Assembly: GCA_025934995.1 (NCBI GenBank)
Contig: JAICWC010000002.1
Span: 1 to 62,010 of the forward strand
Direction: 5' to 3'
From: Thermoleophilia bacterium
GTDB taxonomy: Bacteria; Actinomycetota; Thermoleophilia; Gaiellales; Gaiellaceae
Length of the DNA stretch: 62,010 nt
The notes beneath the pieces were generated by a model that ran no database searches, was not told the origin of the DNA, and worked only from the letters and a program-made list of their open reading frames with translations. Both the position numbers and the translations under genes were made by a program. Shown piece after piece: positions 1-62,010 of this stretch (the stretch's first letter is position 1; the number at the start of each line of letters is the position of its first letter).

Positions 1-255
1 GCCTTCGTCGTCGTTGCTGAGCACGGCGTCCACGGCGAACGTGCGGCAGATCCGCTCGACGTCGTCGAGAAAATCGTCTGCGGCGGCGAACGCCGACGCC
101 GTCCGGATCGGGGCGCGGCAATATCGCGAGCGGCCGGCCACGCGACCCGCATCGTGTGCGCCGACGACGCGGTAGCCGGCGCGCGCCAGCGACCGGCACG
201 CCCACGGGCCACTCCGGTTGCCTACCTGGAGGACGAGAACCGTCCCTCGAGTCAT
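1..255 (-). CDS. ATP-grasp-type protein, N-terminal part (cut by window edge)
   Basis: Only the first 85 codons are inside the window; the rest lies to the left. The start is an ATG at 255, followed by a hydrophobic strand (TVLVLQVGNRSGPWACRSLA) and then GYRVVGAHDAG. This is the Rossmann-like pre-ATP-grasp fold that opens many carboxylate-amine ligases. Such genes often sit in actinobacterial surface-polysaccharide clusters beside BY-kinases and FemAB-like acyltransferases, which is exactly the neighbourhood here. The ATP-grasp domain itself is not visible, so the family call rests on the N-terminus and context. It is divergent from the BY-kinase, with 130 bp between the starts and no clear promoter motif there. 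Confidence 0.55.
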   Translation of the reverse strand, partial: MTRGTVLVLQVGNRSGPWACRSLARAGYRVVGAHDAGRVAGRSRYCRAPIRTASAFAAADDFLDDVERICRTFAVDAVLSNDDEG

Positions 256-385
256 CTGGTTCGCCGTCGCCTCGCCCTCACCGTCTCGTTGTAGTTCGTC
301 ACTCCCTCTTTCACAAGAGGTCGGGTTGATACCCGCTTTCGCGCCTCATCACCCATTCTCAAAACTTCCGGCTACTCTCCGACGA

Positions 386-2038
386 ATGGGCACCACCGTT
401 ACGCCCAACGAGGGTACGCCGGCGGCGGCATTTGTTCATTACCTCCACGTGCTGCGGCGGCGGATCTGGATCTTCGTGGTCCCGGTTGTCGTGGCTCCGC
501 TCGCGGCATTCGTCGTCACGATCGGCCAGCCCGCCTCGTACGAGGCGACGACCACGGTCCTGCTGAGCAATCTCAATCTTGCTCAGAGCCTCAATGGGTT
601 GCCCGCGGACCAGAGCTTCAGTCAGCAGCCCGACCGCGCGCTCGCCACGCAGGCGACGATCGCGCGATCGCCGAGCGTCGCTGCTCGGGCGGTGCGCGAC
701 GCGGCCGCACCCGTCACCACCGACGCCCTGCTCGGGTCGTCGAGCGTCGCTCCGGAGAACAACGCCAACCTGCTCGACTTCCACGTCTCGAATCACGACC
801 GTGCGGTCGCCGTCGCGCTCGCGAACGCATACGCCCGCTCGTTCAGCCGGTTCAGCAACGAGCTCGAGCGAGCACCACTGCAAACGGCGTTCAACGATGT
901 GACGCGGACACTGAATCAGCTTCAGGCGAAGAAACAGCAGACCTCGCCGCTCTATCGAGATCTCCTCGACAAGCAGCAGCGCCTCGCTGCTCTCCAGACG
1001 CTGCAGACCTCGAACGCCGTCGTCGTCCGTCCTGCCACGGCCGCGATCCAGGTTGCGCCGCGGCCAAAGAGAGCTGCGCTGCTCGGGCTCGCGCTCGGCC
1101 TGCTCGTGGCGCTCGCCCTCGTCTTCGCCGTGGAAGCGCTCGATCCACGCGTGCGCGACGAGGCCGAGATCGAGTCGGCGCTCCACCTGCCGCTGCTCGC
1201 GCGCATCCCGGCCGCGCCGTCGACGCGTGCCCACACCCACATCTCGGCGCCGGTGCTGCAGTACGGAGGCGCTCAGCAGGCGGAGGCGTTCCGGATGCTC
1301 CGCACGAATCTCGCGTTCGCAGCGTTGACACGCGACCTCCGCGTCCTCCTGGTTACGAGCCCTCGGCCTGGTGACGGTAAGACGACGACCTCTGCAAATC
1401 TCGCGCTGGCGGCTGCGCGTGGGGGGCAGCGCGTCATCCTGTGCGATCTGGACGGCCACAACCCGGCGCTCTCCGAGGCGCTCGGCATTCCAGCCGGCGG
1501 AGTCGGGGTCACGGAGATCGTGCTCGGACGCGCGTCGGTCGCCGATGCGCTCACACCGATCGACATCCGCGCCACGGGCGGGCGTGCCGACGCTCTGGCC
1601 GCGTACACAGCGGCGTCCACGTCGGAGCGGCGCGCGGCGGCGGCGCACTCGGGGCGTCTCGAGGTGCTGCCGTTCGGGTCGCTTCACCCTCCGGATCCTG
1701 GTGAGTTCGTCGCCGCCGATCCCGTGCGCGCGCTGATCGAGGCGCTTCGGACGCGAGCCGACCTGGTCGTCGTCGACTCCGCTCCGATGCTCAGCGTCAG
1801 CGATCCGCTCGTGCTGGCGACCCACGCCGACGCCACCCTCTTGGTGATCAAGGCGACCGCGGCCGCGCGCGGCGATCTGAAGGAGCTCGCTCGCCTGCTC
1901 ACCGCCGCGCAGACCCCGTGTGTCGGCTTCGTGCTCACCGGCACACGCTCGAGCAGCGCAGCCTACGGTTATGGCTATGGGGCGACGGACGGCGACCGCC
2001 TCCGTCTCGAGGCCGCTGCGCAGGCTGCGGAGCGCTAG
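386..2038 (+). CDS. Polysaccharide chain-length determinant / BY-kinase fusion (Wzz-CpsD type)
   Basis: This 550-residue protein would sit in the cell membrane and control export and length of a surface polysaccharide. Residues 28-48 and 230-250 are the two membrane segments of a Wzz domain, with a mostly coiled extracytoplasmic stretch between them. The cytoplasmic part is a bacterial tyrosine kinase: Walker A PRPGDGKTTT (about 326-335), Walker A' VILCDLD (350-356) and Walker B LVVVDSAP (460-467). The C-terminus carries clustered tyrosines (YGYGYG, 527-532), the usual autophosphorylation site. The usual Arg-rich sequence after Walker A' is replaced by DGHNP. I chose the ATG at 386 because upstream in-frame residues look non-coding; no good ribosome site precedes it, so it may be leaderless. 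Confidence 0.88.
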   Translation: MGTTVTPNEGTPAAAFVHYLHVLRRRIWIFVVPVVVAPLAAFVVTIGQPASYEATTTVLLSNLNLAQSLNGLPADQSFSQQPDRALATQATIARSPSVAARAVRDAAAPVTTDALLGSSSVAPENNANLLDFHVSNHDRAVAVALANAYARSFSRFSNELERAPLQTAFNDVTRTLNQLQAKKQQTSPLYRDLLDKQQRLAALQTLQTSNAVVVRPATAAIQVAPRPKRAALLGLALGLLVALALVFAVEALDPRVRDEAEIESALHLPLLARIPAAPSTRAHTHISAPVLQYGGAQQAEAFRMLRTNLAFAALTRDLRVLLVTSPRPGDGKTTTSANLALAAARGGQRVILCDLDGHNPALSEALGIPAGGVGVTEIVLGRASVADALTPIDIRATGGRADALAAYTAASTSERRAAAAHSGRLEVLPFGSLHPPDPGEFVAADPVRALIEALRTRADLVVVDSAPMLSVSDPLVLATHADATLLVIKATAAARGDLKELARLLTAAQTPCVGFVLTGTRSSSAAYGYGYGATDGDRLRLEAAAQAAER

Positions 2039-2042
2039 GTCG

Positions 2043-3068
2043 TCAGCGTCTGAGGCGCAGGAGCGGCCGTGCCGCCGACCGGGCGCGCAGCACGACCCGT
2101 CGCGCGAGGTACTCGGCGACTCCGCGCGGCGTCGCGGGCAGCACCGCAACCTCCGAGCGCTCGCGTGTGCCGTGCGCCCAGCGCAACTTGTACGGCTCGC
2201 TGCTGCCGAGCAGGTCGATCTCTCGCACGCCGCGTTCGAATGCGTCCTGGAGGAGATCGCGAAGCAGGACGATGCCGGGACCGAAGCGGGCAGCGGACTC
2301 GTCGTACCCGCCTTTGACGAGCGAAACGACACCTTCCTGCTCGAACGCGAGCTCGAACGCGACGGGCCTCGTGCCGACGCGGAGAAATCCGAGTCGGAGC
2401 CACCCCTTCGTGGCCGCCCAGCGCGCGATCTCGCGGTAGAACGTCGCCGTCGCAGGCTGCGAGTCGATCGCCGTTCCCGCGCGCGCCTTCCAGCCGGACG
2501 CCTCGACGCGAAACCCTTCGTCGAGCAGAGGCTCGATCGCATCGGGACTCGGCGCCAGCCACTCATATCGGAGCGTTCCGGCTTCGCCCAGCCTGCGCTT
2601 GCACCGCTCGATCTCGAGCCTCTGGTGCCGTGTGATTCGCTCGTCGGCATACGAGCCCCAGTCGGCGGCCGCTCGGACGAACGGCGCTTGCTCCCTGACG
2701 CGCCGAACCGTGAGACAGCCGTCCGGCACTGCGTGAGCCTCCGCACCGTTCCGCACCTGTCGGAGCACGACACCCGCGGGTGCGTCCGCAACCGCATCCG
2801 CTATGACGCGCTTCCGCGCCTCGCCGTCCGTCGCGATGACGCCCCACCACGGGGAGTGGACGTTCGCCGCCGCCTCGAGACGGCGGCCGCGCCTGCGGAA
2901 GACGCCGACACCGCGGAGACGCCCCTCGACCCGAACACTGTGCACCACCAGCTCCTCGCGCGGAGCGAACGCCTTGGCCCACGCGTCGAACCAACCCGGC
3001 CACACCCACGGTTCGGCGACCGTCTCCCGCGCGAGCTGCTCCCACTCTTCGACGCCGACCGTGCTCAC
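2043..3068 (-). CDS. FemAB/GNAT-type acyltransferase (PF13480-like), second copy
   Basis: A 341-residue cytosolic protein with the double GNAT fold of the BioF2/FemAB-like family. Visible hallmarks are the basic stretch ERITRHQRLEIERCKRRL (lipid- or acyl-donor binding region), the strand pair LRLGFLRVGTRPVAFELAF, and the closing block SSEPYKLRWAHGTRER, matching the EYKxRF signature of the family. It probably transfers an acyl or aminoacyl group onto a sugar or peptide in the adjacent polysaccharide pathway; the substrate cannot be read. The GTG start at 3068 overlaps the stop of the upstream copy by 4 bp (GTGA), so the two are translationally coupled. The two copies are clearly diverged. Confidence 0.8.
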   Translation of the reverse strand: MSTVGVEEWEQLARETVAEPWVWPGWFDAWAKAFAPREELVVHSVRVEGRLRGVGVFRRRGRRLEAAANVHSPWWGVIATDGEARKRVIADAVADAPAGVVLRQVRNGAEAHAVPDGCLTVRRVREQAPFVRAAADWGSYADERITRHQRLEIERCKRRLGEAGTLRYEWLAPSPDAIEPLLDEGFRVEASGWKARAGTAIDSQPATATFYREIARWAATKGWLRLGFLRVGTRPVAFELAFEQEGVVSLVKGGYDESAARFGPGIVLLRDLLQDAFERGVREIDLLGSSEPYKLRWAHGTRERSEVAVLPATPRGVAEYLARRVVLRARSAARPLLRLRR

Positions 3069-4183
3069 CGCAGGGCATGCACCGCGCGCGCGAGGGTGCT
3101 GCGCAGCGGCGGCGGGAGCCGCCGCGCCCGCTGTCGAGCGGCCCATACTCCCGCCGCGAGGGCGAGTCGAGGATTCGGTCCGGGGGCGACGGTGAGCGTA
3201 ACGACGTTGTGGGCCTCGGTGCTGAACCGCCGCTTGTACTGCTCCTCGCCGAGCAGGAACTCGTACGTCGTGCAGCGCTCTTCCGTCGCAGCGCGGATCG
3301 TCCTGGCGAGAAGCAGCGTCCCCGGGCTGAATCGCCCCCACGCAGGGTCGAGACCGGCCTGGTAGTACGCGTAGCGACCGCCGACGTTCCAGCCGTACCA
3401 GCTCGCGACGGCCCGACCGTCCACGCAGAGCTGCCAGAGGCGAAGCCACCTTCGGCCGGCGGCACGGCGCGCGAACTCGCGCTGAAACGCCTCGACGAGC
3501 ATGCGGCGGCGCCCATCCGCCCGCGCGGTCGGCCACCGCAGCTCGTGGAGCGCAAAGTGCCGGTCGAGCGCGGCCTCGAGGTCGTCGCTCTCGTGGGCTG
3601 CGACGTACTCGACGCGGTGCGATCGCGCGAGCGCGCGCTCTTTCCGTTTCAACTCGGATCGGAAATTGCGTGATCGGTCGCCGAGATAATCGGCCCACGT
3701 GAGCCCGTCGAGCGTGACCGCGGGGAGCCGCGCCGTGTCGGTCACGACGAGCCGCGCACCCGCACGACGGAGCGCGCGCGCGGTCGCATCGACCGCAGCT
3801 TCGTCGACGCGTTGGAGCGACGCGATCCGCCACCGCGGAACTGCGGCGAGGAGCGCTGCGCCCGCCACCTCGAGACCCGCCGTTCCGACGTCGCCGCTGC
3901 AAACCGGGCCGAAGCAGTCGCCGACGGACGCGGCGGCGAAGCCGAGCACTTTCCCGCGCCGGACCAGTGGTAGCAACGTGTGGGGTCGTTCGTCGTCGCC
4001 GCCGACGGCGACTGCGAACGGCTCGACCTCCGGCGCGGTCGCAAGATACGCGTCGTACCACTCCGGGGTCAGGAACGCGTTGCCGGCGGCGACCGCGCGC
4101 TCGCGCCACTCCACCGCAAAGCGACCGAGCTCGTCCCGGTCGGTCACGATTCGAACCGTCCGGTCAGAGGCGGCTTCCGGCAC
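3065..4183 (-). CDS. FemAB/GNAT-type acyltransferase (PF13480-like), first copy
   Basis: A 372-residue protein of the same family as the gene that follows it. It carries the basic motif RSRNFRSELKRKERAL near residue 150, the strand WLRLWQLCVDGRAVASWYGW, and near the C-terminus FLLGEEQYKRRFST, the family's conserved EYKxRF-like end. No signal peptide or membrane segment is seen, so it should act in the cytosol. The start is a GTG; another GTG 12 codons downstream is possible. Together with the ATP-grasp and BY-kinase genes it fits an exopolysaccharide or capsule modification cluster. The donor and acceptor are unknown. Confidence 0.82.
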   Translation of the reverse strand: MPEAASDRTVRIVTDRDELGRFAVEWRERAVAAGNAFLTPEWYDAYLATAPEVEPFAVAVGGDDERPHTLLPLVRRGKVLGFAAASVGDCFGPVCSGDVGTAGLEVAGAALLAAVPRWRIASLQRVDEAAVDATARALRRAGARLVVTDTARLPAVTLDGLTWADYLGDRSRNFRSELKRKERALARSHRVEYVAAHESDDLEAALDRHFALHELRWPTARADGRRRMLVEAFQREFARRAAGRRWLRLWQLCVDGRAVASWYGWNVGGRYAYYQAGLDPAWGRFSPGTLLLARTIRAATEERCTTYEFLLGEEQYKRRFSTEAHNVVTLTVAPGPNPRLALAAGVWAARQRARRLPPPLRSTLARAVHALR

Positions 4184-4223
4184 CGCAGCCCATGATGCCA
4201 GCCTGATCCCGCGGCGTTACGCA

Positions 4224-4257
4224 CGTTGAGGGCTGAAGCGCGCTCCAGCCCTCAACG
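4224..4257 (-). terminator. Intrinsic-terminator-like hairpin after the secreted-protein gene
   Basis: A perfect 12-bp stem (CGTTGAGGGCTG paired with CAGCCCTCAACG) closes a 10-nt loop, 7 bases past the stop of the secreted-protein gene. There is no T-run, as is common in GC-rich actinobacteria, so termination is inferred from stem strength and position. Confidence 0.6.
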
Positions 4258-4264
4258 CACCGTG

Positions 4265-5116
4265 CTAGTAGATGACGTTCGGGTAGAGCAGCCAGGCGGC
4301 CGGCGGGACGTTCGGGTCGGCGATGCCCATCCCGGTCACGAGGGCGGAGTCCGTCGGGTCGACCGACAGGCCCGCCGGGAGCCCGAGGGTGGCCGTGGAG
4401 CCGGTGCTGCTGGTGCCGGCCGGCGGGTCGCAAGCGGCCGCGGGAGCGTTGCCGTTGTCACTCGCACTCGTCCAGCAGTGGTCCATCCCCCCGACCTGGA
4501 CGTCGATGTTGTCCAGGTAGACGAAGCCGCCGGTCAACCCCATTTGGGCGCAGCCGGTCGGCGGCGGGTTCGCCGTGTCGTTCCCTTCGTCGAACACGAT
4601 CGCGAGCCCGGTGATCGTGAGCTCTCCGGTGGCGACACCGGTCGCGGAGCGGATTGCGGCCGCAGGCGAAAGCTGGGTGTCCTGGCACCAACCGAAGCCG
4701 TTTGTCGTCACACCGGTTTCATGGTGCTGGGCGGCGTTACACCCGAGGAAGACCGTGTATCGCTTGCCGGTGCCGTCCTGCACGCCGACGTTCCAGCGGG
4801 GTGCGCCGGCACCGCAGTGGCCGTCCTCGCGATGCCACCACGACAACCCCGTCAGGTCGTCCACGGGCAGGCCTTCCACACCATTGATCACCGCCACACC
4901 CGCGGCGACAGTCGTGGTGGAGGTCATCTTCTGGAAGTAGAGGGCCTGGTTGGCGCTCCCCTGATCATCGACGGTGCCCTGCTGAGCCTTCCAGGCCGAA
5001 TACGACATGGTGCCGAAGCCGGCCGGGTGCAATGTCAAAGAGGAGCCGGCCGTCGCGCCGCCCGCGAGCGCTAGGAAGAGCGCCGCCGCGCAGGCGGGAA
5101 CAAACAGATACCGCAT
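4265..5116 (-). CDS. Secreted protein of unknown function
   Basis: A 283-residue protein with a clear Sec signal peptide (MRYLFVPACAAALFLALAGG, cleavage near ATA-GS). The mature part is rich in Gly, Thr and Asp with several cysteines and aromatic patches (SWWHREDGHCG, GFGWCQDTQL, MDHCWTSASDNGN), suggesting an extracellular beta-sandwich with disulfides. It has no membrane anchor or sortase signal. I do not recognise the family. A strong ribosome site (GGAGG, 6 bp before the ATG) supports the start. It is a single-gene unit, with a 12-bp hairpin after it and about 230 bp of gene-free DNA before it. Confidence 0.75.
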   Translation of the reverse strand: MRYLFVPACAAALFLALAGGATAGSSLTLHPAGFGTMSYSAWKAQQGTVDDQGSANQALYFQKMTSTTTVAAGVAVINGVEGLPVDDLTGLSWWHREDGHCGAGAPRWNVGVQDGTGKRYTVFLGCNAAQHHETGVTTNGFGWCQDTQLSPAAAIRSATGVATGELTITGLAIVFDEGNDTANPPPTGCAQMGLTGGFVYLDNIDVQVGGMDHCWTSASDNGNAPAAACDPPAGTSSTGSTATLGLPAGLSVDPTDSALVTGMGIADPNVPPAAWLLYPNVIY

Positions 5117-5220
5117 GGGAAACCTCCGTGGTCACTACCGCTTGACTTGTGACCGTCCCCCGGGCGGGCGGCTGGTCGCCACGGTTCCCGATCGGTCAGA
5201 AGCCGAACGGGCCCTTGGAC

Positions 5221-5238
5221 AAAAAAACTCGCAACGAG
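5221..5238 (-). terminator. Possible weak rho-independent terminator
   Basis: On the minus strand a short stem (CTCG/CGAG, 3-nt loop) is followed directly by seven T residues, rare in this GC-rich DNA. It lies about 115 bp beyond the stop of the small gene at 5352. The 4-bp stem is short, so confidence is low. Confidence 0.35.
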
Positions 5239-5351
5239 CGATGGTTTCTTCGTGTGTCGATGTTTCTGCGGCCGGCGCGCGGATCGCGCGGAGCTCGGAG
5301 AACGAAGGGCCGCGGTCCGGCAAGGCGCCGGCGGTCGTTGATCCCTGCGAG

Positions 5352-5573
5352 CTACTTGCCCTCGTGCTCTTTGCGACGAGCCAAGATCTCCGCAAGGCCG
5401 ACGCCGCTGGACGACGATGCGATCGACGCGCGAATGTGCAGGCGCTCGATCTCTTCCAGCAAGAGCTGGATCGCACGACCAGCGGCCTGCACCTCAGGGC
5501 GCGCGTCGACGCGAAGCCGTAGTGCCCACTCGCGCAGTGCGTCCAATTTCTCGGGACTTAGACCGTCATCCAA
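5352..5573 (-). CDS. Small hypothetical protein (73 aa)
   Basis: A 73-residue, highly charged and probably all-helical protein (SPEKLDALREWALRLRV, then AIQLLLEEIERLHIRAS) with no signal peptide or membrane segment. It starts with TTG; no ATG or GTG start is available upstream in frame. Codon use is less GC-rich than that of its neighbours but still gene-like. It lies just downstream of tRNA-Lys on the same strand, so it could be the last member of a tRNA-Val / small gene / tRNA-Lys / small gene transcript. Function unknown; it might be a helical regulator or a toxin-antitoxin-like small protein, but nothing specific supports either. Confidence 0.5.
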   Translation of the reverse strand: MDDGLSPEKLDALREWALRLRVDARPEVQAAGRAIQLLLEEIERLHIRASIASSSSGVGLAEILARRKEHEGK

Positions 5574-5649
5574 AGCGCTGGGATCTTGCCCTTTCCCCCA
5601 GCGACTCGTGCGTCGGCGCGAGCAATCGAATCGCGCCCCAGTCGCCGAA

Positions 5650-5722
5650 TGGGCCGGGCAGGGATCGAACCTGCGACCTTGGGATTAAAAGTCCCCTGCT
5701 CTACCAACTGAGCTACCGGCCC
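5650..5722 (-). tRNA. tRNA-Lys (anticodon TTT)
   Basis: A full 73-nt cloverleaf: acceptor stem GGGCCGG/CCGGCCC with discriminator A, D-arm GCTC AGTTGGTAGA GAGC, anticodon loop CTTTTAA and T-arm containing GGTTCGATCC. CCA is not encoded. The 5' half of the gene overlaps the 3' end of a small protein gene on the same strand, whose TAA stop is in the anticodon loop. Confidence 0.97.
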
Positions 5723-5927
5723 CGCGCTCAAGCGTACGTTCCCACGCCTCGAGCAGCTGCTCCAAGTTCCGCCGCTGCGCGTCGTTGAACGGAAGCTGCG
5801 CGAGCAGGCGGCGGGCCTCCGACGGGTCGTCGTTCTCGACCGCGGCCTCCAGGTGCTCGCGCATCGGCGTCGGTTGGCGGAGCTGACGCCGGAGCCAGCG
5901 GAGCAACGAGACGTGCGCAGCTTCCAC
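5685..5927 (-). CDS. Small helical protein whose gene ends inside tRNA-Lys
   Basis: An 80-residue protein if read from GTG at 5927, or 59 residues from the ATG at 5864. The core (MREHLEAAVENDDPSEARRL then LLAQLPFNDAQRRNLEQLLE) is a plausible two- or three-helix unit, and nearly every codon there ends in G or C, so the reading frame is very likely real. The gene starts 2 bases after the 3' end of tRNA-Val. Its last 12 codons lie in tRNA-Lys, and the TAA stop is part of the tRNA anticodon loop. Translation of this message and tRNA maturation would therefore exclude each other on one transcript. Function unknown. Confidence 0.6.
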   Translation of the reverse strand: MEAAHVSLLRWLRRQLRQPTPMREHLEAAVENDDPSEARRLLAQLPFNDAQRRNLEQLLEAWERTLERGAGSSVGRAGDF

Positions 5928-5928
5928 A

Positions 5929-6001
5929 TGGGCGGTGACGGGATCGAACCGCCGACCCCCTGCTTGTAAGGCAGGTGCTCTCCCAGCTGAGCTAACCGCC
6001 C
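5929..6001 (-). tRNA. tRNA-Val (anticodon TAC)
   Basis: A 73-nt cloverleaf: acceptor GGGCGGT/ACCGCCC with discriminator A, D-arm GCTC AGCTGGGAGA GAGC, anticodon loop CTTACAA, and T-arm with GGTTCGATCC. CCA is not encoded. It is on the same strand as tRNA-Lys, about 200 bp upstream of it. Confidence 0.97.
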
Positions 6002-6055
6002 GGGCGCGACGAACGGTAGCCGTATCCACGCCTCCGGTCGCCGCGTTCTGCAGGC

Positions 6056-6352
6056 ATGGATCCGCACGCCTATCTCGTTGCGGTCTTGATCGGTGCGGCG
6101 CTCATCGGCCTTTGGCTCTCCACCCGCTTCGCCGTCGCCGCGCCGCGGGGTGCAGTGGGAGCGGCTGCGTGCTTTGCGCTCGCCTGGTTCGTGCCCAGGT
6201 TGGGGCCGCCCTTGCTCGTCGCGACGGAGAGCAAGCTTCCGCTCGGGCTCGCCATCCTCTGCAGCATCTTCCCCGTTCTGGCCCTTTCGTTCGCGCTCGC
6301 CGCCTGCGGCATCCGGTACCTCGTCGGGCTTGCGGGCCGGGCGATCCGCTAG
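6056..6352 (+). CDS. Small membrane protein (98 aa, three TM segments)
   Basis: Three hydrophobic segments fill this protein: about residues 6-22 (YLVAVLIGAALIGLWL), 32-47 (GAVGAAACFALAWFVP) and 64-90 (LAILCSIFPVLALSFALAAC). Between them is a short loop PRLGPPLLVATESKLPLG; the C-terminus is basic (RAIR). No family is recognised. It begins 54 bp upstream of the divergent tRNA-Val and is followed 157 bp later by the FtsH gene on the same strand. Codon use matches the neighbours. It could be an assembly factor or stress membrane protein, but nothing visible decides. Confidence 0.65.
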   Translation: MDPHAYLVAVLIGAALIGLWLSTRFAVAAPRGAVGAAACFALAWFVPRLGPPLLVATESKLPLGLAILCSIFPVLALSFALAACGIRYLVGLAGRAIR

Positions 6353-6509
6353 CGCCACCACGGGAGCGGAGAGACAAAAGGCGTAGCGAGGCAGGACGAA
6401 CGGACGAGGGTGTGCCCGCGGACGTGTACGACGATACGTGCGTGGAGAGCGGCAGAGGTGCTGCGGGCCGGATCGCGCCCGTCGGGCCGGCCGGCGACGA
6501 GGGCGGCGG

Positions 6510-8357
6510 ATGACGCGCCCTCCGGCGCGGCGCCGGCGCATCGTCATCTATGTCTGGCTGATCGCCGCCCTGCTCGGGCTCAACTACTGGGGCGCGCACC
6601 GCGCCACCGAAGTCCGCCGCGTGCGCGTGCCGTACAGCCCGTTCTTCCTCCGCCAGGTCGAGCGCGGGAACGTTGCGGAGATCGCCTCGCGCGGCACGAC
6701 GATCCAGGGCCGGTTCCGCCATGCGACCGCTGCGAATGCCTCACGACCCGCAACCCTCTTCAGCACCGAGATACCGACCTTCGCGAACACGAACGAGCTC
6801 GCAGGCCTCTTGCAAGCGAAGGGCGTGGAGGTGAACGCGCAGCCGCTCGATACGGGATTGCCGTTGTGGAAGAGCCTCCTCTACGGGTTCGGCCCGACGA
6901 TTCTCTTCCTACTCCTGCTGTTCACGCTCGTCCGGCGTTCGGGGCCCCAGGGCATCCTCGGCGCGCTCGGTCGCTCGGGCGCGCGCCGGTACCGCCACGG
7001 CGGCGCGGGTGTCACGTTCGCCGACGTCGCAGGGATCGACGACGCGAAGCTCGAGCTCGACGAGGTCGCCGACTTCCTGCGGAGCCCGGAGAAGTATCGG
7101 CAGCTCGGCGGCCGAATCCCGCGCGGCGTGCTCCTGAGCGGGCCGCCGGGGACCGGGAAGACGCTGCTTGCGCGAGCGGTCGCCGGCGAGGCCGGAGTGC
7201 CCTTCTTCTCCATGTCGGCGTCGGAGTTCGTCCAGGCGATCGTCGGCGTCGGTGCATCCCGCGTGCGCGATCTGTTCAAGCAGGCGCGGGATGCCGCTCC
7301 CGCAATCGTCTTCATCGACGAGCTCGACGCGATCGGCCGTGCGCGCGGCGCCGGCGCGTCACTCGGAGGCGGTAGCGACGAGCGCGAGCAGACGTTGAAT
7401 CAGATCCTGACCGAAATGGACGGCTTCGACAGCACGGTCGACGTCATCGTCCTCGCGGCCACGAACCGGCCGGACGTGCTCGACAAGGCGCTCCTTCGGG
7501 CAGGGCGCTTCGATCGACGGGTCGTCGTGCAACCGCCGGACGCACGAGGCCGCCGCATGATCCTCGATGTTCACGCGCGGTCGGTGCCGCTCGCCGACGA
7601 CGTCGATCTCGAGCGCGTAGCCGCGAAGACCCCGGGCATGGTGGGCGCCGAGCTGGCCAATCTCGTCAACGAGGCCGCGCTTCTGGCTGCGAGACGCGAC
7701 CGCTCCTCCGTGACGGCGGTGGATCTCGACGACGCCCTCGAGCGGCTCGTCCTCGGCGCCGAACGCAAGATCGTCCTGAGCGAGCAGGATCGCCGGACGA
7801 TCGCCTACCACGAAGCCGGTCACGCGCTTGTCGGCATGTTGACGCCCGGCGCCGATCCGCTCCGGATCGTCTCGATCATTCCCCGTGGGTCGGCCCTGGG
7901 CATCACGTTCTCATCGCCGGATGCGGACCGCCTCAACTACTCGCGCCAACATCTCGACGCGCTTATTCGCATCACACTCGGAGGCAGGGCTGCGGAGACG
8001 GTTGCACTCGGAGAGATCACGACGGGAGCCGAGGCCGACATCGTCCAGGTGACCCGGCTCGCGCGCCACATGGTCGGCCGCTGGGGCATGAGCGACAAGG
8101 TCGGATTGCTCGCCGTGATCGGCAACGGCGACGCTCCGACCGACGGCGACGAATTCGCGCTGTCGACGAGAGAGCTCGTCGATTCGGAGGTCAAGCGTCT
8201 GGTCGAGGAGGCGAACGCCGAGGTGATCGCTCTGCTCCGTTCGGAGCGTCAGCGTCTCGACGCGCTTGCGACTGCGCTGCTCGAGCGCGAGACGCTCGAC
8301 GAGCTCGACGCCTACTCGGCGGCCGGTCTGCCACGCCGAGACCGCGCCGCGGTCTGA
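6510..8357 (+). CDS. ftsH: FtsH-family membrane AAA/zinc protease, variant pore loop
   Basis: A 615-residue membrane-anchored ATP-dependent protease that pulls out and degrades membrane and regulatory proteins. TM1 is at residues 11-28 and TM2 at 125-141, enclosing a small extracytoplasmic domain. The AAA part has Walker A GPPGTGKT (211-218), Walker B IVFIDE (266-271) and sensor motif AATNRPD. The M41 part has zinc site HEAGH (434-438) and a third ligand Asp near 510 in TGAEADI. Two departures from the canonical sequence stand out. The pore loop reads QAIVGVG instead of MFVGVG, losing the substrate-gripping Phe, and the second region of homology reads [10 protein letters not shown], with Ala replacing Pro. 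The start is ATG at 6510, preceded by GAGGGCGG. A second, even more divergent FtsH lies at 32-34 kb. Confidence 0.93.
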
Positions 8358-8360
8358 CCG

Positions 8361-8696
8361 TCAGCGGGCGGAGGTCCGCACCGTGTGCCCGCCACGCGGC
8401 GTCGAGCCGCCGTGATCGCGAACGCGGGCGAGCAGCCAGAGCCAGCTCAGGAGGACGTACGAGAAGGCGGGGATGACGAGGCACGCCTCGGCAAACGCGA
8501 TCGCAACCTGGGTCGGCAGGAGCACGACGGAGGCGTGCGCGCCGTAGGGGACGAGCGCGAAGATGCCGATCGAAACGGCCGTATGGACGAGTGCCCGACG
8601 GAACGTCGTCGGCTGAAGCCGGGGGAACCGGACGTGGACCCACAGCGCAATCAGCCCCACGCCGACGAACATCGAAGGCATGTAGATCTGCCGCAT
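8361..8696 (-). CDS. Small membrane protein (about 111 aa)
   Basis: Three hydrophobic segments are seen: SMFVGVGLIALWVHV near the N-terminus, LVHTAVSIGIFALVPYGA in the middle, and a long one (VAIAFAEACLVIPAFSYVLL then SWLWLLARV) near the end. The C-terminus is basic (TPRGGHTVRTSAR). I start at the ATG at 8696 (MRQIYMPSM). The frame stays open to 8798, but that extension is polar, unlike a membrane-protein N-terminus, and has no ribosome site. The gene is convergent with ftsH, with only 3 bp between stops. Family and function are unknown. Confidence 0.55.
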   Translation of the reverse strand: MRQIYMPSMFVGVGLIALWVHVRFPRLQPTTFRRALVHTAVSIGIFALVPYGAHASVVLLPTQVAIAFAEACLVIPAFSYVLLSWLWLLARVRDHGGSTPRGGHTVRTSAR

Positions 8697-8844
8697 GGTT
8701 TCGTCATCGGCTTTCGCTGCCGAAACCTGAAGCCCTTGCTCCCCCTCAACCTTCGCAGCCGGCACGCCGATAGACGGCTCCATGAAGATGAAAAACATCA
8801 GCCTCCGCCGATCGCGTCAGACCGACTCCGTGGATCTCGTCGGT

Positions 8845-9180
8845 TCAGTTCGTGCGTTTCTCGAGGTGAGCGGCGGCGCCCGCGAGCTCGTCGAGCCGCA
8901 GGTCGTCCGCGACCGGATCGTTCAGGATCCCCTCCGCGCTCTCAGCGAGCGGCTCGCCGCCGTCTGAGCGGTCGGCATCTCGGGAGATGCTGCGCGTCAG
9001 CGCGAATGCGGCCGCGAAGATCGCGGTCCAGGCGAAGCCGGCGACGACGGCGAACTCGAGGATCGAGTGTGAGAGCAGCGGCAAGGTCAGCGTCGTCGCC
9101 AGGAACGCTGCGAGCACCAGCACCGCGGCGGCGAGAGCGACGGCGACGCCGGTCGGCCGACGCCGGTCGGCCGGCGTCAC
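8845..9180 (-). CDS. Small two-TM membrane protein (111 aa)
   Basis: Two membrane helices (about residues 12-34, ending TLTLPLL, and 40-63, FAVVAGFAWTAIFAAAFALT) are followed by an acidic cytoplasmic tail (SDGGEPLAESAEGILNDPVA) of about 45 residues. The GTG start overlaps the stop of the BNR-repeat gene by 4 bp (GTGA), so the two are translationally coupled and probably act together. The acidic tail could bind a cytosolic partner. No known family is recognised. Confidence 0.65.
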   Translation of the reverse strand: MTPADRRRPTGVAVALAAAVLVLAAFLATTLTLPLLSHSILEFAVVAGFAWTAIFAAAFALTRSISRDADRSDGGEPLAESAEGILNDPVADDLRLDELAGAAAHLEKRTN

Positions 9181-10622
9181 CGCAACACCGTTCGTTCGGT
9201 CACCCGTGCGGACATGATCTCCTCACCGCGCGCGGCGAGCCTCGACCCATCCGTCCAGGTGGCGACCAAGGCCCTGCCGACGGGCGCGATCGACTCGTAG
9301 TCGCCGTACCCGTTCGCGACGTTCGCCGGCGACCGGCTCTCATCCGAGGCGACGGTGACGACGGGGATGGGCGGCCACCACGATCGCCCGCCGTCGTCGG
9401 AGGCCGTGCACGTGAACCGGGCCCTCGTGCCGCCCGGCCGCGTCGTGGCGTAATAGCACGCCCACAGGCGGCCGGTGACTGCGTCCACCGTCGCCGACGG
9501 GAGAAACTGGTCGTCACCGGCCATCCCCTCGGTCGGGCCGACGAGTTGGACGCGGCCGACGCCGATCTTCGGGGAAAGATCGGGCGTGAAGGATGCGACA
9601 TCGACGTCCTGCGAGCCGTTCAGCCCCGTCGTCCCCCAGACGACGTAGACGGTGCCGGCGTGCTTGGCGGGCGAGTTGTCGACGCCGACCACCGGATTCG
9701 GAGAGACGCATCGCTTCGGTTGGGCGGCGATACGCGCTCGAAACGTATGGCAGCTGTGCTCGGAACGGACCACCGCGGCGGCCACGAACCTGCGGTCCCC
9801 GAAACGCGACCCGTCCGTCGATCGCGACACGTAGATGCTGTCGGTTTGCGCGTCGCGCCAGACTGCGTACACCTGCCCGTCCCGCGCGATCGCGAGGCGA
9901 ATCTCGAGCGGCATCCCGACCTGCGAGACGACGGTCGGCGGCGACCACGTTCGGCCGCGGTCGTCCGAGTGGCTGACGACCGCCGTCACCTCGACGGGGT
10001 TGACCTCCTCTTCGTCCGGATCGGCCCAGATCGACGAGACGTCGAAGCGGAACCGCGACCACGCGACGTAGAGCCGACCGCGGTGAGGGCTGCCGCTGCC
10101 GAGATCGATCGCGAGTGAGGGGCGGTCGTCTGCCAGTGTCAGCCGCGGCGTGCTTCCGACCGGTCTCGCCGGCAACCGCCAGGCGGCGCCCGGCCGGGTG
10201 CGCGCGGCGACGTAGACGGCGGCCCCGACCGCATGGCGGCCCTCGCAGCGGATCCCGAGGAAGCTGTAGTACTCGGCGCCTCCGGGCCCGATGGCCACGC
10301 CGGGGTCGCTCGCCGCGCAGACCGAGCTGTTCGGAAGCGGGAGGACGGTAGACGTCCACCGCTCGCCGCCGTCGGCGGACGCGTACACGCGCATCTTCCG
10401 CACGCGGATGTCGTTCGACCCTGCCAGGATCCGCGACTCGTCCGACGGATCGACCGCGACCGCGGTTTCGCTCTGCGGCCCGCGGGCCGCCGAGACGTCG
10501 ACGGCTGCCCCGGCGTGCAGGGTTGCCGTCGTCGCTCGGTTCGACTGCCGCGACATGAGCACTCCGATGGCTCCTAGGGCAGCCGCGAGGGCGAGCGCCG
10601 GCCAAACGATGCGCCTGCGCAC
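9177..10622 (-). CDS. Membrane-anchored or secreted BNR/Asp-box (sialidase-fold) protein
   Basis: A 481-residue protein with an N-terminal hydrophobic segment (IVWPALALAAALGAIGVLM) acting as signal peptide or anchor. The rest is a repeated beta-propeller pattern with Asp-box motifs of the SxDxGxxW type: SADGGERW near residue 82, SDDRGRTW near 226 and SDDGGRSW near 425. Between them are strand pairs such as GRLYVAWSR, GQVYAVWRD and GTVYVVWG. This is the fold of sialidases and BNR-repeat glycosidases, but catalytic Arg triad and Tyr/Glu residues cannot be assigned by eye, so a sugar-binding role is equally possible. It is coupled to the small membrane protein downstream. Confidence 0.75.
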   Translation of the reverse strand: MRRRIVWPALALAAALGAIGVLMSRQSNRATTATLHAGAAVDVSAARGPQSETAVAVDPSDESRILAGSNDIRVRKMRVYASADGGERWTSTVLPLPNSSVCAASDPGVAIGPGGAEYYSFLGIRCEGRHAVGAAVYVAARTRPGAAWRLPARPVGSTPRLTLADDRPSLAIDLGSGSPHRGRLYVAWSRFRFDVSSIWADPDEEEVNPVEVTAVVSHSDDRGRTWSPPTVVSQVGMPLEIRLAIARDGQVYAVWRDAQTDSIYVSRSTDGSRFGDRRFVAAAVVRSEHSCHTFRARIAAQPKRCVSPNPVVGVDNSPAKHAGTVYVVWGTTGLNGSQDVDVASFTPDLSPKIGVGRVQLVGPTEGMAGDDQFLPSATVDAVTGRLWACYYATTRPGGTRARFTCTASDDGGRSWWPPIPVVTVASDESRSPANVANGYGDYESIAPVGRALVATWTDGSRLAARGEEIMSARVTERTVLR

Positions 10623-10652
10623 GTCGCGGATACCGGGACGGTCGGCCTTGCG

Positions 10653-10739
10653 TTACGCGCCGCGGCGCCGGCCGCCGCGCACGAAGAACAGCGCGATGAG
10701 AAGCACGACGAAGACGACGATCAGGATGGTGATACCCAT
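10653..10739 (-). CDS. Very small single-TM protein (28 aa)
   Basis: A 28-codon reading frame, MGITILIVVFVVLLIALFFV followed by RGGRRRGA. It is one membrane helix with a strongly basic end, a typical bacterial micro-membrane protein obeying the positive-inside rule. It has an excellent ribosome site (GGAGGA, 7 bases before the ATG), which most random frames of this size lack. It lies between the prepilin-peptidase gene and the BNR-repeat gene on the same strand. Function unknown; it may tune a larger membrane complex. Confidence 0.6.
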   Translation of the reverse strand: MGITILIVVFVVLLIALFFVRGGRRRGA

Positions 10740-10807
10740 GACTCCGTTCCTCCAAGGGTTTTGCGGGTTTGTCGCCAGATTCTCGACGGGTTCCGATTCG
10801 CCTTCGC

Positions 10808-10826
10808 CGGACCTACGGCTGGTCCG
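10808..10826 (-). terminator. Hairpin after the prepilin-peptidase gene
   Basis: A perfect 6-bp stem (CGGACC/GGTCCG) with a 7-nt loop starts 20 bases past the prepilin-peptidase stop. There is no T-run, so a terminator or RNA 3'-end role is inferred from position alone. Confidence 0.4.
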
Positions 10827-10846
10827 GGCGAGGCCAGACGAGGGGC

Positions 10847-11395
10847 TTACGGGTGGCCCAACAGCAGGACCGCGAGCGCCCCGCAGACGAGAAACGGGGC
10901 GTAGGGGATCGAGATCCGCCTCGCATCTGCGCCGTGCCGGGCGATGAGAAGCAATCCGACCACGGCGGCCGAGACGGTGCCGACGACAAGCGCCGCGAGG
11001 ATGGCCGGACCGAGCAGCGCGCCCATCAGGAACACCAGCTTCACGTCGCCCATTCCGAGAGCGCCGGGGCGGACGATCGCGAGGACGAAGAAAGAGAGTG
11101 CCGCGGCGAAGGCGGCCACCGGCCAGCTCCAGCGCGGATCGAGGATCATTCGCGCCCCTAACACGAGGAACCCGGCGGGGACGACGATCGCGTTCGGCAC
11201 ACGGCGCGCCTCGATGTCGATCGCCGCAAGCACGACGAGCACGGCGGCCGCGAAGGCTGCCACCCAGCCGCTCGGGCTCCCGTGATAGCGGGCCACCGCC
11301 GCGCTCGCGGCGAGCGCCGCGACCGCCCCGGCCGCCGTGCGCCGGCGTGGGGACCGCAGGTAGGGCATGCGGATCGAGCTGGCCAGCGCGCTCAT
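10847..11395 (-). CDS. Prepilin peptidase (A24A, TadV/CpaA-like)
   Basis: A 182-residue polytopic membrane protein that would remove the leader of Flp pilin and the TadE/G pseudopilins. The two catalytic aspartates of the A24 family are visible: one in the first conserved motif (AAIDIEARRVPN) and one in GMGDVKL, the GxGD signature. About six hydrophobic segments surround them. The N-terminal cytoplasmic methyltransferase domain of type IV prepilin peptidases is absent, as is usual for the short CpaA/TadV class. The ATG at 11395 was chosen; a later ATG (MPYLRSPRRR) is also possible. It is divergent from the first Flp pilin gene, sharing about 130 bp of upstream DNA. Confidence 0.87.
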   Translation of the reverse strand: MSALASSIRMPYLRSPRRRTAAGAVAALAASAAVARYHGSPSGWVAAFAAAVLVVLAAIDIEARRVPNAIVVPAGFLVLGARMILDPRWSWPVAAFAAALSFFVLAIVRPGALGMGDVKLVFLMGALLGPAILAALVVGTVSAAVVGLLLIARHGADARRISIPYAPFLVCGALAVLLLGHP

Positions 11396-11533
11396 CGAAC
11401 GAGAGGTAGCACGGCCGCCCGCGTGCCGAGATAGCCCTTGGGCTGGCGGATTCCCACCCTCCGGCCGGTATCCCGTTCGGCGCGCCTCGGCCACAGTGTG
11501 CTGCAGCGAAGCGGAGGTCGTAGACTCGTGCAC

Positions 11534-11713
11534 ATGCTGAAGGCCCGTCTGCTGGTCAGGCTGATGCCGATTCGGACGGACGAGGAAGGTCAGGCGATCG
11601 TCGAGTATGCGCTCATTCTCGGGCTGCTCGTCGCCGTCGCGGTGACGGCCGTCCAGCTGCTCGGCGTGGGTCTCCTGCAGCTGCTGACGAGCGTCGCTTC
11701 GAAGATGCCCTAA
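11534..11713 (+). CDS. Flp-type pilin 1
   Basis: A 59-residue prepilin. The leader is short and basic with a charged end (KARLLVRLMPIRTDEEG), followed by the classic Flp cleavage context G/QAIVEYALILGLLVAV, in which Glu at +5 and Tyr at +6 are the hallmark. A hydrophobic helix and a short polar tail follow. The ATG at 11534 lacks a well-placed ribosome site; a GTG two codons upstream (11528) sits 10 bases after GGAGG and may be the real start. The gene stands alone, divergent from the prepilin peptidase. Its last 4 bases overlap the convergent GT87 gene. It is a paralog of the pilin at 13078. Confidence 0.85.
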   Translation: MLKARLLVRLMPIRTDEEGQAIVEYALILGLLVAVAVTAVQLLGVGLLQLLTSVASKMP

Positions 11714-12867
11714 CACGACGACGTCGGCGCTGCGAGCGCAGACGTCTGAGCCGAACGGGAGCGCACCGCGCCCGGCGAACGTGCCAGCACGGCCGGCTCC
11801 TGCCTGCCGAGCGTGACGGCCGCGACGGTCGCCACCACGACGAGTGCGAGACCGATCCGCCACGTGCTGCCGAGCGGCTGGGTCGACGGCGTCAGCCAGA
11901 GGGCGAGCGGGATGAACCAGGCCCCGGAGAGCCGTGGGCGGTAGAGCCCGATCGGGACGAGCAAGAGGATGAAGTAGTGGAGCCACAGCAGGGGTGTCGC
12001 AGCCAGCGCGCCCACCACCGCCGCGGCGAACGCGCGCCGTTCGCCGTCAGCGCCGCGGGCCAGGACAGCGATCGAGGCGACCACGGCGACCGAGAGCCCC
12101 AGCGATACGGCCTCCGCGGTCGCGCCGGTCGCGTGCACGAGCGAGACGACGCCGTACCCGCGCGCCTCCTCGACCCGCGCCAGAACGCGGAGCAGCCGTG
12201 GATACGAGCGAAAGCCGGCGAAACCGATCGCGGCCCAGGCGCCGATGGCGAGCAAAGCAGCCGTGACGAGAAACACCGCGAGCCCACGGAGTCGCCGCGT
12301 GACGAGCAGCCAGACGGCCAACGGCCAGAGGAAGAGCTTCGAGACTGCCGCGAGCGCCGCGATCGAGCCGGCCAGCGCGCTCTGTCCGCGGTATCGCCAC
12401 GCAGCCGCGGTTCCGAGCAGCAGCAACGGGGTGATCGCACCGAGCAGCAGGGAGTTCATCGACGCCGTAGAGGCGACCGCGACGCCGTAGCACCGCCAGT
12501 CCGAGACGCCGAGTAGGCGGAGCGCAAGCACGATCGAGGCGACGCCGCCCGCGAACATGAGCGCCTGGCCGATCGCGAGCGGCAGCGCGGCCACAGGCGC
12601 GAAGAGCAAGGCGCTGATCGGCGGATAGACGAACTTGTCGAAGTGGGCGAGGACGGTTGCGTCGACGGGCGGGTACGGCGAGCGTCTGTGGAGGACGGCG
12701 TCGCCCGCGTTGCGGAAGATGACGAAGTCCCGCTCGACGACCTGCGCCGACGCGACCCAGTACGCCGCGTAGACAACGGTCAGCAGCGGGAGCGCGCCGA
12801 ACAGCGCGAGCTCGAGCGGGCTTCCCAGGGCGCGCAGCCGGTCATCGAGCCGCTTGGAGCGCCTCAT
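11710..12867 (-). CDS. GT87-like (DUF2029) polyprenyl-phosphate-dependent glycosyltransferase, copy 1
   Basis: A 385-residue integral membrane protein of the GT-C fold with about ten membrane helices. The extracytoplasmic loop after TM1 has the family signature: acidic residue and aromatic in ERDFVIFRNAGDAVL, then SPYPP and KFVYPPI. This resembles the mycobacterial alpha-mannosyltransferases that use polyprenyl-phosphomannose outside the membrane. A second copy at 26445 shares the peptides DWRCYGV and KLFLWPLA. The ATG at 12867 was chosen; an in-frame TTG four codons upstream is weaker. It sits on the opposite strand between the two pilin genes, so it may glycosylate envelope or pilus components, but this is inference. 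Confidence 0.78.
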   Translation of the reverse strand: MRRSKRLDDRLRALGSPLELALFGALPLLTVVYAAYWVASAQVVERDFVIFRNAGDAVLHRRSPYPPVDATVLAHFDKFVYPPISALLFAPVAALPLAIGQALMFAGGVASIVLALRLLGVSDWRCYGVAVASTASMNSLLLGAITPLLLLGTAAAWRYRGQSALAGSIAALAAVSKLFLWPLAVWLLVTRRLRGLAVFLVTAALLAIGAWAAIGFAGFRSYPRLLRVLARVEEARGYGVVSLVHATGATAEAVSLGLSVAVVASIAVLARGADGERRAFAAAVVGALAATPLLWLHYFILLLVPIGLYRPRLSGAWFIPLALWLTPSTQPLGSTWRIGLALVVVATVAAVTLGRQEPAVLARSPGAVRSRSAQTSALAAPTSSC

Positions 12868-13077
12868 GCACGGATTCAACCGGGAGGCGGGCCCGGCCGC
12901 GGCAGACGAACGGCCGGACTCTCTTAGCCCTCACGACCGGGATCGAGGCGGATGTACCAAGGAGGGGCTACGAACTAGCCGGGGGTCCGTCTCGCTCTGG
13001 AGCAGGGCGATATAGACCGACTACGGGGGCGCGGCGTTTTTGGTCCGCGTCAAGCAAAGTAAGGAGGAGGAACACGG
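12868..13077 (+). promoter_or_regulatory. Divergent upstream region of the main Tad operon
   Basis: This 210-bp gene-free stretch separates the GT87 gene from pilin 2 and must hold the promoter of the Tad operon. A TATAGA at 13010-13015 could be a -10 box, but no matching -35 is clear. The pilin ribosome site (AAGGAGGAGG) is at its right edge. No known riboswitch pattern was recognised. Confidence 0.35.
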
Positions 13078-13266
13078 ATGGAGCGCATCAACCTGTGGGT
13101 GGGAGAGCTCCTGTCGCGTGCTCAGGCGATTCGCGAGGCCGACGGCCAGGCGATGATCGAGTACGCGCTGATCCTCGCGCTCGTGTCGGTTGCGGCGGTC
13201 ACGATCCTGTCGACGCTCGGCGTGAGCGTCAGCAGCATCTTCGACCAGATCAACACCGACCTGTAG
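13078..13266 (+). CDS. Flp-type pilin 2, first gene of the Tad operon
   Basis: A 62-residue prepilin: leader ending in READG, then the processing site G/QAMIEYALILALVSVAAV with Glu +5 and Tyr +6, a hydrophobic helix and a short polar tail (SSIFDQINTDL). After cleavage by the prepilin peptidase it would be the main pilus subunit. A very strong ribosome site (AAGGAGGAGG, about 6 bases before the ATG) fits high expression. A large hairpin follows the stop codon and precedes tadE, a usual arrangement where pilin must be made in excess of the assembly proteins. Confidence 0.93.
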   Translation: MERINLWVGELLSRAQAIREADGQAMIEYALILALVSVAAVTILSTLGVSVSSIFDQINTDL

Positions 13267-13282
13267 AGCGGATGGATGGGCC

Positions 13283-13323
13283 GCGGCGGCGAGCGCTCGG
13301 GCAAACCTCGAGCGCTCCGCCGC
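13283..13323 (+). terminator. Strong hairpin between pilin 2 and tadE (partial terminator or mRNA stabiliser)
   Basis: A 6-bp stem (GCGGCG/CGCCGC) and a 9-bp stem (GAGCGCTCG/CGAGCGCTC) are stacked with a 2-nt bulge and a 9-nt loop. It starts 17 bases after the pilin stop. With no T-run and the Tad genes continuing downstream, it probably acts as an attenuator or 3'-end protector giving extra pilin mRNA. Confidence 0.65.
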
Positions 13324-13377
13324 TAAGGCTCCGGCTGTACCAAAACAAATGTGCGTGATTTCCGAGGCAGAGAGACA

Positions 13378-13884
13378 ATGGCGAGCATTCAACGGATAGC
13401 GCGCACGATCCTCAGCCGCCTTGGCGACGCGCGCGGCGACGCCCTTGTCGAGTTCGCGCTCGTGGCGCCGCTTCTCTTCGTCGTCCTCTTCGGAATGATC
13501 GACTTCGGGAAGGCGTTCAACTACTGGCTCGACGAGAACCATCTCGCGTCCCAGGCCGCACGGCTCGCCGCTGTCGACAACACCGCGCCTTCCGGGACGT
13601 GCCTCGACGGAAGCACACCGACGGGCTCGCCACTCCTGCTCTCGTACATCAAGTGCAACGCCGACTCGAGCGAGCTCAGGTCGAACGCAACCGTTTGCGT
13701 GCATTTCCCGAGCACGAACACGTCCACCGGAAACCCGGTCCGGATCACGGTGAGCACCACCTACACGTGGCTGCCGATCATCGGCTCTCTTCTCGGCGGC
13801 GCCGGCACGACCACGATCACGGGCGACGCGACGATGCGTCTCGAGAACAACTCGAGCCTCACGGACGGGCAGTGCACGCCATGA
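13378..13884 (+). CDS. TadE-like minor pilin / pseudopilin
   Basis: A 168-residue protein with the TadE signature: a short cytoplasmic leader, then RGDALVEFALVAPLLFVVLF, where Glu follows the processing site and a single membrane helix begins, then FGKAFNYWLDENHLASQAAR. The extracytoplasmic part (about 60-168) is Thr/Ser-rich with three or four cysteines. TadE proteins are processed by the prepilin peptidase and help start or anchor the Flp pilus. The ATG at 13378 is preferred over an upstream in-frame start at 13351 because it directly precedes the basic leader. The stop overlaps the next ATG by 4 bp. Confidence 0.85.
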   Translation: MASIQRIARTILSRLGDARGDALVEFALVAPLLFVVLFGMIDFGKAFNYWLDENHLASQAARLAAVDNTAPSGTCLDGSTPTGSPLLLSYIKCNADSSELRSNATVCVHFPSTNTSTGNPVRITVSTTYTWLPIIGSLLGGAGTTTITGDATMRLENNSSLTDGQCTP

Positions 13885-15950
13885 CCGCGCGCCGGCTGGT
13901 CGAAGAGGAGCGGGGCAGCGTGCTGGTCCTGGTCGCCTTCTGGCTGCCGGTGATGATCCTGTTCGGCTCTTTCGTCGTCGACGTCGGCAACTGGTTCACG
14001 CACCAACGCCACCTCCAGACGCAGGCCGACGCGGCGGCGCTAGCCGGGGGCGACCGCTTCACGCTGCCGTGTAGCGCCACGACGGATAGCAATATCGAGA
14101 CCACGGCGCGGGACTATGCGGGCCCGTCGGCCACGCACACGACGGCGCCGTACAACGCTCAGGTGGGCGGGACGTCGGCACTGAACGTCCACGTCGTCCT
14201 CAACTCGACGAACTACTTCAACGAGACCCCGACGCCGCCGCAGACCGGCTACGGCGATCTCGGGAGCCCGTGCGCGGCAGCGTTCCTCGACGTCAAGATG
14301 ACGGAGTCGAACCTGCCCTGGTACTTCGTGGGCGGCAGGTTCGTCCCGGCGATCAACGCCCACGCACGCGTCTCGCTCTTCAAGGAGACGGCGAAGAGCG
14401 GGACGATCCCCGTCGCCGTTCCAGACCCCGGAACGGTGACCGCGGCCGCGGTCGACTTCGTCAACGAGGACACCGGAACGGTGCTCGGAAGCTCGAGCCT
14501 GACGTCGGCGGGCGGAGGCGCGTACAACAATCAGTCGACGCCGGTCAGCGTGAACATGTCCGGCGTCGTTCATCTCGGGGCCGTGATGAAGCTGAGCGGC
14601 GCGACCCCGCCGCCCGCGACCCTGACGTGCGGGCAGCCGCTCGTCCTCTGCTACGACCTCAGCAGCGTCAACACGTCGGGTGTCCCGTCGCGCGGCGTGG
14701 TGTTCGCGCAGGGCTACCCGGGTGGGGGCTATTCGACCGTGGCGGGCGAGCCGGTGGTGAAGAGGGTCCAGCTGATCGTCCCGGGCGGAGGATGCAGCAA
14801 CGCGTACTTTTTCTACCTCAACTCCGGAACGTGTCAGCTGGGCGTTCGCGCAGACGTGGCGTTCTCGGACGCGACCGGGAACAATCGCTCCGTCTCGGCG
14901 ACCATCTCAGACCTCAACGGGACGTACTCGGACACCGAGGGCCTCAAGAACGTCACGACCGGCCCGTTCGGCGCGACGGACTGGGAGTCCGACGGCACGG
15001 GCCAGGCGAAGTACTTCAACGTGCCCGCGCAGGCAGGGGCGCTCACCGTGACGTTGAGCTGGTCGAAAAAACAGGGAACGGCCAGGGGGGTTGCCTGCAC
15101 CGCCAGTAATCCCTGCAGCGGTACGTGGAGCGGCCGCATCTTCCAGCGGACGATGTCCGGCACGGACCCGTCCAGCGGGCCGATCAAGTCGATCGTCCTG
15201 AACGAAGGTGCGGGACCGTCTCCCGAGTCGTACATCAACGACGGCGCATCGACGACGCACTCTCTGTGGGTGAACGTCCAGATGCTGCCGGCGCTCGGCT
15301 ACGCCACCGGTGTGAGCTCGCCGCCCGTCTACCTGCGCGTCGAGGGGAACCAGAACCAGACGATCGACTGCGACCCGAATCGCCCGAATCTTCGGCAAGA
15401 GCTCGACTTCGGCTGCGGCCCGACCTACACGATCAACACGGTTTCGGGCGGCACCTTCTCCACGGACTGCTCCACGTGGCCGACGAGCAACAACAGCTGG
15501 AACCCGCCGGCGTTCGCGCAGCCCTGGCCGTGCGTCAGCGTCCAGACGGGCGGGGCGGGAGGTCAGGTCGCTTCCGGCATCGAAGACCGGATGATCCGCC
15601 TCTCGGGCGGGACCTGTCCGGCGAACAACTGGACGTCGTACCCGACCTTCGCGTCGACCGACCCGCGGCTCGTCTCGGTCATCCTGACGCCGTTCGGCAC
15701 ATTCGGGTCGAACGGCAACACGAACATTCCCGTCACGGGATTCGCCGCCTTCTACATCACGGGTTGGGCGAACACCTCCGGCGGCCGAGTCAGAGCCGAT
15801 TGCACGGGGGACGACACGCCGCCGGGCGCCGATTACATCGTCGGCCATTTCGTCCGCTACATCGACACCATCGACACCGGCGGCGGCACGGTGCCGTGCG
15901 ACCCGACCTCGACGACGCTCGGCAACTGCGTCGTCGTCCTGAACCAGTAA
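13881..15950 (+). CDS. TadG-like pilus-assembly protein (large, 689 aa)
   Basis: The N-terminus carries the Tad-like motif of TadG/TadE proteins (EERGSVLVLVAFWLPVMILF, then FVVDVGNWFTHQRHLQTQAD, then AAALAGG), anchoring it in the membrane by one helix. The remaining 640 residues are extracytoplasmic, Gly/Thr/Ser/Asn-rich and likely beta-structured, with scattered cysteine pairs (YFVGGRF, GGCSNAYFFYLNSGTC, CDPTSTTLGNCVVVLNQ). No MIDAS-bearing vWA domain, common in TadG of other bacteria, is visible; in this locus a vWA domain is fused to TadB instead. The start overlaps tadE by 4 bp and the next gene has its own ribosome site. Confidence 0.8.
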   Translation: MTARRLVEEERGSVLVLVAFWLPVMILFGSFVVDVGNWFTHQRHLQTQADAAALAGGDRFTLPCSATTDSNIETTARDYAGPSATHTTAPYNAQVGGTSALNVHVVLNSTNYFNETPTPPQTGYGDLGSPCAAAFLDVKMTESNLPWYFVGGRFVPAINAHARVSLFKETAKSGTIPVAVPDPGTVTAAAVDFVNEDTGTVLGSSSLTSAGGGAYNNQSTPVSVNMSGVVHLGAVMKLSGATPPPATLTCGQPLVLCYDLSSVNTSGVPSRGVVFAQGYPGGGYSTVAGEPVVKRVQLIVPGGGCSNAYFFYLNSGTCQLGVRADVAFSDATGNNRSVSATISDLNGTYSDTEGLKNVTTGPFGATDWESDGTGQAKYFNVPAQAGALTVTLSWSKKQGTARGVACTASNPCSGTWSGRIFQRTMSGTDPSSGPIKSIVLNEGAGPSPESYINDGASTTHSLWVNVQMLPALGYATGVSSPPVYLRVEGNQNQTIDCDPNRPNLRQELDFGCGPTYTINTVSGGTFSTDCSTWPTSNNSWNPPAFAQPWPCVSVQTGGAGGQVASGIEDRMIRLSGGTCPANNWTSYPTFASTDPRLVSVILTPFGTFGSNGNTNIPVTGFAAFYITGWANTSGGRVRADCTGDDTPPGADYIVGHFVRYIDTIDTGGGTVPCDPTSTTLGNCVVVLNQ

Positions 15951-15963
15951 TGAGGAGGAGAAC

Positions 15964-16746
15964 GTGGAGCTCGTAGAGAGACTGACGTCGACGAGGAGGG
16001 GGACCCTTGCCCTGGCGGCGCTCGCGGCGTTGCTCGCAGGAGCTGCCGTCCTCGTCTATCTGAACAACTACAGGCACAGCGTGAAGAGCGGGGCGATCCC
16101 GACGACGGTGCTCGTGGCGAAGCAGTTGATCGCGAAGGGAACACCGGGCGCCGCCGTCGCGACGACCGGGATGTTCCAGACGACGACACTGCGCGAGAGC
16201 CAGGTGCTCGACGGCGCCATCAGCGACCCGTCCTCACTGCGCGGGCGCGTCGCGGCGCACGACATCTTCCCGGGCCAGCAGCTGACCACTGCCGACTTCG
16301 TCGCCGGCGGAGCGTCCACCGCCAGCATCCTCACGAAGACCCAGCGCCTGATCTCGATTCCGCTGGACTCGTCGCACGGCCTCATTGGACAGGTGACCGT
16401 GGGCGACCACGTCGATGTGTTCGCCGGCTTCAACGTCATCCCGGTCGATGCGCGCGGCGTCCCTCTGCAGGGCGGCCAGGCGCGGCCGGTGCTGAAGCTC
16501 ATTCTTCAGGACGTGCCCGTCGTCGACGTGACGAAGAACGCGCAGGGCAACAGCTCGAACGTCTCGCTCAAGGTCGACGACCGCAACGCGGCGAACCTCG
16601 CGTTCGCATCCGACAACGGCAAGCTCTGGATCGTGCTACGGCCGCCGAGCGGCGCGAAGCCGGTCGCGCCGAGCTTCGTCACCGCCGAGACACTGCTCCT
16701 CGGCGTGCCGCCGGTGCTCGCCCAGCGCTCGTTCGGTGGCCGCTGA
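15964..16746 (+). CDS. cpaB: CpaB/RcpC-like Flp pilus assembly protein
   Basis: A 260-residue protein with one N-terminal membrane helix (GTLALAALAALLAGAAVLVY) followed by an SAF domain (about residues 47-115: VLVAKQLIAKGTPGAAV, HDIFPGQQLTTADF) and a RcpC-type beta domain (LISIPLDSSHGLIGQVTVGD, HVDVFAG). CpaB proteins usually work with the outer-membrane secretin. Here no secretin is present, so in this single-membrane cell it probably contacts the wall or the pilus channel. The GTG start has a textbook ribosome site (GAGGAGA). Its TGA overlaps the ATG of cpaE by one base. Confidence 0.85.
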   Translation: MELVERLTSTRRGTLALAALAALLAGAAVLVYLNNYRHSVKSGAIPTTVLVAKQLIAKGTPGAAVATTGMFQTTTLRESQVLDGAISDPSSLRGRVAAHDIFPGQQLTTADFVAGGASTASILTKTQRLISIPLDSSHGLIGQVTVGDHVDVFAGFNVIPVDARGVPLQGGQARPVLKLILQDVPVVDVTKNAQGNSSNVSLKVDDRNAANLAFASDNGKLWIVLRPPSGAKPVAPSFVTAETLLLGVPPVLAQRSFGGR

Positions 16747-17951
16747 TGAGCGCGCAGCCGATCAGGGCGCTGTTCGCGCTCGACGACGACGTGGAGACGA
16801 CCTCCTTCGAGCACTCGCTCGTCGGCGGTCCGTCCCTGCAGATCGTGGGGATCGTCTCCGGTCTCGACGCCGGCTGGCGCTCGATCGAGGAGACCTCACC
16901 CGATCTGCTCGTGCTGGTCGCGCGGAGCGTGACCGACAAGGCGCTGTACATGATCGAAGCGGCCACGAAGCAACGGCCTGATTGCCCCGTCGTCGTGCTC
17001 TACGAGGGGAATGCGAACGGCTTCATGCAGCGGGTGTTCGACGCCGGCGCCGACGACCTCATCACGTTGCCGGAGTCTCCTGAGGGCATCAGGTTCTCGC
17101 TCGAGAAGGCCGTCGCGAGACGCCGCGGCGCCGTCGTCGGCACGGGGCAGGCGCCGATGATCTGCCTGCTCGGCCCGAAGGGTGGCACCGGCAAGACTGT
17201 CTCGTCGTGCAATCTGGCCGTCTCGTTCGCCCTCGCCGGGAAGCGGCCGGTCCTCGTCGACCTCGACCTCCAGTTCGGCGACGTCGGAATCGCCCTCGGG
17301 GTATCCCCCGAGCGGACGATCTACGACCTCGTTCGCGCCGGCGGCACGCTTGACGCCGAGAAGGTCGAGGGCTTCCTCACGCCGCACCCGTCGGGGCTGC
17401 GCTTGCTCCTCGCTCCCACCCGGCCGGACCAGGCCGGGCTGATCGAGGTGGACTTCGTCCGGAATTTGCTGAAGGTGCTCCGCAGCATGAGCGACGTCGT
17501 GCTCGTCGACACGCCGCCGTCGTTCTCGCCCGAGGTGATCGCGGCGATCGATGCCGCCTCTCATCTCTGCCTCGTCGGCGCGCTCGACGCGCTGTCCCTC
17601 AAGGACAGCAGGCTCGGTCTCGAGACGCTCGAGCTCATGGGCCACAGCGGCTCGAAGATGAAGTTCGTCCTGAACAGGGCCGACGGCAGCGGCGGCATCT
17701 CGCGCCGCGACGTCGAGCAGATCCTGGGCCGGACGCCGGACGTCTACGTCCCGGAGGACAAGGACATCACCCGGGGCATCGCAGAGGGCAAGCCGATCGT
17801 GACGTTGAACGAGCGGTCGGCGGCCGCGCACGCGTACCGCGACCTCGCCAAGACGTACCTCCATGAGTTCGAGGAGGCGCATGCCGTGGGGGCCTCCGAC
17901 GCGAAGCCGAAGCGCGGCCTGGCCGCGCTTGCCTTCGGGAGGGGGGCGTAG
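16746..17951 (+). CDS. cpaE: CpaE/TadZ-like pilus localisation ATPase
   Basis: A 401-residue cytosolic protein. Residues 1-120 form a receiver-like domain (IRALFALDDDVETTSFEHSL, VFDAGADDLITLPESPEG), without a clear phospho-Asp acidic cluster. From about 135 a MinD/ParA-type ATPase follows: deviant Walker A GPKGGTGKTVSS, then RPVLVDLDLQFGDVGIALG (Walker A'), and VVLVDTPPSFSPE (Walker B). The GDVG/ALG block is typical of CpaE. TadZ/CpaE proteins place the Tad machine, often at the cell pole. It is directly linked to cpaB (1-bp overlap) and cpaF (3-bp gap). Confidence 0.9.
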   Translation: MSAQPIRALFALDDDVETTSFEHSLVGGPSLQIVGIVSGLDAGWRSIEETSPDLLVLVARSVTDKALYMIEAATKQRPDCPVVVLYEGNANGFMQRVFDAGADDLITLPESPEGIRFSLEKAVARRRGAVVGTGQAPMICLLGPKGGTGKTVSSCNLAVSFALAGKRPVLVDLDLQFGDVGIALGVSPERTIYDLVRAGGTLDAEKVEGFLTPHPSGLRLLLAPTRPDQAGLIEVDFVRNLLKVLRSMSDVVLVDTPPSFSPEVIAAIDAASHLCLVGALDALSLKDSRLGLETLELMGHSGSKMKFVLNRADGSGGISRRDVEQILGRTPDVYVPEDKDITRGIAEGKPIVTLNERSAAAHAYRDLAKTYLHEFEEAHAVGASDAKPKRGLAALAFGRGA

Positions 17952-17954
17952 GTC

Positions 17955-19331
17955 GTGGAGTTGCACGAGCGCATCGCCCGGCCGTTCGGCTCCTCGGGTG
18001 AGACCCACGATCCGTTTTCGGAGCTGAAGAACCGGATCCACCTGGCGCTGATCAACGAGCTCGGCCCGCAGCTCTTCGGCGTCGGGGCGGACCCGACGCT
18101 CCTTCGCCAGCGGGTCGAGGCCGACCTGCGCGACCGCTTGCAGGCGGAGGCGGGCCTCTCGCGGGACGACCGGGAGCGTCTCCTCGACGAGATCGCCGAC
18201 GACGTCCTCGGGTACGGGCCGCTCGAGCGGCTGCTCGCGGACGAGTCTGTCTCGGAGATCATGGTCAACGGCCCAGACAAGATCTGGGTCGAGCGCCAGG
18301 GGCGGCTGTCGGAGACGGCCCTGCGGTTCAACGACGAGTCGCACCTGCGGCGGATCATCAACAAGATGGTCGCGCAGGTCGGGCGCCGGATCGACGAGTC
18401 CTCGCCGATGGTCGACGCCCGACTGCCGGACGGCTCACGCGTCAACGCGATCATCCCGCCGTTGTCGCTCTCCGGCCCGCTGATCACGATCCGCAAGTTC
18501 CACCAGAAGCGGTTCGACCTCGAGGAGCTCGCCCGCATCGGCACGCTCTCGGCGGAGTCGATCGACTTCCTGACGCGCTGCATCGAGGCGCAGTTGAACA
18601 TCCTGATCTCCGGCGGCACCGGCACCGGCAAGACGACGATGCTCAACGCCTTGTCGGCCGCGATTCCCGACAGCGACCGGATCGTGACGATCGAGGACGC
18701 GGCCGAGCTCCAGCTCAGCCAGCGCCACGTTCTCCGCCTCGAGGGTCGGCAGAAGAACATCGAAGGCGAGGGCGAGGTCCTGATCCGCGACCTCGTGCGG
18801 AACTCCCTCCGCATGCGGCCGGACCGCATCATCGTCGGCGAGGTTCGCGGCGCGGAATCGCTCGACATGCTGCAGGCGATGAACACCGGCCACGACGGCT
18901 CGCTCAGCACAGTGCACTCGAACTCGCCACGCGACGCGCTCTCGCGTGTCGAGACGATGGTCATGATGGCCGGTTTCGAGCTCCCTCTGCGCGCAATTCG
19001 CAGCCAGATCTGCTCTGCGCTCGATCTCATCGTGCATCTCGATCGCCTCGAGGACGGATCGCGTCGCGTCACGGCGATCACGGAGGTCCAGCGGATGGAG
19101 TCGGAGATCATCACGCTCCAGGACATCTACACCTTCAAGATCGATCAGGTCCTCGCGGATCGCACCGTCATCGGCAAGCTCGAGCCGACGAAGCTGCGGC
19201 CGACCTTCCTGCACAAGTTCGAGAAGCGCGGCGTCGAGCTGCCGGGATATCTCTTCGCGACGAGCTCAAACGACGCTCCGGCCACCGTTTCGGCGTCGCC
19301 CTTCGTCGCCGCCCCGGCGGGGCAGCAGTGA
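17955..19331 (+). CDS. cpaF: CpaF/TadA traffic ATPase
   Basis: The motor that polymerises the Flp pilus, 458 residues, cytosolic. An N-terminal helical domain (about 1-90) leads to the type II/IV secretion ATPase core: EIMVNGPDKIWVERQGRL, Walker A SGGTGTGKTT (about 221-230), the Asp box, Walker B RIIVGEVRG, and the His box HDGSLSTVHSNSP. The C-terminus past residue 420 is Ala/Pro-rich and probably disordered. The start is a GTG 4 bases after the cpaE stop, consistent with coupling. The last 4 bases overlap the start of the vWA-TadB fusion. Confidence 0.93.
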   Translation: MELHERIARPFGSSGETHDPFSELKNRIHLALINELGPQLFGVGADPTLLRQRVEADLRDRLQAEAGLSRDDRERLLDEIADDVLGYGPLERLLADESVSEIMVNGPDKIWVERQGRLSETALRFNDESHLRRIINKMVAQVGRRIDESSPMVDARLPDGSRVNAIIPPLSLSGPLITIRKFHQKRFDLEELARIGTLSAESIDFLTRCIEAQLNILISGGTGTGKTTMLNALSAAIPDSDRIVTIEDAAELQLSQRHVLRLEGRQKNIEGEGEVLIRDLVRNSLRMRPDRIIVGEVRGAESLDMLQAMNTGHDGSLSTVHSNSPRDALSRVETMVMMAGFELPLRAIRSQICSALDLIVHLDRLEDGSRRVTAITEVQRMESEIITLQDIYTFKIDQVLADRTVIGKLEPTKLRPTFLHKFEKRGVELPGYLFATSSNDAPATVSASPFVAAPAGQQ

Positions 19332-21199
19332 GACGGTGCGCGGCCCTGCTCGCCCTCGCGGCGGCCTGCGGCTCGATCGCCGCGGCGGCGAATGCCGCCG
19401 ACGCCGTCGGGCCGAGCATGAGCCCCGTCGCGCGGGTCGCGTTCCCCGATCGCGCCTTCTTGATCGGGCTCCCGACCGGCAAGCAGCTCTCGTCCGGCGA
19501 CGTCGTCGTGCACGAGAACGGCCAGCTCGTCGCCAATCCCTCGTTCGTCCCGGCCGGGGCTGCGACCGAAGAGCTCGGAACGCTTCTCGTCGTCGACACC
19601 TCGAACAGCATGCGCGGCGCGCCGCTGCACGACGCGCTCGACGCCGTCAGGCGCTTCGCATCCGAGTTCGGGTCGTCGAACGAGCGGATCGGGCTGCTCA
19701 CCTTCAACAGCAGCTGGCGGCTCGTGCAGAAGCCGTCGGCAGCCGCTGACCTCTCGAGCTCGCTGAACGGCGTCGGGACGACGAGGCAAGGAACGCACAT
19801 CTACGACGCGCTGGCCGCCGCGCTCGACGTCATCAGGGCATCGAAGCTCGCCGCCGGCTCGATCGTTCTCCTCTCGGACGGGGCGGACACCGGCAGCAAG
19901 ACGAGCGCGACACAGCTCACCACGCGCGCTCGGAACATGCGCGTCCGGATCTTCACGGTCGGTCTCCACTCCGGTGCGTTCAGCGCTGCTCCGCTGGTGC
20001 GCCTCGCGCGCGCAACCGGCGGCACGTTCGCGGAGGCGACCTCGTCCTCGGCCCTCGCTTCGATCTTCGGCGTCGTCGGCCACCGCCTGGCCAGCGAGTA
20101 CCTCCTTCGCTACCGCTCCCAGGCGAGCCCGGGGTCGCCGGTCGTCGTGTCGGTTCAGATCCACGGCGCCGGCCTCGCCACGATCGACTACACGCCGCCG
20201 AAGATCGCGAAGGTTCCGCCCTTCCGCCGTTCGGTGCTCTCGCGGTTCTGGGCCTCGCCGGCCTCCCTCGTGCTCATCAGTCTGCTGATCGCGCTCTTCG
20301 CCGGGATCGGGGTGGCCGGGCTCGTTCACCGGCCCGCGTCCACGCTGCAACGGCGCATCGCGGAGTTCGCGACGCTCAGATCGAGGGCACGCGATGCGGA
20401 CGACAAGGCGCTTCCGAGCGCCCGACTCCTCGGCGCGACCGAGCGATCGCTCGCCCGAACGGAATGGTGGACCCGCTTCCGCGAGGAGCTCGAGATCGCG
20501 AACATCCCGATCTCGGCCGAGCAGGTGCTCGGCCTCGCCATCGTCGGCACGTTGCTCACGGGCTTGCTCCTGTATCTCGCTGCGCCGATCTTTGCACTCT
20601 TCAGCCTCGGCGTGCCTGCGCTCGTGCTCGCGTATTGCCGTCGCGCACTCCGCAAGGTGCGCTGGGCGTTCGAGTCTCAGCTGCCGGACAATCTGCAGGT
20701 CCTTGCCTCGGCGCTCCGCGCCGGGCACAGCTTCATCGGCGCGCTCTCCGTCGTCGCTGCCGACGCGGTCGAGCCGTCGAAGCGCGAGTTCACGCGGATT
20801 GTCGCCGACGAGCAGCTCGGCATCCCCCTCGAGGACTCGCTGCGCGAGGTCGCGCGGCGGATGGACAACACCGACCTCGAGCAGGTTGCGCTCGTTGCCG
20901 AGATGCAGCGCCGCTCCGGCGGCAACATGGCCGAAGTGCTCGACCGTGTGGTCGACACGGTGCGAGGCAGGTTCGACCTCCGCCGGATGGTTCGGACGCT
21001 GACGGCGCAGGGCCGGCTCGCGCGGTGGATCCTGACCATCCTCCCGGTCTTCCTCGCGGGGTTCATCAGCCTGCTGGACCCGGCATACATGCGGCCGCTC
21101 TTCGCCACCGGCGGCGGCCAGGTAGCGCTCCTCCTCGCCGGGGTCATGGTGATCCTCGGCTCGCTCGCAATCAAGCGGATCGTCGAGATCAAGGTCTAG
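19328..21199 (+). CDS. tadB: Fusion of a secreted von Willebrand A domain to TadB
   Basis: At 623 residues this is about twice the usual TadB. Residues 1-24 are a signal peptide. Residues 80-260 form a vWA domain with an intact metal-binding MIDAS start (LLVVDTSNSM, Asp90-Ser94), then IGLLTFNSSW, TRQGTHIYDALAAALDVI and IVLLSDGADTGS. Next come a beta-sandwich stretch, a membrane helix (about 302-325) and a cytoplasmic T2SSF domain of TadB type (QLPDNLQVLASALRAGHSF, ARRMDNTDLEQVALVAEMQR) with further TM segments near the end. TadB forms the membrane platform that CpaF works on. The extracytoplasmic vWA could bind adhesin, pilus or wall. GTG start, 4-bp overlap with cpaF. Confidence 0.9.
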   Translation: MRRCAALLALAAACGSIAAAANAADAVGPSMSPVARVAFPDRAFLIGLPTGKQLSSGDVVVHENGQLVANPSFVPAGAATEELGTLLVVDTSNSMRGAPLHDALDAVRRFASEFGSSNERIGLLTFNSSWRLVQKPSAAADLSSSLNGVGTTRQGTHIYDALAAALDVIRASKLAAGSIVLLSDGADTGSKTSATQLTTRARNMRVRIFTVGLHSGAFSAAPLVRLARATGGTFAEATSSSALASIFGVVGHRLASEYLLRYRSQASPGSPVVVSVQIHGAGLATIDYTPPKIAKVPPFRRSVLSRFWASPASLVLISLLIALFAGIGVAGLVHRPASTLQRRIAEFATLRSRARDADDKALPSARLLGATERSLARTEWWTRFREELEIANIPISAEQVLGLAIVGTLLTGLLLYLAAPIFALFSLGVPALVLAYCRRALRKVRWAFESQLPDNLQVLASALRAGHSFIGALSVVAADAVEPSKREFTRIVADEQLGIPLEDSLREVARRMDNTDLEQVALVAEMQRRSGGNMAEVLDRVVDTVRGRFDLRRMVRTLTAQGRLARWILTILPVFLAGFISLLDPAYMRPLFATGGGQVALLLAGVMVILGSLAIKRIVEIKV

Positions 21200-21208
21200 G
21201 GACGCGGA

Positions 21209-22132
21209 ATGGTCATCGTTCTGCTCATCGGTCTCGCACTTTTCGGGTACGCGTTCTATCTCGTGCTCAAGGCCGCCGGCTTCCGCCGCGCCCGCATCGG
21301 CGAGACGCTCACGGCCATGCGCGCCTACGGCTTCCAGGGAGCCGCCGGGCCGTCCGCCGCCGATGCGAAGGGCGTTCCCGGGGCGGTCAACGACCTCGCG
21401 ACCCGGCTCGGAGCAGTCGTCGCCAGCCGGACCGGGCTGATGCGCGAAGAGGAGCTCCGGCGCGAGCTTCGGGCGGCCGGCATGTACACGACGCCCCCGC
21501 TTCGCTTCATGGGCTACCGCGTGCTGCTCGGAGTCGCGCTACCGGTGCTCTGGCTGTGGATCGGTGTCTCGGGCCACTCGTCGCCCGCCAAGGTGATCTT
21601 CGGACTCATCCTCGCGTTCCTGGCGGGCTGGCAGGGGCCGCTGCTCCTCGTTCGCAGGCGTGCGCGCTACCGGCTCGAGGAGATCGACTACCAGATGCCC
21701 GAGCTGATCGACGTGCTCGTGACCACCGTCGAGGGGGGCGTCGGATTCAGCGGGTCGCTGCAGATGGCGGCGCAGCGGATGCACGGCCCGCTGGGGGAGG
21801 AGCTGCGGCTCACGCTGCAGGAGCAGGACATGGGCCTCTCGACCGACGAGGCGCTCCAGCACCTGGTCGAGCGCGCCGACACGCCGTCGGTGCGCACCTT
21901 CGTCCGCGCAATCGTGCAGGGCGAACAGCTGGGCGTGTCGATCGGGAAGATCATGCGCGATCTCGCCACCGAGATGCGGAAGACACGGCGCGCGAAAGCC
22001 GAGGAGCGCGCGCAGAAGGCACCGACGAAGATGCTCTTCCCGCTCGTGTTCCTCATCTTCCCGGCGATGTTCGTCGTGCTGCTCGGGCCGGCGATCATCT
22101 CGATCTTCCACACGCTCCACGGCGGCTTATGA
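21209..22132 (+). CDS. tadC: TadC, second Tad platform protein
   Basis: A 307-residue polytopic protein with an N-terminal helix (VIVLLIGLALFGYAFYLVL), central helices (about 100-150: LLGVALPVLWLWIGV, VIFGLILAFLAGWQGPLLLV) and the cytoplasmic T2SSF domain (YQMPELIDVLVTTVEGGVGF, RADTPSVRTFVRAIVQGEQL, EERAQKAPTKMLFPLVFLIF). With TadB it forms the membrane base of the pilus. The ATG is 10 bases after the tadB stop. Its last 4 bases overlap the next gene (ATGA), so the methyltransferase downstream is translationally coupled to it. Confidence 0.92.
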   Translation: MVIVLLIGLALFGYAFYLVLKAAGFRRARIGETLTAMRAYGFQGAAGPSAADAKGVPGAVNDLATRLGAVVASRTGLMREEELRRELRAAGMYTTPPLRFMGYRVLLGVALPVLWLWIGVSGHSSPAKVIFGLILAFLAGWQGPLLLVRRRARYRLEEIDYQMPELIDVLVTTVEGGVGFSGSLQMAAQRMHGPLGEELRLTLQEQDMGLSTDEALQHLVERADTPSVRTFVRAIVQGEQLGVSIGKIMRDLATEMRKTRRAKAEERAQKAPTKMLFPLVFLIFPAMFVVLLGPAIISIFHTLHGGL

Positions 22133-22734
22133 ACCGTCGCGCGGTCACGTACCTCACGAACGCCGGACTCGTGGTGCTCTGCGCGCTCTTCGCGTGGGCG
22201 AACTTCAGCTCGTGGAGGGCGACGGGGCGTCCGACGGGGCTCGGCTCGACGATCCTCGAGGGCTGGACCGCTGCGCTCTTCCTCGTCCGCAGGCCCCCGA
22301 GCGACGTGAGCTTCAAGGCGCTGGCCTGGATCGCGGCGCCGGTCGGAAGCTTCGTGATGCTGCTTGCACGCCCCGGCGGCGCGCACGGGATACCGCATCT
22401 CTATGCCGAGCCGATCCAGCTCGTGGGAGTGGTCGCCGCTCTCGCGAGCCTGGGCGTCCTGGGCCGCTCGATCGGGATCGTCGCGGCGAATCGCGGCGTT
22501 CGTACGGCGGGGCCGTACAGGCTCGTCAGGCACCCGATCTATTTCGGGTACTTGGTTACGAACACCGGCTACGTCCTGGAGAACCCGACTGCGCGGAATC
22601 TCGCGCTTTTCACCCTCGCGCTCGCAGGGCAGCTCGTCAGGATCCGGGAGGAGGAGCGGGTCCTGGTGCGGGACGATTCGTATCGCCGGTACATGTCGCG
22701 CGTCCGGAGCCGGCTCGTCCCGTACGTCTTCTGA
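22129..22734 (+). CDS. Membrane methyltransferase of the ICMT/phospholipid-methyltransferase family
   Basis: A 201-residue protein with four or five membrane helices. The C-terminal half has the signature of the isoprenylcysteine carboxyl / phospholipid methyltransferase family: GPYRLVRHPIYFGYLVTNTG, then a helix, then RIREEERVLVRDDSYRRYMS and RLVPYVF. These residues bind S-adenosylmethionine from the cytosolic side. The substrate is unknown. Because it overlaps tadC by 4 bp, it is likely part of the Tad operon. The prepilin peptidase of this locus lacks a methylation domain, so pilin N-methylation is one idea; lipid or quinone methylation is an alternative. Confidence 0.8.
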   Translation: MNRRAVTYLTNAGLVVLCALFAWANFSSWRATGRPTGLGSTILEGWTAALFLVRRPPSDVSFKALAWIAAPVGSFVMLLARPGGAHGIPHLYAEPIQLVGVVAALASLGVLGRSIGIVAANRGVRTAGPYRLVRHPIYFGYLVTNTGYVLENPTARNLALFTLALAGQLVRIREEERVLVRDDSYRRYMSRVRSRLVPYVF

Positions 22735-22815
22735 CGCCGCTGTCGGAGGCCCGTCTTTGAGGCGGTGCAGCCCGGACCCAAGGCGGGGTCGGGCGCTTCG
22801 TCCCTGTTGTACGAA

Positions 22816-24276
22816 ATGACTGTGGAAATCGCTGCCGCGCCTCCGGACCGTGCCGCATCGCGCACCGCTCGCTTCGCCGCCGTCCTGAAGCGGGATGGGC
22901 TGCTGATCGGCCTCGTCGGCGTTCTGGCCGGCATCTCGCTGGCACGCCTGGCGGTCGAGGTGACGCAGGACACGTGGCTGTCGCTGCTCGCCGGCCGCAC
23001 GATCTCGCACGACGGGATCCATCCCGCATCGCTCACGTGGTGGAGCCTCGGCCGCCGCTGGATCGACCAGCAGTGGCTCGCGCATCTCGCATTCTACGGC
23101 GTCTATGCCGTGGGCGGCCTCGTTCTGCTCTGCCTCGCCGGCGTGGCGACGTCGATGGGCGCGCTGGCGGCGGCGGTAGCCTACGCGCGCCGTCGGGGCG
23201 CGACCGCTCGCACGATCGGCTGGCTCGTCGCCGTGAGCGCGCTCTCGGTGTTCGTCGGGGCTGGAAACATCAGGACGCAGATCCTCGTCCTGCCTCTCTT
23301 CGTGGCCGTCCTGGCGCTGCTCGTCGCCGACGCGCAGCGACCGACGCGTCGCGTGTTCCTCGTCCTGCCGGTCATCCTTCTCTGGGCGAACCTGCACGGC
23401 TCGGTCGTCGTACCGGTTGCGCTCGTGCTTCTTCGCGCCGCCGTCGGCTCGTTCCGCCCCGGCGCTCGGCTTCGTCACGGCGCGCTCGCGGCGGCCGCGG
23501 TCATCGTCTCACTCGCAACGCCGTACGGGACGGACATCTTCGGGTACTACCACCGCACGCTCCTGAACCCGAGCTTCCACTCGTTCGTGGGGGAGTGGCG
23601 GCCGCTGTCCCTCGGACTGAGGACCGCGCCGATCTACATCCTGGCGTGCGTCTCGGTCTGGCTCGTCGCCCGCCACGTCGGCAGGCTCGGGATGTTCGCC
23701 GTCCTCGCGCAGCTGTTGTTCGTCCTGCTCGCGTTCAGCGCCGTCCGCAACGCGGTCTGGCTCGGCTTCGGGTCGATCATGCTCCTCGCGCCGGCGCTCG
23801 ACTCCGAGCTCCGACACCGGGAGCTCGAGAATCGACGGATCAACCTGCTGATCGGGCTCGGCGGCTCCGCGTTCGCGTTCCTCGCGTGTCTCGCCGTGAT
23901 CTCGAGCGGTGCGAGCGCCCTCACGCGCGGATTCGGTAGCGCCGCGGGCGACGTCGTCGCAACATCGGTCGCAGCAGATCCTGGGGGGCGTGTCCTCGCC
24001 GACGAGCGCTTCGCCGACTGGCTGATGTTCGAGCACCCGTCGCTCGTGGGGCGCGTCGCGTACGACGCGAGCTTCGAGCAGCTCACGTCCAAGCAGGTGG
24101 GGCGGATCATCAGATGGAAGGACATGATCGGCAACTGGAACGCCGCCGCCCGCGGCGCGACCGTGATCGTGCTCAGCCTTCCGAACGACCGGCGTCTGGT
24201 CGCGGCGTACCGATCGGATCGTTCCGTCCGCATGGCCTACCGCGACAAACGCCTCGCAGTCTTCCTCCGGAGGTGA
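22816..24276 (+). CDS. GT-C-like polytopic membrane protein
   Basis: A 486-residue protein with about ten membrane helices and a C-terminal globular extracytoplasmic domain (from about 400, GRVLADERFADWLMFEHPSL). After TM1 the loop DTWLSLLAGRTISHDGIHPA followed by LTWWSLGRRWIDQQWLAHL matches the loop of a large family of GT-C-like membrane proteins, in which Asp and Trp in this region mark the active site. A glycosyltransferase or lipid-linked-sugar role is likely but the substrate is unknown. An in-frame GTG at 22765 could extend it by 17 residues. The stop is 2 bases before the MoxR ATG, whose ribosome site lies in its last codons. Confidence 0.65.
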   Translation: MTVEIAAAPPDRAASRTARFAAVLKRDGLLIGLVGVLAGISLARLAVEVTQDTWLSLLAGRTISHDGIHPASLTWWSLGRRWIDQQWLAHLAFYGVYAVGGLVLLCLAGVATSMGALAAAVAYARRRGATARTIGWLVAVSALSVFVGAGNIRTQILVLPLFVAVLALLVADAQRPTRRVFLVLPVILLWANLHGSVVVPVALVLLRAAVGSFRPGARLRHGALAAAAVIVSLATPYGTDIFGYYHRTLLNPSFHSFVGEWRPLSLGLRTAPIYILACVSVWLVARHVGRLGMFAVLAQLLFVLLAFSAVRNAVWLGFGSIMLLAPALDSELRHRELENRRINLLIGLGGSAFAFLACLAVISSGASALTRGFGSAAGDVVATSVAADPGGRVLADERFADWLMFEHPSLVGRVAYDASFEQLTSKQVGRIIRWKDMIGNWNAAARGATVIVLSLPNDRRLVAAYRSDRSVRMAYRDKRLAVFLRR

Positions 24277-24278
24277 CC

Positions 24279-25283
24279 ATGGACGACCCGCTCTTCGACG
24301 ATGCGACAAATGGTGCCTCGGCTCTGGTGGTGGACGACGTCGCCGACGCGGTGCGGACCGATCCGCTCGCCAACCTCGACAAGGTTCTGCCCGCTGCGCA
24401 ACACGAAGTGTCGAAGGCGATCGTCGGCGAGGATCGCACGGTCGAGCTCATCATGATCGCGCTGATCTCGCGGGCGCACGTGCTGCTCGAGGGGCCGCCC
24501 GGAACAGGCAAGACCCTGCTCGCACAGGCGGTCGCGCGGTTGCTCGGCGCCCGATTCCGCCGTATCCAGTTCACACCCGACACGTCGCCGGCGGAGCTGA
24601 CGGGCTACGTCCGCGAGCGCGGCAGCGAAAAGGTGTTCGAACGCGGTGCGCTCTTCACGAACGTGCTGCTCGCGGACGAGATCAACCGCACACCCCCGAG
24701 GACGCAGGCTTCGCTGCTCGAAGCGATGCAGGAGCGGACGGTCACCGTCCTCGGCGAGACGCATCGCCTCGAGTCGCCGTTCTTCGTGATCGCGACTCAG
24801 AACCCGTACGAGCAGAAGGGCGTGTTCGCGCTGCCGGAGTCGCAGCTCGACCGGTTCCTCTTTCGCATCCATCTCGAGTACGGGTCGGAGGAGGACGAGC
24901 TCGCAATGCTCGAGCTTCCGCGTCGCGGCGTCTCGCCGGACGTGTTGAGCGACGTGACGCCGCTCCTCGGCGAGCGCGGCGTGTTGCTCGTTCAGGACGC
25001 CGCCGATGCGGTCGAAGTTCCGGATGCCGCTGCGCGCGCGGCGGTCGCGGTCATCCGGGCGACGCGAGAGGCGCCCGACGTGGTGCTCGGGGGCGGACCT
25101 CGTGCGACCATTCACGTCGTCGTCGCGGCAAAGGCGCGCGCCCTCCTCGAGGGGAGGCAGTCGGTGACGGTCGAGGACGTGTTCGAGGTCGCGGCAAACG
25201 CGCTTCCACATCGCATCCTCGGGGACGTCGACCCACGCGTCGTGACGCAGCGCGCGATCGAAGATGCCGCCTCTCGCACCTAA
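24279..25283 (+). CDS. MoxR-family AAA ATPase
   Basis: A 334-residue cytosolic chaperone-like ATPase: Walker [12 protein letters not shown] (about 71-81), Walker B VLLADEINRTPPRTQ, sensor region VIATQNPYEQKGVFALPESQ followed by LDRFLF, and a C-terminal lid domain. MoxR proteins usually activate a vWA-domain partner by metal insertion or remodelling, and are normally encoded with DUF58 and vWA genes. None follows here, but a vWA domain with an intact MIDAS sits upstream in the TadB fusion. The ATG has a perfect ribosome site (CGGAGGTG). Confidence 0.9.
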   Translation: MDDPLFDDATNGASALVVDDVADAVRTDPLANLDKVLPAAQHEVSKAIVGEDRTVELIMIALISRAHVLLEGPPGTGKTLLAQAVARLLGARFRRIQFTPDTSPAELTGYVRERGSEKVFERGALFTNVLLADEINRTPPRTQASLLEAMQERTVTVLGETHRLESPFFVIATQNPYEQKGVFALPESQLDRFLFRIHLEYGSEEDELAMLELPRRGVSPDVLSDVTPLLGERGVLLVQDAADAVEVPDAAARAAVAVIRATREAPDVVLGGGPRATIHVVVAAKARALLEGRQSVTVEDVFEVAANALPHRILGDVDPRVVTQRAIEDAASRT

Positions 25284-25305
25284 TCTCGCGTTGAGGCCGG
25301 CCCCG

Positions 25306-26370
25306 ATGTCCGGAGTGGACGCGCGTCCGCTGAGCCTCGGCTACGTGCCGGCATTGGACGGGCTCCGTGGGCTGGCGATCGCGCTGGTCATCGCCGACCA
25401 CTACTTCGGCTATCCCCCCGGTGGTCTTGTCGGCGTCGACCTCTTCTTCGTCCTCTCCGGGTTTCTGATCACAAGCCTGATTCTCGAGGAGCGAACCGCG
25501 CACGGCAGGGTCGCGATTCGCGGGTTCTACGAGCGGCGAGCGCGGCGTCTTCTGCCGGCGCTCTTCGTGATGCTCGCCGCCTATCTCGTCGGTTGCGCTG
25601 TCGTTGGGCACGATGCGCTACGTACGGTTGCGCTCGGCGGCCTCTACATCGGCAACGTGGTGCAAGCTTGGAATCTCGCACCCGTCAGGCATAGCGCGCT
25701 CGTTCACCTGTGGTCGCTCGCCGAGGAGGAGCAGTTCTATCTCGTTTGGCCTTTGCTCCTTCTGTTGATTGCGCGTCGGCGAAAGCCGATCATGTGGACA
25801 GCCGGTCTGGTCGCGGGCCTGGTGGTTTACAGGATCGGGCTGACCGAGCTGACGCATCCAGCGTGGTGGCGGCTCAGCTACGGGCCCGACACGCATGCTG
25901 ACGGCCTTCTCTTCGGCTCACTGCTGGCGTTCGCGCGGATGCGACGGCCGATGAACGCACCCGAGTGGTTCGGCAAGATCGGTGTCTCTGCGCTCGCTGT
26001 CGGAGCGGTGCTCGGCCGGCTGAGCGTCGACTGGTTCGCCTTCGGCCTGCCGATCTTCGAGCTAGGGCTCGTCTTCTTGGTCGCCGCCGCAGTCAGCGAC
26101 ACGGAGCTCGCAAGGGGATTGCGGCAGCGCTACCTCGTCGGTCTCGGCAAGATCTCATACAGCCTCTACCTGTGGCACGCGCCGGTGTGGTTCGCACTCG
26201 CGGGCCTTCCATTGTCGAGATATCCGATCGGGGCGATCGCAATTCCCGTCTCGCTCGGTGCGGCCGCCCTTTCCTATCGGTATGTCGAGAAGCCGTTCCG
26301 GCGCCGGCGCGCGGCGAGGTTCGCGATTCCCGACCGCCCGCCGGCGGCCGCGACTGCAGAAGCTGGGTAA
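25306..26370 (+). CDS. Acyltransferase-3 family membrane O-acyltransferase (OafA/YrhL-like)
   Basis: A 354-residue integral membrane enzyme with about ten helices that moves acyl groups onto extracytoplasmic sugars or peptidoglycan. The N-terminus has the family signature PALDGLRGLAIALVIADHYF (catalytic-type His in DHY), followed by GGLVGVDLFFVLSGFLITSL and the basic block FYERRARRLLPALF. Later come SLAEEEQFYLVWPL and, near the end, GKISYSLYLWHAPVW and SYRYVEKPFRRRRA, all typical. There is no SGNH domain. ATG 25306 is chosen over an upstream frame opening inside the MoxR tail. Envelope or pilus sugar acylation is inferred. Confidence 0.88.
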   Translation: MSGVDARPLSLGYVPALDGLRGLAIALVIADHYFGYPPGGLVGVDLFFVLSGFLITSLILEERTAHGRVAIRGFYERRARRLLPALFVMLAAYLVGCAVVGHDALRTVALGGLYIGNVVQAWNLAPVRHSALVHLWSLAEEEQFYLVWPLLLLLIARRRKPIMWTAGLVAGLVVYRIGLTELTHPAWWRLSYGPDTHADGLLFGSLLAFARMRRPMNAPEWFGKIGVSALAVGAVLGRLSVDWFAFGLPIFELGLVFLVAAAVSDTELARGLRQRYLVGLGKISYSLYLWHAPVWFALAGLPLSRYPIGAIAIPVSLGAAALSYRYVEKPFRRRRAARFAIPDRPPAAATAEAG

Positions 26371-26444
26371 GCCGATCCGGCCGTTCGGCGGGATTGCAAC
26401 TTTCGTCCAGGACGCGACGTCGCCGTCGCGGAAAAGATCTTCAT

Positions 26445-27593
26445 ATGCGGACAAAGATGGCGAGCGGCGTTGCGGCCCGGATTGGCTCGCTTCTCGAACG
26501 GGAGCGCAAGCCGCTCGCGGTCGCGTTCTTCGTCCAGACGCCGATCATCTGCGTCGCGTTCACGGTGTGGTTCGTGGCTGTACACCGCGGCTGGGCGATG
26601 CAGGACTTCATGGCGGTGCGCTCGGGCGCCGAAGACGTCCTCCGCGGCGCATCCCCGTACCCGGCCGCGACGGCTGCCACCGTCGCAAAAGCGAGCAGCC
26701 TGGTTTATCCGCCGTTCACCGCGTACGCGTTCGTGCCGTTCGCACTCGTGCCGTACACGCTCGGTGCGTGCGCATACGTCGTGCTCCTGCTCGCTTCGGT
26801 GCCCGCTGCCCTGTGGCTGATCGGCGTTCGCGACTGGCGCTGCTACGGCGTCGTCTTCCTGTGGGCGCCTTTGCTCGCCTGTCTCCGCGTCGGCGCGCTC
26901 GGGCCCGTGCTCGTGCTGCTCGCCGCGGGCGCGTGGCGGTATCGAGACCGGGCCATTGTGACCGGGCTGCTTCTCGCCGCCGTGATCAGCCTCAAGCTCT
27001 TTCTGTGGCCGCTTGCCTTCTGGCCGCTCGCGATGCGGCGCTGGCGCGCCTCCGCCGCCACCCTCGCGCTCACCGCCGCCGCGCTCCTCGTACCGTTCGC
27101 GCCGCTCGGGATGCACGTCGCTCGCACGTATCCGCACCTCCTGCGCGTCCTCGACAGCGTGTTCGGGCCGATCTCATTCTCGTCCGTCGCACTGTTCGAG
27201 GCGCTGGGCGCATCGCCGCACGCCGCAACTGCGGGCGTCGTCTGCCTCGGGGCCCTGCTTTTGGGGTTGCTTGCAGTCCTCGCCGGCGGCGCGGACGGCG
27301 ATCGGCGCGCTTTCATTCTCGGCCTCGGTGCGTCCCTGCTCTTGTCCCCGATCGTCTGGACGCATTACTACGTGCTCCTGGCGCTCCCGCTCGCGTTGGC
27401 TCGCCCTCGCCTCACGCGCGCGTGGCTGATCCCGCTCGTCCTGTGGACAGCGCCGGCCCTCGAGGCCCACGGCAGCCTTCGCCTCCTGCTCACGGGCATC
27501 GGCGTGGCCGTGGCAGTCTCCGTCGTCTGCGTCCGCCCGATCGGCGCTGGTCGCTCGACCGTCGCATCTGCGGCGGTGCCGGGCGCGGGCTGA
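26445..27593 (+). CDS. GT87-like (DUF2029) polyprenyl-phosphate-dependent glycosyltransferase, copy 2
   Basis: A 382-residue polytopic GT-C protein, paralog of the enzyme at 11710-12867: both share DWRCYGV, LKLFLWPLA-type and SLVYPP-type segments. The first loop contains the acidic/aromatic motif WAMQDFMAVRSGAEDVLRGA then SPYPA, the active-site side of GT87-like mannosyltransferases. About ten helices follow, with a C-terminal Ala/Val-rich tail. An alternative ATG lies 4 codons downstream. It follows the acyltransferase gene by 75 bp and precedes the large secreted repeat protein, which is a possible glycosylation target. Confidence 0.78.
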   Translation: MRTKMASGVAARIGSLLERERKPLAVAFFVQTPIICVAFTVWFVAVHRGWAMQDFMAVRSGAEDVLRGASPYPAATAATVAKASSLVYPPFTAYAFVPFALVPYTLGACAYVVLLLASVPAALWLIGVRDWRCYGVVFLWAPLLACLRVGALGPVLVLLAAGAWRYRDRAIVTGLLLAAVISLKLFLWPLAFWPLAMRRWRASAATLALTAAALLVPFAPLGMHVARTYPHLLRVLDSVFGPISFSSVALFEALGASPHAATAGVVCLGALLLGLLAVLAGGADGDRRAFILGLGASLLLSPIVWTHYYVLLALPLALARPRLTRAWLIPLVLWTAPALEAHGSLRLLLTGIGVAVAVSVVCVRPIGAGRSTVASAAVPGAG

Positions 27594-27731
27594 GCGGCTC
27601 CCCGTAGGCGTAGACCACCGTCAACCCTATGGGTGGGATCGCCCCGCCGATCGGCGGTGTCTCGTGCGAGGTGCCCTCGCCAACGTGTGAGTGAGGTGCA
27701 GTCCATTTTCGTGCAACGGGGTTGGAGGCAC

Positions 27732-30356
27732 ATGGGGGCGTGCGCAGCTGCGTTGGCGGTTGCCGTCGCCCTGCTCGTCGGCGCCGGGCGGGCGTCCGCG
27801 GGCATCGGCGCGCCGGGCGGGCTCAGCGCTCACGCCGCCGGCGGCGGTCCGGCGGTCCCGTATCTCGCCTGGTCGGCCGTGCGCGGCGCTGATCACTACG
27901 AGCTGCAGGTGGCCGCTGACGCGTCGTTCCGCGCGCCGGTGCCTTTCGCGGCCGACCTGCTCACCTCGAACACGCGCGCCACGCTTCTCAAGACGCTGCC
28001 GAGCCATCCGTACTGGTGGCGCGTGCGCGCCGTCGCCAAGAACGGGAGTGTTTCGGGGTGGGCGACGCGGACGTTCACGATCGCCTGGCGGCCGACGATC
28101 AAGAGGCTCGGCGCGACGAGCGAGATGCGCTGGAGCACGGTCAGTGGAGCGACGAGGTATTCCGTCGAGCTCTCGAACGACCAGTCCTTCGCGGCTGCGT
28201 CGTTGGTCGGCGGGCGGCCGATCATCACAGCGACGAACTCCGTTTCGCCCACTGGGTCACTCCCGGTCAACACGTACTACTGGCGCGTCACGCCGCTCGA
28301 TGCGGAGGGAAACCCGGCGGCGACCACGAGCCCGGTCTTCCAACTCGACTGGACGCACCAGTTCGGGGTTTCTGGCGGGCTCAACGCGCCGACGAACTGC
28401 ATTCAGTCGCCGAATCTGACGGACTTTCCGAGCGGCACGCCGGTCTCGCTCTTCTGTCCGGTGCTTTCATGGCAGCCGATCCCAGGCGCCAGCCGGTACG
28501 AGGTCGAGATAAACGCAGACAACCAGTGGGCAGCAGGGTCCAAGGTCTGCTGTGACGCGTTGACCGCGTCGACGCGGTACACGCCGACCGTCTCGCTCCT
28601 GAGCAACAAGTACTACTGGCGGGTTCGCGGCATCGACGGATCGGGGAACGCCGGCCCGTGGGTCGGCCCGGGCCCCGACGGGCTCGGAACCGATGCCGAC
28701 TCCTTCACCAGGACGTTCGACAACGTCTGTAGCGTCAACCTCACGCAGAACTGCCTGGCAGCTCCGAGCGTCAGCGATCTCCATCTCGAAGATGCGGCCG
28801 GCAACCGGCTTGCCACCGGTAGCACGACCGGCACGCCGGTGATCGCCTGGAATCCCGTCCCCGGCGCGTCGAGCTACGAGTATCAGGTCGCCGCCTATAC
28901 GTCCGAGTGTCAGTGGGGCACGACGGCGCGCCACGGTGTCACGGCGACCACTGCGTGGTCGCCGCTCGGGTCGACCTCGACGTCGTTCAAGCCGTACCCC
29001 GACCGGTTCACGCCGGAAACCGACAGTCGGAGCGATCAGTTGCAACAGAACAGCGCGTACTGCGTCCGTGTCCGCGCGCAAAGCGAGCGCGATCCCCACG
29101 GGCGGCCGGTATACGGCGACTTCACCTATCTTCCGAACGCGGACACACCGGCGTTCCACTTCTCGTCCTTCCCGACATGTGCGCCGTCGGGAGGAGTGAC
29201 GAGCGCGTTCGTCACTCCGGCGCAACAGGACTTGAAGCAAATGCCGGTGCTGCACTGGGCGCCACCGGGCTGCGCGACGAGTTACTGGGTGATCATCGCG
29301 CGCGACGCGTCGTTCACGAACATCGTCGACTACGCGTTTACCCAGGTTCCCGTCTACGCGCCGCGAAAGTCGACGTCCGCCCTCACCTACGCCGACGAGA
29401 CGACCCACTTCTACTGGGTCGTTCTTCCCAGCGCCGCCTCGACGGGGCAGTGCGGTGGTTCGGCGTGCGACCCCTTGCAAGCGAACTCGTTCACGTTCGA
29501 CAAGCAGGTGCCGCCGTCGTCGCTGCAGGTCGAAGCGGGCGCCCCGCAACCGACATTCAGCTGGAACCCGGTGCCCGGCGCGCGCCATTACGAGCTCCAG
29601 GTCTCACAGGATCCGAACTTCGGCTCGACCTTCGTCGACAAGGTGACGACGCCGGCGACGTCGTACACCGCGACGATCACGTACCCGCCCGGGAAGCAGC
29701 TCTTCTGGCGCGTTCGCGCCGACGACGAAACGCTGACCGGCCTCAGCTGGGCGAGCTGGAATCAGGGCAAGCCGTTCACGGTCGAGCTTCCCGCCCCGGC
29801 GAATCCGCACGCCGACGGCGGAGCTGCAGGTGGGGTCACGACGCTCCGCTGGAACTTGCTCGACGGCGCGGTTTCGTACGACGTGCACCTGCAGCTCGCG
29901 AACGGCTCGAGCCGGGACTTCCAGAACCTGCGCGTGCCGCAGCTCGCACTGAGTGCCCTGCCCGGCACCGGCGCGGTGAAGTGGCAGGTCCGTGCGAAGT
30001 TCGCCCGTGGCGGGGGCACCGTGGCCGGCCCGTATTCTGCGCTCCGCTCGATGACGCAGATCGTCTGGCAGCCGGCGGCGATGCATACGCTTCGGGGGGG
30101 CCGGGGCCTCGTCCTGAGCTGGAGCCCGGTCGCCTATGCGCGGGGGTACAGAGTCCAGGTCGCCTCGCGGCGGGATTTCAGCGCCCAGGCGGATTCCGCT
30201 CAGACGGACAACCCCGCCTACGCGCCTCGACTCCAGGGAGCGTTCGCCAAGGGCGGCTCGTTCTGGTGGCGGGTGGCCGCCATCGACAGCTCGGGCAACG
30301 TCGGCAAGTTCACGAACCCGGTCGCCTTTCGGCTTCCTGCGGCGCCGACTCGGTAG
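27732..30356 (+). CDS. Large secreted Fn3-like repeat protein (874 aa)
   Basis: A signal peptide (ACAAALAVAVALLVGAGRAS, cleavage near ASA-GI) is followed by about seven or eight diverged repeats of roughly 90-100 residues. Each has a fibronectin-III-like rhythm: a Trp-centred strand (LAWSAVRGADHYELQVAAD; LSWQPIPGASRYEVEINAD; FSWNPVPGARHYELQVSQD), then a YYWRVR or LFWRVRA strand. Fn3-like modules mediate sugar or protein contacts outside the cell. No LPxTG, TM anchor or catalytic motif is seen. The ATG has GGAGG five bases upstream. Located at the end of the Tad/glycosylation gene run, it may be a surface adhesin or sugar-binding protein. Confidence 0.82.
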   Translation: MGACAAALAVAVALLVGAGRASAGIGAPGGLSAHAAGGGPAVPYLAWSAVRGADHYELQVAADASFRAPVPFAADLLTSNTRATLLKTLPSHPYWWRVRAVAKNGSVSGWATRTFTIAWRPTIKRLGATSEMRWSTVSGATRYSVELSNDQSFAAASLVGGRPIITATNSVSPTGSLPVNTYYWRVTPLDAEGNPAATTSPVFQLDWTHQFGVSGGLNAPTNCIQSPNLTDFPSGTPVSLFCPVLSWQPIPGASRYEVEINADNQWAAGSKVCCDALTASTRYTPTVSLLSNKYYWRVRGIDGSGNAGPWVGPGPDGLGTDADSFTRTFDNVCSVNLTQNCLAAPSVSDLHLEDAAGNRLATGSTTGTPVIAWNPVPGASSYEYQVAAYTSECQWGTTARHGVTATTAWSPLGSTSTSFKPYPDRFTPETDSRSDQLQQNSAYCVRVRAQSERDPHGRPVYGDFTYLPNADTPAFHFSSFPTCAPSGGVTSAFVTPAQQDLKQMPVLHWAPPGCATSYWVIIARDASFTNIVDYAFTQVPVYAPRKSTSALTYADETTHFYWVVLPSAASTGQCGGSACDPLQANSFTFDKQVPPSSLQVEAGAPQPTFSWNPVPGARHYELQVSQDPNFGSTFVDKVTTPATSYTATITYPPGKQLFWRVRADDETLTGLSWASWNQGKPFTVELPAPANPHADGGAAGGVTTLRWNLLDGAVSYDVHLQLANGSSRDFQNLRVPQLALSALPGTGAVKWQVRAKFARGGGTVAGPYSALRSMTQIVWQPAAMHTLRGGRGLVLSWSPVAYARGYRVQVASRRDFSAQADSAQTDNPAYAPRLQGAFAKGGSFWWRVAAIDSSGNVGKFTNPVAFRLPAAPTR

Positions 30357-30369
30357 CGCAAGCTCGGAC

Positions 30370-30657
30370 CTAGGGCACCGCGAGCACGATGACCGAGCCC
30401 GCGTCGCGCACGTGCGACCGCGGCGGCTGCTCGCACGCGACCGGCACGAGCTTGCGGTCGACCTTGCCGACACGGCTCTTTCCCTGGCGGGCGTGCGCGC
30501 TGCAGGAGACCGTGTGCTGGCGGTAGGCGCGGCCGAGATCGATCACCGGCAGCGACTTCAGGGTGTGGAAGCTCGCGAAGAAGGGCGGCTGCGACGTGGC
30601 TGCCGCGCTCCCCGTCAGCGCGAGGAAGACGACCACCACGAGAGCGGCACGTCTCAT
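30370..30657 (-). CDS. Small secreted protein (95 aa)
   Basis: A Sec signal peptide (ALVVVVFLALTGSAAATS) and a mature part of about 73 residues with two cysteines (VSCSAHARQ and PVACEQPP) and basic stretches. A disulfide-stabilised extracellular peptide is suggested. It converges with the Fn3-like gene, with 13 bp between stops, and lies 29 bp beyond tRNA-Glu on the same strand. No known family recognised. Confidence 0.6.
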   Translation of the reverse strand: MRRAALVVVVFLALTGSAAATSQPPFFASFHTLKSLPVIDLGRAYRQHTVSCSAHARQGKSRVGKVDRKLVPVACEQPPRSHVRDAGSVIVLAVP

Positions 30658-30686
30658 ACGCCCCAGAGGATACCGCCCGCGGAGAG

Positions 30687-30759
30687 TGCCCCCAACGGGA
30701 TTCGAACCCGTGCTACGGCCTTGAAAGGGCCGCGACCTGGACCGCTAGTCGATGGGGGC
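30687..30759 (-). tRNA. tRNA-Glu (anticodon TTC)
   Basis: A 73-nt cloverleaf: acceptor GCCCCCA/TGGGGGC with discriminator A, D-arm TCGACTAGCGGTCCAGG, anticodon loop CTTTCAA on a GGCC stem, and T-arm with GGTTCGAATCC. CCA is not encoded. Confidence 0.96.
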
Positions 30760-30782
30760 GAGCCGGGAAGAGCGGAGCCAGG

Positions 30783-30944
30783 TTACAGGTACATGAGCCA
30801 GCGGCTCGTCTGCCCGCAGGCGCAATCCTTGTGGGCGACAGCGCAGCCCCGGCACGTCCAGAACTCCCACCAGATCCACTTGAGGTGATTCACCTCGAGG
30901 ACGAAGAGAGCGACGAGCCACAGGACGATTTCGGTCTTCGACAC
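30783..30944 (-). CDS. Tiny cysteine-bearing membrane protein (53 aa)
   Basis: From GTG at 30944 the frame reads SKTEIVLWLVALFVLEVNHL, then KWIWWEFWTCRGCAVAHKDC and ACGQTSRWLMYL. It has one hydrophobic helix, an aromatic interface belt and a short tail with CxxC followed by HKDCAC. The Cys/His pattern (C31, C34, H38, C41, C43) looks able to bind a metal such as zinc. Codon third positions are G/C-rich, supporting a real gene. An in-frame TTG three codons upstream is an alternative start. It sits between tRNA-Glu and another tiny membrane protein, at the end of the divergent AAA-protease run. Function unknown. Confidence 0.55.
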   Translation of the reverse strand: MSKTEIVLWLVALFVLEVNHLKWIWWEFWTCRGCAVAHKDCACGQTSRWLMYL

Positions 30945-30989
30945 GCCGTTCAACGTATCGGCGGCGGCCCCAAAACGGCAATGGGCCGA

Positions 30990-31008
30990 GCGGCCCTGAT
31001 TGGGCCGC
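30990..31008 (-). terminator. Hairpin between the two tiny membrane-protein genes
   Basis: A perfect 7-bp GC stem (GCGGCCC/GGGCCGC) with a 5-nt loop, 27 bases beyond the stop of the 51-residue protein gene. Only a TTTT run lies further on, so termination is plausible but not certain. Confidence 0.45.
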
Positions 31009-31034
31009 CCGGGTCCTACTCGAAACGAGTGCCG

Positions 31035-31190
31035 CTACCAGCGACGAGCGCCGGCGCGGCCGATGCCGCCCGCGAAGAGGCTGATCAGCCAGATCAGCGC
31101 GACGATCGCAGCGGCGATGAACAGCCAATGGAGCACGAAGCCGCCGGCGACGAGCGCCAGGGCGATAATCAGTAGAACGATCAGCAGCAT
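31035..31190 (-). CDS. Small hydrophobic membrane protein (51 aa, DUF5670-like)
   Basis: Two membrane helices: MLLIVLLIIALALVAGGFVL, then HWLFIAAAIVALIWLISLF, then a Gly/Arg tail (AGGIGRAGARRW). This closely resembles the short 'hydrophobic protein' family found in actinobacteria and firmicutes, whose helices are joined by GGF.xH. AGGAGG lies 11 bases before the ATG. It follows the 31264-32121 membrane protein on the same strand and may belong to the same transcript. Its role, perhaps stress-related, is unproven. Confidence 0.65.
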   Translation of the reverse strand: MLLIVLLIIALALVAGGFVLHWLFIAAAIVALIWLISLFAGGIGRAGARRW

Positions 31191-31263
31191 GTTCGGTCAC
31201 GCCTCCTTGTGTCCGCCCGAAGGGGTGGGTTACAGGGAGAAAACGGTCGAGAGGGGCTGCTGG

Positions 31264-32121
31264 TTACGCGGTTGCAGGATCGAGGACGAGCACCGGCTCG
31301 CCCTGCTGCGTCTGCGAGAGCCCGTACTTGTAGATCTTCGACTCGGTGAGCGCATCGATCCGGGACTGGTCGCGCGCCGTGATCTGGTTCGGCAGCGGCA
31401 CCTTCGGCGCGATCGTCTGCGTCAGGGGGACCTTCAGCTGTGCCTTCAGATCGTCTTTCTGCAGGTAGACGACGTAGGAGGTCGTGGCGCCGGGCGTCGG
31501 CGGCATGAAGGCCACGATTCGCTTCGCCCCCTGGACGTACTTGAACGTGTAGAGCGCCATCTCGAGGATCTCGCGGCGGACGAGCGTCCCGCGCTGCACC
31601 GACGGCTTGCCGGTCGCGATCGAGCACGACTGCCCGAGGCCGCAGAGCGACAACATGAACGTGTCGCTGTTCGTGACCTGCGAGACGTCGTCGACCTTGC
31701 CCTTCGGCCCGCGAACGGCGATCAACGGGATCGGGACCGTCTGGCCGCCCGAGGTGATCGCCGACGGGCGAACGATCACGTCGACGAGCTGATGGCCGTC
31801 CGGCAGCCGGTACGCCGGGGCGACGTGCGACGCGATCTGATTGACGGCCCCGAGGCCGCCTCCGCCCGGCTTCCACGACGACCAGGCGGGCCCGGGGTTG
31901 ATCGTGCGGCCCGCGAAGACGACGAGCCCGACGATCGACGCGGCGAGCGCGAGGCCGAGCACCCCGTAGATGACGAAGAACCGGCGCAGGTGACGGCGCG
32001 CCGGCCTGAGCTCGGGCAGCGTGGGCCGGTCGACGGGGGAGACATCCGGCTTCGTGATGTCGTTCGCCTCGACCGGCTCGACCGCCTCGGCGGTTTCGGC
32101 GGGGGTCAGATCTGTGGCCAT
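31264..32121 (-). CDS. Single-pass membrane protein coupled to the divergent AAA protease
   Basis: A 285-residue protein: an acidic cytoplasmic N-terminus (about 1-45), one membrane helix (VIYGVLGLALAASIVGLVVF, about 50-70) and an extracytoplasmic domain of about 210 residues with strands such as DVIVRPSAITSGGQTVPIPL and SYVVYLQKDDLKAQLKVPL and two cysteines. No family is recognised. Its start overlaps the end of the AAA-protease gene by 16 bp, so they are co-expressed. A role as membrane adaptor or inhibitor of that protease, by analogy with HflK/HflC and FtsH, is an attractive inference without sequence proof. Confidence 0.65.
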   Translation of the reverse strand: MATDLTPAETAEAVEPVEANDITKPDVSPVDRPTLPELRPARRHLRRFFVIYGVLGLALAASIVGLVVFAGRTINPGPAWSSWKPGGGGLGAVNQIASHVAPAYRLPDGHQLVDVIVRPSAITSGGQTVPIPLIAVRGPKGKVDDVSQVTNSDTFMLSLCGLGQSCSIATGKPSVQRGTLVRREILEMALYTFKYVQGAKRIVAFMPPTPGATTSYVVYLQKDDLKAQLKVPLTQTIAPKVPLPNQITARDQSRIDALTESKIYKYGLSQTQQGEPVLVLDPATA

Positions 32122-34478
32122 GTCTCGTCGGCGGTCAGGTCGATTTCCGGCTTCGTCACGGGGATGCTCTTCAGCAGCTTCGTGACGTCGTCGCCGTACA
32201 GCTCGCGGCGCTCGACGAGCACGTCGGCGATCCGGTCGATCGCAGGCTTGTTCGCGGCCATCAGGTGGTACGCACGGATGTACGCCTGGCCGATGATCTG
32301 CGCGGCCATGGCGCGCTTGTCACGGTCGTTGAGCACGCCCTTGATCGGATCGACGTCGTACATGCCGTTGCCGCCCGTTCGATTCATGATCTGGACGCCG
32401 ATCTTCTCGAAGCGCTTCATGATCCGTTCGCGCGTCTCCTCGGCGGTCTCGTCGTCGAACGACTTCGTGATCTGAATCGGCTCCGGCGCCATCGCGGACG
32501 CGCCGACCATGTACGCAGCGAGCTGCGTCGTCGACTGCACGTCGCCGCCGACGCCGTTCGAGTTCTCGCCGTAGAAGACGTGCTCGGCCGCCATCGCGCC
32601 GAGGATCATGGTCAGCGCCGCCATGTCGTCGCTGCGCCAGCGGCTGAACCGCTCCTCCTGCTGAATCCCGTAGAAGTGGCCGAGCGAGCCGCCGCGCATC
32701 CGCACCGACAACCGCGTCGGCTCGATGCGGGTCTGGTAGACGTGCGACGCGAGCGCATGCCCGGCCTCGTGGATGGCCGTGGCGCGCAGCTCGTCCGGCA
32801 CCGGCTCGATGCTGATCGCGGTGCCCGACTCGATCGTCGTCATCGCCTCGACGAGGTCCTGGCGTGAGAAGACGGCGCGCCCGTCGTGCTGCGCGTGCGT
32901 CAGCGCCATCGAGCAGACCTGGTCGATCATCGCCGGCGAGTAGCCGTTCGTCATGCGGCCGATCTCGTCGCGCGCCTCCGGCGTGTCGAGCTCGGGATCG
33001 TGCGCGACCTTGCCGAGGTAGAGATCGAACACGTCGACGCGGTCGTCCTTCGTCGGTGTTCGGAACCAGACGTGGCGCCCCATGCGGCCCGGGCGGACGA
33101 GTGCCGGGTCGAGCCGCTCGATCGGCACGTTCGTCGCGCCGATGAAGTAGATCTGGGCGCCGAGCGGGCGCGGGGGGCGCAGGCGCAGGCTGACGCGGCC
33201 GATCCGGCGCGGAACGATGTACGTCGCGTCGAGGAACGAGTTGATGCGGTTCGTCAGGAAGCGGCGCATGAACGGCGGGTTGTCGATGCCGTCCATGACG
33301 ACGAGCAGCTGGTTCAGCGCCAGCTGGCCCATGCCGCCCATCATTCCGGGGAAGACGCCCTGGTTCACGCGCTCGATCCACCCAGGCGCCGACCGGCGCT
33401 CGGGCGCGCGCAGCTCGAACATCTTGTCGCGCCACTGGCGGTTCTCGATCACGACGTCGCCCGTCGCCTCCATCGCATTGAAGATCACGTCTTCTTCTCG
33501 CGTGCGGCTGTTCCCGAGCGCCTGCCGGCGCATGCCCACGGCGTCGATCTCGTCGATGAAGACGATGCACTGGCCGCCCCACTTCCGCGCGAGCTTCTTC
33601 GCCTTGCGGGCGAGGAAACGCACGATCAGGGCGTCGATGCCGATGAACGTCTGCGCGAATCCCGAGCCCGGGATCGAGACGAACGGCGAGTTGAAGCCCG
33701 TGGCGATCGCCTTCGCGAGCATCGTCTTGCCGGTGCCCGGCGCGCCGAGGAAGAGGAGGCCCCGCTCACGCTTGCCGCCTGCGCGCTCGAACGCTTCGCC
33801 CGACTGCCACAGTGTGACGACGCGGCGCACTTCCTCTTTGGCCTCTTCCTGCCCGCGCACGTCCTCGAGCTTGACGCCCCACTCCGCATCGCCGGGCTCG
33901 TAGCCGCGGATCTGCGAGATGCCCATCAGCATCATCGGGCCCATGAAGATGAGGAAGTTCGCGAGGAACAGGAAGAAGACGACGACGATCTGCATCCAGA
34001 ACGCGCCGCTCTGCGCGAGATGCCCGAACTTGTGCAGGTAGTGCGTCGCGCTACCGAGCCAGCTGACCGAAGTCCCGGCCGGAGAGGTGAAGTACCGGTA
34101 GAGGAACGCGACCGTGATGAAGCCGGCGAAGAGCGCGGCGACGCGGAAGTAGAACCGCCATGTCCACGCGCGCCGCCGGTTGACGACGTCTTCCTCGCGC
34201 AGCCGTGCATCCTCGGTCCCGAAGAGGCTGGGCCAGGGGATCAGGCGGCGGATGAGGAGGTCGACGAGGCCGCGGAACGCGATGATCGTCAGCACGGTCA
34301 CGATCAGCGCCTTCGTGACGCTGAAATGCTCGTCGTTCCGGAAGAAGAAATAGGCCGCCGGGCTCGTCAGGATGGCGACGAACGTGGCGACGCGAGCGAG
34401 CCGGCGCAGCTGCCCTGCGAGCGCGACCGACTCCTGGCTCGAGCGGAGCATCGGGGTCGTTACGTCTGCTGTCGCCAT
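32106..34478 (-). CDS. Divergent FtsH-like AAA/M41 membrane protease with insertions
   Basis: A 790-residue protein with four predicted membrane segments (about 31-46, 56-76, 108-130, 160-188), whereas FtsH normally has two. The AAA part shows Walker A GAPGTGKT (245-252), pore loop TFIGID (277-282) and Walker B VFIDEI (306-311). It carries two extra blocks, about 60 residues after Walker B (about 320-385) and about 40 after MDG (about 398-438). The Arg-finger region reads RPGRMGRH, where FtsH has RPGRFDR. The M41 part has HEAGH (570-574) and a later Asp ligand in GVGGDVQSTT. It should be an active zinc protease with altered regulation. ATG start at 34478; divergent from the M48 protease gene. 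Confidence 0.88.
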   Translation of the reverse strand: MATADVTTPMLRSSQESVALAGQLRRLARVATFVAILTSPAAYFFFRNDEHFSVTKALIVTVLTIIAFRGLVDLLIRRLIPWPSLFGTEDARLREEDVVNRRRAWTWRFYFRVAALFAGFITVAFLYRYFTSPAGTSVSWLGSATHYLHKFGHLAQSGAFWMQIVVVFFLFLANFLIFMGPMMLMGISQIRGYEPGDAEWGVKLEDVRGQEEAKEEVRRVVTLWQSGEAFERAGGKRERGLLFLGAPGTGKTMLAKAIATGFNSPFVSIPGSGFAQTFIGIDALIVRFLARKAKKLARKWGGQCIVFIDEIDAVGMRRQALGNSRTREEDVIFNAMEATGDVVIENRQWRDKMFELRAPERRSAPGWIERVNQGVFPGMMGGMGQLALNQLLVVMDGIDNPPFMRRFLTNRINSFLDATYIVPRRIGRVSLRLRPPRPLGAQIYFIGATNVPIERLDPALVRPGRMGRHVWFRTPTKDDRVDVFDLYLGKVAHDPELDTPEARDEIGRMTNGYSPAMIDQVCSMALTHAQHDGRAVFSRQDLVEAMTTIESGTAISIEPVPDELRATAIHEAGHALASHVYQTRIEPTRLSVRMRGGSLGHFYGIQQEERFSRWRSDDMAALTMILGAMAAEHVFYGENSNGVGGDVQSTTQLAAYMVGASAMAPEPIQITKSFDDETAEETRERIMKRFEKIGVQIMNRTGGNGMYDVDPIKGVLNDRDKRAMAAQIIGQAYIRAYHLMAANKPAIDRIADVLVERRELYGDDVTKLLKSIPVTKPEIDLTADETWPQI

Positions 34479-34525
34479 CCGTCTCTCAGTCTAGTCGTGG
34501 GTTGTCGTACCCTCGATACCGCCGG

Positions 34526-35593
34526 ATGAACTCCTTAGATTTCTCTCACGACGAGATCGAGCGCGCCACGCGCTACCACCGGCCGCGCTACTACCTCCTC
34601 TTCGTGCGCGCCGCCGTCACGGTTTCGGTCGTGCTGCTCCTCCGCCTCGTCGGCCGCGATCTCGACGGGCTCGGCTGGGCCGGAGCAGCCGCCGTCTGGG
34701 CGGCGCTCGTGGTCACCGCGCTCGACCTCGCGTCGCTGCCGCTGGACGCGTGGAGCGGCTACTTCCGCGAGCGCTCGTGGGGCTTCTCGACGCAGAGCTT
34801 CGGCGCGTGGCTCGGCGATCAGGCGAAGGGGATCGGGGTGACGGTCGTCCTGGCGGCGCTCGCCTGGCTCGGGCTCGTGGGCCTCGGCCGGGCGTTCCCG
34901 TCGTGGTGGGTGCTGCCGGCAGCGCTCGCGGCCGCGTCCGTCGTCGCGTTCCTGTTGTTCGTATCCCCGGTTGTCCTCGAGCCGATCTTCAACACGTTCC
35001 GGCCGCTCGAGGACGCGGCGCTGACCTCGCGGCTGCTCGCACTCGCCGAGACCGCGGGGGCGCCGGTCCGCGAGGTGCTCGTCGCGGATGCGAGCCGGCG
35101 GACCAACAAGGTGAACGCCTACGTCTCGGGGCTCGGCGCATCGCGTCGCGTCGTCGTCTGGGACACGTTGCTCGACGCCGTGGATGCGCCCGGCGTCGCG
35201 CTCGTCGTCGCGCACGAGCTCGGGCACCGACGGCTGCGGCACGTCGCGAAGCTGACCGCTGCGGGGATGGCCGCCGCCGCGCTCGTCGTGATCGCGCTGC
35301 GCATCGTCATCGTCACGCCGCACGCACGCGACCTCCCGCTCGCGGTGCTGGTCGTGCTCGTCGCACAGTTTCTGCTCGGGCCGCCGCTTGCGGCGCTGTC
35401 GCGCCGCTTCGAGCGCCAGGCCGATCTGTTCGCACTCCACACGACCGGCGAGCTCGGGACGTTCGAGAACGTGATGACGATGCTCGCCCGCCGGAACCTC
35501 GGCGACTTGGTGCCGCCGCGCCTCGCGTACTACCTGCTGTTCACCCATCCCACCGCGCCGGAGCGTTTGGCGCTCGCGCGCGCCAACGCATGA
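34526..35593 (+). CDS. M48 family membrane metalloprotease (Ste24/HtpX-like)
   Basis: A 355-residue membrane protease. The N-terminal half has four or five helices and the Ste24-type stretch SLPLDAWSGYFRERSWGFST. The zinc site is HELGH (about residue 230) in LVVAHELGHRRLRHV, with the third ligand Glu in SRRFERQADLFAL. A conserved FNTFRPLED block precedes the protease core. Such enzymes clear misfolded membrane proteins or process lipoproteins. It faces the divergent AAA protease across 47 bp, so membrane-protein quality control is a shared theme. The ATG at 34526 is preferred over an upstream TTG-type frame. The stop overlaps the next ATG by 4 bp. Confidence 0.9.
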   Translation: MNSLDFSHDEIERATRYHRPRYYLLFVRAAVTVSVVLLLRLVGRDLDGLGWAGAAAVWAALVVTALDLASLPLDAWSGYFRERSWGFSTQSFGAWLGDQAKGIGVTVVLAALAWLGLVGLGRAFPSWWVLPAALAAASVVAFLLFVSPVVLEPIFNTFRPLEDAALTSRLLALAETAGAPVREVLVADASRRTNKVNAYVSGLGASRRVVVWDTLLDAVDAPGVALVVAHELGHRRLRHVAKLTAAGMAAAALVVIALRIVIVTPHARDLPLAVLVVLVAQFLLGPPLAALSRRFERQADLFALHTTGELGTFENVMTMLARRNLGDLVPPRLAYYLLFTHPTAPERLALARANA

Positions 35594-36480
35594 GCCACGA
35601 CCATTCCAGGACCAACGACCAGCGAGCCCTTGCGATCGCGCTCGGCCTGATCGCGGCGTTCATGGGCTTCGAGGTCGCGACCGGCATCATCGCCGGCTCA
35701 CTGGCGTTGCTCGCCGACGCCGGTCACATGCTCACCGACGCGCTCGCGCTCGCAGGTGCGCTCGTCGCCGCCCGGCTCGCCGTGCGGCGGCCCGGGGGTC
35801 CGTGGACCTTCGGCCTCGGCCGCGTCGAGATCCTCGCCGCACAGGCGAACGGCGTCACCTTGCTCGTCGTGGGAGTGTGGGTCGTCTACGGCGCAGTTCG
35901 CCGTCTCGTCGCGCCGCCGGACGTGCGCGGCGGCATCGTGCTCGTCGTCGCGCTCGTCGGCGTCGGCGTCAACCTCGTCGCGACGTTCGTGCTGTCGCGC
36001 GCCGACCGCGAGCGTCTCAACGTGCGCGGCGCGTTCCTGCACGTCGCGACCGATCTCGCCGCGTTCGTCGGCACCGCCGTTGCGGGCGCGCTCGTGCTGA
36101 CGACGGGCTGGAACCGCTTCGACCCGATCGCCGGCCTGCTCGTCGCAGCGCTGATGCTGCGTTCTGCGGCGTCGCTGCTTCGCGAGTCGGGCCGGATCTT
36201 CATGGAGGCCTCGCCCGCCGGGCTCGACCCGCAGGCAGTCGCGCGAGAGCTCGCCACGGACGCGGACGTCGCGGAAGTGCACGACCTGCACGTGTGGACG
36301 GTGACGAGCGGGTTTCCCGCGCTCGCCGCGCACGTCCTCGTATCGCCGGACGCGGACTGTCACGCCGCGCGCCGCCGTCTCCAGCGTGTGCTCGAGGAGC
36401 GTTTCCATCTGCACCACGTGACGCTGCAGGTCGACCACGTCGCGCGCCGGGAGCAGCCCGTTACTCTCCGTCGGCAGTGA
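35590..36480 (+). CDS. Cation diffusion facilitator (CDF) zinc/metal exporter
   Basis: A 296-residue proton-driven exporter of Zn2+, Co2+ or similar ions. Six helices are seen, with the metal-site residues of the family: SLALLADAGHMLTDALALAG (HxxxD in TM2) and FLHVATDLAAFVG (HxxxD in TM5). A cytoplasmic C-terminal domain (about 210-285) has the fold marker VHDLHVWTVTSGFPALAAHV. The His-poor N-terminus and the paired HxxxD sites fit the zinc branch. ATGA overlap with the M48 gene indicates co-translation; the M48 enzyme also needs zinc. Confidence 0.92.
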   Translation: MSHDHSRTNDQRALAIALGLIAAFMGFEVATGIIAGSLALLADAGHMLTDALALAGALVAARLAVRRPGGPWTFGLGRVEILAAQANGVTLLVVGVWVVYGAVRRLVAPPDVRGGIVLVVALVGVGVNLVATFVLSRADRERLNVRGAFLHVATDLAAFVGTAVAGALVLTTGWNRFDPIAGLLVAALMLRSAASLLRESGRIFMEASPAGLDPQAVARELATDADVAEVHDLHVWTVTSGFPALAAHVLVSPDADCHAARRRLQRVLEERFHLHHVTLQVDHVARREQPVTLRRQ

Positions 36481-37214
36481 GCGGCTTCGACATCTCGGGC
36501 AAGACCGCGATCGTCACCGGCGCCTCGTCGGGAATCGGCGCTGCGACGGCGCGCGCGCTGATGGCCGCGGGCGTCAAGGTCGCCGGCGGTGCGCGGCGGG
36601 TCGACCGGCTGGAGACGGACGTCAGGCTCGAGCTCGACGTCACCGATCCGGCGAGCGCGGAACGGTTCGTCGCAGAGGCGGTGGAACAGCTCGGCGGCCT
36701 GAACATCCTCTTCAACAACGCCGGCCTCGCGCTCGGCCGCTACCCATTCGACGAGTCGAACGAGAGCGACGAGGACGCGGTCTTCAACACGAACGTCAAC
36801 GGGCTCGTGCGCATGACGCGCCTCTGCCTGCCGCACATCCGCGAATACGGCCACATCGTCAACATGGGCTCCGTCGCCGGCAGGCAGGCATACGAGAGCG
36901 GCGCGACGTACGTGACCTCGAAGTTCGCCGTGCGCGGCTTCACGTATGCGCTGCGCGAGGACTTGCTCGGCCGCCCGATCCGGATCACGACGGTCGACGG
37001 CGGCCTCGTTGAGACCGAGTTCTCGATCGTGCGCTTCAAGGGCGATACGGAGAAGGCGGCGGCCGTCTACAAGGGCATCGACGCGCTCACCGCGGAGGAC
37101 ATCGCCGACTGCGTCATGTGGGCCGTGACGCGTCCGTGGCACGTCAACGTCGACGAGATCGTCGTCAAGGCGCGCAACCAGGCGTCAGGCGGACGCATCC
37201 TCCGAGACGCATAG
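36477..37214 (+). CDS. Short-chain dehydrogenase/reductase (SDR)
   Basis: A 245-residue NAD(P)-dependent oxidoreductase with Rossmann motif TGASSGIG near residue 13, NNAG near 80, catalytic Ser in NMGSVAGR and YVTSK (Tyr and Lys). The C-terminal part (IADCVMWAVTRPWHVNVDEI, VKARNQASGGRI) matches the YdfG-like NADP-dependent serine or 3-hydroxy-acid dehydrogenase group, so that substrate range is likely. The GTG start overlaps the CDF stop by 4 bp, and the stop is 8 bp before the formyltransferase, making a four-gene operon with the M48 gene. Confidence 0.9.
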   Translation: MSGFDISGKTAIVTGASSGIGAATARALMAAGVKVAGGARRVDRLETDVRLELDVTDPASAERFVAEAVEQLGGLNILFNNAGLALGRYPFDESNESDEDAVFNTNVNGLVRMTRLCLPHIREYGHIVNMGSVAGRQAYESGATYVTSKFAVRGFTYALREDLLGRPIRITTVDGGLVETEFSIVRFKGDTEKAAAVYKGIDALTAEDIADCVMWAVTRPWHVNVDEIVVKARNQASGGRILRDA

Positions 37215-37222
37215 GCTGACGC

Positions 37223-38077
37223 GTGAGCTGGCGCGTCGTCATCGTCACGCGCATCCTCCCGGTCGCGCTCGGCTTCGACGCGGCGATCCGCGAGGCCGGC
37301 CACGAGCCGGTCGCGCTCCTCTCGATCCGCGACTCGGAGAAGCGGTACGGGCCCTGGGACCTCCCCGGGCTCGTCGAGGGCGCGCCCGCCGATCTCGACG
37401 TCCTCCTCGCCTCGAGGCGCTCGTCGCTCGCACCGCTGCTGCGTCCGCTCGAGCCGGACCTCGTCATCTGCATGGGCTTCCCGTGGAAGATTCCGCCCGA
37501 TGCCCTCGCCGTGCCGCCGCTCGGCTGGCTGAACGGGCACCCGTCGCTCCTGCCGGCCCACCGCGGGCCGATCCCGATGTCGTGGGCCATCCGCAACGGC
37601 GACGAGGAGGCCGGCGTCTCCTTCCACTTCATGGACGCCGACCTCGACACGGGGCCGATCGTCGTCCAGCGTCCCTACCCGATCGGCGAGTACGTCGAGC
37701 CGGAGGAGTTCTTCGGCCGCATGGGGGCTGTCGTCGGCGAGACCCTCGCGGAGGCGCTCCGGCTGATCGAGGCGGGCGAGCGCGGGACGCCGCAGGGGCC
37801 GGACGGCGAGTACGAGTCGTTCTTCACCGAAGAGGATGTCTGGCTCGATCGCACCCGTAGCGCGCTCGAGATGCACCGACTTGCGTGGGCATGGCGCTAC
37901 ACGATCGCGATCGGCACGGAAAAGGGGCTGCTCGTCGATCTCGGCGGCGGCCAGACGGTGCGCGTGCTCGAGTCGTCGCTGGAAGAGGTGGAGGGTGCGA
38001 CGCGCGTCGACTGCGCGGACGGCCCGTTGTGGCTCGTCAGGACGGAACCGCTACAGGAGACGGAAGCTCGGCGGTGA
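37223..38077 (+). CDS. Formyltransferase-fold protein (methionyl-tRNA formyltransferase-like)
   Basis: A 284-residue cytosolic enzyme of the formyl-tetrahydrofolate transferase family. The catalytic triad is readable: Asn and His in NGHPSLLPAHRGPIP (near residue 108) and Asp in FMDADLDTGPIVVQ. It lacks a typical full OB-fold Fmt C-terminus, ending in a short beta domain (GLLVDLGGGQTVRVLE). So it may formylate a sugar or amino sugar rather than initiator tRNA, although fmt cannot be excluded. GTG start. Its last 41 bp overlap the convergent MFS gene, an unusually long tail-to-tail overlap. Confidence 0.78.
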   Translation: MSWRVVIVTRILPVALGFDAAIREAGHEPVALLSIRDSEKRYGPWDLPGLVEGAPADLDVLLASRRSSLAPLLRPLEPDLVICMGFPWKIPPDALAVPPLGWLNGHPSLLPAHRGPIPMSWAIRNGDEEAGVSFHFMDADLDTGPIVVQRPYPIGEYVEPEEFFGRMGAVVGETLAEALRLIEAGERGTPQGPDGEYESFFTEEDVWLDRTRSALEMHRLAWAWRYTIAIGTEKGLLVDLGGGQTVRVLESSLEEVEGATRVDCADGPLWLVRTEPLQETEARR

Positions 38078-39245
38078 CACCGCGGATGCTCGGCAGCCGT
38101 GCGAGCACCGTCGTGCTCACGAGAAGCCAGGCCGCACCGAACAGGAGATAGCCGCGCATGCCGACGACGGCGGAGATCGGCCCGGCGAGCGCGTAGCCGG
38201 CCGGCAGGAAGATCATCGCCGACATCCACGCGTACGCGCCCACGCGCGCCAGCTTCTCCGGCGCGACGGTGCGCTGCATCGTCGTGTCCCACACCACGCC
38301 GCCGAACGCGAACCCGAACCCGGCGAACATCGCCGCGGGCGCGAGCGCGTAGACGGACGCGTGCACCGCGAGCAGGACGCTTTGCACGGCGGTCGGCAGG
38401 AACGCGTAACAGACGGTGGAGAGCGGACGGCTCGGCCGTAGGCGCAGGCCGGCGATGCTGCCGAGCAGCGAGCCGAGCCCTTCGCCGGTGACCACGGGCG
38501 CCCAGGAGGACGCGCCGTGCATCGAGTGCTTCGCGATGTACGGGCCGAGCACGAAGAACGGCGCGTACGTCAGCACGAAATAGAGCGAGATCCAGAGGCA
38601 GGTTGCCCAGATCCACTGCTGCTCGACGAACGCGGCCCAACCCTCGCGCAGCTCGCGCAGCACGCTCGAGGACGTGCGCGCGATCGACTCGACGCGGACG
38701 AGCGCGAGCAGCGTCGCGCTCGCGGCGTACGTCGCGCCGTCGAAGACGAGGGCCGTTCCCGGTCCGACGAGCGCGACGATCGCACCGCCCGTCGCGGCGC
38801 CGAGTGGGAATGCCGCGAAGCGGGCGATCCCGAGAAGGCTGTTCGCCCGTTGCAGTTCCTCGGCGGGAACGATCTCCCGCACGAGCCCGTAGAACGCGGG
38901 GTTGTAGAACGCGACCGACGCGCCGCCGAACCCCTGCAGGACGATCAGCTCCCAGACGTGCGCATGACCCGTGACGAGGAGGAGGCCCATGAGCACGCGC
39001 ACGCACGTGCTCGAGACGTCGGAGCCGATCATCACGAGCCGACGAGGGAACCGGTCGCCGAGCACGCCGCCGATCGAGAGCATCGAGACCTGCGCAAGCG
39101 TCCACGCCGCGAACGACAGCCCGACCGCCGTCGCGCTGCCGTGCAGGTCGAGGACGGCGAACGCGACCGCGATCGGCGCGAGGTACGTCCCGAGGTACGA
39201 GACCGCGCGACCGGCGAAGAGGAGCCGGAAGTTACGCCCGAGCAT
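38037..39245 (-). CDS. MFS transporter (multidrug-efflux type, 12 TM)
   Basis: A 402-residue protein with about twelve helices. The family marker between TM2 and TM3 is GGVLGDRFPRRLVMI, and FNP-like YNPAFYGLVREIVPAEELQR occurs in TM4/5 as in the enterobactin/DHA3-type exporters. Substrate unknown; such proteins export drugs or siderophores. The start overlaps the MBL-hydrolase gene by 14 bp, so the two are coupled. The end overlaps the formyltransferase gene. Confidence 0.88.
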   Translation of the reverse strand: MLGRNFRLLFAGRAVSYLGTYLAPIAVAFAVLDLHGSATAVGLSFAAWTLAQVSMLSIGGVLGDRFPRRLVMIGSDVSSTCVRVLMGLLLVTGHAHVWELIVLQGFGGASVAFYNPAFYGLVREIVPAEELQRANSLLGIARFAAFPLGAATGGAIVALVGPGTALVFDGATYAASATLLALVRVESIARTSSSVLRELREGWAAFVEQQWIWATCLWISLYFVLTYAPFFVLGPYIAKHSMHGASSWAPVVTGEGLGSLLGSIAGLRLRPSRPLSTVCYAFLPTAVQSVLLAVHASVYALAPAAMFAGFGFAFGGVVWDTTMQRTVAPEKLARVGAYAWMSAMIFLPAGYALAGPISAVVGMRGYLLFGAAWLLVSTTVLARLPSIRGVTAELPSPVAVPS

Positions 39246-40083
39246 GGCGGTCGGCCCAGCGCTTGAGGCCCTGGTACGACTGCCAGAGCGGCATCGCCAC
39301 GTCGTACTGCCCGGTGTCCTCGCCTGCGTCTCGCAATTCGGTCTTCACGTATTCGGTGAACTCGTCGACGTCCGCTCCGCCGCGGATGAAGTCGGCCCAG
39401 TCGTACAACTCCAGCCGCAGCTCCGCAAGGTGCCGCCGCGGGTCGTCGGCGACGCCCCAATGGACCAGCGCCAGCCGTTCCGGATCGCGGCGCTCGATCT
39501 CCTCGAGCGTCTGCTGCCACGTGTCGAGGTCGAACTCCGGCGGTGGGGTCGGCGGCATCACGAACCGACCCGGCTGGATGCGCACGCCGGCTGCGTCGCC
39601 GGAGTACAACGTGCCGTCGCGGTCGAGATACGAGACGTGGTGCGATGCGTGCCCCGGCGTCGGGAAGCAGTCGAGCCCGAGGACGTGGTCGCCGACCACG
39701 CGGACGTTGGCTTCGGGCACCGGCGCGAGCTCGCCCCACAGCGTGTCGAACGTGTCTCCGTAGAGCCGGCGCGCGCTCCGCTCGAGCCGCTCGGGAGCGA
39801 CGAGGTGCGGCGCGCCGATCTCCGACACGTGGATCTGGAGTGCGGGGTGCTCGCGTACGAGCACGCCGGCGGCGCCGGCGTGGTCGAGGTGGATGTGGCT
39901 GAGGAGGAGATGTCGGACGTCCGTCAGCTCGAGCCCGTGCTGGGCGAGTCCCGCCTTCAACGCCGCGATCGTCGTCGTCGGGCCGCAGTCGAAGAGCGCA
40001 GGGCCGTCCTCGGTGTCGACGATATACGCGGCGATCGTCCGCGCGTTCCCCTGATGAAGGAGGTCGATGGGCTCGAGGCTCAT
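39232..40083 (-). CDS. Metallo-beta-lactamase-fold hydrolase
   Basis: A 283-residue hydrolase with the zinc-binding motif HIHLDH (about residue 67), then GHASHHVSYLDRDGTLYSGD, which adds the second His and the bridging Asp, and a final His in LALVHWGVADD. It resembles glyoxalase II or lactonase-like MBL proteins; the substrate is not obvious. The C-terminal 90 residues are helical. ATG start with GGGAG five bases upstream. A perfect 9-bp hairpin lies just before this ribosome site. Confidence 0.88.
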   Translation of the reverse strand: MSLEPIDLLHQGNARTIAAYIVDTEDGPALFDCGPTTTIAALKAGLAQHGLELTDVRHLLLSHIHLDHAGAAGVLVREHPALQIHVSEIGAPHLVAPERLERSARRLYGDTFDTLWGELAPVPEANVRVVGDHVLGLDCFPTPGHASHHVSYLDRDGTLYSGDAAGVRIQPGRFVMPPTPPPEFDLDTWQQTLEEIERRDPERLALVHWGVADDPRRHLAELRLELYDWADFIRGGADVDEFTEYVKTELRDAGEDTGQYDVAMPLWQSYQGLKRWADRHARA

Positions 40084-40093
40084 TCCCGCTCCC

Positions 40094-40114
40094 GGCGGCG
40101 GCAAAGCCGCCGCC
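40094..40114 (-). promoter_or_regulatory. Perfect hairpin ahead of the MBL-hydrolase gene
   Basis: A 9-bp GC-only stem (GGCGGCGGC/GCCGCCGCC) with a 3-nt loop ends about 10 bases before the MBL start codon and about 35 bases after the upstream stop. It may terminate the transsulfuration transcript or restrict ribosome access to the MBL gene. Confidence 0.45.
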
Positions 40115-40147
40115 TTCGCTCTTTGATGAGCTCCGTCGAGCCTACGC

Positions 40148-40558
40148 TCACGCCGGAACCACCGTGTCGACGAGCACCGCCTCGGACGCGACGAACTCGA
40201 GCGGCTCGGCAACGCCACGCGCGAAGACGACGTGTGGCCTGGCGCCGGGGACGATTGCGTCGAACGACTCCACCGGGATGACGTCGGCGACGATCCCCTC
40301 GGGCGCGGCGCGCACGGGACCGACGAGCGCGTCGAACGGCTCGAACGACGGCACGGCCTCGGCCTCGCCCAGCTCGATGCAGAGCTCGTCGACCGGGACG
40401 GGAGTCAGGCCCGGACGCGAGAGAATCGGTTCGAGCCAGTTGACGAGGAACGCGAGTTGCGCGCCCACCGGGGCGACCCATCGGGGACGCCTTGGCGGCC
40501 CCGCCTCGGGCCGGGCGGTGGCCGCTTCGCCACCGCCGCTTCCAGCCTCGAGCGTCAC
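40148..40558 (-). CDS. Hypothetical protein in the transsulfuration operon (136 aa)
   Basis: A 136-residue cytosolic protein. The N-terminal 30 residues are Gly/Pro/Arg-rich, and the remainder is acidic with strands such as VDELCIELGEAEAV and PHVVFARGVAEPLEFV. No domain is recognised. The GTG start overlaps the stop of the gamma-lyase/synthase gene by 4 bp, tying it to that pathway. A Glu/Asp-rich surface and lack of catalytic motifs would suit a small regulatory or binding protein, but this is speculative. Confidence 0.55.
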   Translation of the reverse strand: MTLEAGSGGGEAATARPEAGPPRRPRWVAPVGAQLAFLVNWLEPILSRPGLTPVPVDELCIELGEAEAVPSFEPFDALVGPVRAAPEGIVADVIPVESFDAIVPGARPHVVFARGVAEPLEFVASEAVLVDTVVPA

Positions 40559-41703
40559 GACGTGCTGCGGACAGCCGCCGGCGTGAGCGCATGCTCGAGA
40601 TCGGCGATCAGATCCTGCACGGCCTCGATGCCGACGGAGAGCCGGACGAGGTTCGGCGGCGCCGCGAACGGTGCGGTCGCCGTCGCGGCGTGCGTCATCT
40701 TCGCCGGGACCTCGATCAAGCTCTCGACGCCGCCGAGGGACTCGGCGAGCTGGAAGAGCTTCGTGCGCGCGACGAGGTCGATCGCCTGCTGCTCCGACTC
40801 GGCGAGGAACGAGACCATGCCGCCGAAGTCACGCATCTGCCGCGCCGCGATCGCGTGACCGGGATGCGAGGGGAGGCCGGGGTAGAGGACGCGTTCGACA
40901 TTGCCGTGCCGCTCGAGCCAGAGGGCGACGGCCATCGCGTTCTCGCAGTGCTGGCGCATGCGGACCGCGAGCGTCTTGATCCCGCGTAGGACGAGCCACG
41001 CGTCGAACGGGCCCGGAACGGCGCCGAGCGACTTCTGCAGGAAGTAGAGGCGCTCCGCGATCGTCGGGTCGTTCGTCGCGACGAAGCCGAGGATCGTGTC
41101 GGAGTGACCGCCGAGATATTTCGTCGCCGAGTGCACCACGACGTCGGCCCCGAGCGAGAGGGGCTGCTGCAGATACGGCGTCGCGAACGTGTTGTCGACG
41201 ACGACGATCGCGCCGACCTCGTGCGCTGCGTCGGCCGCCGCTCGGATGTCGACGACGTTCAACAACGGGTTCGACGGCGATTCGATCCACACCATCCGCG
41301 TGTTCTCGTCGAGATGCTCGCGCAGGTTCGGAAACTCGTCCGCCGGTACGTAGTCGAACAGGTAGCCCTTCGGCTCGTAGACCTGCGACGTCATCCGGTA
41401 GACACCCCCGTAGACATCGGCGATGAGCACGACGCGCTCACCGGGGTCGACGAGATGCATCAGCGTCGTCGTCGCCCCGAGACCGGACGAGAACGCGACG
41501 CCGAAGTCGGCTCCTTCGAGGGACGCGACCGCTTCCTGCAGCGCGCTCCGCGTCGGATTCGCGACGCGCGAATAGTCGTAGCCCTTGTGCTTCCCGACCG
41601 CTTCCTGGACGTACGTCGACGTCTGGTAGATCGGCGTCGTGATCGCGCCGGTGGCGGGATCCGGTTCCTGCCCGTCGTGAATCGCGCGGGTCTCGAACTC
41701 CAT
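40555..41703 (-). CDS. Cystathionine gamma-lyase / gamma-synthase
   Basis: A 382-residue PLP enzyme of the Cys/Met metabolism family. Marks: TTPIYQTSTYVQ, YDYSRVANPTRSALQEAVAS, VDNTFATPYLQQPLSLGAD, the PLP-binding lysine in HSATKYLGGHSD (about residue 200), and GGMVSFL. Gamma-lyase (cystathionine to cysteine) and gamma-synthase (homoserine ester to cystathionine) cannot be told apart by eye. The nearby cystathionine beta-synthase (44.6 kb) favours the lyase, giving homocysteine-to-cysteine flow. It lies 2 bp after the YcaQ-type gene and overlaps the next gene. Confidence 0.92.
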   Translation of the reverse strand: MEFETRAIHDGQEPDPATGAITTPIYQTSTYVQEAVGKHKGYDYSRVANPTRSALQEAVASLEGADFGVAFSSGLGATTTLMHLVDPGERVVLIADVYGGVYRMTSQVYEPKGYLFDYVPADEFPNLREHLDENTRMVWIESPSNPLLNVVDIRAAADAAHEVGAIVVVDNTFATPYLQQPLSLGADVVVHSATKYLGGHSDTILGFVATNDPTIAERLYFLQKSLGAVPGPFDAWLVLRGIKTLAVRMRQHCENAMAVALWLERHGNVERVLYPGLPSHPGHAIAARQMRDFGGMVSFLAESEQQAIDLVARTKLFQLAESLGGVESLIEVPAKMTHAATATAPFAAPPNLVRLSVGIEAVQDLIADLEHALTPAAVRSTS

Positions 41704-41705
41704 GC

Positions 41706-42836
41706 TCAAAAGTCTATGGCCTCGACCCCGAGGACCCGAGCGAGCCGTCGGAGCGCCGCGTCGAGGCAGTCGGCCAGGTTTCCCCGCGCCCCGGGCTCCG
41801 GATGGAACGCCTTCACGCGCAACCGCTTGTCGGCACGCTCGTGCTTCAGGTCGACGCGGCCGACGATCCGATCGCGGCGAAGCAGCGGCAGGACGTAGTA
41901 GCCGTACACGCGCTCGTGTTCCCGCTTGTACACCTCGATGACGTGGCGGAAGCCGAAGACGCGCTCGAGGTAGGAGCGGTCCCAGAGGAGGTTGTCGAAC
42001 GGGGAGAGGAGAACGGCCGGTGGGAGCGGCCCATCGGGCGGGCGGGTCGAGACGAGAACGGCACTGCCGCCGTCGGCGACCGCCACGCGCTGCAGCTTGC
42101 CGCGCTCGATCCAGTAGTCGGCGTGCGGCCGGATCGCTGCGACGCCCCCTTGCAGCCGCCACATCTCGGCCACGGCTTTCTCGGTCAGTGCGCCGCGCGC
42201 CTCGACGCCGCGAAGCGTCGCCCAGCGCACGAACTCGTCGCGCGTGGGCGGCCGCCCGGCGAGCGCTTCGGGCGGCACGATTCGTTCCGGCAGCTCGTAG
42301 AGCCGCTGGAAGTTCTCACGGCCGGCGATCACGAGCCGCCCGGCGGAGTGGAGCGCTTCGAGAACGACCTTCGCCGGCTTCCAGTTCCACATGCCACCGG
42401 ATCCTTTCCCCTCGAAGTGCCGTGACGGCAGCGGGCCGTGCTCCGCGATCTCGGCGAGCACGTGCTTCGTCAGCTCCGGCTCCTTCGCGAGCACGTCGCC
42501 GCGCCAGGGGTGGGACGCCGAGAGCTCCTGCATCCGCCAGCGGTGGATGGGGAAGTCCTCGATCGGGATCAGGCACGCCTCGTGCGCCCAGTACTCGAAG
42601 ATCTTGCCCTCGCGCATCAGCTGTGCGACGGCCGGCTCCGGGTACGCGCCGACACGGGCGCCGAGTGCGAGGCGGTGGCTCCGCTCGACGGTGGAGATCG
42701 AGTCGAGCTGGACGCAGGCGAGGCGGCGGATGGACTGCAGGACGTCGTGCGCCGTGCCGATCCGCGCGCGTGACGCATAGCCTTGAGCGCGCACGAGACG
42801 TGCACGCAGCTCCGCGACGCTGATGGATTTCGCCAC
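41706..42836 (-). CDS. YcaQ-type DNA glycosylase (winged-helix, crosslink repair family)
   Basis: A 376-residue protein of the HTH_42/AlkZ-YcaQ family, which removes bulky or crosslinking alkyl lesions from DNA. The catalytic loop CVQLDSIS has the Q-x-D form of YcaQ/AlkX, while Q-x-Q marks AlkZ. Flanking it are VLQSIRRLACVQ, VERSHRLALGAR and WAHEACLIPIEDF, which closely match the family, and winged-helix repeats fill the middle. The start region overlaps the divergent methyltransferase start by 14 bp, so regulation must be tight. The gene is first in the operon with the gamma-lyase/synthase. Confidence 0.88.
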   Translation of the reverse strand: MAKSISVAELRARLVRAQGYASRARIGTAHDVLQSIRRLACVQLDSISTVERSHRLALGARVGAYPEPAVAQLMREGKIFEYWAHEACLIPIEDFPIHRWRMQELSASHPWRGDVLAKEPELTKHVLAEIAEHGPLPSRHFEGKGSGGMWNWKPAKVVLEALHSAGRLVIAGRENFQRLYELPERIVPPEALAGRPPTRDEFVRWATLRGVEARGALTEKAVAEMWRLQGGVAAIRPHADYWIERGKLQRVAVADGGSAVLVSTRPPDGPLPPAVLLSPFDNLLWDRSYLERVFGFRHVIEVYKREHERVYGYYVLPLLRRDRIVGRVDLKHERADKRLRVKAFHPEPGARGNLADCLDAALRRLARVLGVEAIDF

Positions 42837-43458
42837 CTTCGTATTCGACCAGTTACCGCCTGCGCGGGGTCGCGTGCTCGAGATCGGGTGCGGGCGCGAA
42901 GGAGGTCTCGTCGAACAGCTCGTCGCGCGCGGCTACGACGCCGTCGGCGTCGATCCGGACGCGCCCGAGGGCGATCGCTTCGTGCGAGCGGAGTTCCGGA
43001 CGGTCGACGGCGAATGGGACGCCGTCGTCGCCGGCCGCGTGCTCCACCACGTGAACCCGCTCGGCGAGTCGCTCGACAAGCTCGCGCGGCTCGCGCCGCT
43101 GCTCCTCGTCGACGAGTTCGCCTGGAACCTGATCGACGAAGCGGCCCAGGACTGGTACGAGGGTCAGCACCGGATGCTGCGCGCAGCCGGCGCCGAGCCG
43201 TACGGCCCCGCGTCGCTCGACGACTGGCGCCTACGGCATCTGGACCTGCACAGCGACGACGTCGTGCTGCGCGCGTTGCGCGAGCGCTACGAGGAGCTTG
43301 CGTTCGAGCGCATCCCCTACATGCACCGCTGGCTCGGCGGCCCGAGCAGCGAGGCGCTCGAGCAATCCCTCGTCGATGCGGGCGCGTTTCCCGCGATCGG
43401 CTACCGCTGGGCCGGCTCGAGCACGTCGACGACGCGCTCTTCCGCCGACTCGCGGTAA
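42823..43458 (+). CDS. Class I SAM-dependent methyltransferase
   Basis: A 211-residue cytosolic enzyme: SAM-binding motif I RVLEIGCGREGGLV (about residue 17), motif II YDAVGVDPDAPEG, motif III WDAVVAGRVLHHVNPLGESL. The last 25 residues (GYRWAGSSTSTTRSSADSR) are Ser/Thr/Arg-rich and read across the convergent glutaredoxin gene, overlapping it by 58 bp, so the end may be extended by chance. Substrate unknown. Its start overlaps the YcaQ-type gene (head-to-head). Confidence 0.8.
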   Translation: MDFATFVFDQLPPARGRVLEIGCGREGGLVEQLVARGYDAVGVDPDAPEGDRFVRAEFRTVDGEWDAVVAGRVLHHVNPLGESLDKLARLAPLLLVDEFAWNLIDEAAQDWYEGQHRMLRAAGAEPYGPASLDDWRLRHLDLHSDDVVLRALRERYEELAFERIPYMHRWLGGPSSEALEQSLVDAGAFPAIGYRWAGSSTSTTRSSADSR

Positions 43459-43778
43459 TCCGCTCCGAGCTTCTGCTCGAGAAGCTTCGTCAGCTCGCCC
43501 GACTCCGCCAGCTCCTCCGTGATGTCGGCGCCGCCGACGAGCTCGCCCTTGACGAACAGCTGCGGGATCGTCGGCCAGCCCGAGAGATCCTGCAGCTCGA
43601 GGCGGATTGCCGGGTCGGGCAGGATGTTCACGGCCGTGACAGGCGCGCCCGCCTCGCGCAGCGCGCGCAGCGTGCGGTCGGAGTTGCCGCACATCACGAA
43701 CTGCGGCGTCCCTTTCATGAAGAGCGCCACGGGCTCGTTCTCGATCACGTTCTTGATCCTGTCTTGAAGCTCGCTCAC
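43401..43778 (-). CDS. Monothiol glutaredoxin, Grx4 family, with CGNS active site
   Basis: A 125-residue Fe-S handling glutaredoxin. The first motif reads VALFMKGTPQFVMCGNSDRT, where the family has CGFS after a KGTP motif. Phe is replaced by Asn, next to the cluster-binding Cys. The rest is canonical: WPTIPQLFVKGELVGGADI (cis-Pro loop, GG-D) and a C-terminal helix. Grx4 proteins bind a bridging [2Fe-2S] cluster and partner with BolA. Here BolA is directly upstream, with a 4-bp GTGA overlap. The last 15-20 residues extend across the methyltransferase gene and may be non-essential. Confidence 0.9.
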   Translation of the reverse strand: MSELQDRIKNVIENEPVALFMKGTPQFVMCGNSDRTLRALREAGAPVTAVNILPDPAIRLELQDLSGWPTIPQLFVKGELVGGADITEELAESGELTKLLEQKLGADYRESAEERVVDVLEPAQR

Positions 43779-44008
43779 GTCGTTCCCCTCGTCTTGATTC
43801 GAAGTTCGTGAATTGTGCCGTCGCGCAGCGGCTCCGCGAGCGCGTCGTTGACGCGGCGGTGCTGGTCGAGCAACGAGAGCCCGCTGAGGCTCGGCGCGGT
43901 CACGATCACCTGGAAGTGGTCGCCGCCGCCCGTACGGTCCTCGACCCGCAGCTCCTGCGCGTCGGGAAACGCATCCTTCAGCAGCGATTCGAGGCGTTCG
44001 ACGGCCAT
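43775..44008 (-). CDS. BolA-family protein
   Basis: A 77-residue protein with the class-II KH-like BolA fold: VERLESLLKDAFPDAQELRV, then DRTGGGDHFQVIVTAPSLSG (conserved His), and RRVNDALAEPL. BolA proteins share [2Fe-2S] clusters with monothiol glutaredoxins for Fe-S trafficking or regulation. Its stop overlaps the Grx4 GTG by 4 bp, so the pair is made together. The ATG at 44008 is only 24 bp from the divergent LON-domain start. Confidence 0.92.
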   Translation of the reverse strand: MAVERLESLLKDAFPDAQELRVEDRTGGGDHFQVIVTAPSLSGLSLLDQHRRVNDALAEPLRDGTIHELRIKTRGTT

Positions 44009-44032
44009 CGCTTCCAGCGTACCCTTTGGCCG

Positions 44033-44632
44033 GTGGCGGAGATCGGCCTCTTCCCGCTTGGGATCGTGCTCCTGCCGACGGAGCAGGTGCCGCTGCACAT
44101 CTTCGAGCCGCGGTACCGCGAGCTGATCGGCGAATGCATCGAGCAGGGCGTCGAGTTCGGGCTGCTGTACGCGGACGAGGAAGGCATTCGAGAGACCGGG
44201 ACGCGCACGGCCGTCGCGGCCGTGCTGGAGCGCTTCGACGACGGGCGCCTGAACATCGTCGTGGTCGGGGGTCAACGGTTCGTCGTCGAGCGGATGACGC
44301 ACGGGCGCTCGTTCATGACCGCAGAGACGTCGGACGTCGACGACGAGCCGGTCGACGTGGACGATGCGACCCGGGCAGCCGCCCTCGGTGCGTTCCGCGC
44401 GCTCGCCGCGCTCGTCGAGGTCGAGGTCGAGCTCGACGAGAGCTCGCCGGAACTCTCGTTCCGGCTCGCGGCGCAGGTCGAGCTCGCGCCGGACGAGAAA
44501 CAGTTCCTGCTCGAGTCACGCTCGGAGCAGGAACGCCTCGAGCGCGTCGCCGAGCTCCTCGACACCGCGCGCCGCACGCTGATCGCGACCCGCGACCTGA
44601 ACGAGAAGGCGAAGCGGAACGGCCACCGCTAG
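44033..44632 (+). CDS. LON-substrate-binding-domain protein
   Basis: A 199-residue protein built from the N-terminal (LAN/PF02190) domain of Lon protease without the ATPase: IGLFPLGIVLLPTEQVPLHI, FEPRYRELIGEC, FGLLYADEEGIRETGTRTAV, LNIVVVGGQRFVVERM. A helical segment (about 120-199) follows. Stand-alone LON domains are common in actinobacteria, with unclear roles in protein turnover. GTG start; the frame continues upstream but only overlaps the BolA gene on the other strand. It shares an upstream region of 24 bp with BolA. Confidence 0.85.
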   Translation: MAEIGLFPLGIVLLPTEQVPLHIFEPRYRELIGECIEQGVEFGLLYADEEGIRETGTRTAVAAVLERFDDGRLNIVVVGGQRFVVERMTHGRSFMTAETSDVDDEPVDVDDATRAAALGAFRALAALVEVEVELDESSPELSFRLAAQVELAPDEKQFLLESRSEQERLERVAELLDTARRTLIATRDLNEKAKRNGHR

Positions 44633-44636
44633 CCGG

Positions 44637-46025
44637 CTAGCGGCGGTGCGCGAGAAACTCGAGCAGGTCGGAACGCGTCAGCACGCCCACCGGCCTCCCG
44701 TCGCGCGCGACGACGACGGCGTTCGTCCCGCCGCTCAGCGTCGAGAAGACGTCGTCGACGGTCATCGCCGACTCGACGGCCGCGAGCGGCGGCTGCATCG
44801 CGGACGCCACGTCGGCGTGCAGGACGTCCGGGTTGGTGAAGACGCGCTCGAGCAGCGCGCGATCCTGCAGCGAGCCGATCACGTCGGCGAGCGACTCGCA
44901 CGAGCCGTCGCGCACGACCGGCACCTGTGAGATGCCGTACTGCTGCATGACGTCGATCCCCTCGCCGACCTTCTGGTGCGCGGCGATCGTGATCAGCGCG
45001 GGAACGTCGCCGCCGTGCTTCGCGCGCAGCACCTCTTCGACCGACGGGGACGGCGCGTGGCGCTCGACGAACCCGTGCTCGAGCATCCAGTTGTCGTCGT
45101 AGATCTTCGAGAGGTAGCTCCGGCCGGAGTCGGGCACGAGCATCAGCACGCGCTTGCCGGGACCGAGCCGCTGCGCGAGAACGTGCGCGGCGTACAACGT
45201 CGTGCCCGCGGACCCGCCGGCGAGGATCCCCTCCTCGCGCGCCAGCCGGCGCGCCCAGAGGAACGACTCGCGATCGCTCACCCGGATCCACTCGTCGACG
45301 ACCTCGGGATCCATCGTCTTGGGCCACGTGTCCTTGCCGATCCCCTCGACGAGATACGGGTGCACGCCGGCGTCGTCGCCCGCGGTGTACACCGAGCCTT
45401 CTGGGTCGGCTCCGACGATCAAGACGTTCGGTGCATGCTCCTTGAAGTAGCGGCCGACGCCGCTGATCGTCCCGCCCGTGCCGACCGAGATGATCAGCGC
45501 GTCGATCTCGCCGCCGGTCTGCTCGAGGATCTCCGGGCCTGTGATCTCGTAGTGCGCCCGCGGGTTGTTCATGTTCGAGTACTGGTCGGGCTTGAAGCCG
45601 CCCGGGATCTCCTCGGCCAGCCGCGACGACACCGAGTAGTACGACTCGGGCGAGTCGTGGTCGACGGCGGTCGGCGTGATCACGACCTCGGCGCCGTAGG
45701 CGCGCAGGAGGGAGATCTTCTCCTGGCTCATCTTGTCGGGCATGACGAAGATGCAGCGGTATCCCTTGACCGCCGCGGCGATCGCAAGGCCGACGCCCGT
45801 GTTGCCCGACGTCGGCTCGACGATCGTCCCGCCCGGTTTCAGCTTTCCCTCGCGCTCGGCCGCGTCGATCATCGGCGGGCCGATACGGTCCTTGAGCGAG
45901 CCACCGGGGTTGAGGTACTCGAGCTTCGCGAGGATCTCTGCGCCCCCACGTGGGCTGAGCTTGTCGAGCCGGACGATCGGCGTGGCGCCGACGAGCTCGA
46001 GGATGGTTGGGTACTCGCGGGCCAC
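44637..46025 (-). CDS. cbs: Cystathionine beta-synthase with C-terminal CBS pair
   Basis: A 462-residue PLP enzyme (serine + homocysteine to cystathionine). The catalytic core has the PLP lysine in NPGGSLKDRIG, PTSGNTGVGLAIAAAVKGYR, and GTGGTISGVGRYFKEHAPN. Two CBS modules follow: about 335-400 (LITIAAHQKVGEGIDVMQQY) and 400-460 (VDDVFSTLSGGTNAVVVARD). Length fits the actinobacterial enzyme (about 464 aa). GTG at 46025 is chosen because homologs begin directly before the ILELVGATP motif. The alternative ATG at 46046 would share its CATG with the start codon of the divergent gene. It pairs with the gamma-lyase/synthase for transsulfuration. Confidence 0.92.
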   Translation of the reverse strand: MAREYPTILELVGATPIVRLDKLSPRGGAEILAKLEYLNPGGSLKDRIGPPMIDAAEREGKLKPGGTIVEPTSGNTGVGLAIAAAVKGYRCIFVMPDKMSQEKISLLRAYGAEVVITPTAVDHDSPESYYSVSSRLAEEIPGGFKPDQYSNMNNPRAHYEITGPEILEQTGGEIDALIISVGTGGTISGVGRYFKEHAPNVLIVGADPEGSVYTAGDDAGVHPYLVEGIGKDTWPKTMDPEVVDEWIRVSDRESFLWARRLAREEGILAGGSAGTTLYAAHVLAQRLGPGKRVLMLVPDSGRSYLSKIYDDNWMLEHGFVERHAPSPSVEEVLRAKHGGDVPALITIAAHQKVGEGIDVMQQYGISQVPVVRDGSCESLADVIGSLQDRALLERVFTNPDVLHADVASAMQPPLAAVESAMTVDDVFSTLSGGTNAVVVARDGRPVGVLTRSDLLEFLAHRR

Positions 46026-46044
46026 CGAAAGGAAGCGTATCGCC

Positions 46045-46575
46045 ATGAACATCGCAGTCATCGGCAGGGGCAACGTCGGCGGGGGCCTTGCGGAGCGCTG
46101 GCGCACCGCCGGACACGACGTGCAGGAGCTGGGCAAGGAGGGCGGCGACGTCTCGGGTGCGGACGTGCTCGTGGTCGCAGTCCCCGCGGGGGCGATCGCG
46201 GATGCGTTCGCGAAGCTGACCGGGGCCGAAGGGAAGGTCGCGATCGACACGACGAACGCGATCGGCGGTCGCCCGGATGGCTTCGAGTCGATGACCCATC
46301 AGGTCAAGTCGTTGACGAAAGGCCCGACGTCGAAGTCGTTCAACACGATCTTCGCCGCCGCCTACGACAAGATCGACGGCCAGAGCTGTCTTTGGTGCGG
46401 CGACGACGACGCACGCGCGGCGACCGAGCGGTTGATCCGCGATGCCGGCCTCGACCCGGTGCACGTCGGCGACATCTCCCGCGCGGCCGGTCTCGAGGAC
46501 TTGCTCCTGGACGTCATCTTTCCGATCGCGCAGGACCGCGGCGGCCCGTTCTTCTACACGATCGAGAACGCTTAG
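46045..46575 (+). CDS. NAD(P)-binding protein of the F420-reductase/NADP oxidoreductase-like family
   Basis: A 176-residue Rossmann protein: MNIAVIGRGNVGGGLAERWR is the dinucleotide-binding GxGxxG-like start, followed by DVLVVAVPAGAIADAFAK and VAIDTTNAIGGRPDG, as in F420-dependent NADP reductase (PF03807) relatives. The C-terminus (DLLLDVIFPIAQDRGGPFFY) completes a single domain. Actinobacterial homologs move hydride to or from F420 or other cofactors; here no F420-specific residues can be proven. AAGGAAG is 9 bases before the ATG. The gene is head-to-head with cystathionine beta-synthase and overlaps the convergent protease by 4 bp. Confidence 0.8.
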   Translation: MNIAVIGRGNVGGGLAERWRTAGHDVQELGKEGGDVSGADVLVVAVPAGAIADAFAKLTGAEGKVAIDTTNAIGGRPDGFESMTHQVKSLTKGPTSKSFNTIFAAAYDKIDGQSCLWCGDDDARAATERLIRDAGLDPVHVGDISRAAGLEDLLLDVIFPIAQDRGGPFFYTIENA

Positions 46576-47882
46576 CGGCGCGCGAACACCGCGCGCACCG
46601 ACGCGGTCGCCGACAGCGCGCACGGCCTCGTGCCCGTGCACACCCCGCGCCAGCCCGTGAACTTCCACCCGGGCGACGGCTTCGCGGTCAGCCGCACCGG
46701 CACGGCGAACGCCGTCCTGCAGATGCCGGGGCACGAGATCCCGGCCGGCGAGCTCGTGACCTTGCCTTTGCCCGTGACCGCCGCGGTCACGCGCAGCGTC
46801 GCCTTGACGAAGGTCGCCGTCGCGCTCGTCCCGGCGCCGACCGAGAGGACACAGGACGGCGCAGTGCCGGAGCAGGCGCCGCTCCAGCTCGAGAACGCGA
46901 AGCCTGCCGCGGGGACTGCGAGCACGGAAACGGTCGCGCCGTTGTCGAGCGAGAGCGACGTGCAGCCGGCGTCGCAGGGAAGCTTCAACGTCCCGGAGCG
47001 TGCGACGAGCCGGCCCGAGCCCTGCTCGGACAGCGAGAACGGGAACTGCGGCAGGTGCTCGAGCCACGCGGAGTCCTGAACGTCCCACCACGAGCCGCTG
47101 TGCGCGTAGTAGTCGTCGTGGCCGACGTCGAGCGTCACGAGGTCGAGGTTCGAGTCCGGTGACAGGAACGGATACAGGATGTCCTGCTTGCTGTCGCATA
47201 CGTGTGATTGCGACGTCGGGCATTCGTTCGGCGCCTGGTCGGCGACGGCGCCGAGGTTGTGGAGCAGCTCGTGCGCCGCGACCTCCGCGCTCGAACCGCT
47301 GCCGATCGGTGTCAAGCCGCACGCCGATTGCGGAAAGAGATAGACGATGCCGTTGTCGCCGCCGAACGTGTTCGAGAGGTAGTCGGTCTCGCCGCAGATC
47401 TGGTCGTTGCGGGTCGGTCCGTCGTAATACACGATCGACTTCTGCGTCCCCGGAAAGTCGCCCGCGAGATCTTCGTCGAGGAGGATCGAGGGCGAGTCCC
47501 GCGTCGTGTAGTACGCGGCCGTGTGCGGCAGCCGGATGAAACCGATGTCGAGCTGTCCCCACGGAGACGTGCAGCCGGGGAACGGATACCGATCGAAACG
47601 CGGCGTCCGCGACGGATCCTGCGCCTGCCACCACTGGTCGATCCAGGCGGCGTCGTTGACGATGCCGTCGGCGGTCGCTTGGAAGTTGTCCGTCCCATCC
47701 GACGGAATCGCGTAGAAGAAGCGGACCTGCTGGTCGCTCGTCACCTCGAGGTCGGGCACGCGGTTCGCGGTCGTCTCGCCGGTCCCGCACCAGGTGTACG
47801 TCGCCGGCGGCCGCGCCGAGGCGAGTGACGGCGCCGAGAGCGCGGCGAAGACAAGGAGAACTGGGACCACGACGCGCCGCAC
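46572..47882 (-). CDS. Secreted zinc metalloprotease-like protein with repeat domains
   Basis: A 436-residue secreted protein with a signal peptide (VVVPVLLVFAALSAPSLASA). At about 200 it has HELLHNLGAV, an HExxHxxG zinc-site motif as in metzincins. Conserved acidic, aromatic and cysteine-rich segments flank it (PFPGCTSPWGQLDIGFIRLP; DQICGETDYLSNTFGGDNG). The C-terminus has two tandem beta modules of the bacterial repeat type: PAAGFAFSSWSGACSGTAPS and PSPGWKFTGWRGVCTGTRPC. Substrate unknown; the third zinc ligand cannot be assigned surely. ATG start. It overlaps the F420-reductase-like gene by 4 bp at its end. Confidence 0.78.
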   Translation of the reverse strand: MRRVVVPVLLVFAALSAPSLASARPPATYTWCGTGETTANRVPDLEVTSDQQVRFFYAIPSDGTDNFQATADGIVNDAAWIDQWWQAQDPSRTPRFDRYPFPGCTSPWGQLDIGFIRLPHTAAYYTTRDSPSILLDEDLAGDFPGTQKSIVYYDGPTRNDQICGETDYLSNTFGGDNGIVYLFPQSACGLTPIGSGSSAEVAAHELLHNLGAVADQAPNECPTSQSHVCDSKQDILYPFLSPDSNLDLVTLDVGHDDYYAHSGSWWDVQDSAWLEHLPQFPFSLSEQGSGRLVARSGTLKLPCDAGCTSLSLDNGATVSVLAVPAAGFAFSSWSGACSGTAPSCVLSVGAGTSATATFVKATLRVTAAVTGKGKVTSSPAGISCPGICRTAFAVPVRLTAKPSPGWKFTGWRGVCTGTRPCALSATASVRAVFARR

Positions 47883-47905
47883 GACCGCGACCCAGGGTAT
47901 CCCAC

Positions 47906-49438
47906 TTAGTGACGGAAGTGACGCCTGCCGGTGAAGACCATCGCTGCGCCGGACGCGGCGGCAGCCGCCACGACCTCCTCGTCGCGGCGCGAGCCCCCCG
48001 GCTGGACGATCGCCGTCACGCCCGCTTCGAGCGCGAGCTGCGGCCCGTCCGCGAACGGGAAGAACGCATCGGACGCGAGAACGGCGCCCTGCAGGTCGTG
48101 GCCGTGCTCACGCGCCTTCTCGACCGCGATGCGCACGGCGTCGACGCGGCTCATCTGGCCGGCGCCGATGCCGACCGTCGCCAGATCCTTGACGAGCACG
48201 ATCGCATTGGAGGAGACGTGCTTGCAGACGCGCATCGCGAAGACGAGGTCGCCCCACTGGCGCTCGTCGACATCGCCGGCAACCGCCTCCCAGCCCTCGC
48301 GCTCCTCGATGTCGGCGTCGGGATCCTGGACGAGGAGCCCGCCGAGCACCCGCTTGTAGTGGCGTGCGTCCCCGATCGTCCGGCGCCGCTCGTGATCGAC
48401 GAGGATGCGGACGTTCTGCTTCTGCGTCAGCGCGACGAGCGCCGCCTGCTCGTAGCCGGGCGCGAAGAGCACCTCCACGAACTGCCGCGCGAGCTTCTCG
48501 CCGAGCGCCTCGTCGATCTCGCGGTTGACGACGACGATGCCGCCGTAGGCGGAAACGGGATCGGATGCGAGCGCCCTGTCGTATGCCTCCGCGAGCGTCG
48601 CTCCGAGCGCGGCGCCGCACGGATTCGCGTGCTTCACGATCACGCAGGCGGGCAGCGTGAACTCGCGGGCGAGCATGCGGGCGCCGGAGAGGTCGTTGAG
48701 GTTGTTGAACGAGAGCTCCTTGCCGTGCAGCTGCTCGACGCGTGCGAGCAGATGCGTACGGGCGCCGCGCTCGGAGTAGTACGCCGCGCGCTGGTGCGGG
48801 TTCTCGCCGTAGGAGAGGTCGAGCACCTTGTCGAGCGCGAGGACGACGGTCTCGGGGAAGGGCTCGCGATCGGCGAACCACGTCGCGATCGCAGCCTCGT
48901 AGGCAGCGGTCGTCGCGAACGCCTCCGCGGCGAGCTCGCGTCTCGTCTCGGCCGACAGCGACCCATTCGCGCGCAGCTCGTCGAGGAGGAACGCGTACTG
49001 CGCCGGACGGCAAACCGGCGCGCAGTGCGCGAAGTTCTTCGCGGCGCCGCGCAGCATCGACGGGCCGCCGACGTCGATCATCTCAACCGCCTCCGCCTCG
49101 GTGACGCCTCGCTGAGCGGCCACCTGCTCGAATGGATAGAGATTGATGCACACGAGATCGAACGGCGCGATCTCGTGCTGCTCGAGCGTCGCGACGTCGT
49201 CGTCGCGGTCGCGGCGCGCGAGAATGCCCGCGTGGATGCGCGGGTGCAGCGTCTTGACGCGCCCGCCGAGCATCTCGGGGAACTCCGTCAGCGACTCGAC
49301 GCGCTCGACCGCCAGGCCGAGGCTCTCCAGATGCGCCGCCGTGCCGCCGCTCGCGACGAGCTCCCAGCCGAGCTCGGCGAGCCCGCGCGCGAAGTCGTCG
49401 ATCCCGTCCTTGTCGTACACCGAGATCAGCGCGCGCAC
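47906..49438 (-). CDS. purH: PurH, AICAR transformylase / IMP cyclohydrolase
   Basis: A 510-residue bifunctional enzyme for the last two steps of IMP synthesis. Residues 1-150 are the cyclohydrolase (MGS-like) domain: ALISVYDKDGIDDFARGLAE, ASGGTAAHLE, GGRVKTLHPRIHAGILARRD, and FDLVCINLYPFEQ. The transformylase domain follows with LSYGENPHQRAAYY, KELSFNNLNDLSGARMLARE, VIVKHANPCGAALG, SDAFFPFADG and the C-terminal RRHFRH. GTG start, overlapping purN by 13 bp, so the two are coupled. Last gene of the purM-purN-purH run. Confidence 0.97.
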   Translation of the reverse strand: MRALISVYDKDGIDDFARGLAELGWELVASGGTAAHLESLGLAVERVESLTEFPEMLGGRVKTLHPRIHAGILARRDRDDDVATLEQHEIAPFDLVCINLYPFEQVAAQRGVTEAEAVEMIDVGGPSMLRGAAKNFAHCAPVCRPAQYAFLLDELRANGSLSAETRRELAAEAFATTAAYEAAIATWFADREPFPETVVLALDKVLDLSYGENPHQRAAYYSERGARTHLLARVEQLHGKELSFNNLNDLSGARMLAREFTLPACVIVKHANPCGAALGATLAEAYDRALASDPVSAYGGIVVVNREIDEALGEKLARQFVEVLFAPGYEQAALVALTQKQNVRILVDHERRRTIGDARHYKRVLGGLLVQDPDADIEEREGWEAVAGDVDERQWGDLVFAMRVCKHVSSNAIVLVKDLATVGIGAGQMSRVDAVRIAVEKAREHGHDLQGAVLASDAFFPFADGPQLALEAGVTAIVQPGGSRRDEEVVAAAAASGAAMVFTGRRHFRH

Positions 49439-49965
49439 AACAGCTCCTCGACAGCCTGCGGGAGCAGACGGTGCTCCACCCGCTTGATCCGCTCGTGCAG
49501 CGTCTCGACCGTGTCGCCCTCGAGCACCGGCACGCGTTCCTGCAGGAGGATCGGCCCGCTGTCGATCCCTTCGTCGACCACGTGCACAGTGACGCCGGAC
49601 TCGCGAACGCCCGCCGCGAGCTGGTCGGCGACGGCATGCGCTCCCGGGAAGTCGGGCAGCAGCGAGGGATGGACGTTGATCACGCGAGCCGGGAAGCGCT
49701 CGAGGAATTGCGGCGTCAGGAGATGCATGTAGCCGGCGAGCACGACGACGTCGACGTCGTGCTGCTGCAGCCAGTCGGCCATTGCGGTGTCGCGCTCTGC
49801 GCGCGATGCGTAGTCGGATAGCTCGAAGCTCGCCGTCGGCAGATCGCCTGCGCGCGCGAGTGCCGGTGCACCGCGCTTGTTGCTTGCAACGGCGCGCACC
49901 GGCAGGCCGGCGTCGAGCAGCGCCTGCAGGTTCGTGCCGCCGCCGCTGACCAACACGCCGATCAC
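49426..49965 (-). CDS. purN: PurN, phosphoribosylglycinamide formyltransferase
   Basis: A 179-residue folate-dependent formyltransferase. Signature features: VLVSGGGTNLQALLDAG at the start, the catalytic triad region LAGYMHLLTPQFLERFPARV then INVHPSLLPDFPGAHAVADQ (Asn, His), and DEGIDSGPILLQ (Asp). Length is normal. The GTG start overlaps the purM stop by 4 bp (GTGA). Confidence 0.96.
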   Translation of the reverse strand: MIGVLVSGGGTNLQALLDAGLPVRAVASNKRGAPALARAGDLPTASFELSDYASRAERDTAMADWLQQHDVDVVVLAGYMHLLTPQFLERFPARVINVHPSLLPDFPGAHAVADQLAAGVRESGVTVHVVDEGIDSGPILLQERVPVLEGDTVETLHERIKRVEHRLLPQAVEELLCAR

Positions 49966-50873
49966 GCGACCAGCTCTCCGATCACGAGCGCGCCTGCGGG
50001 CGGCTCCGCGACAACGGCCGCGAGGCCGATGCCGAGGTTGAACACGCGCCGCGCCTCCTCCTCGTCGACGCCGTGGTCGGCGAGCCATGCAAAGACCGGA
50101 GGCCGCGCCCAGGCGTTCCAGTCGATGCGTGCCTGCACGCCGTCCGGGAGCACGCGCGAGAGGTTGCCGAGCAGCCCTCCGCCCGTGACGTGCGCGAGCG
50201 CCTTCACATCGGCCTGCGCGCGCAGCGTGCGCACCTCTTCGAGGTAGAGCTTGTGCGGTGTGAGGAGGAGGTCGGCGTCGAAGTCGTCGTCGCCGACGAT
50301 CTCGCGCACGAGCGTGAAGCCGTTGGTGTGGAGGCCGCTCGAGGGGAACCCGATGACGACGTCGCCGGGCGTGCAGCGCGAGCCGTCGATGACCGCGTCG
50401 CGGTCGACGATCCCGACGCATGTCCCCGCGAAGTCGAGCTCGTGCTCGCGGTAGACGCCGGGTAGCTCGGCCGTCTCGCCGCCGATCAGGAGGACGCCGG
50501 CCTCGCGACACACCTCGGCGGCGCCCTCGACGAGCTTGGCGACGTCCCCGAGCTCGATGCGCGCCGCGGCGACGTAGTCGAGGAGGAAGAGCGGGTCGGC
50601 GCCGGTGCACAGGACGTCGTCGATGCAGTGCGCGGCGAGATCCATCCCCGCCCACCGGAGGCGGCCGGCGCGCCGGGACAGCATCAGCTTCGAGCCGACG
50701 CCGTCGGTCGAGGCGGCGAGGAGCCGGCGGTCGTCGAGCGGAAAAAGGCCGGCGAAGTGGCCGAAGCCCTCGGCTCCGGTCGACTCGACGGCGGCGCGGA
50801 GGCGCTCGACCACCGAGTCCGCGGTTGCGAGCGAGACCCCGGCGGCGGCGTACGTGCGGCTCTCCCCGGTCAA
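49962..50873 (-). CDS. purM: PurM, phosphoribosylaminoimidazole (AIR) synthetase
   Basis: A 303-residue ATP-dependent cyclase. Motifs: AASTDGVGSKLMLSRRAG, MDLAAHCIDDVLCTGADPLF, GVLLIGGETAELPG, SSGLHTNGFTL, HVTGGGLLGNLSRVLPDGV. This is slightly short for the family (about 340) because both ends are compact. The only workable start is a TTG at 50873, since it must precede YAAAGV; no Shine-Dalgarno is seen, and it lies 11 bp after the kinase stop, so coupling is likely. Its first codons contain a 26-bp sequence repeated in the transporter gene at 52293. Confidence 0.95.
   Translation of the reverse strand: MTGESRTYAAAGVSLATADSVVERLRAAVESTGAEGFGHFAGLFPLDDRRLLAASTDGVGSKLMLSRRAGRLRWAGMDLAAHCIDDVLCTGADPLFLLDYVAAARIELGDVAKLVEGAAEVCREAGVLLIGGETAELPGVYREHELDFAGTCVGIVDRDAVIDGSRCTPGDVVIGFPSSGLHTNGFTLVREIVGDDDFDADLLLTPHKLYLEEVRTLRAQADVKALAHVTGGGLLGNLSRVLPDGVQARIDWNAWARPPVFAWLADHGVDEEEARRVFNLGIGLAAVVAEPPAGALVIGELVA
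50834..50859. repeat. 26-bp direct repeat, copy in purM 5' region
   Basis: AGACCCCGGCGGCGGCGTAC and the next six bases occur again at 52293-52318. Both copies are in coding sequence, in the same frame, and encode R-TYAAAGV in each protein. Confidence 0.75.
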
Positions 50874-50884
50874 CTGAGTCGAGT

Positions 50885-51472
50885 CTACGACGTGTCCACG
50901 ACGAGGTCGGCGATCGACTCGGGGTCGACCTCCTCCAGATATCGCGTCTCCCCGGGGAAGTAGCGCGCGGCGTAGCGCTCGCGAGCTTGGTCGACGCCTC
51001 CCATCGAGGCGGAGTCGCGGACGATCGCCCGCTCGAGGGCAACCTGCCGGTCGATCGCAAGCCAGATCGTCAGGTCGAACGCCTCCCGGAGCACCGGCTT
51101 GTGCAGCCAGATCCCGTCGACGACGAGGACGGCCCCGGCAGGCGGCCGGACCGCCGGCTCGTCGATCGGGACGTCGCGGACGTGGTCGAAGATCCTCGTA
51201 CGGATCGGCTCGCCGCGCGCGAACGGCTCGAGCAGCTCCGCCCGGAAGCGGGCGGCATCGAAGGTGTCCTCGTAGTAGGAGTCGGCGCCCTCGCCCCGCG
51301 CGTATCGGATCTTGCGCGGGAAGTGGAAGTCGTCGAAACTCGCGCGCACGACAGGAGCGTCGATGTACGGGACGAGCGCGTCGGCGAAGGTCGTCTTCCC
51401 GGCCGCGCTGACGCCGTCGATGCCGACGCGTATCCCCGGCGCGACATGCGCCGCGACCTCGGCAAGGGTCAG
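50885..51472 (-). CDS. Uridine-kinase-like P-loop kinase
   Basis: A kinase of about 195 residues with Walker A GIDGVSAAGKTTFADAL near the N-terminus, then VVRASFDDFHFPRKIRYARG (Asp-Phe-His block as in uridine/nicotinamide riboside kinases), YEDTFDAARFRAELL, AVLVVDGIWLH (Walker B-like) and a lid region with Arg-rich helices. The substrate could be uridine, a related nucleoside or another small metabolite. No ATG, GTG or TTG is available between the transporter stop and the P-loop; the likely start is CTG at 51472, overlapping the TGA (CTGA). This would be a rare start codon and makes the exact N-terminus uncertain. Confidence 0.75.
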   Translation of the reverse strand: MTLAEVAAHVAPGIRVGIDGVSAAGKTTFADALVPYIDAPVVRASFDDFHFPRKIRYARGEGADSYYEDTFDAARFRAELLEPFARGEPIRTRIFDHVRDVPIDEPAVRPPAGAVLVVDGIWLHKPVLREAFDLTIWLAIDRQVALERAIVRDSASMGGVDQARERYAARYFPGETRYLEEVDPESIADLVVDTS

Positions 51473-52344
51473 GCGAGCCGTCGAACCGTCCCCGCGGTGG
51501 CGATCGCCCAGGCGGCGAGCGCCACCCAGACCCAGGCCCGGGCAAAGTCGACCAGCCTGCCGCCGACCGCGAAGCTGCAGACCGCGTACATCCCGAGCGG
51601 GAACACCGTCGACCAGCGGCGCGCGTCGAAGCGAAGCCGCGGCCGCACGACTTCTGCGACGAGCAGTGCAGGTAACCAGGCCGCCGAAGCCGCCCACAAC
51701 GCCAGCCCGAGCGTGTGCAGCTCGCAGCGGGCGGCTGCGAGCGCGGCGATGGCCAGCGCGCCTCCCGCGATCCAGTGGTCGCCGTCGCCTTCGAGCACGT
51801 GCCGCACGTCGAACCGTGCGACGACGAAGACGTAGAACGCGAGACCGAGTGCGAACGGGACGAGCGCCGCGTGCGCGAGCCCGACGCGCGCCGTCAGGAC
51901 GGCAACGGACTCGGTTGCGACGACGAGAAGGAACGAGAGGCCGACCGTCGGCGTGCGCCAGTGCGCGAGCACGCACGGGACGAGGACGAGCCAGAGCGCC
52001 AGCGCGACGACGAGGAGCGCCTCGGCCTCGTGCCGCCACCCGAAGAGCGTGAGCCGGGCGCCGACGACGTCGGTCGCCGCCACCCACGTGAGCGCACCGG
52101 GGACACATGCGTGTTCGCGCAGCGTCACGCGGTCGGAGACCGCAAACGTGGCCAGCGCGGCCGCAACGGCGACGAGCCCGGCGGCGGCGGCGACGAAGAG
52201 GAGGCGCGAGAGCGATTCGCGGCCGTCGAGCGAGAGGGCGACGGAGACGATGCCCGTGCCCATGACGACGGCTCCGCCTGCGCGCGCCAGCCAGACCCCG
52301 GCGGCGGCGTACGTGCGGGCGGCATCGGCCAATGAGCACTCCAC
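51469..52344 (-). CDS. TDT/TehA-type membrane transporter
   Basis: A protein of about 291 residues with nine or ten helices, of the tellurite-resistance/dicarboxylate transporter (TDT, SLAC1-like) family. The marker GGAVVMGTGIVSVALSLDG opens TM1. Helices continue through LLVVALALWLVLVPCVLA and AWVWVALAAWAIATAGTV. The substrate (organic anion or similar) is unknown. GTG at 52344 is used; a TTG at 52332 is equally close. It is first in the run transporter, kinase, purM, purN, purH. Its first codons share 26 bp with purM. Confidence 0.75.
   Translation of the reverse strand: MECSLADAARTYAAAGVWLARAGGAVVMGTGIVSVALSLDGRESLSRLLFVAAAAGLVAVAAALATFAVSDRVTLREHACVPGALTWVAATDVVGARLTLFGWRHEAEALLVVALALWLVLVPCVLAHWRTPTVGLSFLLVVATESVAVLTARVGLAHAALVPFALGLAFYVFVVARFDVRHVLEGDGDHWIAGGALAIAALAAARCELHTLGLALWAASAAWLPALLVAEVVRPRLRFDARRWSTVFPLGMYAVCSFAVGGRLVDFARAWVWVALAAWAIATAGTVRRLA
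52293..52318. repeat. 26-bp direct repeat, copy in the transporter 5' region
   Basis: Identical to 50834-50859, same orientation and reading frame, about 1.46 kb apart. Similarity continues weakly for another 13 bases on the downstream side of the reading frame, hinting at duplication of the purM start region. Confidence 0.75.
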
Positions 52345-52358
52345 TGTAGGCGAGTGCC

Positions 52359-52408
52359 CGGACTCCCTCCGTAGGTCCGGCTTCGCCCCCCACGGAGGTC
52401 GGGGTCCG
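52359..52408. promoter_or_regulatory. Inverted repeat in the divergent intergenic region
   Basis: Nested arms CGGAC/GTCCG (outer) and CTCCGT/ACGGAG (inner) lie between the transporter and secreted-protein starts. An alternative short hairpin (52359-52379) uses the same left arm. It could be an operator or RNA structure; no binding protein is implied. Confidence 0.35.
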
Positions 52409-52472
52409 GTCTCGGGCAGGCCCGGTTCAATCGACGGATCGGGGTCCATGCGGCGCCTGAGGAGGAACGACC

Positions 52473-53774
52473 TTGAACCGTAAATCGATGCATCGCCTGC
52501 GCGGTGCCGCACTCGTGGCCATGGCGGTCGGCGCTGTCGCGCTCGTCGGTCCGGCGCTCGCGACCACGTCGACGAAGACCTTCGACGCGTCCGTCGTCCC
52601 GGCGGCTGCGCCTGGGGCGGGCACTGCGCAGCTCACGTTCACGCTCAGGAACGACAGCTCGAGCCAGCAGACGCTCGGCTCGGCGAACTTCACGGCTCCG
52701 AGCGGGTGGTCGGTCAGCCCGGCGTCGACGCAGCAAGTCTCGTCGACGGTCAACCAGGACACGTGGAACGTGTGCTCCGGCGATGGGACGACCTGCTCTG
52801 CGGCACCGAACAACGTGATCCAGTTCCGGGCTGTGTCGAGCGGCGACGCGCTCTCTCCCGGCGACTCCGTGCAGGCGACCTTCACCGTGCAGACCGTCTG
52901 TTCGGCGACGCAGGCCAACTCGACCTGGGGAGTCAGCGCCAAGCAGTCGAACGACTTCAGCGGCAAGCCGGGCAACGGGTTCCTGCCCGGAACGACGGAT
53001 CTTCAGCCGCTCGGATCGTTCTCGATCGGCCTGTCGCCCGCGCAGCCGACGACCGGGACGCCGTTCACGGTTACCGTCACCGCGCTCGACACGTGCGGCT
53101 TCACGACGAAGTCCGACTACAACGGCCTGGGAGCGTACGCCGGATTCGGCTTGACCTTCCCGCCGACGGCGCTTGCCGGAGCGACGTTCGGCGCGCTGAG
53201 CGCTTGGTCGCACGGCGCCGCGAGCGAGACGATCACGCCGGCCGTCGCGCAGTCCGGGAACACCGTCACCGCCACGGATGCGACAAGCGGGATCACGAAG
53301 ACACTGACCTTCTCGGTCCTCGACACGGTCTGTCCGACCGGAAGCTGCCATTTCGGGAGCAACGGCAACACGTCGAGCTCGCCGATCCAGATCGACTCGA
53401 AGGTGCCGTCGGGCGCCGCGCTCGGGCTCGGCTTCAACCCGAACGTCGTCTCGGGGCCCACGTCCACGTACGCCTGCGGGACGAGCACCTCGGCGGTCGG
53501 AGGGCTGGCCGCGCTGATCGCTCCCTCCGGGTACGGCACGAACAAGGCGTACACGTTGACGCTCACGTACAGCAACGCCCTGACCAACGGCAGGTCGGCG
53601 TCGAGCTTCGTCTTCTGCCTCAGCGAGAACGGCGCGGCGTGGTCGATCCCGCTGCCCGCGTGCCCGGCGCTAGCGCCGAACCCCTGCGTGATCAGCCAGA
53701 AGCGGGTCCCGGGCGGTGCGCTGCAGATCGTGCTGCAGCTGTATTCGAACGATCCGTACGGCGGGCTCAGCTAG
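52473..53774 (+). CDS. Secreted beta-rich protein of unknown function
   Basis: A 433-residue protein with a signal peptide (GAALVAMAVGAVALVGPALA, cleavage near ALA-TT). The mature part is Thr/Ser/Gly-rich with Ig-like or Cna-like sandwich patterns (AQLTFTLRNDSSSQQTLGSA; PFTVTVTALDTCGF; TLTLTYSNALTNG) and paired cysteines (CSGDGTTC, CPTGSC). No anchor or enzymatic motif is seen. The start is TTG, decided by a near-perfect ribosome site (GAGGAGGAACG). It converges with the cyclase gene, overlapping by 4 bp (CTAG). Confidence 0.75.
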   Translation: MNRKSMHRLRGAALVAMAVGAVALVGPALATTSTKTFDASVVPAAAPGAGTAQLTFTLRNDSSSQQTLGSANFTAPSGWSVSPASTQQVSSTVNQDTWNVCSGDGTTCSAAPNNVIQFRAVSSGDALSPGDSVQATFTVQTVCSATQANSTWGVSAKQSNDFSGKPGNGFLPGTTDLQPLGSFSIGLSPAQPTTGTPFTVTVTALDTCGFTTKSDYNGLGAYAGFGLTFPPTALAGATFGALSAWSHGAASETITPAVAQSGNTVTATDATSGITKTLTFSVLDTVCPTGSCHFGSNGNTSSSPIQIDSKVPSGAALGLGFNPNVVSGPTSTYACGTSTSAVGGLAALIAPSGYGTNKAYTLTLTYSNALTNGRSASSFVFCLSENGAAWSIPLPACPALAPNPCVISQKRVPGGALQIVLQLYSNDPYGGLS

Positions 53775-56700
53775 CCGGCGAGAGCCGGACGCGTCACACG
53801 CTCGACGTGGAGCCGCGCGAACAGCGCGCGGCTCTCGTCGGCGTGCCCGCGCTCGAAGCCGGCGGCCGAGAGGAGATCGAGGGCGAGTGCGCGCTCGTAG
53901 GCGATCCCCGCGCCGCCGGCGATGCGGGCGCTCTCCTCGAGCGCAGCCTTCCCGTCGTCGGCGCGACCGAGCTGCAGGAAGGCAGCGCCGACGACGCGCA
54001 GGGCGACGGCGTGGAGGCCCGCGGTGTCGGCCGCATCCGCCGTCCGGTCGAGCACGGACTGCGCACGGGCGCGGGCGGCCTCGGCACGGCCGCCGCGTAG
54101 TGCGTCGGACTCGGCGAGCCGGACCTCGGCTTCGAGCGCAAGGCCGCCGGCATCGATCTCGAGCAGGCTCGCATGGGCCTCCGACAGCAGCGCCTCGGCG
54201 TCGTCGAACCTGCCCGCCCGCGCCGCGGCGCGACCGAGATTGACGCGTGCCAGAGCCGAGAGGGCGCGATGCCCGGCAGGTGCGGCGGTCTCGTCGGCCT
54301 CGCGGAATAGCTGCTCCGCCTCCTCGAGCAGGCCCTGGTCGGAGAGGATCTCGCCGATGTTGTTCGCCGTCATCGCGACGCTCGTCACGTCGCCGATCCG
54401 TTCGAACAGGGCGCGGCTGCGGCGATAGACGTCGAGTGCCTTGTCCCAGTCGCCCTCGTAGTACGCCTCGATCCCGAGGTTGTTCAGCACCGTCGCCTGC
54501 CCCCTCAGATCCCCGAGCTCCTCGAACAGCGGCAGCGAGAGGCCGCGGAACGCGAGCCGGTCCGGCGAGCCGAGCACGGTGTACGCGAGATGCAGCAGGA
54601 GATACGCCGCCGCGAGTTGCGGCCTCGCGTCGAGGGCGAGCGCGCGCTCGACGACTGCATGAGCCCGGCGCACGCAGTCGTTGAACTCGCCCTGACGGAA
54701 CCGCGACTCGGCGTAACCGAGATCGAGTCGAAGCTCGAGCTCGTCCCGCACCGCCGTGTCGTCGATCCGGGCGGCGGCGGCCAGGCCCTCGCCGTACCAC
54801 TCGATCGCCTCGGTGTACCGGCCCATCTCGCGGCGCAGCTTCCCTTCCTTCTCGATCAGCTCGACCTGCGCTCGCGAACCCGGCGGCAGCAGCTCGCGTG
54901 CCGAGGCGTAGGCGCGCGCCGCGTCGTCGAACTTGCCGGCGAGCATCAAGCAGTCCGCGAGCGCCTCCCACGCGGCGGCGATCTCGGGCGCCGCCAGGTC
55001 CGGGACACGAGCGGCGACGCCGAGGGCGCGCTCGTAGAACTGCGCCGCCTCGAGATTCGCCCACTTCGCCTGTGCCCGGCGACCGGCCTCCAGCGACCAA
55101 CGCCAGGTCTCGGGCGCGCGCTCGGCGAGCTGGTAGTGGAGCGAGAGGAGCTCGGGCTCCGGCCCTTGCAGCTCGATCGCCTCGGCGACACGGCCGTGGA
55201 GCTCGCGCCGACGCCGAAACGAGAGGCCCTCGTACGCCGCGTCGCGGATGAGCGCGTGCCGGAAGCGGAAGGCCCCGGCGACGGATGGGTCACGCTCCAC
55301 GAACTCGGCGAGGCGGTCCCATGCCTCCGAGTCGGATGCCGCGGTGGGATCGCCTTCGAGCACCCTGGCGATGAGCGTGCCGAGGAACGAGACGCCGAGC
55401 ACCGACGCCCAGCGCAGCAGCGCGCGGTCGCCCGGTGCCAGACGGTCGATCCGCGTCGCGACCAGCGCTTCGACCGTCTCCGGCAGCTCCGCACCCTCGG
55501 AGGCTCCGTCCGTCGGCGCGGCCAGCGCCTGCAGGAAGAGCGGATTGCCGCCGCCACGCTCTGCGATCGCCCCGAGCTCTTGCGCGGTCAGGGGCCGGCC
55601 AGCCGCCGCCTCGACGAGCACCCGTGCGTCGTCGGCGGCGAGCGGCTCCAGCCGGAGCGTCAAGGCCGGCAGCGGGGGCGTGCCGCGGTCGGCGGCGAAC
55701 CCGGCCTCGGTCTCCCGTCGAGTCGTGCAGGCGAGCCACGGGTGCGTGGACACCTGCGTCCCGAGAAAGTGCAGCAGCTCGGAAGACGCATCGTCCATCC
55801 AGTGCACGTCCTCGAACACGAGCAGCGTCGGCGAGTCGAGCACGCGGCCGAGCAGCGACCCCACGACTCCATGCAAGCGCGCGCGCCGGAACGACTGGTC
55901 GAGGTCGTCGACCTCGGGCGTCGAGTCCACCTCCACATCGAGCGGGGCGGCGAGCAACGGCGCCCAGGGCACGAGCCCGTCGTCGAGGGCTGCGAGGCGC
56001 TGCGTGAGCACCTCGCGGTTGTGAGCGCCGCCGCCGTTCAGCCCGACGTCGAGCAGGTTGCGAAGGAGCGGCCGGAAGGAGTGATATGGGGTCGACGACT
56101 CGTACTGCTCACACCGCACGGTCAGCTGGCGCATGTCGCCGCAGTGCGCGCGCAGCTCGTCTGCGAGGCGCGACTTGCCGATTCCCGGCTCGCCGATCAG
56201 CTCGACGAACGTTCCGAAGCCCATTCGAACCGGCCCGACCGAGGCCGCGAGAATCGCGCGCTCGCGCTCGCGGCCGACGAACGGCGCCTGCGTCGCGGGG
56301 GCGGTGTCGTCGTCCGACTCGGTGTCGGTCAGGAGCTCGCCGAGCGCGACGGCGAGCACCGGCTCCGCTTTTCCCTTGAGCGCGAGCGGCTCGAGCTCGG
56401 TCGCCGCGAAGCGCGCGCCGCCACGCTCGAACGCGTTCCGCGCCACCCAGATCTCGTCTTCGCCGGCGCGCGCCATGAGCCGTGCCGCGAGCGCGGCCGT
56501 GTCGCCGAGAACGGTGTACGTGCGCCGGAACGACGCGCCGACTTGTCCGGCGAAGACCCGGCCCCCGCTGACGCCGACGTGAACGGGTAGCGGCAGCCCG
56601 GCGTCGACGGCGGCACGCACGGTCCTGAGCAGGCGCTCTTCGTCGTCGCCGAAGGTCTGCGGCGCGCCCGCGACGAGGATGATGCGGCCGCCGTCGCGAT

Positions 56701-57595
56701 CGACGTCGCTCTCGAGGAACGTGACCTCGTGCTCGGCAGCGGCGGCCTGCAGGGTCTCGACGAGCCCGGCGACGGCCTCCGCCGCCGACACCGGCCCCTC
56801 GGTCGCGATGATCTCGTCGAGGCCCGAGAAACGCACGAACGCAATCGATGCGTGCCGGTGCTCGCCCTCGAGCGGGCCGACCTCGAGCAACTGCGCACGC
56901 AGCGGCGCGGGCACTGCGTGCTCGAGCGCGAGCCCGGCGACGTCGGGGAGCGGCGCGACGACGCCCTGGACGGCGGGGGCGGCCGCCAGGAGGACGCCGG
57001 GCCCCTTCGTCTCGCCGAGGGTCGCGGGATCGAGCGACGCAGCCGTCTCGGGACTGACGAGGATCTCGCCCGCCTCCGAGGCCGCTTCCATCTCGACGGT
57101 GCGCGTTGCGGCGGGGCCGCTCACGAGCAACTCGCGATGCGAGTCGCCGACGAGGAAGAACTGGAAGCGCCCCGAGTGGAGGCCCGCGTGCATCTTCAGC
57201 GTCACGGCGCCCATCGAGGTGCGCGGACGTCCGACGGCGCGCAGTGTGCGTCGCATCCCGAATGCCGCACGCGCGGCGCGTGCCGCGTGCTCCTCGCCCT
57301 CGTAGAGGAGCAGAAGCGCGTCGCCGCCGAACTTCAGCAACCCGCCGCCCTCGCCGTACGCGACGTTGAGCAGCGCGGAGAACGTCGAGTTCATGACGTC
57401 CGTGACCTCTTCGGCGCCCGCGCGGCCGCGCGTCGAGAGCTGCTCCGACATCGCCGTGAAGCCCGAGATGTCGACGAATGCGAGCGTGCCGTCGATCTCG
57501 AGCCATCGCAGCTCCGGGCTGCTGCGGAGCCACTCGATCGTCAGGCGCGGGACGAAAGAGACGAGCTCGGCAGCTTGCGTGTCGTGCGAGCCCAT
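53771..57595 (-). CDS. Tandem class III cyclase / AAA ATPase / TPR signalling protein (1274 aa)
   Basis: Residues 32-205 are a class III nucleotide cyclase domain with metal aspartates (Asp42 in AFVDISGF, Asp92 in KFGGDALLLLYEG) and a substrate-type Lys88. Residues 245-415 are a second cyclase domain that is degenerate: its first metal Asp is Arg255 in AFVRFSGL. An AAA/NTPase region follows (FVGRERER, Walker A LIGEPGIGKSRL near 465, LLVFEDVHWMDD as Walker B). From about 830 to the end are TPR-like helical repeats (FDDAARAYASARELL, WDKALDVYRRSRALFERIGD). This is a cytosolic STAND-type sensor, possibly making cAMP on ligand binding. No DNA-binding domain. ATG start; 53 bp from the VOC gene. Confidence 0.9.
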   Translation of the reverse strand: MGSHDTQAAELVSFVPRLTIEWLRSSPELRWLEIDGTLAFVDISGFTAMSEQLSTRGRAGAEEVTDVMNSTFSALLNVAYGEGGGLLKFGGDALLLLYEGEEHAARAARAAFGMRRTLRAVGRPRTSMGAVTLKMHAGLHSGRFQFFLVGDSHRELLVSGPAATRTVEMEAASEAGEILVSPETAASLDPATLGETKGPGVLLAAAPAVQGVVAPLPDVAGLALEHAVPAPLRAQLLEVGPLEGEHRHASIAFVRFSGLDEIIATEGPVSAAEAVAGLVETLQAAAAEHEVTFLESDVDRDGGRIILVAGAPQTFGDDEERLLRTVRAAVDAGLPLPVHVGVSGGRVFAGQVGASFRRTYTVLGDTAALAARLMARAGEDEIWVARNAFERGGARFAATELEPLALKGKAEPVLAVALGELLTDTESDDDTAPATQAPFVGRERERAILAASVGPVRMGFGTFVELIGEPGIGKSRLADELRAHCGDMRQLTVRCEQYESSTPYHSFRPLLRNLLDVGLNGGGAHNREVLTQRLAALDDGLVPWAPLLAAPLDVEVDSTPEVDDLDQSFRRARLHGVVGSLLGRVLDSPTLLVFEDVHWMDDASSELLHFLGTQVSTHPWLACTTRRETEAGFAADRGTPPLPALTLRLEPLAADDARVLVEAAAGRPLTAQELGAIAERGGGNPLFLQALAAPTDGASEGAELPETVEALVATRIDRLAPGDRALLRWASVLGVSFLGTLIARVLEGDPTAASDSEAWDRLAEFVERDPSVAGAFRFRHALIRDAAYEGLSFRRRRELHGRVAEAIELQGPEPELLSLHYQLAERAPETWRWSLEAGRRAQAKWANLEAAQFYERALGVAARVPDLAAPEIAAAWEALADCLMLAGKFDDAARAYASARELLPPGSRAQVELIEKEGKLRREMGRYTEAIEWYGEGLAAAARIDDTAVRDELELRLDLGYAESRFRQGEFNDCVRRAHAVVERALALDARPQLAAAYLLLHLAYTVLGSPDRLAFRGLSLPLFEELGDLRGQATVLNNLGIEAYYEGDWDKALDVYRRSRALFERIGDVTSVAMTANNIGEILSDQGLLEEAEQLFREADETAAPAGHRALSALARVNLGRAAARAGRFDDAEALLSEAHASLLEIDAGGLALEAEVRLAESDALRGGRAEAARARAQSVLDRTADAADTAGLHAVALRVVGAAFLQLGRADDGKAALEESARIAGGAGIAYERALALDLLSAAGFERGHADESRALFARLHVERVTRPALAG

Positions 57596-57648
57596 GTCGT
57601 GATTCTGCGCCGCGGGCGGCGTTCAGTCCATGAACGGCGGGTCGCGGC

Positions 57649-58260
57649 CTAGAGGAACAGCTCTGCGTGCAGTTGCGGTCGGCCCTGGGGCCCGCCGGGC
57701 ACGAAGCGCACGAGCGTCTCGCCGATCTCGACGTCCGAGCCGATGCGCTCGCAGTCGAGGACGTGGGCGAGCGCTTCCGCTTTCGTCTCCGGGTCGTCGG
57801 CCTTGAGATGCAGCTCCGAGAGCCGCAGGCGGTCGCCCTGCTCGAGCAAATCGTCGATCCAGTCGCGCGGCGGATGCAGCTCGAGCCGGTAGCCGGCGTT
57901 CGTCGAAACGAACGTGCGGCGCCCGCCGTGCTCCTGCACGCGCAGATCGGCGTCCTCGGCGCGGGCGATCGCGCCCTCGAACTCGTCGTCGTCGAGCGCC
58001 AGCCCGACATGGTCGACGCGCGGCACCGCCCACTGACCGGGCTGTACGACCACGTTGACCGCGCCGAGCTCGAGCTCCGACAGGCGTAGCTTGAACCCGA
58101 GGGTGTCGAGCTCGGTCCACGACATCCCGGACTCGTACGAGGTGAGGTCCTCGCCGATACGGCCGTGACGCGCGATCAGCTCGAAGCCGAGCTTGCCGAT
58201 GTAGCGCGCTTCGACCTCACGCACCTTGCTCGTCACGAGGTGGTAGTGAAAGAGGTGCAC
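57649..58260 (-). CDS. VOC-superfamily protein (glyoxalase/dioxygenase fold)
   Basis: A 203-residue protein. The N-terminus HLFHYHLVTSKVREVEARYI begins a beta-alpha-beta module; later WAVPRVDHVGLALDDDEFEG and VSTNAGYRLELHPPRDW make the second. Metal ligands are only partly evident (His in DHVGL, Glu in LELHPP). Substrate unknown. GTG start at 58260. Head-to-head with a second VOC gene. Confidence 0.75.
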   Translation of the reverse strand: MHLFHYHLVTSKVREVEARYIGKLGFELIARHGRIGEDLTSYESGMSWTELDTLGFKLRLSELELGAVNVVVQPGQWAVPRVDHVGLALDDDEFEGAIARAEDADLRVQEHGGRRTFVSTNAGYRLELHPPRDWIDDLLEQGDRLRLSELHLKADDPETKAEALAHVLDCERIGSDVEIGETLVRFVPGGPQGRPQLHAELFL

Positions 58261-58311
58261 GGTCCGATGGTAGGAGGGTTCGCGCGCGCCCTGTCGAACC
58301 TTCGTTGGTTC

Positions 58312-58719
58312 GTGGGCGTCCATCACGTCGACCTCGTCGTCTCCTCGATCGAGCGCAGCCTCCCGTTCTACCGCGAGCTGCTCGGACCGCTCGGCTGGCA
58401 CCGCCTGAGTGAGGTGGAAGGCGAGCGCGGGGAGACCATCTGGTACATCGGCGGCGCCGAGACGTCGATCGGCCTGCGCCAGGCGCAGAGCGAATCGGGC
58501 GATTACGACCGCTACAGCGTCGGGCTGCACCACCTCGCGTTCGACGCGTACTCCCGCGCGGTCGTCGACGAGCGCGCACGGTGGCTGCGAGACAACGGCA
58601 CGCTCCTCGAGAGCGAGCCGCAGGAATACACCTACTCGCCGGGGTACTACGCGGTGTTCTTCTACGACCCCGACGGGTTGAAGCTCGAGATCCTGCACAC
58701 CCCGGCCCACGCGGCCTGA
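58312..58719 (+). CDS. VOC-family metalloenzyme (glyoxalase-like)
   Basis: A protein of about 135 residues beginning VGVHHVDLVVSSIERSLPFY, the typical start of a VOC domain whose His is a metal ligand, then YSVGLHHLAFDAYSRAVVDE (second ligand His) and FFYDPDGLKLEILHTP (Glu ligand). Ligand spacing fits an active metal site. GTG 58312 is chosen because homologs start here and an ATG at 58267 would leave only 6 bp to the divergent VOC start. If the ATG is used, 15 more residues are added. The next small gene has its own ribosome site. Confidence 0.8.
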   Translation: MGVHHVDLVVSSIERSLPFYRELLGPLGWHRLSEVEGERGETIWYIGGAETSIGLRQAQSESGDYDRYSVGLHHLAFDAYSRAVVDERARWLRDNGTLLESEPQEYTYSPGYYAVFFYDPDGLKLEILHTPAHAA

Positions 58720-58733
58720 GAAAGGAGCAGTGG

Positions 58734-58988
58734 ATGTCCACGACGCCTCCGGAGCAGCAGCACGGCTACACCGGGATGGGCCGCACGCCGGTCACCGGAG
58801 CGATCCTGCCCGTCCCCGGGAACGCGGAGCTCGCGATCTTCGTCATCGTCGAGGTGATCCTGGCGATCGTCGCCGCCGTGGCGAACGACTTCGACGCGCA
58901 CGGCTGGGCGGTCGCGACGACCTGGATCACGGCTGCCTACATCATCTCGCGCGGGATCGCCAAGGCATCGCGCGTGCTCGAGCAATAG
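58734..58988 (+). CDS. Small two-TM membrane protein (84 aa)
   Basis: A polar N-terminus with Gly/Gln/Pro (TTPPEQQHGYTGMGRTPVTG) leads into two helices, AELAIFVIVEVILAIVAAVA and GWAVATTWITAAYIISRGIA. It ends KASRVLEQ. AAAGGAG lies 7 bases before the ATG. It follows the VOC gene by 14 bp and meets the nucleotidyltransferase stop with no space between. Family unknown. Confidence 0.68.
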   Translation: MSTTPPEQQHGYTGMGRTPVTGAILPVPGNAELAIFVIVEVILAIVAAVANDFDAHGWAVATTWITAAYIISRGIAKASRVLEQ

Positions 58989-59675
58989 CTACGCGCCACG
59001 CAACCATGCGACGTCGGGCTCCCAGCCGTCGATGACGGCGGCGAGCCCGGCGTCGCGCGCAAGACGTTCCGCCTCACGGAACAAGGACTGCTGCGCGGGG
59101 ATGGCGCCCGTCGTCGCTATGCGCCGTAGGAGCTCGAGATCGACCTCGACCGGCAGCGGATGTTCCCGCAGCTCCCACTCGAGCCACTTGTTGTACGGAC
59201 GCACGCGTCCGTGGACGTTGAACACGAATTGCAGGAACCAGGGGATCGATTCCTGCGCGTCGAGGAGCGACGCCAGCTCGAGACCGACGCGGGCGTTCTT
59301 CGCCGAGCGGTAATACATGTTGACGTAGCCGTCGAGCGGCTCGCCCGCAGTCGCGGGGTCGACGGTCGTCGCATCCTGGAGCGCCGTCGCGACCTCGCCG
59401 GTCTTGTCGAGGAGCAGGTCGACGGAGAGCAGAGCCGGCCGTGCCCACTCGGGTGGGTCGGCGAGCCGCTCGAGGGTGATCTCCGAGTATTCGACCCGGT
59501 CGCCATGCTCGGACGGGTACTCGCCCCGCAACTCGCGCACGAGCACGAAATAGTCCCAGTCGCTCTGCTCCGTGACGTACAGCCCGCGTCCGCGCGAGCC
59601 GGAGTGCACGACGCCGAGGACGTTGTCGTCGTCGCTCGCCCTAGCGAGCAGCCGGTTCGAAGCGGAGCTTTCCAT
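58989..59675 (-). CDS. Nucleotidyltransferase-fold protein
   Basis: A 228-residue protein with the pol-beta nucleotidyltransferase start VVHSGSRGRGLYVTEQSDWD (GS ... DxD type). A helical C-terminal part, about 100-228, includes YYRSAKNARVGLELASLLDA and WFLQFVFNVHGRVRPYNKWL, like HEPN-containing or aminoglycoside-type nucleotidyltransferases. The likely action is transfer of a nucleotide to a small molecule or protein. Start overlaps the purF end by 35 bp, so it is co-expressed with purF; it ends directly against the small membrane-protein gene. Confidence 0.72.
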   Translation of the reverse strand: MESSASNRLLARASDDDNVLGVVHSGSRGRGLYVTEQSDWDYFVLVRELRGEYPSEHGDRVEYSEITLERLADPPEWARPALLSVDLLLDKTGEVATALQDATTVDPATAGEPLDGYVNMYYRSAKNARVGLELASLLDAQESIPWFLQFVFNVHGRVRPYNKWLEWELREHPLPVEVDLELLRRIATTGAIPAQQSLFREAERLARDAGLAAVIDGWEPDVAWLRGA

Positions 59676-61020
59676 GCTCTTCCGGCACGGCCGTCGGATA
59701 GTTGCCGGTCAGGCAGGCACGGCAGAGCTCGCTCTCCGGACGCTGCGTCGCCGCGACGAGGCCGTCGTGCGAGAGGTATGCGAGCGACGTCGCGCCGATG
59801 TAGTCGCGGATCTCGTCGACGGACTTGTCGTGCGCGATCATCTCTTCCGGGTCGGCGAGGTCGATCCCGTAGAAGCACTGTCCGATCACCGGCGGCGACG
59901 ACACGCGGACGTGCACCTCGGCTGCGCCGGCGTCGAAGAGCATTCGTACGATCTGCCGCGTCGTGTTCCCGCGCACGATCGAGTCGTCGACGACGACGAC
60001 GCGCTGGCCGGCGACCTCGGCGAGCGGGTTGAACTTCAGCCGCACGCCGAGCTGCCGGAGCTCCTGGTCGGGCTGGATGAACGTCCGACCGATGTAGCGG
60101 TTCTTGATCAACCCCTCGCTGAACGGGATCCCGAGCGCGCGGGAGAAGCCGATCGCCGCCGGCGTGCCGGAGTCGGGGATGGGGAGGACGAGGTCGGCGT
60201 CGACGGGCGCCTCCGCCGCCAGTGCCCGGCCCATCCGCACGCGCGCGGCGTGCACCTCGACGCCCGCGAGCCGCGTGTCGGGCCGCGCGAGGTAGAAGAA
60301 CTCGAAGACGCAGAGCGCGCCGCCGTCCGCCGGCTCGACCGCCTGCACGGAGCGGAGCCCGTCGCCGTCGATCAGAACCGCCTCGCCGCGCTCCACCTCG
60401 CGCACGAACTCGGCGCCGACGAGGTCGAGCGCACACGTCTCGGAGGCGACGACGTAGTCGTCGTGGATCTTCCCCAGCACGAGCGGCCGGAAGCCGTGCG
60501 GGTCGCGGAACGCGAGGAGCGTCCCCTGCGAGAGCGCGACGACGGAGTACGCGCCGTCCAGTCTCGCCATCGCGTCGGCGACGGCGTCGTCGAGCGGCCG
60601 CTCGTCGTTCGCGATCAGTGCGGCGATCACCTCGCTGTCCGAGGTCGCGCGCAGCGTCACGCCCGCGGCGGTCAACTCGTCGCGCAGCTCGTGGGCGTTC
60701 ACGAGGTTGCCGTTGTGCCCGAGCGCGACGGTGCGCGCGCGGCCGTGCTGCACGAGCGGCTGGGCGTTCGCCCACTGCGAGGAGCCCGTCGTCGAGTAGC
60801 GGGTGTGCCCGATCGCCACCTGGCCGGGGAGGCCGTGCAGCTTCTGCTCGTCGAAGACCTGCGTGACGAGGCCGAGGTCGCGCAGCGCCGTCAACCGCCC
60901 GGCGTCGGAGACGGCGATGCCGGCCGACTCCTGGCCACGGTGCTGCAACGCGAAGAGGCCGAAGTACGAGAGCCGCGCGACGTCGCGGTCGGGGGCGTAC
61001 ACGCCGAAGACGCCGCACAT
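59641..61020 (-). CDS. purF: PurF, amidophosphoribosyltransferase
   Basis: A 459-residue enzyme for the first committed purine step (PRPP + glutamine to phosphoribosylamine). The N-terminal nucleophile Cys2 directly follows Met (MCGVFGVYAPD), so no leader needs removal. The glutaminase half has ALQHRGQESAG, GHTRYSTTGSSQWANAQPL and GHNGNLVN. The PRT half has the PRPP loop VVVVDDSIVRGNTTRQIVRM. CxxC and other Cys residues (SELCRACLTG) could ligate a 4Fe-4S cluster as in the Bacillus type. Its ATG shares one base with the purL stop (TGATG). Confidence 0.97.
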   Translation of the reverse strand: MCGVFGVYAPDRDVARLSYFGLFALQHRGQESAGIAVSDAGRLTALRDLGLVTQVFDEQKLHGLPGQVAIGHTRYSTTGSSQWANAQPLVQHGRARTVALGHNGNLVNAHELRDELTAAGVTLRATSDSEVIAALIANDERPLDDAVADAMARLDGAYSVVALSQGTLLAFRDPHGFRPLVLGKIHDDYVVASETCALDLVGAEFVREVERGEAVLIDGDGLRSVQAVEPADGGALCVFEFFYLARPDTRLAGVEVHAARVRMGRALAAEAPVDADLVLPIPDSGTPAAIGFSRALGIPFSEGLIKNRYIGRTFIQPDQELRQLGVRLKFNPLAEVAGQRVVVVDDSIVRGNTTRQIVRMLFDAGAAEVHVRVSSPPVIGQCFYGIDLADPEEMIAHDKSVDEIRDYIGATSLAYLSHDGLVAATQRPESELCRACLTGNYPTAVPEEHGKLRFEPAAR

Positions 61021-62010
61021 CAGCGCACCTGTCCGATCTCGACGTAGCCTCTCGAGCCGAGTCTCGCAACCTCGTTGCGGGGCAGGGCCAGGACGGCCGC
61101 GCCGCGCGCGGGCTCGTCCGGAAGGGTGACGTCCGCCGGGCGGCCGCTCCACTCCTCGCATTCGCGGAGCGTGTGCTCGAGCCCGCCGTGGCCGACGTCG
61201 TGGCAGAGCGTCAGCAGCGGGGCGGCCTTCCAGAGGAAGCGGACGAGCGCGGCCTCGGCTGCGAGCGACTCCTCCGGGGCCTGCGCGAGCAGCACCACGT
61301 CGCCCGGCTCCCATCGGCCGGGCACGAGTCGCACGTCGGGCACGAGCCCGACGCAGCCGACGACGGGCGTCGGCGGGATCGAGCGGCCGTCGGTGTCGTT
61401 GTAGAGCGAGACGTTCCCCGAGACGACGGGGATCCCGAGCGCCTCGGCGGCCTGCGCGATCCCCTCGATCGCCTGCGCGAGCTCGAAGGCGATCTCCGGC
61501 TTCTCGGGGTTGCCGAAGTTCAGGCAGTCGGTCAGCCCGATCGGCTCGCCGCCCGCGCACGCGACGTTCCGTGCCGCGCCGAGCACCGCCTGTACGCCCG
61601 CCCGGAACGGGTCGCGCTCGCCCGGCCGCGGCCCCTGCAAGGAGACTGCGAGGCCCCGCAGCGACGGCCGGAGCCGGAGCACGCCGGCGTCGAGGCCGGG
61701 CCGGCGGACGGTGCGCGAGCCCACGAGCTGGTCGTACTGCTCGTAGACCCAGTCCGTCGGCTGCGGGCGAGTCGGCGTCGCCGCGGCCGGCCACCGATCG
61801 GGCCGCTTCTGCTCGACGTCGTAGCGCGGACATTCGTCGGTCAGGAGCCGCGCCGGAATCTCGCCGACGACCTCGCCGTCGTGGAGAGCGCGCAGCAGCC
61901 CGGTGTCCGTCACCTCGCCGATCGGCGTGCACGGCAGCTCCCACCGCGCGCACACCCCGCGCACCGATTCGAGCATCTGCGGGCGCACGACGGCGACCAT
62001 CCGCTCCTGA
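61020..62010 (-). CDS. purL: PurL, FGAM synthase subunit II, C-terminal part (cut by window edge)
   Basis: About 330 C-terminal residues of the ATP-dependent enzyme that turns FGAR into FGAM, with glutamine nitrogen supplied by PurQ. The visible frame opens at QERMVAVVRPQML, then TDTGLLRALHDGEVVGEIPA. The second half shows GEPIGLTDCLNFGNPEKPEI, VVSGNVSLYNDTDGR, TPVVGCVGLVPDV and LCHDVGHGGLEHTLRE, all PurL signatures. A full protein is about 740 residues; the rest lies to the right. It overlaps purF by one base (TGATG). In-frame codons continue to the window end, so this is a true partial gene. Confidence 0.96.
   Translation of the reverse strand, partial: QERMVAVVRPQMLESVRGVCARWELPCTPIGEVTDTGLLRALHDGEVVGEIPARLLTDECPRYDVEQKRPDRWPAAATPTRPQPTDWVYEQYDQLVGSRTVRRPGLDAGVLRLRPSLRGLAVSLQGPRPGERDPFRAGVQAVLGAARNVACAGGEPIGLTDCLNFGNPEKPEIAFELAQAIEGIAQAAEALGIPVVSGNVSLYNDTDGRSIPPTPVVGCVGLVPDVRLVPGRWEPGDVVLLAQAPEESLAAEAALVRFLWKAAPLLTLCHDVGHGGLEHTLRECEEWSGRPADVTLPDEPARGAAVLALPRNEVARLGSRGYVEIGQVR

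Follow-up and report, generated by a model that had tools for sequence, protein, structure and literature searches.

A branch of M41 membrane proteases in Thermoleophilia with two insertions in the AAA motor and a paired partner gene

Two overlapping genes of a Thermoleophilia bacterium (assembly GCA_025934995.1, contig JAICWC010000002.1) encode P0001, which seems to represent an uncharacterised branch of a familiar family in protein quality control, and P0002, a partner with which it is consistently paired. P0001 (790 aa, ATG start) lies at 32106..34478 on the minus strand of the 62,010-nt stretch analysed here (the window), and P0002 (285 aa) is the next gene after it, at 31264..32121; all coordinates are window positions on the minus strand unless marked otherwise. 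The original prediction had given the same span for P0001, without a strand. Our preferred reading, to which we assign a probability of roughly 60%, is that P0001 is an AAA+ zinc protease of family M41 that, judging from its residues, is competent for catalysis, and that the pair would make up a two-protein membrane protease, with P0001 as motor and protease and P0002 supplying the external part.

P0001 was assigned to a family of AAA+/M41 membrane proteases, here called family A, from its open reading frame, Pfam, NCBIfam and relatives. Pfam detected both AAA (PF00004, 1.2e-25) and Peptidase_M41 (PF01434, 3.1e-19; 70 bits compared to a cut-off of 29.9), the latter alignment spanning profile positions 7 to 118 of 191, with the C-terminal M41 part diverged. 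The Walker A and B motifs, the sensor 1 Asn and two Arg fingers of an AAA ATPase are all present, as are the HEXXH motif and the third Asp zinc ligand of an M41 protease. When aligned with E. coli FtsH, K251 in Walker A (GAPGTGKT, 33723..33746) corresponded to K198, F278/G280 in pore loop 1 (FAQTFIG, 33639..33659) to F225/G227, D309/E310 in Walker B (CIVFIDE, 33549..33569) to D251/E252, and R462/R465 in the Arg-finger motif (RPGRMGRH, 33072..33095) to R309/R312, while N450 was the sensor 1 Asn. The Arg-finger motif reads as originally described, with M in 15/16 tabulated A-family members and L in 1/16. The zinc motif HEAGH (H570-H574, 32757..32771), rightly called intact, aligned with H414-H418, and the third zinc ligand D646 (32541..32543) with D492, so that H570/E571/H574/D646 line up with H414/E415/H418/D492. 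These zinc ligands and the catalytic Glu were invariant in an alignment of 28 sequences (A4). P0001 thus has the aromatic-x-Gly of pore loop 1 and the complete ATPase and protease site residues that go with the working mode of FtsH. Foldseek searches with the P0001 model gave FtsH, AFG3L2 and Ycf2-FtsHi chains as top matches (best E 2e-22), and a search of defence and phage families returned generic AAA matches only, chiefly IetA.

FtsH has one or two N-terminal transmembrane helices according to the available part of PMC9020784, and P0001 departs from this TIGR01241-type layout, with four predicted. Four membrane crossings had been proposed originally, and the AlphaFold2 model agreed, with long N-terminal helices at residues 15-49, 54-79, 95-131 and 158-188, but only three passed the hydropathy threshold in P0001 itself. 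Among 33 family members, hydropathy counted four helices in 18, three in 12, two in 2 and five in 1 (three or four in 30/33), compared to two helices in 25/28 canonical FtsH proteins. Since the model is of low to moderate confidence here and the hydropathy counts are mixed, four helices are likely, not proven. Predicted TM1 (residues ~28-49, 34332..34397; within AlphaFold2 helix 15-49, 64% column identity) fell below the threshold in P0001, yet was called in relatives, e.g., L034. Predicted TM2 (residues 54-79, 34242..34319; AlphaFold2, hydropathy and alignment) is followed by a basic cytosolic loop, and predicted TM3 (residues 108-131, 34086..34157) and TM4 (residues 158-186, 33921..34007) were obtained from both AlphaFold2 and hydropathy. 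The FtsH_ext profile (PF06480) did not match P0001, although it also matched only one of two canonical controls, and that one below the cut-off.

The ATG of P0002 lies within the last codons of the protease gene, giving a 16-nt overlap (32106..32121), and the two genes overlapped in 30/32 loci, by 16 nt in 23 and by 4 nt in 7. In the class sample, P0002 was present in 45 of the 47 protease-bearing genomes and adjoined the protease on one contig in 44; in genome G156, the two genes lie on separate contigs, each at an edge, and in both genomes without P0002 the protease gene runs into the contig end. Protease and partner also occurred in the identical 4 genomes of a phylum sample of 396, and apart from P0002 no neighbour was constant throughout. 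The pairing of the protease with P0002 is well supported. Partner-like genes were also seen apart from the protease, as a secreted relative in a genome without it (G223) and as a second partner-like gene with no protease beside it (G185).

P0002 is predicted to consist of a short cytosolic tail, one transmembrane helix (31918..31974) and an extracytoplasmic domain of ~200 residues. It is fast-evolving, with a mean column identity of 29% compared to 61% for the protease, but C160 and C166 (31624..31644) were invariant in 28 sequences; they lie outside the membrane by predicted topology and may form a disulfide. Pfam gave no match for P0002 at E 0.1, nor for two relatives at E 0.01, and thus no SPFH/band 7 match of the HflK/C type. 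Foldseek found nothing for its model at E <= 0.001, and the best match among PDB sequences was a ribosomal protein at E 0.026; with no confident solved match for the fold, no likeness to the external domain of FtsH can be claimed. A sex-pheromone precursor, the best VIA match (Z 5.0, rmsd 3.8, 95 aligned), was not trusted and was rejected as the fold. The search of defence and phage families gave no match for P0002. We consider it unlikely that P0002, rather than being an adaptor or sensor, is an inhibitor or dedicated substrate of the protease in a regulated-degradation pair. Its single helix, an N-terminal cytosolic tail that varies in length and sequence, and the overlapping, probably translationally coupled genes would fit such a role; however, its conserved residues, i.e., the two Cys and RRExLELALYT, sit in the external domain, which suggests a function on the external side.

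Between Walker B and the Arg finger, P0001 has 153 residues compared to 56-61 in canonical FtsH, a total excess of 95 over E. coli FtsH (58). The sizes originally proposed for the insertions, about 60 and 40 residues, are right, and alignment with E. coli FtsH located them: 68 residues compared to ~13 between residues 318 and 387, and ~43 compared to ~5 after the MDG(I/F) motif. Insertion 1 (residues 319-386, 33321..33524) stands in place of pore loop 2, which it enlarges by a net ~55 residues. Across 28 relatives it was 67-89 residues long and carried a conserved motif, GDxxxExxxWRxxxFxxR (motif columns 74% identical), in addition to a Gly/Met-rich loop beside helix alpha-3. Helix alpha-3 and an ISS-like motif, MDGI, follow (residues 387-398, 33285..33320), with 92% column identity over residues 387-399; the inter-subunit-signalling (ISS) motif of YME1L is DGF (PMC12994072, available part). 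Insertion 2 (residues 400-441, 33156..33281), which comes after the ISS motif and before sensor 1, was exactly 42 residues in 28/28 relatives, with 67% identity, and is conserved above TM3 and the external loop. An alignment artefact is ruled out by these conserved lengths and motifs and by the equal positions of the insertions in three further families, B, C and D. The AlphaFold2 model was poor (mean pLDDT 59) and left the insertions without resolution, insertion 1 being of very low confidence (pLDDT ~25-40).

Because insertion 1 coincides exactly with pore loop 2, the suggestion that the protease has its own substrate gate is anatomically reasonable; insertion 1 may perhaps be that gate. In AFG3L2, as the available part of PMC12994072 describes, pore loop 2 touches the protease entrance and has a four-residue insertion; F421 of this insertion makes contact with M683 in the protease domain, and substitution of either residue impairs degradation.

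Family A was found in 47/249 sampled genomes of the class Thermoleophilia, and in many genomes its members share 51-80% identity, along the whole protein or over long stretches. Other Actinomycetota classes carry the sister families B, C and D (examples L084, L076 and L072, and L163 of Nonomuraea), with the insertions at the identical two positions and the M41 site kept. Hydropathy gives one or two helices for family B, whose Walker B has EE, while family C has three or four helices, mostly HEACH, and often a lipoprotein gene upstream. Near the B, C and D genes, no credible match to P0002 was seen in 20 loci (best E 0.69), and kinship of P0002 with the lipoprotein beside family C was unsupported (profile comparison probability 0.3%). 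The original prediction mentioned neither the downstream partner gene nor these sister families. A plasmid collection yielded a Nonomuraea match of the type of family C, along with three others that were weaker. In viral contigs, query A5 matched 22 loci, with the best segments all ending by query residue 157, which corresponds to approximately residue 336 of P0001, just beyond Walker B.

All insertion-bearing proteins split from canonical FtsH with 100/100 support, in a tree where long branches meet. Quick trees of canonical FtsH with A, B or C alone joined each, weakly supported, to a different one of the canonical branches. That the insertions arose once is the favoured reading, though not a proven one. 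On the NCBIfam FtsH model TIGR01241 (FtsH_fam), P0001 scored 236 bits, below the curated cut-off of 600, compared to 821 and 696 for two FtsH paralogs of its own genome; families B, C and D scored 301, 260 and 330. Tree and scores both support the proposed distinct subclass of M41 protease, and within the well-described broad M41 family we found no named subfamily in which to place it. The genome has five M41 genes, among them a canonical one at 6438-8357 (+) in the same window, and we rejected P0001 as its housekeeping FtsH.

Canonical catalytic motifs and the coexistence of several M41 paralogs in these genomes would also be expected if P0001 were an ordinary FtsH paralog in a housekeeping role, with neutral, fast-evolving loops and a downstream gene that is merely co-transcribed. 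However, the fixed length and conservation of insertion 2, the tree split, the low FtsH_fam score beside those of the same-genome paralogs and the retention of the gene pair while other neighbours change all argue against this, and we regard it as quite improbable. A reading in which P0001 would chiefly unfold or translocate proteins, as in the Ycf2-FtsHi chloroplast motor, and its proteolysis would be weak or specialised, is hardly credible. That motor, also a divergent FtsH-derived membrane motor, ranks among the top matches in sequence and structure once FtsH and m-AAA are set aside, and the C-terminal M41 part of P0001 has diverged, but the zinc site is intact and invariant, whereas FTSHI 1 is recorded as a probable inactive protease.

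In the two-protein membrane protease that we favour, P0001 would be anchored by four helices, with motor and protease in the cytosol, and its presumed hexameric pore would draw membrane or membrane-bound proteins into the M41 chamber, like FtsH. FtsH carries an external domain between its two helices, for which P0001 appears to lack the space, and P0002 would supply this part in trans, presumably in physical contact with the protease, where it would most likely select or sense substrates, or sense the state of the envelope. Insertion 1 would enlarge pore loop 2 at the motor exit towards the protease chamber, and insertion 2, a fixed element by the ISS motif, would probably tune subunit coupling.

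P0001 shares with bacterial FtsH (TIGR01241, E. coli) the AAA motor, Walker A/B, the F-x-G of pore loop 1, two Arg fingers, the HEXXH and Asp zinc site and a membrane anchor. It differs in its predicted helices without a large external domain between them, in the enlargement of pore loop 2 and the alpha-3/beta-4 loop (~95 residues in all), in its FtsH_fam score and in having its own partner gene. The m-AAA and i-AAA proteases AFG3L2 and YME1L have the same AAA-M41 layout and an ISS motif, and AFG3L2 has a pore-loop-2 insertion as well, though of four residues compared to ~55; a second element like the 42 residues of P0001 is not described for either in the available part of PMC12994072. In the case of HflK/HflC (PMC9020784, available part), FtsH is controlled by a membrane protein whose extracytoplasmic part is large. 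P0002 differs from it in its size (~285 aa), in matching no Pfam family and in the overlap of its gene with the protease gene.

In the open-access literature searched, we found nothing on FtsH in Thermoleophilia and no account of these insertions in FtsH from actinobacteria. Bacterial FtsH has mostly been treated as a uniform housekeeping enzyme. More tentatively, and with considerable doubt, we propose that this M41 branch of Actinomycetota has split its extracytoplasmic sensing part off into a co-encoded partner and that pore loop 2 has expanded to form a gate between the motor and the protease chamber. If true, this would be a two-component membrane protease open to switching from the outer side of the cell membrane. 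A family that scores under the cut-off of NCBI's FtsH model now has a named gene pair, and the analysis suggests a similar pairing, with a lipoprotein, in family C. With its four likely helices, its enlarged pore loop 2 and its external partner, such a branch would be a natural experiment on the gating of AAA proteases, and may also inform how these enzymes receive signals across the membrane.

P0001, the product of the protease gene (32106-34478, minus strand; 790 codons with an ATG start), matched the Pfam families AAA (1.2e-25) and Peptidase_M41 (3.1e-19, spanning profile positions 7-118 of 191), and is a member of both by curated cut-offs. It is not an FtsH equivalog under the NCBI cut-off, scoring 236 bits against the NCBIfam FtsH equivalog model (cut-off 600), compared to 821 and 696 bits for two canonical M41 proteins from the same genome, included as controls. 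Five M41 matches were found in this genome in all. The 696-bit control is encoded within the window (6438-8357, plus strand), and it also gave a weak FtsH_ext match.

Alignment with E. coli FtsH showed that P0001 retains Walker A K251, pore loop 1 F278/G280, Walker B D309/E310, sensor 1 N450, the Arg fingers R462/R465, and the zinc residues H570/E571/H574 with the third ligand D646. The HEAGH motif was intact, as originally predicted, and the two insertions proposed between Walker B and the Arg finger were also borne out. Walker B and RPGR lay 153 residues apart in P0001 and 152-174 apart in 16 members of family A, the insertion-bearing proteases of the window's class, compared to 56-61 in canonical proteins (omitting can_L003, L107, L121, L122, and L128, for which the automatic motif match failed). 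Insertion 1 occupies the position of pore loop 2 in canonical FtsH (GxGGGHDEREQ), measures 67-89 residues between anchors in 28 relatives, and bears a conserved motif, GDxxxExxxWRxxxFxxR, plus a Gly/Met-rich stretch. Insertion 2 follows an MDG(I) motif and was 42 residues long in 28/28 relatives, with a mean column identity of 67%. An AlphaFold2 model of P0001, built from nine sequences, placed insertion 1 at a pLDDT of about 25-40 and the M41 domain at mixed confidence (many blocks at 70-94, weak loops between); the best Foldseek matches of this model were FtsH structures.

Family A was present in 47 of 249 genomes sampled from the class (40 full-length, 6 split or shorter, and 1 partial at a contig end). 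Next among the class matches came another fragment of G125 (1e-38), a genome already among the 47, and then a drop to 7e-29, where the matches were canonical FtsH. In a sample of 396 genomes from the phylum, family A was confined to four, all of the window's class. A further 74 genomes of this sample matched at E ≤ 1e-35; all belonged to other classes, which hold the sister families B, C, and D instead. The region from Walker B to the Arg finger was enlarged in 20/20 other-class loci read in detail, and the distance between the two motifs was 102-140 residues in the 19 with both automatically detected (L129, L130, and L131 are second readings of L085, L074, and L088).

These proteins were grouped by motif. 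In family B, defined by a Walker B with EE, the sequence was GFIEEIDAI, with Glu replacing the usual Asp, in 11/11 members in which both motifs were found (L073, L075, L078, L081, L083, L084, L086, L087, L091, L129, and L130). Family C combines FFDEAD with HEACH or HEASH, and D is one protein. Homologues of the gene upstream of the family C protease ended at or near the protease start in four of seven loci (L077, L079, L080, and L088). Three of them (L077, L080, and L088) encode a lipobox, as does a similar gene upstream of the protease in L089. This arrangement is possibly a second pairing with an external partner, and the upstream gene showed no homology to P0002. One family C protease (L163, 1739-4951), which has additional hydrophobic segments and a long C-terminal tail rich in Pro and Ala, lies on an 11.85-Mb Nonomuraea gerenzanensis record that is chromosome-sized yet listed as a plasmid.

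A tree of 63 proteins was built on the 433 alignment columns with residues in at least 90% of rows, a filter that mostly excludes the insertions, after removal of B_L082 and can_L128 (partial or lacking motifs). One branch parted all 35 insertion-bearing proteins from the 28 canonical ones (100/100), in agreement with the original prediction of a distinct M41 subclass, and A, B, and C each formed one clade (100/100). The tree program flagged the meeting of long branches, and when each tree held a single insertion-bearing family, A, B, and C joined different canonical branches with weak support. A single origin, favored by the joint tree and the shared insertion positions, is not proven.

P0001 had been proposed to cross the membrane four times. 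AlphaFold2 predicted four N-terminal helices, and the membrane segments were placed at residues about 28-49, 54-79, 108-131, and 158-186. Hydropathy alone gave four helices in 18 of 33 family A members (three in 12, two in 2, and five in 1), so the fourth helix remains a prediction. The helix positions and a strongly basic loop between helices 2 and 3 fit an N-in/C-in topology with motor and protease cytosolic. A passage of a review gives one or two helices as typical of FtsH (PMC9020784).

The next gene downstream (32121-31264, minus strand) shares 16 nt with the protease gene and encodes P0002, 285 residues with one helix followed by a domain of roughly 200 residues. P0002 had no match among Pfam, NCBIfam, or PHROGs families, and its AlphaFold2 model (mean pLDDT 70.5) had no confident match to solved structures; two cysteines and an RRExLELALYT motif in the external domain are fully or almost fully conserved. 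With a profile built from 28 relatives, P0002 was detected (E ≤ 1e-12) in 46 of the 249 class genomes, 45 of them within the 47 with the protease; five more genomes at 1e-4 to 1e-3 were treated as noise. The two genes were adjacent on one contig in 44 genomes, and in G156 they lay on separate contigs, each at an edge. G083 and G221 had the protease without detected P0002, and in both the protease gene sits at the end of its contig; in G221 a weak P0002 match (12.6 bits) fell exactly at this end. Two exceptions were seen: G223, without detected family A protease, has a secreted stand-alone relative adjoining ABC-transporter-like ORFs (L097, 4282-5316, minus strand), and G185 carries, besides a normal pair, a second P0002-like gene with no protease beside it (L103, contig C148).

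Of 33 loci read, 32 had the partner gene downstream on the same strand; the other (L029) lies at a contig edge. By start codon, the overlap was 16 nt in 23 loci and 4 nt in 7, absent in L016, and ambiguous in L063. In 25 wider loci, no further neighbor was conserved. An M48 metalloprotease gene (34502-35593, plus strand; PF01435 with an N-terminal CAAX-protease domain, PF16491) lies next to the P0001 gene in divergent orientation, and an M48 gene was near the protease in six of these loci. As L036 and L043 come from a single genome, this amounts to five genomes other than that of the window, out of 24 read. HtpX and FtsH are associated in membrane-protein quality control in E. coli. A contig of a MAG labeled Burkholderiales (L042), probably mis-binned or mislabeled, carries protease and partner, both of Thermoleophilia type.

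Passages of one paper (PMC12994072) describe how FtsH-type proteases grip substrate with pore loop 1 and signal nucleotide state between neighbors through the inter-subunit-signaling (ISS) motif DGF; in AFG3L2, a four-residue pore loop 2 insertion sets F421 near substrate, against M683 of the protease domain, and changing either residue impairs degradation. By analogy, insertion 1 could enlarge this motor-protease contact into a bigger element at the chamber entrance, and insertion 2, of fixed length right behind the ISS motif, might contact the neighboring subunit or its nucleotide site. P0002 may stand in for the external domain between the canonical FtsH helices, and would then select substrates or report envelope state. 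The P0001-P0002 pairing is the best-supported step; gating and sensing are guesses based on anatomy.

P0001 most likely works like FtsH, from which it differs in its membrane anchor, both motor loops, and a partner of its own. Searches of an open-access library (subscription journals not covered) yielded no paper describing these proteins. This branch of a well-known protease family is real and conserved, has apparently not been described before, and comes with a partner gene dedicated to it; it is of interest to AAA protease specialists without being a new type of system.
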